Source: Coriobacteriia bacterium (GTDB taxonomy: Bacteria; Actinomycetota; Coriobacteriia; Anaerosomatales; SLCP01). Taken from it: a stretch of DNA of 33,879 nucleotides. Where the stretch lies: NCBI GenBank assembly GCA_019429145.1, contig JAHYJI010000012.1, positions 1 through 33,879 on the forward strand, in the 5' to 3' direction. The stretch's first letter is position 1. Every line of letters starts with the position of its first letter. The translations under genes were made by a program, and so were the position numbers. Shown here in pieces: positions 1 to 33,879 of this stretch. Under the pieces are notes generated by a model. That model did no database searches, had not been told where the DNA came from, and saw nothing but the letters and a program-made list of their open reading frames with translations.

Positions 1-182
1 ACGCGCCGGCCGACGGTGAGATCGTGAAGGTGAACTCGGCTCTGTCCGACGCTCCCGAGACCGTCAACGAGGACCCGTACGGCGAGGGCTGGATGATCCA
101 GGTCAAGCTCGCCGACCCTGCGCAGCTCGATAAGCTGCTCTCGGCGGAGGAGTACGAGGCGTTCGTCTCCGAGGAGGCGTAA
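1..182 (+). CDS. gcvH: Glycine cleavage system H protein (3' part)
   Basis: Lipoyl carrier of the glycine cleavage system, which shuttles the aminomethyl group between the P, T and L proteins. Only the last 59 codons are in the window; reading starts in frame at base 3 and ends at TAA 180-182. Visible are the typical C-terminal elements: a VNSAL strand, the VNEDPYGEGWM segment just after the lipoyl hairpin, and the acidic helix SAEEYEAF. The lipoyl-lysine itself lies upstream of the window. gcvPA starts 7 bases downstream, so the two are surely co-transcribed. The truncation is only the window edge. Confidence 0.95.
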   Translation, partial: APADGEIVKVNSALSDAPETVNEDPYGEGWMIQVKLADPAQLDKLLSAEEYEAFVSEEA

Positions 183-189
183 AGCCCGG

Positions 190-1566
190 ATGCAACACAT
201 ACCTGTCACGTGCGAGCAGCGCGAGGCTATGCTTCGCTCGGTGGGGTGCTCGGAGATGTCCGAGCTGTTCAGCGACGTCCCCGATGAAGTGCGCCTCAAC
301 CGCCCGCTCGAGATCGAGGGCGGCCTGGGGGAGATGGAGCTCGTCGCGCACGTTCGCGGGCTGGCCGACGCGAATGAGCCTGCGTCGGGACTGGTAAGTT
401 TCGCAGGTGCCGGGTGCTACGACCACTACGTGCCCTCCATCGTCGACCACGTCGTGCGCAGACCTGAGTTCTTCACGGCCTACACGCCCTACCAGCCCGA
501 GGTGAGCCAGGGCACGTTGCAGGCGATCTACGAGTACCAATCGATGATCTGCGCTCTGACCGGCATGGAGGTGGCGAACGCCTCGATGTACGACGGAGCC
601 ACGGCGCTCACCGAGGCCGCGCTGATGGCGTGCCGCGTGACCCGCCGGCAGCGCGTCGTGTGCGCCGGCACCGTGCACCCCGAATGGCGACACACGCTTG
701 CCACGTACGCCGCCGCCGGCAACTTCGACGTGACCTTCCTGCCCCCCGCTGCTGCTGGCGGGGTGGCGATCGCGGGAAGGGAGGCGGAGGTGAGTTCGGC
801 GCTCGAGGGAGGAGACGTCGCGGCACTCCTGCTGAGCAGCCCCAACATCTACGGGAACCTCGAGGACGTCGCCGCCGCGGCGAGAGTCGCTCACGACGCG
901 GGCGCGCTGCTCGCCGCCGGAACCAACCCGCTGCTTCTCGGCGTGCTCGAGGCGCCGGGGATACAGGGTGCGGACATCGTGGTCGGGGAGGGGCAGCCGC
1001 TCGGAAACGCGATGAGTTTCGGCGGTCCGGCCTTCGGGTTCTTCGCCTGCCGCGAGGCGCACATGCGCCACATGCCGGGCCGGCTCGTCGGCAAGACGGT
1101 CGACCTGGACGGTAACCGGGCGTTTGTCTTAACGCTTTCCACTCGTGAGCAGCACATACGTCGCGAGAAGGCGACGAGCAACATCTGCAGCAACCAGGCC
1201 CTGTGTGCGCTTGCAGCGGCGGTCTACCTGAGTGCCGTTGGTCGCGAAGGGCTCGTGGCAACCGCCACGGCGTGCATCGAGAAGGCGCACTATCTGCGGA
1301 GCCGCCTGCTCGAGACGGGACGATTTGTTGCGCCGTGGGAAGCGCCGTTCGCGCACGAGTTCGCACTCCGCTACGAAGGCGACGTCGCTGCCATGCACGC
1401 CGCACTGTTCGATCGCGGGTTCGTGGCCGGGGTGCCGCTCTCCCGTCTCGACCCGATGGTGGGCGATTCGTCCGGGAACGGGGACGACCTCGTTCTGTTC
1501 GCGGTCACCGAGAAGCGAACGCGAGCCGAGATGGACGCGTTTGCCGAGGAGGTGGGCGCGCTGTGA
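190..1566 (+). CDS. gcvPA: Glycine dehydrogenase (decarboxylating) subunit 1
   Basis: N-terminal half of the split P protein. With subunit 2 it decarboxylates glycine and passes the aminomethyl group to lipoyl-GcvH. The 458 residues match the usual length for this subunit. Family segments include ELFSDVP near residue 24, the [13 protein letters not shown] motif near 72-84, [22 protein letters not shown] from about residue 96, and SNICSNQAL near 330. As expected, this subunit carries no PLP lysine. ATG at 190 has GAGGAGG from the gcvH 3' end about 11 bases upstream. It overlaps gcvPB by four bases (GTGA), implying translational coupling. A split P protein rather than the fused form is common in Firmicutes, archaea and deep-branching actinobacteria. 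Confidence 0.97.
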
Positions 1567-3059
1567 CCGAGAAGCTCACACACACTCCCTCACACGCGCC
1601 GTCGCGTGGTCCCCGCAGCCTCATCTTCGAGACCGGCGCCCCGGAGTCGCGTTGCGTGATGCCTCCCGCGCCTGACGTCCCGGGGATCGATCTCGACGAG
1701 GCTCTCGGCGGTGCGCTTCGCGCCGAGCCGCCGCTTCTGCCTCACGTCACCGAGGTGGAGATCGCGCGGCACTACTCCCATCTTGCCTCTATGAACTTCG
1801 GTGTGGACTCCGGGAGCTACCCGCTCGGCAGCTGCACGATGAAGTACAACCCGCGGGTGAACGAGGACGCCGCACGCTACGAGGGGTTCGCGGGACTGCA
1901 CCCCTACCAACCTGTCGACTCCGTTCAGGGCGCTCTCGAACTGATGGTCGAGCTGGCCGCAGACCTGGGCGAAGTAGCGGGTCTGCCCGGTGTGACGCTC
2001 CAGCCGGCAGCCGGTGCGCACGGCGAGCTTACAGCCCTGATGTGCTTCCGCGCCTACCATGTCGACAGGGGAGACGCGCGCAGGAAGGTGATCATCCCGG
2101 ACTCTGCCCACGGCACCAACCCCGCCACGGTCGCGATGTGCGGCTACGAGGTGGTCACGGTTCCGAGCGACGAGCACGGCGGCGTGGACATGGAGGTGCT
2201 GCGCGCGGCGCTCGACACGGACGTCGCAGCGTTCATGCTTACGAACCCCAATACGCTCGGGCTGTTCGATCCCAACATCCTCGCGATCACCGATGCGGTG
2301 CACGCAGTGGGCGCGCTCGCATACTGCGATGGGGCGAACCTGAACGCCATCATGGGCATCTCGCGTCCCGGAGACATGGGATTCGACGCGCTTCATATCA
2401 ACCTGCACAAGACCTTCTCTACTCCTCATGGAGGCGGTGGGCCGGGAGCCGGCCCGGTCTGCGTGACCGAAACACTCGCCCCGTATCTCCCGGGACCGGT
2501 GCCCTACCGCCGGGGTGACGGCACGTACGACCTCGCCGAGCCGGCGCTCTCCATAGGCCGCGTCCGGTCGTTCTACGGCAACTTCGGGATCCTGGTTCGC
2601 GCGTACACGTACCTGCGTGCGCTCGGAGGTTCCGGGCTGCGAGAGGTGAGCGAGCAGGCGGTGCTGTCCGCGAACTACCTCAAGGAGCGCCTACGGGAGG
2701 CCTACGACCTTCCGTACGATCGGACGTGCATGCACGAGTTCGTGCTCTCGGGCTCGCGCCAGAAGCGCGAGAACGGCGTGCGCACGCTCGATATCGCCAA
2801 ACGCCTGCTCGACCACGGTTTCCACCCGCCGACGGTCTACTTCCCGCTCATCGTCGAAGAGGCGCTCATGATCGAGCCCACGGAGACGGAGTCCCTCGAG
2901 GAACTCGACCGGTTTGCCGATGCGATGCTTGCCATAGCGAAGGAAGCCGCGGCAGACCCCGATCTCGTGAAGGGCGCGCCCTACACCACGCCCGTTCGCA
3001 GGCTCGACGAGGCAGGTGCTGCCCGCAAACCCGACCTTCGCTATCGCCCGGAGGAGTGA
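1563..3059 (+). CDS. gcvPB: Glycine dehydrogenase (decarboxylating) subunit 2
   Basis: PLP-bearing half of the split glycine decarboxylase, 498 residues, normal for the family. The Schiff-base lysine is K283 in [16 protein letters not shown], followed by the glycine-rich loop typical of P proteins. Other conserved segments are [15 protein letters not shown] and the DSAHGTNPA motif. The GTG start at 1563 overlaps the gcvPA stop and gives the sensible N-terminus MTEKLTH; the same frame stays open further upstream, but there it lies over gcvPA. It is followed at once by a lipoyl-transfer gene, which fits a self-contained glycine cleavage and lipoylation operon. gcvT and the L protein are not in the window. 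Confidence 0.97.
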
Positions 3060-3064
3060 ACCCG

Positions 3065-3889
3065 TTGGGTGGTGCCTGGCGTCTCATCGTCGAGGACGCC
3101 CCGTGCACGGGTTCGTGGAACATGGCGGTCGACCGCGCGGTGCAGCTCGCCCGCGCTGCAGGGTCGGTCCCGGCTACGCTGCGCATCTACTCGTGGATCC
3201 GCCCGACCGTCTCGCTCGGTCGGTTCCAGGACGTTGCCGGTCTCGACAGGGACTTCTGTGCCGGGCACGGCGTGGATGTCGTCAGACGCTCGACCGGGGG
3301 CAGGGGAGTCCTGCACGATGACGAGGTGACGTACTCGCTGGTGGCATCGGTCGACGACGGCGTGCCCCGAGGAGTCGCGGCGTCCTACCGGCACCTGTGT
3401 GCCGGGCTTGCGGAGGCCTACCGTTTGCTCGGCGTTCCTGCCGAGTTGACCAGGCGCACGCGTGGAGACGGAGCGTCGGCGGCGTGCTACCTGCACGCGA
3501 CCCCTGCCGATCTCTCGGTCGGAGCCCGCAAACTGTCCGGCAGCGCGCAGGTCTGGGAGGGCACGACGGTCCTGCAACACGGATCGTTCACGATCACCCG
3601 CGACCTTGCCGCCGAGTCGGCCATCTTCTGCCTCGATGAGGACGCACGGCGCTCGATGGTTGACAGCACCGCGACCCTCGCCGACCAGCTCGGCTACGCC
3701 CCGGAGCGTCAGACGGTGATCGATGCAGTCATCAGGGGCTTCGAGCGGGGCCTCGGTATGACCTTCGTCCAGGGAGATCTGACCGCAGACGAGAGGGAGT
3801 GCGCACGCAATCTCGAGAGCAGAGCGCTCGAGCGGGGTATCGAGGGTGTGGAACGTGTGCGGAATACCTCGGGTTTGAGTGAAGGTTGA
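3065..3889 (+). CDS. lipM: Lipoate-protein ligase A / octanoyltransferase (LipM-like)
   Basis: Biotin/lipoate transferase-fold enzyme that places octanoyl or lipoyl groups on carrier proteins, here presumably GcvH. Seen: RRSTGGRGVLHDDEVTYSLV (ligand-binding loop), the active lysine in GARKLSGSAQ (K156) and a cysteine in AACYLH (C141), placed like the acyl-thioester cysteine of LipM octanoyltransferases. This makes LipM more likely than ATP-dependent LplA, but family placement by alignment would decide. Start choice: an in-frame GTG at 3056 overlaps the gcvPB stop but abuts the ribosome site GGAGGAG (3049-3055). TTG at 3065 sits at a proper distance and gives MGGAWRLI, so it is preferred. Length 274 residues. 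Confidence 0.85.
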   Translation: MGGAWRLIVEDAPCTGSWNMAVDRAVQLARAAGSVPATLRIYSWIRPTVSLGRFQDVAGLDRDFCAGHGVDVVRRSTGGRGVLHDDEVTYSLVASVDDGVPRGVAASYRHLCAGLAEAYRLLGVPAELTRRTRGDGASAACYLHATPADLSVGARKLSGSAQVWEGTTVLQHGSFTITRDLAAESAIFCLDEDARRSMVDSTATLADQLGYAPERQTVIDAVIRGFERGLGMTFVQGDLTADERECARNLESRALERGIEGVERVRNTSGLSEG

Positions 3890-3910
3890 GGTACGGACTC
3901 ACCGTGCGTC

Positions 3911-3919
3911 TGATACAAT
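3911..3919 (+). promoter_or_regulatory. Extended -10 promoter for the RsiG-like/FHA/ftsR operon
   Basis: TGATACAAT is an extended -10 element (TG-N-TACAAT, five of six hexamer bases). It lies 53 bases before the GTG of the following gene, in the gap after lipM. A TTGAGG at 3886-3891 is too far (22 bases) to be a standard -35, so the TGN extension probably compensates. Confidence 0.5.
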
Positions 3920-3971
3920 CGGAGCGTTGGATGGCGCGCCCGTGCGGTGCCGACCGAAGGGGGCCCGGATC

Positions 3972-4277
3972 GTGGGCGACAGCAGGTACGATGATGTGCT
4001 GATCGATCTCGAAGGTAAGAGCAACGACGAGCTACGCGCCGTCCTCAATGAGCTCTACGAGGAGGAGCAGAAGATCTCCTACCGGCGTCGGGTCCTTCAC
4101 GGCAAGATCGATATCTTGAGAGCCGAGCTCGTGAGCCGTCTGAAGGGTCAGCGTGAGGGCGGTGGCGACGTCATCTCCGGCGGGGACGTCGAGCGCCTCA
4201 TCGAGATCCTCGCCAGTGACCTGCGCGGCGTCTCGAATATCGACGTGGCCGAGTCGCTCGGCGACGAGGACGAGTAA
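3972..4277 (+). CDS. RsiG-like small protein with a c-di-GMP-binding-type helix motif
   Basis: A 101-residue, mainly helical protein. Its central helix (about 18-60) carries E32-x3-S36-x2-R39-x3-H43-x3-D47. This is the signature reported for RsiG, the anti-sigma factor that holds WhiG when bound to c-di-GMP (E-x3-S-x2-R-x3-Q-x3-D), with Q replaced by H. Only one copy is present, as described for Rubrobacter-type RsiG that works as a homodimer; streptomycete RsiG has two. The tail (about 70-100) is a second short helical region ending in acidic residues. The frame is open upstream to 3879, but GTG 3972 has the purine-rich GAAGGGGG about 9 bases upstream and lies after the promoter, so it is preferred. 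First gene of the run to apt. No sigma-factor gene is in the window, so the partner is unknown. Confidence 0.7.
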   Translation: MGDSRYDDVLIDLEGKSNDELRAVLNELYEEEQKISYRRRVLHGKIDILRAELVSRLKGQREGGGDVISGGDVERLIEILASDLRGVSNIDVAESLGDEDE

Positions 4278-4319
4278 GCGTAGGACCCGGCCGGACACGG
4301 TCGAGGTGAAGGAGGATTC

Positions 4320-4580
4320 GTGCCCACACTCGCAGAGAAGCTGCAACGATTCATGGACGAGCTGGCTACCGACGCGGTCGAGGAGCGCGTGGTCGAGTAC
4401 GTCATCCGCGAAGTCCAGAACGGCCGCAAGTTGAGCGAGGCGCTGAAGGACCCCTACGTCAAGAACCGCCTGAGCGAGGAGAAGCTCGCGAAGGTGCTCG
4501 AGGCCCCGGAGGTCGTCAGCGCGCTCGAGGCCCAGATCACGGCGTCCTTCAAGAAGCAGGAGTTCGGCTTCTCGGAGTGA
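4320..4580 (+). CDS. Small helical protein of unknown function
   Basis: An 86-residue protein that I do not assign to a family. GTG start at 4320 has a strong AAGGAGG (4309-4315) at good spacing. The sequence is all-helical in appearance: an amphipathic helix about 3-33, then short charged helices to residue 77 and an aromatic tail QEFGFSE. No signal peptide, membrane segment or cysteine. It lies 42 bases after the RsiG-like gene and 37 before the FHA gene, in the same direction, so it belongs to that operon. A role linked to those signalling proteins is only guilt by association. Confidence 0.8.
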   Translation: MPTLAEKLQRFMDELATDAVEERVVEYVIREVQNGRKLSEALKDPYVKNRLSEEKLAKVLEAPEVVSALEAQITASFKKQEFGFSE

Positions 4581-4617
4581 CAGGCGGCGCAACCGGAGCG
4601 GCGACAGGGAGCGTGCT

Positions 4618-5073
4618 ATGACGACATGTCCGGTGTGCGGAGAGCACCTCGAAGAGCCTCGTCCTGCCGAGTGCCCGGCGTGCGGCGCGCGTCTCGAAGG
4701 CCCTACCGAGGCGTTCTCACCGGTAGGATCCGAGGCGGATCGCGTTGCAGAACTCCCCGCCACCGACCTGTCTACGGGGCCGGTACTCGTGGTCCGCAAG
4801 GGCCCCGAGGTTGGAGAACGCTTCTTCATCGATCGCCCGACCCTCGCTGTCGGCCGCGGCCCGGAGTGCGACATCTTCCTCAACGATTTCACGGTCTCCA
4901 GAAGCCACGCAGTTCTCGAGATGGCTGGTGATGAGGTCTCCGTGCGCGACGCGGGCTCCCTCAATGGCACCTACGTCAATGGTGTGCGGGTCGACAAGGC
5001 GCAACTCTCAGACGGCGACATCCTGCATATCGGCAAGTTCCAGATGGTCTTCATGAACCGCGGAGGAGCGTGA
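4618..5073 (+). CDS. Zinc-ribbon plus FHA-domain protein (GarA/OdhI-like position)
   Basis: A 151-residue cytoplasmic protein. Residues about 4-27 hold two CPxCG knuckles (CPVCGEHL and CPACGARL), forming a zinc ribbon. After a linker, residues about 58-150 form an FHA domain with the phosphothreonine-binding elements GRGPECDI, SRSHAVLE and SLNGTYVNG. FHA domains bind phosphothreonine peptides. Its location directly before ftsR and near gcvH mirrors actinobacterial garA/odhI, whose product switches off 2-oxoglutarate metabolism when unphosphorylated. However, the N-terminal phosphorylatable ETT-type motif of GarA/OdhI is not seen; the zinc ribbon occupies that place. The target is therefore uncertain. 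It shares four bases with the upstream GTG reading of ftsR. Confidence 0.9.
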   Translation: MTTCPVCGEHLEEPRPAECPACGARLEGPTEAFSPVGSEADRVAELPATDLSTGPVLVVRKGPEVGERFFIDRPTLAVGRGPECDIFLNDFTVSRSHAVLEMAGDEVSVRDAGSLNGTYVNGVRVDKAQLSDGDILHIGKFQMVFMNRGGA

Positions 5074-5078
5074 GCCCC

Positions 5079-5786
5079 ATGGCGACACGTGACTACATGA
5101 CGATCGGCGAGGTCGTCGAGACGCTTCAGCCGGCATACCCGGACCTCTCCATCTCGAAGATCCGCTTCCTCGAGGAGGAGGGCCTGATCTCGCCGGAGCG
5201 GACCTCCGGCGGATACCGGAAGTTCTCGCAGCACGATCTCAACCGCGTCGACATGATCCTGCGGCTGCAGAAGGAGCACTTCCTTCCGCTCGCCGTCATC
5301 CGCGAGAAGCTCGCGGATTTCGACAAGGGCAAGGTACCGCCCGAGCTCACCGGTCCGGGACCGACCGGGACCGAGCCGGTAGCGCTGCCGTTCGAGGAGG
5401 CCGAACCCGTCACCCTTGACGACGTTCCCGCCGCACTCGGCCTGCCTGCGTCGTTCGTGCGGGAACTCGCCGAGTTCGCGCTCGTCGAGATCGTCAACGG
5501 CGAGCATGGCGAGGAGATCGGACCTGTAGACGTGCGTATCGCACATGCCGCCTGGGACCTGAGGCGCTTCGGGATCGAGCCGCGTCATCTACGCATGTAC
5601 GAGACGTTTGCCGAGCGCGAGGCCGCCTTCTTCGGGCAGGCGCTGACGCCGGCCTTCCGCCACCGCACGCCTGAGACCAGACAGAAGCTTGTGGAGACCC
5701 TCGGCGAACTGACCGGTCTGACCGGCGACCTGAAGAGCCACCTTCTCAGACGGGCACTCGGGCGGGTGTTCGAGGACGTCGTGTAG
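5079..5786 (+). CDS. ftsR: MerR-family transcriptional regulator FtsR
   Basis: DNA-binding regulator matching the actinobacterial FtsR family, which controls the cell-division gene ftsZ in corynebacteria. The winged-helix N-terminus is distinctive: LQPAYPDLSISKIRFLEEEGLISPERTSGGYRKFS, then QKEHFLPLAVIREKL. Residues about 85-110 form a Pro/Gly-rich linker. The C-terminal part is a helical effector or dimer domain that lacks the cysteines of metal-sensing MerR proteins. Start: GTG 5070 overlaps the FHA stop but is only three bases from GGAGG. ATG 5079 gives MATRDYMTIGEV and is chosen, although its spacing is long, so the call is not firm. Length 235 residues from ATG. Gene order FHA-ftsR is conserved in actinobacteria. 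Confidence 0.88.
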   Translation: MATRDYMTIGEVVETLQPAYPDLSISKIRFLEEEGLISPERTSGGYRKFSQHDLNRVDMILRLQKEHFLPLAVIREKLADFDKGKVPPELTGPGPTGTEPVALPFEEAEPVTLDDVPAALGLPASFVRELAEFALVEIVNGEHGEEIGPVDVRIAHAAWDLRRFGIEPRHLRMYETFAEREAAFFGQALTPAFRHRTPETRQKLVETLGELTGLTGDLKSHLLRRALGRVFEDVV

Positions 5787-5791
5787 GAAGC

Positions 5792-6232
5792 ATGGCAGAG
5801 CACACTACACACGATCGCGCTGCGGGGCCTTCCGGCCCGGATCGCGAGACCATCGAGTTCGCGCATCCCAGCGAGCGGGTTGCGGCGGAGATACTCGACT
5901 TCTACCGCATCCGCTGGGAGTACGAACCGACGACGTTTCCCATCGAGTGGGACGGGGAGGGGAGGGTCGTCGCGTCGTTCACTCCCGACTTCTATCTGCC
6001 CGACTTCGATCTCTACATCGAGCTCACCACCATGAGCCAGAAGCTCGTCACAAAGAAGAATCGCAAGGTCAGACGGCTGAAGGAGCTCTATCCCGAGGTG
6101 AACGTGAAGATCTTCTACCAGAAGGACTTCCGGATGCTGCTCGCCAAGTACGGAGTGGGCGTGTCGGAACAACCGCTGTCCCGCGGCGGCGGGCTCGCGC
6201 CGGGCGCCACCTCGTCTGAGGACGAGCGGTGA
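5792..6232 (+). CDS. Conserved protein with a PD-(D/E)XK nuclease-like core
   Basis: A 146-residue protein I cannot name with certainty. It contains FAHPSERVAAEIL (a possible early acidic residue), then TPDFYLPDFDLYIELT followed by a lysine-rich helix (KLVTKKNRKVRRLKELYP) and a VKIFY strand. The spacing D...ExT...K resembles the PD-(D/E)XK/restriction-endonuclease-like fold found in DUF559-type proteins. No target-recognition domain or methyltransferase partner is nearby, so a restriction role is unlikely. The last 20 residues look disordered. It starts 5 bases after ftsR (ATG 5792, GGAAG just upstream) and overlaps hpt by four bases, so it is firmly in the operon. Confidence 0.75.
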   Translation: MAEHTTHDRAAGPSGPDRETIEFAHPSERVAAEILDFYRIRWEYEPTTFPIEWDGEGRVVASFTPDFYLPDFDLYIELTTMSQKLVTKKNRKVRRLKELYPEVNVKIFYQKDFRMLLAKYGVGVSEQPLSRGGGLAPGATSSEDER

Positions 6233-6807
6233 CGCGGCACTACGCTGGCGAGGAAATCGTCGACCACATCATCATTTCCGAGCGGGCCATCGACGAACGC
6301 GTCGCCGAGATCGGCGGGTCGATCACCCGTGAGCACGAAGGGCATGCGCTTCGTCTCATCACGGTGCTCAGGGGAGGGCTCTTCTTCCTGTGCGACCTGT
6401 GCCGCCAGATCGATCTGCCGCTTACCCTCGACTTTATGGCGATCTCGTCGTTTGCCGGGGGCAGCGGGGGTGCTGTCCGCATCACCAAGGACCTCGACGA
6501 TCCGATCGAGGGCCAGCGGGTCATCGTGGTGGAGGACATCATCGACACCGGATTGACCCTGAACTACATACTGTCCGTCTTACGACAGCGGCGGCCTGCG
6601 TCGCTCGAGGTGTGCACCCTGCTCGACAAGGATGTGCGGCGGATCGTCGATCTCCCGATCGCCTACCGGGGGTTCTCGGTGCCCGATCGCTTCCTGGTCG
6701 GATACGGGCTTGATCTCGATGCCCGTCTGAGGAACCTGCCCTACATCGCCACCGTTCACGAGGATGCGGCGTTGCCCGCCGGTCCGCTGGTCGTGCCGGA
6801 CGCATAG
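6229..6807 (+). CDS. hpt: Hypoxanthine phosphoribosyltransferase
   Basis: Converts hypoxanthine or guanine and PRPP to IMP or GMP in purine salvage. The PRPP-binding signature VVEDIIDTGLTL is at about 102-113, LRGGLFF near 46-52 provides the N-terminal PPi loop, and the C-terminal DRFLVGYGLD segment is typical of bacterial Hpt. 192 residues, a slightly extended C-terminus. The GTG start overlaps the upstream stop (GTGA). The purine-type permease at 22801 could supply its substrate. In many actinobacteria hpt lies by tilS and ftsH; that is not so here. Confidence 0.95.
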   Translation: MTRHYAGEEIVDHIIISERAIDERVAEIGGSITREHEGHALRLITVLRGGLFFLCDLCRQIDLPLTLDFMAISSFAGGSGGAVRITKDLDDPIEGQRVIVVEDIIDTGLTLNYILSVLRQRRPASLEVCTLLDKDVRRIVDLPIAYRGFSVPDRFLVGYGLDLDARLRNLPYIATVHEDAALPAGPLVVPDA

Positions 6808-6847
6808 TCGTATCCTGTCCACGGACAACCCCAAGCCTGGAGGCACG

Positions 6848-7363
6848 ATGAACCTGGAAAGCTACATCCGCGACATACCCGACTTCCCCAAAGAGGGGAT
6901 CGTCTTCAAGGACATCACGCCGCTGCTCGCCAGCCCGGATGGCTTCAAGCAGGCGATCGATACCATCGCTGAAGCGTTCGCGGAGGATGGCGTCACCAAG
7001 GTTCTCGGCGCCGAGGCGCGGGGATTCATCTTCGGCGGTGCGCTCGCGTACCGGTTGGGTGCGGGCTTCATCCCCGCACGCAAGCCCGGCAAGCTGCCGT
7101 GGGAGACCACCAAGGCCGAGTATGCGCTGGAGTACGGCACGGACATACTGGAGATGCACCTGGATGCGATCGGAGACGACGATGTCGTCCTGATCGTCGA
7201 TGACGTGCTTGCCACCGGCGGCACCGCGGCCGCGAAGGCCCAGCTGGCCGCGAGCACCGGAGCGACCGTGGCGGGACTCGCCTTCCTCATCGAGCTTGAC
7301 TTCCTCGGCGGGCGGCAGAAGCTCGGCGGAGCAAAGATCGTCTCGCTGATCCACGTCACGTAG
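6848..7363 (+). CDS. apt: Adenine phosphoribosyltransferase
   Basis: Makes AMP from adenine and PRPP. 171 residues, standard for Apt. Seen: DIPDFPKEGIVFKDITPLL at the N-terminus, GAEARGFIFGGALAYRLG, RKPGKLPW, and the PRPP loop VLIVDDVLATGGTA. ATG 6848 has GGAGG (6839-6843) five bases upstream and matches family N-termini; the frame is open further upstream over the end of hpt but without a better start. Last gene of the operon: it converges with the RlpA-like gene 18 bases downstream, and no obvious intrinsic terminator fits between them. Confidence 0.96.
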   Translation: MNLESYIRDIPDFPKEGIVFKDITPLLASPDGFKQAIDTIAEAFAEDGVTKVLGAEARGFIFGGALAYRLGAGFIPARKPGKLPWETTKAEYALEYGTDILEMHLDAIGDDDVVLIVDDVLATGGTAAAKAQLAASTGATVAGLAFLIELDFLGGRQKLGGAKIVSLIHVT

Positions 7364-7381
7364 CGCCGGTCCTGCCGTAAC

Positions 7382-8443
7382 CTACTCGGCGATCGCCTCG
7401 ACGAACTCCACCTCGACGGTCGCGAGCCCCGAGAACCCGAGGGCCCGCGCGGCCGCTCTCGAGAGATCCAGATCGCGGCCGGCGATGAACGGGCCGCGAT
7501 CGGTCACGACGACGATGATCCGCCGGTCGCCGCGCGTGAGTGCGAGGCGTGTGCCGAAGGGCAGGGTACGTGACGCGCACGTGAAGTCGTTCTGGTTGTA
7601 GACCTGTCCGCACGCGGTCAGGCGTCCGTGGAACTCGTTGCCGTACCAGGAACAGTATGCCGTGGTGGTCTGTCCGAGCGTGCGGTAGCGGCGGGGATGG
7701 TGCTCGGAGGCGAGGTACGTGACTCCCTCGTACGGTTCGACGACCGCAGGCACGAACTGAACGACATCGTCGAGCGGAACCGAGCTCTCGCGCCACTCCT
7801 TGCGCGTCTGCGCGATCACCGCCCGCCTCGCTTCCAGCTCCCGGAGCGCCTCCTCGGTCAGGCGCTCTACGAGGGTGCGCTGCTCGGCAAGCGCCTCGTC
7901 GAGTTCGGCGAGGGTGATGCGCTGGAGCTGGCGCAGCGCAACGTCCTGGGCCTTGAGGTCGTCGAGGTAGGCAGCCTGGAACTGAGCTTCGGCGGCAGCG
8001 ACGTTCGCATCGAGGTAGGAGCGTCGGTCACGCTGGGCGATGCGGGCCAGCATGAAGATGCGGGAGTAGAAGTCTGCCATGTTCTGGGAGCTCAGCAGGA
8101 TGCTGACGGGGTCGGCAACGCGCGACTTGTACATGCTGACCATGCGCGTGTGGTACGCCTCCTGGGCGGCAAGGAGTGCACGCCGAGCCTCGCTGACTTC
8201 CTCCTGCTGAGCGACGATTCGCAAGTTCGTGACCGCGATGCGCTCCTCGATGGCGATGCGCTCGGCGCGCTGATCCTCGATCGTCTGCTCGAGCTCGAGG
8301 ACGCGGTCGGCGGCTTGCCGGAGTTCAGGTCCGGGCGTGATCGATGATTCCGCCGGCGGCGTCGCGATCGCGACGGGCGAGGCCACCCACATGCCCAGCA
8401 GACACGCGCCGAGAAGCGCTGCGAATGCTCTCGTCCGCGTCAT
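7382..8443 (-). CDS. Exported coiled-coil protein with RlpA-like double-psi beta-barrel
   Basis: A 353-residue secreted protein. Residues 1-28 are a signal peptide (MTRTRAF, then a hydrophobic stretch ending ATPP). Residues about 38-215 are coiled coil with a central PcsB/EnvC-like hairpin (YKSRVADPVSILLSSQNMADFY). Residues about 261-350 form a double-psi beta-barrel with AYCSWYGNEFHGR, ASRTLPFGTRL and VVTDRGPF (D315). RlpA-type barrels bind or cleave glycan strands of peptidoglycan at the septum; the coiled coil may target it to division proteins. Whether it is catalytic is not certain. ATG at 8443 with GGGAGGG six bases upstream. Divergent from an NlpC/P60 enzyme with a similar coiled-coil half. 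Confidence 0.9.
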   Translation of the reverse strand: MTRTRAFAALLGACLLGMWVASPVAIATPPAESSITPGPELRQAADRVLELEQTIEDQRAERIAIEERIAVTNLRIVAQQEEVSEARRALLAAQEAYHTRMVSMYKSRVADPVSILLSSQNMADFYSRIFMLARIAQRDRRSYLDANVAAAEAQFQAAYLDDLKAQDVALRQLQRITLAELDEALAEQRTLVERLTEEALRELEARRAVIAQTRKEWRESSVPLDDVVQFVPAVVEPYEGVTYLASEHHPRRYRTLGQTTTAYCSWYGNEFHGRLTACGQVYNQNDFTCASRTLPFGTRLALTRGDRRIIVVVTDRGPFIAGRDLDLSRAAARALGFSGLATVEVEFVEAIAE

Positions 8444-8495
8444 GACCGGCCCTCCCGTGCGTCAGCGTCGGCGAACGCCGGTACGCTGGTGAGAC

Positions 8496-8505
8496 ATGGT
8501 ATCAT
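8496..8505. promoter_or_regulatory. Overlapping divergent extended -10 elements
   Basis: ATGGTATCAT reads on the plus strand as TG-G-TATCAT (8497-8505), pointing to the NlpC/P60 gene. On the minus strand it reads as TG-A-TACCAT (8504-8496), pointing to the RlpA-like gene. The two -10 hexamers share bases, so the divergent pair may use one symmetrical promoter. No strong -35 was seen on either side. Confidence 0.45.
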
Positions 8506-8587
8506 GTAGAAGATGTCGGCTCGTGCCGTGGACTCCTGAAGTCCCGGCGTGACCTCGATCGCAGAACAAGACGCAGCAGGAGGTCCC

Positions 8588-9793
8588 GTGCCCAGAGCGT
8601 CCTCCACAAGGGCCATCGGAGCCGTTCTTACCGGCGTTCTTACGTTTGCGCTGCTTGCGGGCGGAGTACAGCCGTTGCTCGCGACTCCCTCGACTCCTGA
8701 GATCGAAGCCAAGCGCCAGGAGATAGACTCGGCGCGCTCGCAACTCGAAGACCTCGCCGACCAGGCCGAACTCAGGCGCGAGGAACTCCTGGCAGCTACC
8801 GAGGCGCTCGATACCGTGCGTTCTGACATCGCCGATACGCGCGATCAGCTCGCCGCCGCTCGCGGCGAGCAGCGTGCGGCGGAGAGCGCGCTTGCCGAGC
8901 GAGCCGCGGGCATCTACCGCTCGGGTAGCGTCCAGATGCTCGAGGTCCTGTTGGGAACGACGTCGTTCGGGGACTTCCTCACCCGCATGGAGTGGCTGAG
9001 GCGGGTCAACCGCAGCGATGCGGTCCTCGTGCTCAGCGTCAAAGACGCGGTCGCGGCCGTGCAGTCGGCAGAGCGCACACTCGAGCGCAGGGAGATCGAG
9101 CTCGGTACCCTCAAGCGCCAGGCGGAGGTCAAGTCTCGCGAGGTGGATGAAGCAGTTGCCCGGCAGGAGCGCTACGTTTCCGGTCTCGATCGCGAGATCG
9201 CCACCCTGGTAGCGGCCGAGGAAGAGCGCCTTCGCAAGGAAGCCGAGGAGCGGGCGCGCAAAGCGGCCGAGGAGGCGGCACGAAGAGCGGCTGCTGAGCA
9301 GGCTGCACGTGAGGCGCAGGCGCGCTCGAACCCATCTCCAGGCGTACCGCCCACCCCAGGTACCGTTGCCCAGCCCAATGCGAGGGCCTTCGATCCGGCG
9401 AGATTGGGACCCGGCCGTCCGGAAGCGGTAGTTGCAGGCATGAACTACCTCGGCGTGCCCTACGTGTGGGGCGGGTCGACACCGCAGGGCTTCGACTGTT
9501 CCGGACTGACCTGGTACGTGTACCGCGAGTTAGGGATCTCGATCCCCCGGAACAGCCGTACGCAGTTCACCGTCGGCGGATACATTCCGCCCGACAGGCT
9601 CGACCTGCTCCTCCCCGGTGACCTGGTGTTCTTCGGGTACGACGGCAATCCGGACCGCATTCATCACGTTGGAATATACGTCGGCGGGGGAGACTACCTT
9701 CATGCGCCGAGCACCGGCCGTCCGGTACAGGTCGAGTCGCTCACTTCCCGGATCGAGCGGCGGGGCGACTTCGTGGGCGCCACCAGGCCGTAG
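8588..9793 (+). CDS. NlpC/P60 cell-wall endopeptidase with coiled-coil N-terminus
   Basis: Exported DL-endopeptidase of the RipA/CwlO/PcsB type, cutting peptide stems of peptidoglycan. Residues 1-32 are a signal peptide. A long coiled coil (about 37-235) includes a PcsB-like hairpin (YRSGSVQMLEVLLGTTSFGDF) and ends in an Ala/Glu/Arg-rich helix. A Pro-rich linker follows, then the catalytic domain (about 285-401) with C304 in FDCSGLTW, H360 in HHVGIYVG and H372 in YLHAPSTG. The frame is open upstream, but GTG 8588 has AGGAGG (8578-8583) and begins the signal peptide exactly. 401 residues. In such proteins the coiled coil restrains activity until an FtsEX-type partner acts; no ftsEX is in the window. 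Confidence 0.93.
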   Translation: MPRASSTRAIGAVLTGVLTFALLAGGVQPLLATPSTPEIEAKRQEIDSARSQLEDLADQAELRREELLAATEALDTVRSDIADTRDQLAAARGEQRAAESALAERAAGIYRSGSVQMLEVLLGTTSFGDFLTRMEWLRRVNRSDAVLVLSVKDAVAAVQSAERTLERREIELGTLKRQAEVKSREVDEAVARQERYVSGLDREIATLVAAEEERLRKEAEERARKAAEEAARRAAAEQAAREAQARSNPSPGVPPTPGTVAQPNARAFDPARLGPGRPEAVVAGMNYLGVPYVWGGSTPQGFDCSGLTWYVYRELGISIPRNSRTQFTVGGYIPPDRLDLLLPGDLVFFGYDGNPDRIHHVGIYVGGGDYLHAPSTGRPVQVESLTSRIERRGDFVGATRP

Positions 9794-9815
9794 CGCTCCC
9801 CACCGAGGTGGAGCG
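9794..9815 (+). terminator. Possible hairpin terminator after the NlpC/P60 gene
   Basis: Starting two bases past the stop, CGCT-(CC)-CCAC / GTGG-AGCG can pair with a four-base loop and a two-base bulge. It is followed only by TTCGACCGTT, a poor U-tract, so efficiency is doubtful. Confidence 0.35.
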
Positions 9816-9839
9816 TTCGACCGTTAATCCGCTGGTCTG

Positions 9840-9848
9840 TGGTATTAT
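9840..9848 (+). promoter_or_regulatory. Extended -10 promoter of the ior/liv cluster
   Basis: TGGTATTAT is an extended -10 (TG-G-TATTAT, five of six). It lies 52 bases before the iorA start in the short gap after the preceding gene. A recognisable -35 at 17 bases is lacking; TTCGAC at 9816-9821 is 21 bases away. Confidence 0.5.
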
Positions 9849-9900
9849 CCGACCCATCTCCGAACGCCCGTTGCACCCCCTGTCCCCCGAAAGGAGTCTC

Positions 9901-11655
9901 GTGTCTTCGACGCTTCTCTCAGGTAACGAAGCGGTTGCGCGTGGCGCGTGGGAGGCGGGCGCTTCCGTTGGTGTCGGCTACCCGGGCACTCCGTCGACCC
10001 AGGCACTCGAGGTCTTCGCACGCATGGAAGGCGTGTACGCCGAGTGGGCGCCCAACGAGAAGGTCGCGCTGGAAGTCGCCGCAGGCGCATCGATGGGTGG
10101 TGCGCGTGCGCTCGTTACGATGAAGCACGTCGGCATGAACGTGGCAGCCGATCCGCTCTTCACACTCGCGTACACGGGAGTGGGAGCCGGCCTCGTCATC
10201 TTCGTGGCCGACGATCCCGGGATGCACTCCTCGCAGAACGAACAGGACTCCCGCAACTGGGGTCCGTTCGCCCGGGTGCCCGTTCTCGAGCCGGCAGACA
10301 GCTCCGAGGCACTCGAGTTCACTCGGGCGGCGTTCGAGATCTCCGAGAGATTCGACATCCCCGTGATCGTCCGGTCGACAACCCGGCTCTCGCACTCGAA
10401 GGGAGTCGTCGATCTCACGCGCGACCGGATCTCGACGGAACCGCGCGAGTATCTCAAAGACATCGGCAAGTGGGTGATGATGCCTGCGATGGCCCGCGCT
10501 CGCAGGGAAGCGCTCGACGAGCGGGTCCGGCAGATGAGCGAGTTCGCCGAGGACTCCCAGCTCAACCGCATCGAGATGCGTGACCCGACCCTCGGGATCG
10601 TGGCCTCGGGCGTGTGCTACCAGTACGTCCGCGAAGCGCTCCCCGATGCATCCGTGTTCAAACTGGGCATCTCCTTCCCGGTGCCGGAGAAGGCGCTTGC
10701 GGCCTTTGCCGCGCAGGTCGACCGGCTCGTGGTCGTGGAGGAAGCGGATGCCTACCTCGCCTCGAAGCTGCGCTCGCTCGGCCTTGATCCGGAGCCCGTG
10801 GGGCTGCCGGCCGCCGGGGAGCTTTCACCGGGCATCATCGCGAGCGCTCTCGGGGCTGAGGCGCCTGCCACACGAAACAGCGTGTCCGGCCTTCCGCCTC
10901 GTCCTCCGCTGATGTGCCCGGGCTGTCCCCATCGCGGCGCGTACAACGCACTTCGCAAGGTCAAGGCGATCGTCACCGGTGACATCGGCTGTTACACCCT
11001 CGGAGCGCTGGCGCCGCTCGCCTCGATGGACTCGTGCGTCTGCATGGGTGCGAGTATCGGCATGGCGCATGGAATGCGGCTCGCAGGGCAGGGGAGCGAC
11101 CGGCCGGTGGCTGCGGTCATCGGAGACTCCACCTTCGCGCACTCGGGGATCACCGGGCTCATCGACCTGGCGTACAACGGTAGCGATGCACTGGTGTGCA
11201 TACTCGACAACCGCATAACCGCGATGACCGGGCACCAGCAGAACCCGGTGAGCGGGATGACACTGCAGGGGCGTCCGACGACCGAGATCGATCTGGAGGC
11301 GCTCTGCAGGTCCGTCGGCGTGAGGCGCGTCAGAACGGTCGATCCGCACGATCTTGCCGCCGCCGAGCAAGCGGTTCGCGAGGAAGTGGCAGCCGACGAG
11401 CTCAGCGTCATCATCTTCCGGGCCCCGTGCGCTCTGCTCATCAAGGACAAGGAGCAGCCTTTCGCGGTCGACGAGGAGTCGTGTACGGCGTGCGGATTGT
11501 GCATCCGGCTCGGCTGTCCGGCGATCAGCAAGGAGCAGGACGGCAAGGCGCGTATCGATACCACGATCTGCGTCGGCTGCGGGGACTGCGTCCAGGTCTG
11601 CAGGTTCTCGGCGATCGAGCTGACCGGTCCTGCGTGCGACATCGGAGGCGTGTGA
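9901..11655 (+). CDS. iorA: Indolepyruvate ferredoxin oxidoreductase, alpha subunit
   Basis: Large TPP and iron-sulfur subunit of the enzyme that oxidatively decarboxylates aryl-pyruvates to aryl-acetyl-CoA, reducing ferredoxin; it can run in reverse in anaerobes. 584 residues. N-terminal pyrimidine-binding half starts LLSGNEAVARGAWEAG with GYPGTPST. The TPP domain includes CPGCPHRGAYNAL, GDIGCYTLG, and GDSTFAHSGITGL ending CILDN. Two 4Fe-4S motifs lie at the C-terminus: CTACGLCIRLGCP and CVGCGDCVQVC. GTG 9901 is supported by AAAGGAG (9890-9896); the longer upstream reading crosses the promoter. Its stop overlaps iorB by one base. Confidence 0.96.
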   Translation: MSSTLLSGNEAVARGAWEAGASVGVGYPGTPSTQALEVFARMEGVYAEWAPNEKVALEVAAGASMGGARALVTMKHVGMNVAADPLFTLAYTGVGAGLVIFVADDPGMHSSQNEQDSRNWGPFARVPVLEPADSSEALEFTRAAFEISERFDIPVIVRSTTRLSHSKGVVDLTRDRISTEPREYLKDIGKWVMMPAMARARREALDERVRQMSEFAEDSQLNRIEMRDPTLGIVASGVCYQYVREALPDASVFKLGISFPVPEKALAAFAAQVDRLVVVEEADAYLASKLRSLGLDPEPVGLPAAGELSPGIIASALGAEAPATRNSVSGLPPRPPLMCPGCPHRGAYNALRKVKAIVTGDIGCYTLGALAPLASMDSCVCMGASIGMAHGMRLAGQGSDRPVAAVIGDSTFAHSGITGLIDLAYNGSDALVCILDNRITAMTGHQQNPVSGMTLQGRPTTEIDLEALCRSVGVRRVRTVDPHDLAAAEQAVREEVAADELSVIIFRAPCALLIKDKEQPFAVDEESCTACGLCIRLGCPAISKEQDGKARIDTTICVGCGDCVQVCRFSAIELTGPACDIGGV

Positions 11656-12254
11656 TGGCGGTGCAGACAGTCACCGTGATGCTTGCGGGCGTCGGCGGTC
11701 AGGGTACGATCCTGGCAGCCGATGTACTGGCCAAGACGGCCGTGGCCGCGGGTCTGGACGTGAAACTCTCCGAGGTGCACGGCATGGCTCAGCGCGGCGG
11801 CTCGGTCGACACGGTGGTGCGCTTCGGCCAGTCCGTGGCGTCGCCGATCACCGACCACGGGTGCGCCGACCATCTGGTCGCGTTCGAGATGATCGAGGCG
11901 GCACGCCAGCTGCCCTACGTGAAGCCCGGCGGTCGACTGCTCGTCAACTCGCGGACCATCGACCCGCTGCCGGTGCTCATCGGCGACCTTGCTTCGCCGG
12001 CAGGGGTCGAGGAGGCTCTCGTGGCCGAGGGCGCGATCTTCATCGACGCCGAGGAGCTCGCATGCGAGGCGGGCAGCCCGAAGTCGGCCAACATCGTGTT
12101 GTTGGGAGCACTTTCTACGGGTCTTGAGTTCTCGCTCGACCTCTGGACGGAGGTCATCGGCGGTCGTGTCCCACCGGCTACGGTGGAGTTCAATCTGCGT
12201 GCCTTCGAACTGGGCAGGCGCGCCTGCGGAGAGGGAGGAGCGTGTCTGCTATGA
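11655..12254 (+). CDS. iorB: Indolepyruvate ferredoxin oxidoreductase, beta subunit
   Basis: Gamma-type catalytic partner of IorA, 199 residues. It shows the family N-terminus VMLAGVGGQGTILAADVLA and SEVHGMAQRGGSVDTVVRFG, which help bind TPP/CoA across the interface, and the NIVLLGALS segment towards the end. ATG 11655 overlaps the iorA stop (TGATG) and has GGAGG six bases upstream; an in-frame GTG at 11652 is less well spaced. The 3' end overlaps the ACT-domain gene. Confidence 0.95.
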   Translation: MAVQTVTVMLAGVGGQGTILAADVLAKTAVAAGLDVKLSEVHGMAQRGGSVDTVVRFGQSVASPITDHGCADHLVAFEMIEAARQLPYVKPGGRLLVNSRTIDPLPVLIGDLASPAGVEEALVAEGAIFIDAEELACEAGSPKSANIVLLGALSTGLEFSLDLWTEVIGGRVPPATVEFNLRAFELGRRACGEGGACLL

Positions 12255-12700
12255 AGGTGCGCCAGCTATCGGTCTTCATCGCCAACGAAGCGGGCAGGGT
12301 CAGTGAGGTGACCGACCTTCTCGGCTCGGCCGGCGTGAACATCCGGGGATTCGCTGTCTCCGACACGGCGGAGTACGGGATATTGCGCCTGATCGTCGAC
12401 AAGCCCGACGACGCCAAGACAGCCCTCAAGCACGGCGGGTTCACCGTCAAGGAGAGCGATGTCATCTGCATCAACCTGCCGGACAAGCCTGGCGGGCTTG
12501 CATCGGTGCTGAAGATCGTTGCGGCTGCGGGGGTGAACATCGAGTACGTGTACTCGCTCATAGCGACGTACGTCGTAATCAACGTAGGCGATGCTGACCG
12601 TGCGCTCCGCCTGCTCGAGGGCCAACCCGTGCAGCTCGTGTCTCAGAAGGAGATTGCGAGCATCCGATGCACGGAGGAAATAGGAGGTAGGGAGTCATGA
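12251..12700 (+). CDS. Tandem ACT-domain amino-acid-sensing protein
   Basis: 149 residues made of two ACT domains (about 1-68 and 70-140). Both have the hallmark opening of a strand followed by a turn and helix: QLSVFIANEAGRVSEVTDLLG with GVNIRGFAV, then CINLPDKPGGLASVLKIV with GVNIEYVYS. Such stand-alone ACT pairs bind small ligands, usually amino acids. They are often next to iorAB and phenylacetate-CoA ligase genes in anaerobes, so an aromatic or branched amino acid is the likely ligand (inference). No enzymatic or DNA-binding part is attached. Start is ambiguous: GTG 12242 lies three bases after GGAGG, while ATG 12251 gives the family-like MKVRQLSVF and is chosen. It overlaps the next gene (ATGA). 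Confidence 0.88.
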   Translation: MKVRQLSVFIANEAGRVSEVTDLLGSAGVNIRGFAVSDTAEYGILRLIVDKPDDAKTALKHGGFTVKESDVICINLPDKPGGLASVLKIVAAAGVNIEYVYSLIATYVVINVGDADRALRLLEGQPVQLVSQKEIASIRCTEEIGGRES

Positions 12701-13890
12701 CAACGACGAGATGGTACTTCGCGTCGGTCGTGGCGCTGTTCGCTGCGATGGCCGTCGTGTCGCTCTCGGCGTGTGGCGCCGAGAGCGACCCGGGAGACGA
12801 CGGTGCGGCGACGGCGGAACCCTACCGCATCGGGGCGGTACTGTCGCTCAGCGGCACGTACGCGGGACTGGGTGAACCGGAGAAGAACACTATCGAGATG
12901 GAGGTCGAGCGGATCAACGACGCCGGCGGCGTCCACGGGAGGCCCATCGAGGTCATCATCGTGGACGACGCGACCGACGCGGAGACCGCGGTGGCGGTCA
13001 CGACCCGCCTGATCGAGCAGGACCAGGTCATCGCGCTGATCGGTGCCACTGGGACCGGAGCGACGATGGCGATGCGTCAGGAGGTCGACCGGGCGGGTAT
13101 CCCGCAGGTCTCGATCGCCGGCGGCACCGTGATCACGGCGGACTTCCACCCGCTCGTGTTCCAGACCGCCTGGTCCAACAGCCTCGTCGTGCCGTTCACC
13201 CTGCGCTACCTGGAGGAGCAGGGCGTGCAGAAGGTGGCGCTCATAGCGGACTCCGGCGGGTTCGGAGCCGACGGCGTCGCGGTCATCAAGGACTTGATCG
13301 GCGCGACCTCGCTCGAGCTCGTCGCCGAGGAGTCTTTCAACCCGGGCGACACTGACATGACGGCCCAACTGACGAAGATCAAGACGTCGGGCGCCGAGGC
13401 GGTTCTCATGTGGAATGCTGGGCGTGAGGCTGCGACCGTGGCCAAGAACATGGCAGCGCTCGACCTCGGTATCCAGCTGGTGGGAAGCCACGGAAACGCC
13501 CGCCTCGAGTTCATCGAGGGCGCGGGGCCGGCAGCGGAGGACTTCGTCTTCGCCGCCGGCAAAGTTCTCGTGCCGGAGGCCTATGCGCCCGGTTCGGACG
13601 AGCAGGTCGTCGCCACCGACTTCATCGAGCGCTACACGGAGCGCTACGGCGTGGCGCCGGACACCTTCGCCGGCCATGCCTACGATGGGTTGTACCTCGT
13701 CGTCGAGGCGATGAAGCGTCTGCCCGAGGAGTTCACCGCAGAGGAACTGCGAGATGAGATCGAGAGCACGAATGGGTTCGTCGGCATCGGCGGGGTGTTC
13801 ACCTTCTCGCCGACCGACCACAACGGTCTGAGCGACGACGACCTGGTGATGTACCGGGTGTCCGGTGGAGTCTGGACGCTTGAGAAGTAG
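12697..13890 (+). CDS. Branched-chain/aromatic amino-acid-type ABC substrate-binding lipoprotein 1
   Basis: 397-residue extracytoplasmic receptor of the LivK/type I periplasmic-binding family. It has a lipoprotein signal peptide with lipobox LSAC (C26), then an acidic linker. The mature part opens YRIGAVLSLSG and continues with two Rossmann-like lobes; GATGTGATMAMRQEVDRAGIPQ and GHAYDGLYLVVEAMKRLP are typical of the family. The C-terminus has FTFSPTDHNGLSDDDLVMY. It is closely similar to the next gene along its whole length, so the pair is a tandem duplication. Ligand not deducible from sequence; the ior/paaK context hints at aromatic amino acids or aryl acids. Confidence 0.93.
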   Translation: MTTTRWYFASVVALFAAMAVVSLSACGAESDPGDDGAATAEPYRIGAVLSLSGTYAGLGEPEKNTIEMEVERINDAGGVHGRPIEVIIVDDATDAETAVAVTTRLIEQDQVIALIGATGTGATMAMRQEVDRAGIPQVSIAGGTVITADFHPLVFQTAWSNSLVVPFTLRYLEEQGVQKVALIADSGGFGADGVAVIKDLIGATSLELVAEESFNPGDTDMTAQLTKIKTSGAEAVLMWNAGREAATVAKNMAALDLGIQLVGSHGNARLEFIEGAGPAAEDFVFAAGKVLVPEAYAPGSDEQVVATDFIERYTERYGVAPDTFAGHAYDGLYLVVEAMKRLPEEFTAEELRDEIESTNGFVGIGGVFTFSPTDHNGLSDDDLVMYRVSGGVWTLEK

Positions 13891-13927
13891 ACAAAGACAC
13901 GCTGCACTGATGCGGGGGGTGTGAGGC

Positions 13928-15118
13928 ATGAGACGGGTCATGCTCGGCGTACTTCTGACAGGAGCCCTGTTCGCCATGTCGCTCGGAGGATGCGCTGGCG
14001 AACCTGATGAAGGCGGCGAGGCGGCCGGCGATACCTACCGCATCGGTGCGGTGCTCTCTCTCTCCGGGCCCCAGGCGGGGCTCGGAGAGCCCGAGCGCCG
14101 TGCCATCGAGATGGAAGTCGAGCGCATCAACGAGGAGGGCGGCGTCCACGGGCGCCCTGTCGAGGTGCTGTTCGAGGACGATGCAACCGACGAGGCGAAG
14201 GCCGTGACGGCGGCAAGCCGCCTCATCGAGCAAGAGGGCGTGATCGCGCTGATCGCCGCGTCGGGCACCGGCCAGACCATGGCCGTGCGCCAGGAGGTGG
14301 AGCGCGCCGGGATACCGCAGATGTCGCTTGCCGGCGGTTCGGTGGTGACCGCGCAGTTCAGCGAGTGGGTCTTCCAGACCCCGTGGCCCAACCGGATCGT
14401 CGTGCCGTTCACGCTGGGCTATCTGCGCGACAGTGGCGTGACGCGGCTCGGCCTGCTCATCGACTCCGGCGCGTACGGTAAGGACGGCTACGACGTGATC
14501 ATGGCTGAGGTCGACCGCTTCGGCATCGAGATCGTTGCCGACGAGCAGTTCAACCGCGGCGACACGGACATGACGCCGCAGATCACCAAGATCAGGGCCG
14601 CCGGTCCCGACGCGCTGCTCATGTGGGCCGCGGGTGCGGAGGCCGCGACGGTGCTGAAGAACAACGCTGCGCTCGGCGGAGACTCACCGCTGTCGGTGTA
14701 CGGCGGACCGGGCAACGGGCGCATCGAACTCATCCAGGGAGCGGGGGACGCAGCGGAGGGCTTCACCTTCTCGGCAGGTAAGATCCTCGTGCCTGAAGCC
14801 TATGGCGTGGGCAGTGACGAGTACGAGGTGACCACGAGCTTCATCGACAGGTTCACCGAGCGGTTCGGTGTCGGTCCGGACATCTTCGCCGGTCATGCAT
14901 ACGACGGGATTTACCTGATCGTCGATGCGATGAAGCGGCTACCCGAAGGGTTCACACCCGAGGATCTGCGCGATGAGATCGAGAGGACGGACGGGTTCAT
15001 CGGCGCCGGCGGGACGTTCACCTTCGGCCCGACGGACCACAACGGCCTCTCGGAGGACGACCTGACGATGTACCGCATCGAGAATGGCGAGTGGGTACTC
15101 GTCGGACAGGCCCGGTAG
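13928..15118 (+). CDS. Branched-chain/aromatic amino-acid-type ABC substrate-binding lipoprotein 2
   Basis: 396-residue paralogue of the preceding receptor. Lipobox LGGC with C22. The same landmarks occur in order: YRIGAVLSLSGPQAGLGEPE, INEEGGVHGRPVEV, MAVRQEVERAGIPQMS, GHAYDGIYLIVDAMKRLP and FTFGPTDHNGLSEDDLTMY. Differences fall in likely pocket-lining loops (for example SGPQAG against SGTYAG, and SGTGQTMA against TGTGATMA). The two may therefore present different ligands to one permease. ATG 13928 lies 37 bases after the first copy; GGGGGGTGTGAGG upstream can serve as ribosome site. Confidence 0.93.
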   Translation: MRRVMLGVLLTGALFAMSLGGCAGEPDEGGEAAGDTYRIGAVLSLSGPQAGLGEPERRAIEMEVERINEEGGVHGRPVEVLFEDDATDEAKAVTAASRLIEQEGVIALIAASGTGQTMAVRQEVERAGIPQMSLAGGSVVTAQFSEWVFQTPWPNRIVVPFTLGYLRDSGVTRLGLLIDSGAYGKDGYDVIMAEVDRFGIEIVADEQFNRGDTDMTPQITKIRAAGPDALLMWAAGAEAATVLKNNAALGGDSPLSVYGGPGNGRIELIQGAGDAAEGFTFSAGKILVPEAYGVGSDEYEVTTSFIDRFTERFGVGPDIFAGHAYDGIYLIVDAMKRLPEGFTPEDLRDEIERTDGFIGAGGTFTFGPTDHNGLSEDDLTMYRIENGEWVLVGQAR

Positions 15119-15122
15119 GCAC

Positions 15123-16004
15123 GTGGGAGGTACCGAACTCCTGCAGTTCGTTCTTGCCGGCCTGAAGAACGGCTCGATATACGCGCTCGTCGCGCTCGGC
15201 TTCACGCTCATCTACGCGGCGACCGGCGTGATCAACTTCGCCCAGGGCGAGTTCTACATGCTGGGCGGGATGCTCTCGGTCTGGGCATATGCGGACCTCG
15301 GCCTGCCCCTGCCGCTGGCAGGTCTCGTCGGGGTCATGGCCACCGCGGCGGTCGGCGGCGTGTTCGAGCTCGGCGCCATACGACAACGCAAGGACGGCGA
15401 TCCGCTCGCGCTCATCGTCATCACGGTCGGCGGATCGATGGTGCTCTCATCGATGGCCCGCCACCTCTTCGGTCCGAACGAGCGCCCGCTCCCGCTCTTC
15501 TCGGGGGGCGGCAGTGTCTCGGTGTTCGGCGCGGTGCTCGAGGTGCAGACGATCTGGATCCTGGGCCTGACCGCACTGGCGGTCGTAGGGTTGTGGTACC
15601 TGTACAACCGCACCGGTCTCGGTCGGGCGATGAGGGCGTGCGCGGTCAACCGCGACGCGGCGAGGATCGTCGGAATAGACACCCGTCTCATGGTGACGGT
15701 GAGCTTCCTGCTGGCGGCGGCGCTCGGCGCGCTCGCCGGCCTGGCCGTCACCCCGCTCACCCAGACCGCGTTCGACGTCGGGCCCACGGTGGGCATCAAG
15801 GGGTTCGCGGCAGCCATCCTCGGCGGACTCGGGAACCCGATCGCAGCGGTGGTCGGCGGTCTCGTGCTCGGCATGCTCGAGAGCGTCTCCATCGCATTCA
15901 TCTCGTCGACCTACAAAGACGCGATCGCGCTCATCGTCTTGCTCGGGGTCCTCTTCGTGCGTCCGCAGGGCATCCTCGGGCGCTCGCGCCGGGAGAAGGT
16001 CTAG
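15123..16004 (+). CDS. livH: ABC transporter permease LivH
   Basis: Inner-membrane permease of the branched-chain amino acid (HAAT) family, 293 residues with about eight hydrophobic segments. Family landmarks: LLQFVLAGLKNGSIYALVALGFTLIYAATGVINFAQGEF at the N-terminus, GLGRAMRACAVNRDAARIVGID (the ATPase-coupling EAA-like loop) and GGLGNPIAAVVGGLVLG. GTG 15123 lies four bases after the preceding stop and gives MGGTELLQF. A CTG at 15141 behind GGGAGG (15125-15130) is an alternative start, so the N-terminus is uncertain by six residues. Confidence 0.93.
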   Translation: MGGTELLQFVLAGLKNGSIYALVALGFTLIYAATGVINFAQGEFYMLGGMLSVWAYADLGLPLPLAGLVGVMATAAVGGVFELGAIRQRKDGDPLALIVITVGGSMVLSSMARHLFGPNERPLPLFSGGGSVSVFGAVLEVQTIWILGLTALAVVGLWYLYNRTGLGRAMRACAVNRDAARIVGIDTRLMVTVSFLLAAALGALAGLAVTPLTQTAFDVGPTVGIKGFAAAILGGLGNPIAAVVGGLVLGMLESVSIAFISSTYKDAIALIVLLGVLFVRPQGILGRSRREKV

Positions 16005-16007
16005 CCG

Positions 16008-17000
16008 GTGAGGGAGAGGCGTATCGACATCAGGACCGTGGTCGGACTCGCGTTGGTCGCAGCGTTGGTGTTCGCGGTCCCGGTACTCACCTCCGACCGT
16101 TACCTGCTCAAGGTACTGACGTTCGTCGGGGTCAACGTCATCATCGTGACGGGGATGGCGCTTCTGTTCGGCTACGCCGGTCAGGTCTCCCTGGGTCACG
16201 CCGCGTTCTATGGGATCGGTGCGTACACCTCGGCATACGTGGTCTCTTCACTCGGCTGGCCCTGGCTGACAGGGGTGGTCCTTGCGGTCGTCCTCACCTG
16301 CGCGGGTGGGCTGCTGCTCGCATTGCCGAGCTTACGACTCAAGGGTCACTACCTCGCCATGGCGACGCTGGGCTTCGGGGAGATCATGAGGGTCGTTTTC
16401 GTGGAGGCACGCGGTGTCACCGGCGGGCCGGACGGGTTCTCCGGAATCCCGTTCGCTTCGGTGGGTGGCCTGACGATCGACTCCGCGGGGGGCAACTACT
16501 GGCTGATCTGGGGAGTCGCAGCAGTGGTGCTGGCGTTCGCCGCCAACCTGGTTCGCTCCCGTGCGGGCCGAGCCATGCGTGCGCTGCACGGTTCCGAGTC
16601 CGGAGCGCTGGCCTGCGGCATCGATCTGACCGGGTTGAAGGTGCGGGTGTTCGTGATATCGGCAGCGCTCGCCGGGTTGGCGGGCGCACTCTACGCGCAC
16701 GTGGTCGGGTTCATCTCGCCCTCCACGTTCTCGCTCCACGTATCGGTGTTGCTCGTTGCGATGGCGGTACTGGGAGGCACGAGGTCGCTGGCGGGTCCGG
16801 TCCTTGCGACCGTCCTGCTGACCATGATCCCCTTCGCCGACGCGGTGATCCCCGGGCTCTCGCGCTCGGCGCTCGAGATGATCCAGGAGTGGCAGGAGGA
16901 CGTATACGGACTCACGATCATCGCGGTCTTGCTCTTCGTCCCGGGAGGGCTCGCCGGCGCGTTGCGCCGCGTCTCCGGATGGGGGAGGCGGGCGGAGTGA
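16008..17000 (+). CDS. livM: ABC transporter permease LivM
   Basis: Second permease of the HAAT transporter, 330 residues and strongly hydrophobic. Landmarks: LTFVGVNVIIVTGMALLFGYAGQVSLGHAAFYGIGAYTSA, LRLKGHYLAMATLGFGEI, SRAGRAMRALHGSE (coupling loop), and GGTRSLAGPVLATVLLT. GTG start, three bases after the livH stop. Ends overlapping livG by four bases (GTGA). No extra fused ATPase domain, unlike some LivM proteins. Confidence 0.95.
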   Translation: MRERRIDIRTVVGLALVAALVFAVPVLTSDRYLLKVLTFVGVNVIIVTGMALLFGYAGQVSLGHAAFYGIGAYTSAYVVSSLGWPWLTGVVLAVVLTCAGGLLLALPSLRLKGHYLAMATLGFGEIMRVVFVEARGVTGGPDGFSGIPFASVGGLTIDSAGGNYWLIWGVAAVVLAFAANLVRSRAGRAMRALHGSESGALACGIDLTGLKVRVFVISAALAGLAGALYAHVVGFISPSTFSLHVSVLLVAMAVLGGTRSLAGPVLATVLLTMIPFADAVIPGLSRSALEMIQEWQEDVYGLTIIAVLLFVPGGLAGALRRVSGWGRRAE

Positions 17001-17770
17001 GTCTGCTCCAGGTGCGCTCCGTCACCAAGCGCTTCGGCGGACTGACGGCGGTCGACGACGTCTCCTTCGACGTCTTCGAGGGTGCGATCAAGGCCGTCAT
17101 CGGTCCGAACGGTGCCGGGAAGACCACGCTCTTCAACATCCTCACCGCGTTCGATCGTCCCGATGAGGGCAGTGTGATGTTCGATGCGGCGGACATCGTG
17201 GGGTGGCCGCCGCAGCGCATCGTTCGTGCGGGGATCGCCCGCACGTTCCAGAACACCCAGCTCTTCGAGGAGATGAGTGCTCTGGAGAACGTGATGACCG
17301 GTGCGCACGCGGTGACCCGGGCCGGCTTCCTCTCTGCCGCACTACGGCTGCCGTGGACGGTACGCGAGGAGCGTGACGTCGCCGAGGAAGCAGGGCGACT
17401 GCTCAGGCTCGTCGGCCTCGGCCAGTGGGCGGATGCCTACGCGGCCGACCTACCGCACGGTCTACGCCGGCTTCTCGAGATCGCCCGTGCGCTGGCCACG
17501 AAACCCCGGCTGCTCCTGCTCGACGAACCTGCAGCAGGGCTGAACACGGCCGAGACCGCCGCGCTCGCTGATGCCCTCTACCGCATCCGCGACCGCGGAG
17601 TCACCATCTTGATCGTCGAGCACGACATGGGGCTCGTCATGGAGGTCTCCGACGAGATCGTGGTACTGGACCGGGGTGCCAAGATCGCCGAGGGCCCGCC
17701 ACGGCTCATCCAGAAGGACCCTGCGGTCATCGCCGCCTACCTCGGAGAGGAGGACGCCGATGAGCTCTGA
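16997..17770 (+). CDS. livG: ABC transporter ATP-binding protein LivG
   Basis: One of two ATPases of the transporter, 257 residues. Walker A GPNGAGKTT, a Q-loop FQNTQLF, Walker B LLLLDEPAAGLN and switch histidine IVEHDMGLVM are present. The ABC signature is unusual: LPHGLRRLLEIARAL, where LivG proteins usually have LS-x-G-Q-x-R. The serine and glutamine are lost but the central glycine is kept. GTG 16997 overlaps livM; the frame is open far upstream across livM, but that reading has no merit. The 3' end overlaps livF by 11 bases. Confidence 0.95.
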   Translation: MSLLQVRSVTKRFGGLTAVDDVSFDVFEGAIKAVIGPNGAGKTTLFNILTAFDRPDEGSVMFDAADIVGWPPQRIVRAGIARTFQNTQLFEEMSALENVMTGAHAVTRAGFLSAALRLPWTVREERDVAEEAGRLLRLVGLGQWADAYAADLPHGLRRLLEIARALATKPRLLLLDEPAAGLNTAETAALADALYRIRDRGVTILIVEHDMGLVMEVSDEIVVLDRGAKIAEGPPRLIQKDPAVIAAYLGEEDADEL

Positions 17771-18506
17771 GCCCAAGACCGTGCTCTCCGTCGAGGGTCT
17801 ACACGCGGGATACGGTCGCGTCGCGGTGCTCCGTGGGATCGACATGCGGGTTGCCGAGGGTGAGCTGGTCACTCTCATCGGTGCGAATGGGGCGGGCAAG
17901 TCGACGCTTCTCAAGGCGCTGGTTGGACTCGTTCCTCCGAGCGGGGGCACCATCCGCTTCCTGGGCAACGACATCACCCGCCTCCGGCCGGAGCGCGCCG
18001 TCAGGGCGGGACTGGCGCTGGTGCCGGAGGGACGGATGCTTTTCGGGCCGATGAGCGTTGAGGAGAACCTCGAACTCGGTGGCCACGTGCGGGACCGTGC
18101 GGACACGGCCGAATCGCTCGAACGGGTCTTCGATCTCTTCCCCGTTCTCGAGGAACGGCGTTTGCAGACCGCTGCGACGCTCTCCGGAGGCGAGCAGCAG
18201 ATGCTTGCGGTCGCCCGGGCGCTCATGGCGCGCCCGCGTTTGCTTCTGCTCGACGAGCCTTCGCTCGGCCTGGCGCCGAAGGTCATCAAGGAGATCTTCG
18301 CGGCTCTCGAGAAGTTGAAGGCCGAGGGGCTGACTATCCTGCTCGTCGAGCAGGACGCACGGTTGGCTCTCAAACACGCCGATCGCGGGTATGTGATGCG
18401 GACCGGGTCGATCGCGCTTGCGGGTGCGGCGGCCGATCTGCTGGCAGACGACGACGTCAGGCTGATCTATCTCGGAGCCTGGCACGGGGAAGGGGAGAAC
18501 ACGTGA
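17760..18506 (+). CDS. livF: ABC transporter ATP-binding protein LivF
   Basis: Second ATPase of the transporter, 248 residues. Walker A GANGAGKST, signature LSGGEQQMLAVARALMARP (canonical, unlike its partner), Walker B LLLLDEPSLGLAP and H-loop equivalent LLVEQDARLAL. The LVPEGRMLFGPMSVEENL segment is diagnostic for LivF. ATG 17760 lies inside the livG 3' end; no better start is available. It overlaps the ligase gene by four bases (GTGA), tying transport to the CoA ligase. Confidence 0.96.
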   Translation: MSSEPKTVLSVEGLHAGYGRVAVLRGIDMRVAEGELVTLIGANGAGKSTLLKALVGLVPPSGGTIRFLGNDITRLRPERAVRAGLALVPEGRMLFGPMSVEENLELGGHVRDRADTAESLERVFDLFPVLEERRLQTAATLSGGEQQMLAVARALMARPRLLLLDEPSLGLAPKVIKEIFAALEKLKAEGLTILLVEQDARLALKHADRGYVMRTGSIALAGAAADLLADDDVRLIYLGAWHGEGENT

Positions 18507-19807
18507 TCTGGAACCCCGAGTACGAGACGATGAACCGCACCGATCTCGAGGAGCTGCAGCTGAGGCGCTTGCAGTCGACGGTTGCATGGGTCTACGAGCG
18601 CGTGCCGCACTACCGCGCCGCCCTCGACGAGCGCGCAGTGAAGCCCAAGGACGTCAGATCGCTCGCCGATGTCGTCCGGCTCCCGTTCACGGACAAGAGC
18701 GCGCTTCGGGACACCTACCCCTTCGGGCTGTTCGCGGTGCCCATCGACCAGGTGGTGCGCATCCACTCGTCGTCCGGGACTACCGGCAAGCCGATCGTCG
18801 TCGGTTACACGAAAGGCGACATCGCGACGTGGACCGAGCTCACGGCCCGGGTCTCCTCGGCAGCCGGCGTTGTGAGCACCGACCTCGCTCAGATGGCGTT
18901 CGGGTACGGCATGTTCACCGGAGGGTTCGGAATGCACTACGGCCTCGAGCGCGTCGGGGCGAGCGTGATACCCGCGAGTGCAGGCAACACGGAGCGACAC
19001 CTCATGATGATGCAGGACTTCGGGACGACCGTGCTCATCTCAACGCCCTCCTACGCGCTGTACCTTGCCGAGGTCGGGGAAAGTCTCGGGATAGACTTCC
19101 AGAAACTGCCACTTCGTCTCGGCCTCTTCGGAGGCGAGCCGTGTTCCGAGGCCGCCCGGCGCGAGATCGAGGCGAAACTCTTCATCCGGGCGACGGACAA
19201 CTACGGGTTGTCCGAGGTGATGGGCCCTGGAGTCTCGGGGGAGTGCGAGTGTGCGTGTGGACTGCACATCAACGAGGACCACTTCCTGATCGAGATCGTC
19301 GATCCGGCGACCGGCGAGCCGCGCGGCGAGGGCGAGGAGGGCGAACTCATCATCACGCCGATCACCAAGGAGGCGTTCCCGGTGCTGCGCTACCGCACGC
19401 ATGACCTGACGGTCATCGATCGGACGCCGTGCGAGTGCGGACGCACATTCGCCCGGATGAGCAAGGTCCGGCAGCGGACCGATGACATGCTCATCATCAG
19501 GGGAGTCAACGTCTTCCCGAGCCAGATAGAAGACGTCCTCTTCAAGATCGAGGACATTCGGCCCCACTACCTGATCGTCGTGGACCGCAAGCACGGACTG
19601 GACGACATCGAGGTCCGCCTCGAAGTCGCCGAAGACGTGTTTTCGGATATCATGGCTGACATGGTTGCGTTCACGAAGAACGTAGCAGAGCGGCTGCACG
19701 CGGTCCTCGGGCTCAACGTGAAGGTCACCCTCGTGGAACCCGGGACGATCGAGCGCACGGCGGGTAAGGCACAGCACGTGCTGGATCTTCGAGAGAAGGA
19801 CTGCTAG
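18503..19807 (+). CDS. paaK: Phenylacetate-CoA ligase (AMP-forming)
   Basis: 434-residue ANL-superfamily enzyme activating phenylacetate or related aryl acids to CoA thioesters with ATP. The ATP loop SSSGTTGKP is at about 89-97. The small-protein class is shown by YPFGLFAVP, AFGYGMFTGGFGMHYGLERVGA, NYGLSEVMGPGV, and the CECACGLHINEDHF and CECGRTF cysteines that in PaaK relatives bind a metal. The C-terminal domain has RTDDMLIIRGVNVFPSQIE and ends GKAQHVLDLR, with the catalytic lysine at K425 in TAGKAQHV. With IorAB it would allow interconversion of aryl acetate, aryl acetyl-CoA and aryl pyruvate. Substrate among aryl acids is not resolved. Confidence 0.93.
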   Translation: MIWNPEYETMNRTDLEELQLRRLQSTVAWVYERVPHYRAALDERAVKPKDVRSLADVVRLPFTDKSALRDTYPFGLFAVPIDQVVRIHSSSGTTGKPIVVGYTKGDIATWTELTARVSSAAGVVSTDLAQMAFGYGMFTGGFGMHYGLERVGASVIPASAGNTERHLMMMQDFGTTVLISTPSYALYLAEVGESLGIDFQKLPLRLGLFGGEPCSEAARREIEAKLFIRATDNYGLSEVMGPGVSGECECACGLHINEDHFLIEIVDPATGEPRGEGEEGELIITPITKEAFPVLRYRTHDLTVIDRTPCECGRTFARMSKVRQRTDDMLIIRGVNVFPSQIEDVLFKIEDIRPHYLIVVDRKHGLDDIEVRLEVAEDVFSDIMADMVAFTKNVAERLHAVLGLNVKVTLVEPGTIERTAGKAQHVLDLREKDC

Positions 19808-19843
19808 CAGGAACCGTCGCTTCAGCACAAGGAGGTGTTGGCC

Positions 19844-20404
19844 ATGGATCTCTCCTCGGTCCCGTCGTGGGTGTGGTGGGTCGCCGCAGGCTTGGCGGCA
19901 CTCCTCCTGACGGTTGGCGCATACTTCGGCGGGCGTCTCGCATACCGGCGCATGTCCCGCCGCTATCTCGTTCAGGTCATCGGACGGCGCGAAGGCGTAC
20001 TGGCATCGCAACGTACGCTCGAGGCGGTAGTCAGGCACCTCGCAGACGAGGACGACGAGAAGCGCGAGAGCTTCGCGTCGGACCCCGATGACGAGGATCG
20101 CAAGTCCCTCTACGAGATCTCGCGACGCATGGAGATCGCCACCGAGGAACTCGACACGATGCCGCTGCCGCGCTCCCTGTGGCCTGCGGCGATGACACTG
20201 GCAGATGCCGCCTACATCATCGGCCAGGAGGCCGGAAGGGTAGGGGAGACGGCCGGGACCGCAGACGCCATCGCGTCACTCGCCGCTGTGGACATCACCC
20301 GTGCTTCGGAGGCGTTCGACGCGGCTGACGCCAAGGTCAAGGAGGCATCCGAGCGGTTCGAGCTCGATGAGGCTGCCGTCTACGGTGGAGGGTTGTACAT
20401 ATGA
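19844..20404 (+). CDS. Membrane-anchored protein of unknown function
   Basis: 186 residues, not recognised. One N-terminal membrane helix (about 8-29, WVWWVAAGLAALLLTVGAYFGG) followed by a basic stretch (RRMSRRY), which suggests the bulk is cytoplasmic. The rest is charged and helical, with an acidic part near residue 65-85 and Ala-rich helices to the end. Earlier GTG/TTG codons exist at 19835 and 19838, but they overlap the strong AAGGAGG (19829-19835). ATG 19844 is eight bases downstream of it and is chosen. It overlaps the next gene by four bases, so the two are coupled. Confidence 0.85.
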   Translation: MDLSSVPSWVWWVAAGLAALLLTVGAYFGGRLAYRRMSRRYLVQVIGRREGVLASQRTLEAVVRHLADEDDEKRESFASDPDDEDRKSLYEISRRMEIATEELDTMPLPRSLWPAAMTLADAAYIIGQEAGRVGETAGTADAIASLAAVDITRASEAFDAADAKVKEASERFELDEAAVYGGGLYI

Positions 20405-20808
20405 TGGATGTGGGTCGCATAGCTCGCGCCGCGCTCGGCGTCGTGGTTCTGCTAGCCCTCGTGTTCCTCGTGAACACCTGGTGGGGCGATTTCCGGCGAG
20501 GAGAGCCACCGGCGGTGGTAGGTGAGACCACGACCACGCCCGGAGGAGACGCAGAGACCCCCGAGGAACCGGCCGACGATGCGGACGGCGAGGAGCCGGC
20601 GGCCAGCGAGGCTACCGTCGTCGTGTTGATCGAGGGATTGAACTTCCGTCGCGAGCCGTCGCGGGAAGGCGAGCTCATCCGCGGGTTGAGCCGTGGCGCG
20701 CGTCTGGAGTATCTCGACACGAACGATGGCTGGCATCACGTACGTGACGACGACGGCGTCGAGGGGTACGTCTCGGCCAGCGAGCAGTACACCGAAGTTC
20801 AGCGGTGA
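20401..20808 (+). CDS. Exported bacterial SH3-domain protein
   Basis: 135 residues. Membrane or signal segment about 8-26, then a low-complexity Thr/Glu/Asp/Pro linker (about 34-72), then a bacterial SH3 fold (about 74-133). The fold has VLIEGLNFRREPSREGELIRGLSRGARLEYL, NDGWHHVRDDDGVEGYVSASE. SH3b domains commonly bind cell-wall peptides. No lipobox is seen, so it is probably anchored by its N-terminal helix facing outward. Two adjacent start codons (ATGATG); the first overlaps the upstream stop. Confidence 0.88.
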   Translation: MMDVGRIARAALGVVVLLALVFLVNTWWGDFRRGEPPAVVGETTTTPGGDAETPEEPADDADGEEPAASEATVVVLIEGLNFRREPSREGELIRGLSRGARLEYLDTNDGWHHVRDDDGVEGYVSASEQYTEVQR

Positions 20809-20841
20809 AGTGCCACCGCGGAAGGACCCGTGTGATCGACC

Positions 20842-21147
20842 GTGGGTAGGATCATCGGTGCGGCATCGGAGTTCTATCGTCTCCGGTTGACGCGCTATGA
20901 CGCGACCGACGAGCCGGACTTCGAGTGGCGTGACGATATCCTGTACCGCTCTTCACCAACCGAGTCCGTGCAGGAGCGCGAGGAGTGGGTCGTCGAGGCC
21001 GTCACGCTCGACGAGCACGAGACCGTGACCGAGTTGAGTCGATTCGGTACCGCCGACGAGGCACATGAGTTGATGGAGCGTGCCGGCGAGGACCTCGGCG
21101 AGCTGACCAAGTCGGGCTTCGAGGACCGGTACCTCACACGAGCGTGA
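20842..21147 (+). CDS. Small acidic protein of unknown function
   Basis: 101 residues, unrecognised. It is strongly acidic, with strand-like segments (EFYRLRLTRYD, EWVVEAVTL) then a helical C-terminus (TADEAHELMERAGEDLGELTKSGFEDRYL). No signal or membrane segment. Third-position GC and codon pattern agree with its neighbours, which supports coding. The GTG start at 20842 has only a distant GGAAGGA (20820-20826), so the start and translation efficiency are uncertain. Confidence 0.65.
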   Translation: MGRIIGAASEFYRLRLTRYDATDEPDFEWRDDILYRSSPTESVQEREEWVVEAVTLDEHETVTELSRFGTADEAHELMERAGEDLGELTKSGFEDRYLTRA

Positions 21148-21158
21148 GCCGGTCTGGC

Positions 21159-21185
21159 GCGGGTCGCCGGCCGGAGTCGACCCGC
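21159..21185 (+). terminator. Hairpin after the small acidic gene
   Basis: GCGGGTCG (21159-21166) pairs perfectly with CGACCCGC (21178-21185) around an 11-base loop, 11 bases after the stop at 21147. No U-run follows, so it may be a weak terminator or an RNA-stabilising 3' end. Confidence 0.4.
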
Positions 21186-21344
21186 TCGAGAGCCGGTTCT
21201 CCTCAGGACTGACCCCACGGGAGCAGGGAAGTCGTGCCCGTGCGTCCGGCTCATCGCCACTTACCATAAGATACATTATCAGACGTACAGGTATCGAGAA
21301 CGAGAGGGTCGGAGAGGGCCTCTTGAGGCCGATGCGAGAGCCGC

Positions 21345-21387
21345 GATGGGCCCCGGGTCGCGCAGCCGTCGCTTCCCGGGGCCCATC
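21345..21387. terminator. Perfect 13-bp GC-rich hairpin between convergent genes
   Basis: GATGGGCCCCGGG (21345-21357) and its exact complement (21375-21387) enclose a 17-base loop. Lying between a plus-strand gene ending at 21147 and a minus-strand gene ending at 21438, it most likely acts as a bidirectional terminator. There is no T-tract on either strand. Confidence 0.55.
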
Positions 21388-21395
21388 CTATGCGA

Positions 21396-21420
21396 GACAC
21401 GCTCCGCCGTGAGCGGTGTC
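21396..21420. terminator. Second hairpin before the uracil permease 3' end
   Basis: GACAC-GCTC (21396-21404) pairs with GAGC-G-GTGTC (21411-21420) with a one-base bulge and a six-base loop. It lies 17 bases past the permease stop in the direction of that gene and so could end its transcript. Confidence 0.45.
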
Positions 21421-21437
21421 TTCAGGTGGCGTCAGCG

Positions 21438-22793
21438 TCAGCTGACGGTGCCGTTGTGAGCAGCGTCCTCCTGCAGGTCGGCGTTGAAGTCAGGCGAATC
21501 GACCGCAAGGCCCTTGCTCTCGGGCGGCAGGATGAGGTTCAGGATGACACCGACGACGGTCGCGAGCGCCATACCCGGGACCGTGTACTCGCCCACGGGG
21601 ATCTTGATCTCGGCGACCTCCATGCCGATGCCGAGCACGAGTACGATGCTGGAAAGGATGAGGTTCCTGCTGTGGCTGTAATCGATGCCGCTGTCCACGA
21701 GCATTCTGAGGCCGGAGGCCGCTATCAGACCGAAGAGCAGGATCGATACTCCGCCCATGACCGGCGTCGGGATGCTGCCGATGAGCGCTCCGAGCTTCGG
21801 AACGAAACCACCGATCACGAAGGCGAACGCACCCGCGTACCAGAACAGCTGCACGGCGTAGATCCGGGTCACGGCCATCACGCCGATGTTCTCGGCGTAC
21901 GTGGTTGACGGGGTGCCTCCCACCATGGCCGAGAGCGACGTCGCGAGACCGTCACCGGCCAGTGACTGCGGGAGCAGCGGGTTGAAGTCCTTGCCCGTGA
22001 TCTCGTTGATGACGAGCAGGTGCCCGATGTGCTCGATGATGACCACGAGTGCGACCGGAGCGATGAGCATGATCGCCGAGAACTCGAACTTGGCGATCGT
22101 GAGCGTCGGCAGGCCGATCCAGGCCGCGTCGAGGACGGGCTGGAAGTTCACGAGCCCGAAGGGAATGGCTGCAACGTAGCCCACGATGATGCCGAGCAGG
22201 ATCGGGATCGTCGCGACAAAGCCCTTGAAGTAGCTGGAGAACCCGATCGACGCAGCGAGCGTGATCGATGCCACGGCTACCAGGTTCCAGTCGAGTCCGA
22301 GGCTCGGGTCGGCGAACGGGAACAGCGACATCTTGATCGCGATGCCGGCAAGCCCGAGGCCGATGATGATGACCACGGCACCCACGAGCGCCGGTGGCAG
22401 CAACCGGTAGAGCCACTTCGTGCCGAACGCCTTGACGATGGCCGCGACCACCACGTACACGAGGCCGGCGACCACCAGGCCACCGAGCGCGTACGGGACC
22501 TTCGCCGGGTCAGCGACCCCGGCGGTGACGCCGGCCACCGCTGCTATGGGCGCGATGAACGCGAAGGACGAGCCGAGGAAGCTCGGGATCTTGCCCTTCG
22601 TGAGAATCAGATACAGGATCGTGCCTGCACCCGACGTCATGATCGCGACCGAGGGGTCGAGACCGGTCAGGAGCGGTACCAGCACCGTGGCGCCGAACAT
22701 CGCCATGAGGTGCTGCAGTGCAAGAGGTACCGCCTGTATAACAGGCAGTCTCTCGTCAGTCTGGATCAGCCGTGTGGTTGCCACTGTCCGCAT
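21438..22793 (-). CDS. uraA: Uracil permease (NCS2 family)
   Basis: Nucleobase:proton symporter, 451 residues with about 14 hydrophobic segments. UraA/PyrP-type signatures are clear: QHLMAMFGATVLVPLLTG, KGKIPSFLGSSFAFIAP, the substrate-site motif IEHIGHLLVINEITGKDF, and GGTPSTTYAENIGVMAVTRIYA. ATG at 22793 (seven bases after the upstream permease stop) gives MRTVATTRLIQ. The longer upstream reading overlaps the other permease and is not used. A weak GGGGGG is the only ribosome site. Co-transcribed with the purine-type permease. Confidence 0.93.
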   Translation of the reverse strand: MRTVATTRLIQTDERLPVIQAVPLALQHLMAMFGATVLVPLLTGLDPSVAIMTSGAGTILYLILTKGKIPSFLGSSFAFIAPIAAVAGVTAGVADPAKVPYALGGLVVAGLVYVVVAAIVKAFGTKWLYRLLPPALVGAVVIIIGLGLAGIAIKMSLFPFADPSLGLDWNLVAVASITLAASIGFSSYFKGFVATIPILLGIIVGYVAAIPFGLVNFQPVLDAAWIGLPTLTIAKFEFSAIMLIAPVALVVIIEHIGHLLVINEITGKDFNPLLPQSLAGDGLATSLSAMVGGTPSTTYAENIGVMAVTRIYAVQLFWYAGAFAFVIGGFVPKLGALIGSIPTPVMGGVSILLFGLIAASGLRMLVDSGIDYSHSRNLILSSIVLVLGIGMEVAEIKIPVGEYTVPGMALATVVGVILNLILPPESKGLAVDSPDFNADLQEDAAHNGTVS

Positions 22794-22800
22794 CGCCCCC

Positions 22801-24219
22801 CTAACCGAGAAGCGCCATGAGCGCGGGCTCGAGGAAGGCCAGGACGAACGCGGCACTCACGGCCCACATGAGCCAGTGGATCTCACGGGCCTTGCCGTGG
22901 AACACCTTGATGAGCACCCAGCTGATGAAGCCGAAGCCGATGCCGTAGCTGATGTTGTAGGTGAGCGGGATGCCGACGATGGTGAGAAACGCCGGGAAGG
23001 CCTCCTCGAGGTCGGTCCAGGGGATCTCGCGCACGCTCTGCATCATCAAGAAGCCGACGATGATGAGGGCTCCTGCGGTTATCGGGTACACGAAGAAGTC
23101 ACCGGAAGGCGCCTGGAAACCGGAGCCCCCGTAGAGCGTGTACTGCAACTCGTTCGGGATGATCGATCCCCCACCTACCATGGCTACCACCGGGGCGAAG
23201 AACGCCGCTGCCGCGAAGAAGAGGCCGGTGATCACCGGCGTGAGGCCGGTGCGACCACCCTCGGCGACCCCTGCCGCCGACTCGATGTAGGTCGTGATGG
23301 AACTCGCTCCGAACAGACCACCGACGCTGGCAGCCGCCGAGTCGACGACGAGGATCTCACGGATACCCGGAACGCTCCCGTCAGCGCCGACGAAGCCGGC
23401 CTGCTCGCCCACCGCAACGACGGTGCCCATCGTGTCGAAGAAGTCGGTGAGCATGATGGCGAAGACGGCGACGAGGAGCGCCGGGGTGAAGATCTGCGCG
23501 AGAGCCATCCCGCCGTCCACCTGCTGGAATGGTGCGAAGAAGGTCGAGAAGTCGAGCGGTGCGACGACTGCGCTGGGAAGCTGCGTGACGCCGAAGGCCA
23601 GAGCTGCGGCGGTGGCGACGAGGATTCCCCAGAGGATATCGCCCTTGATGCGCAGTGCCATGAAGACCAGGATCGCGGCAAGCCCGATCAGTGTCACCCA
23701 GACATGGGGCTGGGTGAAGTCGCCGAGCGAGACCAGTGTGATGGGAGCCGGCCGGATCACTCCACCCTGGTTCAGTCCGATGGTGGTGATGAACAGACCG
23801 ATACCGACACCGATGGCCCGCTTCAGGTCGAGCGGGATGGCATTCATCACGGCCTCGCGCAGGCCGGTCAGGACGAGCACGAGGATGATCAGGCCCTCGA
23901 CGAAGATGACCGACATGCCAACCTGCCAGGGGACGTTCGCCTGCTGGAAACCGATGACCGAGAAGGTCACCACCGCGTTCAGGCCCATGCCTGAAGCCAG
24001 CGCGAACGGGCGGTTAGTGATGAAGCCCATGCAGATACACATGAGAGCCGCACCCAGTGCGGTGGCGGTGGCAGCGCCCGCGAACGGCACTCCCGCCGCG
24101 GACAGTATGCCGGGGTTCACGAAGATGATGTACGCCATCGTCATGAACGTCGCGATCCCGGCGATAATCTCCGTCCTCAGGTCCGTACCACGCTCTTTGA
24201 ACTTAAAGAAGCCTTCCAT
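22801..24219 (-). CDS. Purine-type NCS2/AzgA permease (adenine/guanine/hypoxanthine)
   Basis: 472-residue transporter of the PbuG/GhxP/AzgA branch. Hallmarks: FFKFKERGTDLRTEIIAGIATFMTMAYIIFVNP, the NRPFALASGMGLNAVVTFSV motif, FFDTMGTVVAVGEQAGF with the substrate-site acidic residue region, and SSITTYIESAAGVAEGGRTGL. ATG at 24219 with AGGGAGTGAG upstream. Substrate could be hypoxanthine/guanine or adenine; both Hpt and Apt are encoded in the window to use them. First gene of a two-permease operon with uraA. Confidence 0.94.
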   Translation of the reverse strand: MEGFFKFKERGTDLRTEIIAGIATFMTMAYIIFVNPGILSAAGVPFAGAATATALGAALMCICMGFITNRPFALASGMGLNAVVTFSVIGFQQANVPWQVGMSVIFVEGLIILVLVLTGLREAVMNAIPLDLKRAIGVGIGLFITTIGLNQGGVIRPAPITLVSLGDFTQPHVWVTLIGLAAILVFMALRIKGDILWGILVATAAALAFGVTQLPSAVVAPLDFSTFFAPFQQVDGGMALAQIFTPALLVAVFAIMLTDFFDTMGTVVAVGEQAGFVGADGSVPGIREILVVDSAAASVGGLFGASSITTYIESAAGVAEGGRTGLTPVITGLFFAAAAFFAPVVAMVGGGSIIPNELQYTLYGGSGFQAPSGDFFVYPITAGALIIVGFLMMQSVREIPWTDLEEAFPAFLTIVGIPLTYNISYGIGFGFISWVLIKVFHGKAREIHWLMWAVSAAFVLAFLEPALMALLG

Positions 24220-24299
24220 CTCACTCCCTTGCTTTCACTCGTCTCGGTCAGGCAGGGCTTCCAGGCCCCGATGCAACTCCGGTGCGACCCCCTTTCACG

Positions 24300-24328
24300 C
24301 GATCATTCGACCCGCCTTCTTATGTCAA
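24300..24328 (-). promoter_or_regulatory. Possible promoter of the permease operon
   Basis: On the minus strand a perfect -35 TTGACA (24328-24323) lies 81 bases past the nearest other start and about 100 before the purine permease ATG. A -10 is poorly defined: TGATCG at 17 bases or AATGAT at 15. No purine riboswitch fold was recognised in the leader (24220-24300). Confidence 0.4.
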
Positions 24329-24332
24329 CTCA

Positions 24333-24797
24333 TCACTCCCCGGTAAAGAGCGATCCGAGGTATGTGGCCTGGTAGGAATCGCCCGCATCGATCGCCTCGA
24401 GGAGTTGAGAGGCGATGGGCGGACGGAGATCGAGGGATGTGAGGCGGGAGGGTCTTACGAGGTCAAGGCCCTCGATCCTGCCCCCTGGTGCTTCAGCTGC
24501 GAGGCGTCCGCCAACGACGGTGGCGGCGAAGGTGATGTTCACCACATGGCGGGAGCCTGACGGATCGATAGTGTCGTTCAGGAGAAGCGGACGACCGATC
24601 ATGACGACCAACCCGGTCTCCTCGGCAACCTCCCTGCTCAGAGCCTCTGCCAGGCTCTCTCCCCTCTCGACGCCTCCCCCGGGCAGCAGGTGGTACCTGC
24701 GACCGTTCTTCAGGTGCCTGACGAGCACTACGTTCCCGTCGATGACGAGCAGTGCGGCGACCCGGATACGGGGGTGGTCACACGCCGGTGCTGCCAA
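24333..24797 (-). CDS. NUDIX hydrolase
   Basis: 154-residue NUDIX-fold pyrophosphatase. The NUDIX box is visible as [23 protein letters not shown], with the REVAEE metal-binding glutamates. The fold starts [19 protein letters not shown]. Start: no ATG or GTG suits the frame after the dut overlap. TTG at 24797 preceded by GAGGGGAGGG at five bases gives [10 protein letters not shown] and is chosen, overlapping dut by 20 bases. As last gene of a deoxynucleotide operon it may clean up oxidised or surplus nucleotides, but NUDIX substrate cannot be read from this motif. Confidence 0.88.
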
Positions 24798-25209
24798 AGC
24801 CGCCCTCCCCTCTGACTGTCTCGTCGAGGGATTCGACCTCGGACAGCTGGACGCGGGCGACCGGCTGGATGACGAGCTGTGCGATCTTGTCTCCGCGCTC
24901 GATGGTGATCGGTGTCTCGGGGTCGAGGTTGATCGCGATGACCTTGATCTCGCCGCGGTAGTGGCTGTCGATGAGACCGGGTGTGTTGACCAGTGAGAGG
25001 CCGGTGCGCAGCGCCAGGCCGCTTCGTGGCTGGACGAAGCCGGCATACCCCTCGGGGATAGCCACAGCGATGCCCGTAGGCACGAGTCCGCGCTCGAACG
25101 GGCGCAGGGTGATCGGTTCGGCGGCGAAGAGGTCCAGACCGGCGTCGCCCTCGTGAGCGTAGGCCGGCAGAGGCAGGTCGGTGTCGACGCGTTTGATCGG
25201 CAGGCGCAT
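24778..25209 (-). CDS. dut: Deoxyuridine triphosphatase (dUTPase)
   Basis: Hydrolyses dUTP to dUMP, keeping uracil out of DNA and feeding thymidylate synthesis. 143 residues, normal for the trimeric family. All five motifs are seen in order: [44 protein letters not shown] and [14 protein letters not shown] 25209 is chosen on family length; an in-frame GTG at 25221 overlaps the nrdG stop and is also possible. Position directly after nrdG couples it to ribonucleotide reduction. Confidence 0.96.
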
Positions 25210-25217
25210 CGGCTCGC

Positions 25218-25961
25218 TCACACCCCTCTTGCGATCGTCGGCAGGTACTCTGAACACGCGCCAGTCGCAGCAGCGATCACGCTGGCGGAGAGCGGCGCGA
25301 CTGAAGCCGCTCCGGGATCGAGGGTCTGACCAGGGCGGAACTGCTGCAGCACGTAGAGATCGCCGCCCGCGAGGAGCTGTGCGAGATCGGGTAACTCGGC
25401 TGCGTCGATGAGCGGCGGGTACACGGTCGTCCGGAACTCGTGGTCGACGCCCGACGCGCGGACGATGTCGATGCTGGCCAGCACCGAGTCGCCCGACGTT
25501 GCGGGACCGATCCTGTCGTAGCGGTGCGGAAGCGTCTTCACATCGAGCGCTACGTACTCGACGAGTCCGGAGTCCAGGACATGCTGCAGCATCTGCGGAG
25601 CGGTCCCGTTGGTGTCGAGTTTGACCGGGATGCCCCTTGAGGCGAGCGCCTCCAGGATGTCGAGGAGGTCGGGCGAGGCGGTCGGCTCCCCTCCCGTGAG
25701 CACGACGCCGTCAAGCCATCCCCGACGCACCGAGAAGTGTTTGAGGAGCGCAGGCCACGACTCAGGGGCCGATCTGGTAGCCAGAAGATCGGCGTTGTGG
25801 CAGTAGGGACAGCGCATCTGGCAACCCGAGACGAAGAGTGTCGCGGCTACCTTGCCCGGCCAGTCGATCATGCCGGTGGGGATGAATCCCGCTATCCTGT
25901 CGGACGGACACGCTGCGGGCCGGTGCTCTGAGACCGGTGCAGCAACCGGACCCGACGTCAC
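25218..25961 (-). CDS. nrdG: Anaerobic ribonucleotide reductase activating protein (radical SAM)
   Basis: Generates the glycyl radical on NrdD using S-adenosylmethionine. 247 residues. The 4Fe-4S motif C-x3-C-x2-C is C47, C51, C54 in [12 protein letters not shown]. The opening [19 protein letters not shown] and TGGEPT loop match the NrdG2 subfamily rather than short E. coli-type NrdG. GTG 25961 overlaps the redoxin stop (GTGA) and has GGAGGTG seven bases upstream. A Pro/Ala-rich N-terminus of about 20 residues precedes the fold. Confidence 0.94.
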
Positions 25962-26203
25962 CGTGCAAGCACCTCCAGGAGCACCTCGCGGCGAGGAGGT
26001 TCTCCGCGCCACCCGGCAACTTCCTGGCCGTGCGAGTCGAGAACGAGCAGTGTCGGGGTGGCAAGTACGCCGAAGAAGGAGGCCTCGGCGAGGCCATCGA
26101 TGCTGGCCACGTCGTAGACCTCGACTGCGTCGAGGCCCTCACACACCCGCTTTGCAGCGGGACAGCGCGGGCACTGGTCCTTCACGAACAGCTTGACGTT
26201 CAA
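25958..26203 (-). CDS. Small thioredoxin/glutaredoxin-like redoxin
   Basis: 81-residue thioredoxin-fold protein with active site CPRC (residues 11-14) in VKLFVKDQCPRCPAAK and the cis-proline segment VLATPTLLVLD. Too short for thioredoxin and close to NrdH/glutaredoxin-like size. TTG 26203 is the start: GAGGAGGGGCG lies just before it, and the longer open frame overlaps the nrdD 3' end without sense. Its place between nrdD and nrdG suggests it reduces the reductase, as reported for class III enzymes that use a redoxin instead of formate; this link is inference. Confidence 0.88.
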   Translation of the reverse strand: MNVKLFVKDQCPRCPAAKRVCEGLDAVEVYDVASIDGLAEASFFGVLATPTLLVLDSHGQEVAGWRGEPPRREVLLEVLAR

Positions 26204-26259
26204 CGCCCCTCCTCGTTCTCGTTCCGCAGCATCGGATTGCCCGGTGGTGTCCCGGCCCT

Positions 26260-28374
26260 TCAGCTCCGGAGCCCGGTCCGCACACGGTCGTACAACTCGC
26301 CCACCTTGCTCTGGTTCCACGTCTGGACCTTGCTGAAGTAGCCGACGATCCGCGTGACACCGTAGACGTCCATGGAGCCACAGAGGGTGCACTGCGTTCG
26401 AAGGCCACGGGTGGTTCGCTTGCACGACTCACAGACGGTGAACTCGGGGCTGAATGCGATCTGTGCGCACTGGGTGTTGCGGAAGGTGCGCTCGACGAAG
26501 GATGCGATTGCCCCGGGATCGGGCTCGTTCTCGCCGAGCCAGACATGGACGATCGCCCCGGCCTCGATCAACGGATGGAAACGCGACTGCTTCTCGACGC
26601 GTTCGATGTAGTCGACGTCCGCCTCGACGGAGAGGTGTACGGAGTTCGTGTAGTAGTAGGTATCTCCGGTGACATCACCCTTGAGCACGGATGCCGTCTG
26701 GGTCGGCCAGTACTTCATGTCGAGTTTGGCGAGGCGATAGCCCGCAGACTCAGCAGGACTCTCCTCCAGCACCATATTGATGCCGTAGCGCTCGGAGAGC
26801 TCCTTGCACTTGAGGTTCATCGCCGAGATGACCTTCAGGCCGAAACGAAGCGCGGCATCGGACTCGTGCAGCTCTTCACCCGTGTGGAACTGGACGAGTT
26901 CGTTCAGACCGATCAGACCGGCGAGGTAGGTCAGCCTGTCCATCTTCAGATACGGTTGACCGTCGATGTTCTGCGTCAGCAGTCCGAGCGGCCCCTCGTC
27001 TCCGAGCTCGACGAGTCCGGTGATGAACTCGAGCTTCTGGAGATGGGCTTTTGCGACGAGTTCCAGTGACCGGTTCAGCTCCATGAAGAGCGCCTGGTCG
27101 TTCCCGCTCGCCTTGTACGCGATGCGTGGCAGATTGATGGTGACGTTCTGGAGCGCCGAGAACCTCATGATCTCAGGGGTCGAGGTCTCATCGAGTTGCT
27201 CCTGGCTCAACTTGAGCTTGAGCCTGCAGCACTGGGAGATCGTTACCTCATCGCCCCGATCGAAGACGAAGTACGTGATGCCCTGCCGGCTGGCGACCGC
27301 GCAGGCAAGTTCGAAGAACTCCTCGTGACCGGGGGCGGTGAAGAAGTCATCGCTGATGTGGAGGAGCGGCTTGGGAAAGACGAAGGTCTTACCGGTCGCA
27401 TCCCCTCGCATGTAGACGTTCATCATGGCGGTGACGAATCGCTGAGCCTCACTCTCGTAGTCCTTGTAGGTCTTGCCTGTGTACTCACCGCCCGGACCGA
27501 TCGCCGGCGTATCTGCGAAGTGCCGCGGTACGTTGAAGTAGAGGTTGAAGTCGGTGAAGACCACCTGGCTTCCCCGGGCTCCAGCGAGCTGGTTGAACTC
27601 GAAGATGAGCATCTGAGCGAGCTGGTCCATCTCCTCGTCTGTCTTGCCGACGAGATACGGCGCGAGAAAGACGTTGACCGCCTCCCAGCCAACCGCGCCG
27701 GCATAGTGCCCCTGCAACGCGCTCGCCATCTTCACCATGTGGCCGATGAGCACTTCGGCGTGCCTTGCGGGTTTGGAGACGCTGGTGATATTGGGCAGGT
27801 TCAACCCGAACTTCTTGATGTACTCGAGACTGTGACCACCGCAGTATGGGCGGATGATGAAGCCGAGATCGTGCAGGTGTACATCGCCCACGTAGTGAGC
27901 CTCGGCAACGTCCTCGGTGAACACCCGGCGCAGCGCGAATTCCTTCAGGATGGTCTCTGCGATCGTGAGGTTGACCGATTCGGGATTGTGCGTGGTGTTC
28001 GAGTTCTCCTTGTTGGCGTTGGTGATGATCTGCTCGACGTCCCACATCGGCAGGCCGAGGTGGCTGTGGCGCTTGTGCGCCAACGTCATGCCCCGCTCGA
28101 GCAGCTCGAGGTCGACTATCTCCCGGATGATCGCGGTGGTGACCGTCATGAGGTTCGTACGGTCGATGCGGTCCTCGACCGCGAGGGCGATCTCGGCCGC
28201 CACGTGGGGTGCGATGCCGGCCTCTTTGACGAGCGAGTCGGAGATGCGATCACGGTCCCATGCGTCGATCTCCTGACGAGAGTTCGTCGATACCAGCAGG
28301 GCTATGTCTGTGGCATCGGCACCGGAGCCGGGTGCCGCGGGTTTGATGACATTGACGACTCGTTCCATGACCAT
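26260..28374 (-). CDS. nrdD: Anaerobic (class III) ribonucleoside-triphosphate reductase
   Basis: Glycyl-radical enzyme reducing ribonucleotides without oxygen, 704 residues. Residues about 20-95 resemble an ATP-cone regulatory domain. The catalytic barrel includes NKENSNTTHNPESVN, DVHLHDLGF, and a vicinal cysteine pair C382-C383 in ISQCCRL. The C-terminal zinc site uses C648, C651, C662 and C665. The radical glycine is G678 in RIVGYFSKVQ. ATG 28374 has GGAG six bases upstream; a second ATG follows two codons later. No class I or II reductase genes are in the window. Confidence 0.97.
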   Translation of the reverse strand: MVMERVVNVIKPAAPGSGADATDIALLVSTNSRQEIDAWDRDRISDSLVKEAGIAPHVAAEIALAVEDRIDRTNLMTVTTAIIREIVDLELLERGMTLAHKRHSHLGLPMWDVEQIITNANKENSNTTHNPESVNLTIAETILKEFALRRVFTEDVAEAHYVGDVHLHDLGFIIRPYCGGHSLEYIKKFGLNLPNITSVSKPARHAEVLIGHMVKMASALQGHYAGAVGWEAVNVFLAPYLVGKTDEEMDQLAQMLIFEFNQLAGARGSQVVFTDFNLYFNVPRHFADTPAIGPGGEYTGKTYKDYESEAQRFVTAMMNVYMRGDATGKTFVFPKPLLHISDDFFTAPGHEEFFELACAVASRQGITYFVFDRGDEVTISQCCRLKLKLSQEQLDETSTPEIMRFSALQNVTINLPRIAYKASGNDQALFMELNRSLELVAKAHLQKLEFITGLVELGDEGPLGLLTQNIDGQPYLKMDRLTYLAGLIGLNELVQFHTGEELHESDAALRFGLKVISAMNLKCKELSERYGINMVLEESPAESAGYRLAKLDMKYWPTQTASVLKGDVTGDTYYYTNSVHLSVEADVDYIERVEKQSRFHPLIEAGAIVHVWLGENEPDPGAIASFVERTFRNTQCAQIAFSPEFTVCESCKRTTRGLRTQCTLCGSMDVYGVTRIVGYFSKVQTWNQSKVGELYDRVRTGLRS

Positions 28375-28423
28375 GCGACACTCCGCCCCCTCGCGTCCCG
28401 CACCAGCGGAACGACCCTACAGA

Positions 28424-28876
28424 TCAGCGCTTCTTCAGACCCCGCAACTCCGACGTGAACTCTTCGACGTCCTCGAAGGACTTGTAGACGGACGCGAAGC
28501 GGACGTAGGCCACCTTGTCGAGCGCCTTGAGCCGCTCGAGAACCATGTCGCCGAGGACCTTGGAGTCGATCTCGTACTGGAACTCGTTGTGAAGCTCGGA
28601 CTCGATATCGTCGATCAAACTCTCGAGTTGTTCGGTGGAGACATCGCGCTTTGCTGTTGCCACGATGAGTCCACGGAGCAACTTGCCTCGCTCGAAGGGC
28701 TCTGTCGAGCCGTCACGCTTGGACACCATCAGCGGCATCTCTTCGCGACGTTCGTAGGTGGTGAAGCGCTTCTCGCACGAGAGACACTCACGACGTCGCC
28801 TGATGGCGTCCTGCGACTCGGAAACACGCGAGTCGACGACCTTGGTCTCAGCATGGCCACAGAACGGACAGCGCAT
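28424..28876 (-). CDS. nrdR: Transcriptional repressor NrdR
   Basis: Zinc-finger and ATP-cone repressor of ribonucleotide reductase genes, sensing ATP/dATP. 150 residues. The zinc ribbon is C3, C6, C31 and C34 in MRCPFCGH and CLSCEKRF; RRRRECLSCEKRFTTYER is the family hallmark. The ATP-cone follows (about 49-139) with KRDGSTEPFERGKL. ATG 28876 with GGGGTGAGG upstream. First gene of the operon through nrdD to the NUDIX gene, 49 bases before nrdD, and it is preceded by two NrdR boxes, so autoregulation is expected. Confidence 0.97.
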   Translation of the reverse strand: MRCPFCGHAETKVVDSRVSESQDAIRRRRECLSCEKRFTTYERREEMPLMVSKRDGSTEPFERGKLLRGLIVATAKRDVSTEQLESLIDDIESELHNEFQYEIDSKVLGDMVLERLKALDKVAYVRFASVYKSFEDVEEFTSELRGLKKR

Positions 28877-28883
28877 TGCCTCA

Positions 28884-28899
28884 CCCCTATATCTTGGCT
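28884..28899. promoter_or_regulatory. NrdR box, gene-proximal copy
   Basis: CCCCTATATCTTGGCT agrees at 11 of 16 positions with the NrdR consensus ACACwAwATATwGTGT. It begins eight bases upstream of nrdR and lies exactly 31 bases, centre to centre, from the stronger box. NrdR boxes normally work as such phased pairs. Confidence 0.6.
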
Positions 28900-28906
28900 A
28901 TGGGTG

Positions 28907-28935
28907 AGACTAGCACACTACATATTGCGCTACAA
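28907..28935 (-). promoter_or_regulatory. Promoter of the nrdR operon
   Basis: Minus-strand TTGTAG (28935-28930) and TAGTCT (28912-28907) are separated by 17 bases. The -10 is extended (TG-C-TAGTCT). The distal NrdR box fills the spacer, so bound NrdR would block polymerase. Confidence 0.5.
28915..28930. promoter_or_regulatory. NrdR box, distal copy
   Basis: ACACTACATATTGCGC matches 13 of 16 consensus positions, including the whole central ATATT. It sits between the -35 and -10 of the nrdR promoter. Confidence 0.75.
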
Positions 28936-28995
28936 CGAATGAATGGAGATGATTTCGGCGCGCTGTGGACGGGACGCGGAATCAGTGCCTGAATC

Positions 28996-29400
28996 TCACT
29001 TCCGGGCGACGAAACCCTCAGTGATCGACCCGCCCGGCACCTCGAGCAGCTGCCCTGCGTGCACGACGGAACCCTCGAGCCCGTTGATGTGACGCAGCAG
29101 GTCCACCGTCTCGGCCGTACTCAGACCCGCCACCGGATTGGCGCGAGCGACGGTCCAGAGGGAGTCTCCCTGCACGACCCTCACAGGTCGCGTGCGTACC
29201 TCGTCAGGACGATATTCAGGGGCGATGGCGAGCGCTGTCACGAGAAGCGCGGCTGCGAGCAGGGCCAGACCGATCCACTCGGCCGGGGCGTACGCCTTGC
29301 GCGAGGGCGCCGCGCGGTGTCCCGGGCGGGTATCCGGATACTGCCGGTGATCCATCGGTTGCCGCTGGCAGAACCCTCCTGCGGTGGTCTGGTTGTGCAT
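28996..29400 (-). CDS. LysM-domain SOS cell-division suppressor (YneA/Rv2719c-like)
   Basis: 134 residues. A basic/Gln-rich cytoplasmic N-terminus, one membrane helix (about 41-60, WIGLALLAAALLVTALAI), then a LysM domain (about 73-123) with VVQGDSLWTVARAN and INGL...AGQLLEVP. Divergent from lexA with LexA boxes in between, exactly as yneA of Bacillus, divS of Corynebacterium and Rv2719c of Mycobacterium, which delay division during DNA damage. Sequence similarity within that group is low, so the role rests on context and architecture. ATG 29400 with GGAGG nine bases upstream. Confidence 0.88.
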   Translation of the reverse strand: MHNQTTAGGFCQRQPMDHRQYPDTRPGHRAAPSRKAYAPAEWIGLALLAAALLVTALAIAPEYRPDEVRTRPVRVVQGDSLWTVARANPVAGLSTAETVDLLRHINGLEGSVVHAGQLLEVPGGSITEGFVARK

Positions 29401-29468
29401 CTCTGGTCGCCTCCTGCTGCGTGTCCGGGGTGTGAAACCACTCTAGGACCCGGGTCTGACATCTACGG

Positions 29469-29482
29469 CGAACGTATGTTCG
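29469..29482. promoter_or_regulatory. LexA box A
   Basis: CGAACGTATGTTCG is a perfect match to the Gram-positive SOS consensus CGAACRNRYGTTYG. It lies just downstream of the LysM-gene -10 element. Confidence 0.92.
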
Positions 29483-29487
29483 TACTG

Positions 29488-29515
29488 ACTATACCAAACA
29501 CACGTTCGATTGCAA
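29488..29515 (-). promoter_or_regulatory. Promoter of the LysM division-suppressor gene
   Basis: Minus-strand TTGCAA (29515-29510), 16-base spacer and TATAGT (29493-29488). The -10 is extended (TG-G-TATAGT, five of six). LexA box B occupies the spacer. Confidence 0.65.
29495..29508. promoter_or_regulatory. LexA box B
   Basis: CAAACACACGTTCG matches 13 of 14 consensus positions (A for G at position 2). It lies within the LysM-gene promoter spacer. Confidence 0.75.
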
Positions 29516-29524
29516 CTGGTGGGG

Positions 29525-29538
29525 CGAACGCATGTTTG
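29525..29538. promoter_or_regulatory. LexA box C
   Basis: CGAACGCATGTTTG fits all 14 positions of CGAACRNRYGTTYG. It overlaps the putative -35 of lexA. Confidence 0.9.
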
Positions 29539-29565
29539 CATCCGGCGAGGGGGGTGTACTAGACT
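29536..29565 (+). promoter_or_regulatory. Putative lexA promoter
   Basis: TTGCAT (29536-29541) and TAGACT (29560-29565) with an 18-base spacer; TACTAG (29557-29562) is an alternative -10. Start of transcription would fall about at LexA box D. Confidence 0.4.
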
Positions 29566-29570
29566 GACGG

Positions 29571-29584
29571 CGAACATGCTTTCG
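29571..29584. promoter_or_regulatory. LexA box D
   Basis: CGAACATGCTTTCG matches 13 of 14 consensus positions (T for G at position 10). It sits 17 bases upstream of the lexA start, near the expected transcription start. Confidence 0.7.
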
Positions 29585-29601
29585 GTTGCGAGGGGGACAC
29601 G

Positions 29602-30225
29602 ATGTCCTACAAGCGTGAGCTCACCGATCGTCAGAGGCAGATACTCGACTTCATCCGCGCCGAGATCCACAGACGCGGCTTCCCGCCGTCTGTCCGGGAG
29701 ATCGGCGAGGCGGTCGGGCTGTCGTCCTCCTCCACCGTGCACTCGCATCTTGCAGCGCTCGAGGACAAGGGCTTCCTTCGGCGTGACCCGTCCAAGCCCC
29801 GGGCGCTCGAGGTGCTTGACTACCGGGATACCGACAGGGCGATCGACTATGATGGCGTACGCGCGGTTCCGCTCGTCGGACAGGTAGCCGCCGGCGCTCC
29901 CCTCTTGGCCGCCGAGAACATCGAAGCGACGATGTCGCTCCCCGTTGAGATGGCCGACGAGTCGACCTTCATCCTGCGTGTGCGCGGAGACTCCATGATC
30001 GAGGCGGGCATCCTCGACGGGGACTTCGTTGTCGTCCGTCAGCAGAGTTCGGCCTCAAACGGCGAGATCGTCGTTGCACTTCTCGAGGACGACGCCACGG
30101 TCAAGCGCTTCTTCAAGGAGGCGGACCGGGTGCGGCTCCAGCCCGAGAACTCGGCGCTCGAGCCGATCTACGCGCGAGACGTCACGATCCTCGGGAAGGT
30201 CGTCGCGCTCTTCAGGCGTATGTAG
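29602..30225 (+). CDS. lexA: SOS response repressor LexA
   Basis: Self-cleaving repressor of DNA-damage genes, 207 residues. Winged helix-turn-helix (1-70) with [35 protein letters not shown] and [10 protein letters not shown]. The cleavage site is A97-G98 in QVAAGAP; the catalytic dyad is S131 in [10 protein letters not shown] and K168 in ATVKRFF. ATG 29602 with GAGGGGG upstream. Divergent from the LysM suppressor and flanked by four LexA boxes, which implies tight autoregulation. It converges with hflX, 32 bases away. Confidence 0.97.
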
Positions 30226-30257
30226 AGCGTTCCGCTGCCGGCGCTTGCGCTATGAAA

Positions 30258-31583
30258 CTACCGGGAAGCTCCCGCTTCGTGTGCGTCGGCGTCCACTGCG
30301 TACTCCGCGAAGGTCGGCACCATCGTTGACGGTACCCGCATCACCAGCGCCGTTCCCTCCGGCGTGTGCCTCTCGCTTACCAGGTGAGTCCTCTCGTGAG
30401 CAAGACGAACCAGTTCCCCGTGGGTGTAGGGCACGAGGACCGTCATCGTCACGCTGTCACGGGCGGCTTCCGCGGCGAGACGCTCGAGGAAGGCCTCGAC
30501 ACCCTCTCCTGTGGCAGCAGAGAGCAGCACGCCGTCAGGATGCCGGGCGACGACCCGGGCACGCTCGTCGGGAGCGAGCCGGTCGACCTTGTTCATGACC
30601 AGCACGCGTGGGGCGGCGCTGGCCTCGATCTCCTTCAGCACGACATCAACCGCCGCCATCTGCGCCTCGGCCTGGACGTGCGAGGCGTCGACAACGTGGA
30701 GCAGCAGGTCCGCCTCACGTACCTCGTCCAGCGTGGACTTGAACGCCTCGACCAGCCCGTGCGGTAGCTTGTTGATGAAGCCGACGGTGTCGGTCAGCGT
30801 GATCTCACGACCATCGGCCAGCGCAAGACGCCGGGTCGTCGAATCGAGGGTCGCAAAGAGCATGTCGTAGGCGAGCGCATCAGCGCCGGTCAGGGCGTTG
30901 AGGAGCGAGGACTTCCCCGCGTTCGTGTAACCGACAAGCGCAACGCGGAACACGCCGCTTCCCGCCCGCGATTTGCGCTGTGTCGCTCGTGCAGCGGAAA
31001 CGCGCCGCAGTTCACGCTTGAGGTCGGCGATACGCTTACGTGCGAGACGGCGGTCGGTCTCGAGCTGCGACTCTCCTGCTCCGAATCGCGCGCCTCGCCC
31101 GCCGCCGAGTCGCTCGCGCACGAGGTGTCCCCACATGCCGCGCAGGCGCGGAAGGAGATACTCGAGCTGGGCAAGCTCAACCTGAAGTTTACCCTCACGG
31201 CTGACCGCATGCATCGCAAAGATCTCGAGTATGAGCGCGGTGCGGTCGAATACCCGGACATCCGGAAGGATGGTCTCGATGTTGGCTTGCTGGCGGGGGG
31301 TGAGGTCGTCGTCGAAGATGACGATCTCCGCGCCGTGTGCCCCGGCAAGCTGCGCGACCTCTTCGGCCTTGCCGGCACCGATGAACGTGCGGGGATTCGC
31401 CTTGTCCAGGCGCTGGGTGACCATCGCCGCTGTATCGATGCCGGCCGTGTACGCCAGACGTTCGAGTTCGGCGAGCGACTCTTCGACCGGCCACTCCCCC
31501 GCCCCACGGTCTACGCCGACCAGGACAGCCCGGGGCCTGGAGTCATCGCGCTCCCATTCGGGAGGGCGCGTGCGCCCGCTCAT
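30258..31583 (-). CDS. hflX: Ribosome-associated GTPase HflX
   Basis: GTPase that splits or rescues stalled ribosomes under stress. 441 residues. N-terminal domain with FIGAGKAEEV and the FDDDLTPRQQANIE segment. A helical linker has GRGARFGAGESQLETDRR (the glycine-rich GGGRG motif at about 160-164). The GTPase core has G1 GYTNAGKSS (218-226), G3 DTVGF (265-269) and G4 NKVD. A short C-terminal domain follows, VTMTVLVPYTHGELV. ATG 31583 with GATGAGG five bases upstream, 13 bases after dapL, so it shares that transcript. Confidence 0.96.
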   Translation of the reverse strand: MSGRTRPPEWERDDSRPRAVLVGVDRGAGEWPVEESLAELERLAYTAGIDTAAMVTQRLDKANPRTFIGAGKAEEVAQLAGAHGAEIVIFDDDLTPRQQANIETILPDVRVFDRTALILEIFAMHAVSREGKLQVELAQLEYLLPRLRGMWGHLVRERLGGGRGARFGAGESQLETDRRLARKRIADLKRELRRVSAARATQRKSRAGSGVFRVALVGYTNAGKSSLLNALTGADALAYDMLFATLDSTTRRLALADGREITLTDTVGFINKLPHGLVEAFKSTLDEVREADLLLHVVDASHVQAEAQMAAVDVVLKEIEASAAPRVLVMNKVDRLAPDERARVVARHPDGVLLSAATGEGVEAFLERLAAEAARDSVTMTVLVPYTHGELVRLAHERTHLVSERHTPEGTALVMRVPSTMVPTFAEYAVDADAHEAGASR

Positions 31584-31596
31584 GTGCGCCTCATCC

Positions 31597-32751
31597 TCAG
31601 AGCGTGGCCTCGATCCTCGCGATTGCCTCTTCGAGGCGGTCGTCCGGGGTGGCGAGGCTGATCCGGATGTAACCCTCTCCGCTCGGCCCGTAGGAGTTGC
31701 CCGGTGCGACGATGACGTTGGCCTCTTCGAGCACCTTGGTGGCGAAGTCAGCCGACGTGTAACCCTCGGGGACGCGCGCCCACACGTAGATGGTGCCCTT
31801 CGGAGTAAGCGCTTTGAGGCCGATCTTGTTCAGGGCCGGCATGACGAGGTCGCGGCGGCGCTGGTAGAGTGCGGAGAGCTTCTCGACCTCCTGCGGCCCG
31901 AGCATCGCTTCGATGGCCGCGTCCTGCACCGCCGTGAAGACGCCGGAGTCGATGTTTGACTTGACCGTGCCCAGAGCCTTGATAGCCGCAGCGTTGCCGG
32001 TAGCGAATGCGACGCGCCACCCGGTCATGTTGTACGCCTTCGAACAGCTGAAGAGCTCGATCGCCACGTCTTTGGCGCCCGGGCGCTCGAGGAAGCTCGG
32101 CGGCTTGTAGCCGTCGAAGCCGATCTCCGAGTACGCGTTGTCGTGAACGATGAGGATGTCGTGCTCGCGCGCGAACTCGATCGCGCGATCGAAGTACTCG
32201 GGCGTCGCGATGGCCGAGGTCGGGTTGTTCGGGTAGGACAGGAACATCATCTTGGCCTTGGCGAGCACGTCGGCCGGGGTCGCCTCGAAGTCTGCGAGGA
32301 ACCCGTTCTCCTCGGTCATGGGCATCCAGTGCGTCAGGCCACCTGAAAGAATGCCGCCGGTGTGGTAGACGGGGTAACCGCAGCCCGGTACGAGCGTGTA
32401 GTCACCCGGGTCGACGAAGGCGAGGAAGATGTGCGCGATGCCTTCCTTCGAACCGATGAGCGCGAGCGTCTCGTCGTCGGGGTCGACCTTCACTCCGAAC
32501 CGGCGGTCCATCCACTGTGCGCACGCCTCGCGGTAGCGCTTTGCACCGTAGTAGCTGGGATACTGGTGGTTGGAAGGGTTACGGATGGCCTCGGCCATCG
32601 CATCGACGATGCGGTCGGGAGTGGGCGTATCCGGATCGCCGATGCCAAGCGAGATGACGTCGATGCCCTGCGCCTGCTTCGCCTCCTTCTTCCGGTCGAT
32701 CTCGGCGAACAGATACGGAGGGAGCTCGGCGATGCGCTGGGCGGTTCTCAC
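31597..32751 (-). CDS. dapL: LL-diaminopimelate aminotransferase
   Basis: PLP enzyme converting tetrahydrodipicolinate directly to LL-diaminopimelate for lysine and peptidoglycan. 384 residues, fold-type I. Conserved parts: PPYLFAEIDRKK, SLGIGDPDTPTP, GSKEGIAH, GYPVYHTGG, YPNNPTSA, D204-x2-Y207 in HDNAYSEI and K238 in FSCSKAYNMTGWR. The SKAYNMTGWR and IGDPD context point to the DapL (MJ1391-like) branch, and adjacency to dapF supports it over other aminotransferases. GTG 32751 is the start; AAGGGGATGG lies upstream at slightly long spacing. Confidence 0.92.
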   Translation of the reverse strand: MRTAQRIAELPPYLFAEIDRKKEAKQAQGIDVISLGIGDPDTPTPDRIVDAMAEAIRNPSNHQYPSYYGAKRYREACAQWMDRRFGVKVDPDDETLALIGSKEGIAHIFLAFVDPGDYTLVPGCGYPVYHTGGILSGGLTHWMPMTEENGFLADFEATPADVLAKAKMMFLSYPNNPTSAIATPEYFDRAIEFAREHDILIVHDNAYSEIGFDGYKPPSFLERPGAKDVAIELFSCSKAYNMTGWRVAFATGNAAAIKALGTVKSNIDSGVFTAVQDAAIEAMLGPQEVEKLSALYQRRRDLVMPALNKIGLKALTPKGTIYVWARVPEGYTSADFATKVLEEANVIVAPGNSYGPSGEGYIRISLATPDDRLEEAIARIEATL

Positions 32752-32807
32752 GGTACGTCCATCCCCTTCACTTGGTGGCTAAGCCCGGTCGGTGCGGTGT
32801 TCGAGAC

Positions 32808-32816
32808 ATGGTAGCA
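32808..32816 (-). promoter_or_regulatory. Extended -10 promoter before dapL
   Basis: The minus strand reads TG-C-TACCAT, 57 bases upstream of the dapL GTG, in the 75-base gap after dapF. No clear -35. The sequence continues GTCTC, identical to the region after the RlpA-like gene's -10. Confidence 0.4.
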
Positions 32817-32826
32817 GAGTGCACGA

Positions 32827-33702
32827 TCACCCGGTTGGCGGGGCTTCGTCAGGGATCTCCACGCTGCCGCGAAAGACCTCGACCGCCGGGCCCGTCATGT
32901 AGACGCGCCCGTCCTGGCCCCATCGGACGGAGAGCTCGCCTCCGGGCAGCTCGATGGTCGCTTCACGGTCGGTGTGGCCTGCCAGCACGCCGGCCACGAG
33001 TGTGGCACACGCGCCGGTCCCGCAGGCGAGCGTCTCGCCCACCCCGCGCTCCCAGACTCTCAAACGGATGTGTTTCCGTCCCGCGGGCTGCGCGAACTCC
33101 ACGTTGGTCTTCGCCGGGAAGAGCGGGTCGGTCTCTATCAGCGGCCCGGCGGATCGTACCGGTGCGGCATCGACGTCGTCGACCCAGATGATGGCGTGCG
33201 GATTGCCCATCGAGACAGCGGTGAAGGCGAACTCGCCGGCGTCAGTGGTGATGGGGTGGTCGATCGCGCGCTCGCCCGGCAGGGCAACAGGGATCCGCGC
33301 GGGCTCGAGGACCGGCTCGCCCATGTCGACGGTGGCGGTTGCGAGGAGTCCCGCGGCGTTGCGGGAGAAGGTGATCGGCTTGATGCCGCCGAGGGTCTGA
33401 ACCCGCACGGAGTTCGCGCCTGCGTCGACCAGGCCGCGATCGACGACGAACTTGGCGAAACACCGGATGCCGTTGCCGCACATCTCCGCGGTCGTGCCAT
33501 CGGCGTTGTAGTAGAGCATGAAGAAGTCGGCGTCGGGCAGGGACGTCGGGCGGACGAGGATCATCCCATCGGCTCCGATCCCGAAGTTGCGGTGACAGAA
33601 CCATGCGACGGCTTCGGGCGCCAGATCGAGTGTCTCGTCGAGGTCGTCGATCATGACGAAGTCGTTTCCGAGGCCGTGCATCTTCGTGAACTTCAGCAGC
33701 AT
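32827..33702 (-). CDS. dapF: Diaminopimelate epimerase
   Basis: Converts LL- to meso-diaminopimelate, the step directly after DapL. 291 residues. The two catalytic cysteines are C75 in EMCGNGIRCF and C227 in LACGTGACAT. N-terminus KFTKMHGLGNDFVMID and SMGNPHAI are conserved. The frame is open upstream to 33777 but overlaps miaA; ATG 33702 with GGGGGAAG upstream fits family N-termini. It lies 19 bases after miaA, an arrangement common in actinobacteria. Confidence 0.97.
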   Translation of the reverse strand: MLLKFTKMHGLGNDFVMIDDLDETLDLAPEAVAWFCHRNFGIGADGMILVRPTSLPDADFFMLYYNADGTTAEMCGNGIRCFAKFVVDRGLVDAGANSVRVQTLGGIKPITFSRNAAGLLATATVDMGEPVLEPARIPVALPGERAIDHPITTDAGEFAFTAVSMGNPHAIIWVDDVDAAPVRSAGPLIETDPLFPAKTNVEFAQPAGRKHIRLRVWERGVGETLACGTGACATLVAGVLAGHTDREATIELPGGELSVRWGQDGRVYMTGPAVEVFRGSVEIPDEAPPTG

Positions 33703-33721
33703 CCGCTTCCCCCTCTGCGTG

Positions 33722-33879
33722 TCATCCGGCAGGCAGACGCCAAGTGCCCGGAGCCGGCGTGCCCGTGCCCGGTTCATCGGATTCTAGCAGTCCGGCCGCT
33801 GCCCGGGCGCACTCGTCCGTCGAGCGGTCGGTCGCATCGATCCAGCGGATGCGGGGGTCGCCACGGAACCACGTGAGCT
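33722..33879 (-). CDS. miaA: tRNA dimethylallyltransferase MiaA (3' part)
   Basis: C-terminal 51 residues only; the gene runs off the right window edge and ends at TGA 33724-33722. The readable start LTWFRGDPRIRWIDATD matches the conserved end of MiaA (the xTWFRxDPR-W motif). A variable Gly/Pro-rich tail ending TWRLPAG follows. MiaA adds an isopentenyl group to A37 of tRNAs. The miaA-dapF order supports the call. Confidence 0.88.
   Translation of the reverse strand, partial: LTWFRGDPRIRWIDATDRSTDECARAAAGLLESDEPGTGTPAPGTWRLPAG

What the first reader, a model, noticed from the sequence alone, without database searches (positions are those of the whole stretch)
3972..4277. Single-motif RsiG-like c-di-GMP sensor heading a signalling operon
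The 101-residue protein carries E-x3-S-x2-R-x3-H-x3-D in its main helix. This is the c-di-GMP-binding signature described for the streptomycete anti-sigma factor RsiG, with the glutamine replaced by histidine. One copy per chain suggests a homodimer holding the ligand, as in Rubrobacter. Its neighbours are an FHA protein and FtsR rather than a sigma factor, so it may control a different output, such as division or metabolism.
Basis: partly seen in the sequence, partly recalled or inferred. Interest (0 to 1): 0.75.

Follow-up and report, generated by a model that had tools for sequence, protein, structure and literature searches.

The report
Single-motif RsiG anti-sigma factor, Anaerosomatales
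The 101-residue protein is an ordinary single-motif RsiG, a known kind of c-di-GMP-sensing brake on the sigma factor WhiG, found in an order of mostly uncultured subsurface bacteria where it has not been described, and it most likely switches type IV pili on and off rather than cell division or metabolism.

Summary
Window 3972-4277 (+) encodes 101 residues with E32-x3-S36-x2-R39-x3-H43-x3-D47, the only such motif in six frames. The protein belongs to Pfam PF22802 (RsiG; 70.7 bits, cut-off 27). It is a true family member, and His instead of Gln is common: a His-bearing RsiG (Conexibacter) is reported to bind c-di-GMP.

The "different output" reading is not supported. The same genome encodes a WhiG equivalog (375 bits, cut-off 343) on another contig. 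In 300 genomes of the class, RsiG (65/69) and WhiG (66/69) pass their cut-offs only in this order (Anaerosomatales), and in 0/231 others. The FHA-FtsR neighbours say little: rsiG-fha-ftsR is conserved in 78/80 named relatives, including Thermoleophilia.

The predicted output is type IV pili. WhiG-type promoters (at most 2 mismatches) precede the major pilin in 52 of 59 genomes (about 1 expected), and also some pilB and GGDEF/EAL genes. The window's own assembly breaks just after pilB, so its pilin promoter could not be read; three congeners have it.

Verdict: new member of a known kind. It adds a class (Coriobacteriia) and predicts pilus control testable in cultured Anaerosomatales.

The parts
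3972..4277 (+). rsiG: single-motif RsiG, 101 aa, GTG start
   Evidence: PF22802 8.3e-20, 70.7 bits, cut-off 27; phmmer to AmfC/RsiG 6pfj 6.3e-10 and Rubrobacter RsiG 7lq2 9.6e-9
4065..4112 (+). c-di-GMP motif E-x3-S-x2-R-x3-H-x3-D (E32, S36, R39, H43, D47)
   Evidence: direct sequence; only match in six frames of the window; invariant in alignment A1
4320..4580 (+). 86-aa ORF of unknown function between rsiG and fha
   Evidence: conserved in most Anaerosomatales loci; no Pfam family; all-helical model pLDDT 82.7 with no significant PDB match
4618..5073 (+). FHA protein, closest to OdhI/GarA (below the curated cut-off)
   Evidence: PF00498 2.7e-20; NF041660 OdhI 114 bits, cut-off 200
5070..5786 (+). 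ftsR, MerR-type regulator
   Evidence: NF050798 FtsR 208.5 bits, cut-off 150
1560..3889 (+). upstream gcvPB and lipoate-ligase-like genes (conserved flank; identified by eye, not scanned)
   Evidence: order gcvPB-lplA-rsiG-orf86-fha-ftsR present in relatives' loci

Best explanation
The gene encodes the Anaerosomatales orthologue of single-motif RsiG. Two chains pair through the long helix as an antiparallel coiled coil. The two E-x3-S-x2-R-x3-H-x3-D motifs hold a c-di-GMP dimer, and the loaded (RsiG)2-(c-di-GMP)2 complex sequesters the WhiG sigma factor encoded elsewhere in the genome. When c-di-GMP falls, WhiG is released and transcribes from TAAA-N15/16-GCCGATA promoters, chiefly the major type IV pilin and some pilus and c-di-GMP turnover genes. 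Shown here by computation: family membership, motif, presence of WhiG and of GGDEF proteins, joint distribution of RsiG and WhiG, and the promoter association with pilin genes across the order. Inferred from the Rubrobacter and Conexibacter work: dimerisation, ligand binding, WhiG sequestration and the direction of control.
For: RsiG family. All five motif residues invariant. His-motif RsiG of Conexibacter binds c-di-GMP (Kd 25 uM; 1.7 uM with WhiG): PMC8325347. 12 GGDEF matches in the genome. WhiG equivalog 375 bits (cut-off 343) and best PDB match Streptomyces WhiG 1.9e-91. The K-x3-G-R residues that contact c-di-GMP in WhiG are present as KYVAGR in 30 of 31 order WhiG loci, including this genome's. 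RsiG over cut-off in 65/69 order genomes and 0/231 others; WhiG 66/69 and 0/231. Pilin upstream regions: 52/59 with at most 2 mismatches, 51 of them 58-86 nt before the start, against about 1/59 in Markov shuffles and 3/59 on the other strand, 0/30 upstream of rsiG and 0/29 upstream of whiG. Tight pattern 89 hits against 3 for the reversed pattern in 69 order genomes (counted from its list). Other downstream genes: PilB-type ATPases with MshEN, GGDEF and GGDEF-EAL proteins. Long helix 18-62 at pLDDT about 90.
Against: No binding, dimer or expression data for this protein. The window's own assembly ends about 350 nt after pilB (contig C53) and has no pilin match, so the own-genome promoter was not seen; the few own-genome matches were not near a pilus gene. 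Four order genomes lack an RsiG match, three of them 64-73% complete and one 91%. Foldseek of the monomer model gave no significant PDB match, as expected for a lone helix but not a confirmation.
Confidence: 0.83

Rival explanations
1. The protein has been re-targeted: it senses c-di-GMP but acts on its neighbours (FtsR or the FHA protein), linking c-di-GMP to division or carbon metabolism.
For: rsiG, fha and ftsR are contiguous and co-oriented in 78 of 80 named loci over several classes and in the order's loci, so co-expression is plausible.
Against: The odhI/garA-ftsR pair is a general actinobacterial cluster with variable genes upstream (PMC6683498); the same neighbourhood occurs in Thermoleophilia, where RsiG of Conexibacter binds WhiG (PMC8325347); RsiG and WhiG share their distribution.
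Confidence: 0.06
2. RsiG acts on the other alternative sigma factor in the genome, a SigB/F-type protein (contig C53), instead of or besides WhiG.
For: The genome has a SigB/F/G-type sigma (L010, 286.6 bits to TIGR02980, cut-off 234.35).
Against: A 134-aa ORF just before it looks like an RsbW/SpoIIAB-type anti-sigma (by eye); weaker SigB-like matches also occur outside the order where RsiG is absent; all structural precedents are RsiG-WhiG.
Confidence: 0.04
3. RsiG-WhiG pair as in the best explanation, but the main output is not type IV pili (for example mostly c-di-GMP enzymes or sensor proteins).
For: WhiG-type sites also precede GGDEF, GGDEF-EAL, CheB and histidine-kinase genes and some genes unrelated to pili; the own-genome pilin promoter was not seen.
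Against: The pilin is the one gene with the site in most genomes (52/59).
Confidence: 0.1

Closest known systems
Single-motif RsiG of Rubrobacter radiotolerans (PDB 7lq2-7lq4) and Conexibacter woesei (PNAS 2021, PMC8325347)
   Same: One motif per small chain, one long helix, WhiG in the same genome, flagellar-type promoters at type IV pilus and DGC/PDE genes; His in the motif as in Conexibacter
   Different: Class Coriobacteriia rather than Rubrobacteria or Thermoleophilia; extra 86-aa gene between rsiG and fha; no binding data
Twin-motif RsiG (AmfC) of Streptomyces venezuelae, PDB 6pfj
   Same: Same motif and helix; WhiG partner
   Different: Two motifs in one monomer; controls sporulation (PMC8325347)
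odhI/garA-ftsR cluster of Actinobacteria (PMC6683498)
   Same: FHA protein followed by ftsR
   Different: Region upstream of odhI varies there; here that place is taken by rsiG, and the next genes are a 146-aa ORF and hpt

Membership tests
RsiG (PF22802) | Profile score above the curated cut-off | tested here: met
   70.7 bits, cut-off 27
RsiG (PF22802) | E-x3-S-x2-R-x3-[Q/H]-x3-D motif | tested here: met
   nt 4065-4112; invariant in A1
Single-motif RsiG | Only one motif, no second helix equivalent to alpha5 | tested here: met
   101 aa, one motif; model helices 4-11, 18-62, 70-85
Single-motif RsiG | WhiG encoded in the same genome | tested here: met
   NF004935 375 bits, cut-off 343; only one RsiG in the genome
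Single-motif RsiG | Antiparallel homodimeric coiled coil | not testable with these tools
   Only a monomer can be predicted; the long helix is present
Single-motif RsiG | Binds c-di-GMP, and WhiG in a c-di-GMP-dependent way | not testable with these tools
   Needs a binding assay; shown for relatives
Type IV pilus regulon as in Rubrobacter | Flagellar/WhiG-type promoters at pilus genes | tested here: met
   Met for the order: 52/59 pilin genes, three congeners among them. Not readable in the window's own genome (contig break)

The most novel reading that the evidence does not exclude
RsiG in these bacteria is a hub: besides holding WhiG it also binds the neighbouring FtsR or FHA protein (or the 86-aa protein), so that one c-di-GMP sensor co-ordinates pilus production with division or carbon metabolism. 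The persistence of rsiG-fha-ftsR over several classes would then reflect function.
Probability: 0.06. Interest if true: 0.75.

Novelty: new member of a known kind. Interest (0 to 1): 0.42.

Why it matters
The 2021 study reported single-motif RsiG only in Rubrobacteria and Thermoleophilia. Finding it with WhiG and with pilin-linked promoters throughout a Coriobacteriia order suggests that c-di-GMP control of type IV pili is the older role of this switch and spore control in Streptomyces the later one. Cultured Anaerosomatales are non-motile and bear many pili-like appendages, and in Parvivirga these appear only with insoluble ferrihydrite (PMC9686372). The RsiG-WhiG switch is a concrete, testable candidate for that control. 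Mechanistically it is what the known family predicts, so the surprise is moderate.

Tried and rejected
Chance motif: rejected (single match in six frames, order-wide conservation). Different output because of FHA/FtsR neighbours: rejected as an argument, since the neighbourhood is shared with Thermoleophilia and odhI/garA-ftsR is an old actinobacterial pair. His-for-Gln as a novelty: rejected, already described and shown to bind. WhiG-type promoter for the rsiG operon itself: none (0/30 loci within 2 mismatches; matches in the window at or little above chance and not upstream of rsiG). Own-genome regulon: pattern searches gave two sites near no pilus gene; uninformative because of the contig break. 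The tight pattern in the rest of the class also gives hits, many of them repeated in one genus; only the order was compared with the reversed pattern by count, and hits outside it were not tested for position near genes. Foldseek of the RsiG monomer gave nothing significant. Whether fha-ftsR stays together without rsiG elsewhere in the class could not be tested: no FtsR over the cut-off in the sampled family.

Full report
What is there. The ORF at 3972-4277 (+) encodes 101 residues with the motif E32-x3-S36-x2-R39-x3-H43-x3-D47 at nt 4065-4112, the only such match in the six frames of the window. It scores 70.7 bits to Pfam PF22802 RsiG (cut-off 27). By sequence it matches the solved RsiG proteins of Streptomyces (6pfj, 6.3e-10) and Rubrobacter (7lq2, 9.6e-9). 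It is the only RsiG in a 2.07-Mb, 98.5% complete genome. The AlphaFold model has a 45-residue helix (18-62, pLDDT about 90) carrying the motif, a shorter helix (70-85) and a low-confidence tail.

Where it comes from. The order belongs to Coriobacteriia. Other single-motif hits are labelled Coriobacteriia, Solirubrobacterales/Thermoleophilia, Candidatus Aquicultor and Candidatus Subteraquimicrobium. H stands at the Q/H position in 78 of 80 of these loci. The published survey (673 Actinobacteria; PMC8325347) named single-motif RsiG only in Rubrobacteria and Thermoleophilia, noted that H often replaces Q, and measured c-di-GMP binding by the H-bearing Conexibacter protein (25 uM alone, 1.7 uM with WhiG). 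No paper in the library holds both RsiG and Coriobacteriia.

The partner. The genome has three proteins with Sigma70_r3. The one on contig C83 (L011:1171-1938, 255 aa, between a tyrosine-recombinase-like ORF and an rpsB-like ORF by eye) is a WhiG equivalog (NF004935, 375 bits, cut-off 343), and its best solved match is Streptomyces WhiG (1.9e-91). The K57/G61/R62 contacts to c-di-GMP described for WhiG correspond to K37/G41/R42 of this protein in the alignment, and the same KYVAGR is found in 30 of 31 loci. In 300 genomes of the class, RsiG passes its cut-off in 65 and WhiG in 66. By the kinship column, every one of these lies among the 69 genomes of the order and none among the 231 others.

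The neighbourhood. gcvPB-lplA-rsiG-orf86-fha-ftsR recurs in the loci fetched from the order. rsiG followed by fha and ftsR is seen in 78 of 80 named loci, the two exceptions lying near contig ends. Thermoleophilia keep rsiG-fha-ftsR without the 86-aa ORF. FtsR and odhI/garA are neighbours throughout Actinobacteria, with variable genes upstream of odhI (PMC6683498). So the absence of a sigma gene next door is normal for this branch of the family and gives no reason to propose another output.

The output. A WhiG-type pattern (TAAA-N15..17-CCGATA) searched in the order hit repeatedly upstream of one gene, the major type IV pilin (start MRMFRKDEGFTLVELMVV). The pilin was then sought by protein, independently of promoters, and the 250 nt upstream of the best pilin per genome were scanned. 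52 of 59 have a site with at most 2 mismatches to TAAA-N14..17-GCCGATAA, 51 of them 58-86 nt before the start. Markov shuffles give about 1 of 59 and the opposite strand 3 of 59. Upstream of rsiG it is 0 of 30 and upstream of whiG 0 of 29. A tighter pattern gives 89 hits against 3 for the reversed pattern in the 69 order genomes (counted from its list). Other genes behind such sites include PilB-type ATPases with the MshEN domain, GGDEF and GGDEF-EAL proteins, CheB and a histidine kinase, close to the Rubrobacter picture of pil and DGC/PDE genes. In the window's own genome, contig C53 ends about 350 nt after a pilB-like gene and no pilin is assembled; the congeners G106, G118 and G054 all have pilin and site.

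Mechanism and confidence. The best-supported explanation is c-di-GMP-armed sequestration of WhiG by an RsiG homodimer, controlling type IV pili. Membership in RsiG is near certain. WhiG as partner is very likely. Pilus output is likely for the order and inferred for this genome. Dimerisation, binding and direction are taken from the published homologues.

Why it could matter. Cultured Anaerosomatales are non-motile with many pili-like appendages, and Parvivirga forms them only with ferrihydrite (PMC9686372). This makes the switch testable in culture. The finding is a new member of a known kind with a useful extension of range and a specific prediction.

Noticed in passing
window 4320-4580 (+): 86-aa protein family (E-E-R-x3-Y ... 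G-R ... D-P-Y-V-x-N-R) between rsiG and fha, conserved over Anaerosomatales and, at 35-41% identity, in Aquicultor-like loci; no Pfam family, helical model, no significant fold match.
   Followed up: partly
window 5792-6232 (+): 146-aa ORF between ftsR and hpt, 65-97% identical in relatives, with no Pfam or NCBIfam match; its stretch PDFYLPDFDLYIEL looks like a PD-(D/E)xK-type nuclease by eye.
   Followed up: no
L133 9671-11347 (G000:C53): pilB-like type IV pilus ATPase gene about 350 nt from a contig end; pilin and following genes are missing from the window's assembly.
   Followed up: yes
G003, G005, G008, G041, G054 contigs: rsiG and whiG lie on one contig about 74-75 kb apart in several genomes, a long-range conserved spacing.
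   Followed up: no
L095, L101: PilB-type ATPases behind WhiG-type sites carry MshEN, a domain known to bind c-di-GMP in MshE (own knowledge), suggesting a second layer of c-di-GMP control of pili.
   Followed up: partly
G031 family (11 genomes): No FtsR over the NCBIfam cut-off in a neighbouring family of the class, so FtsR seems lost or diverged there along with RsiG and WhiG.
   Followed up: no
L257 (G054:C44): A second, tandem pilin gene also has its own WhiG-type site, TCAAGT-N15-CCGATA.
   Followed up: partly
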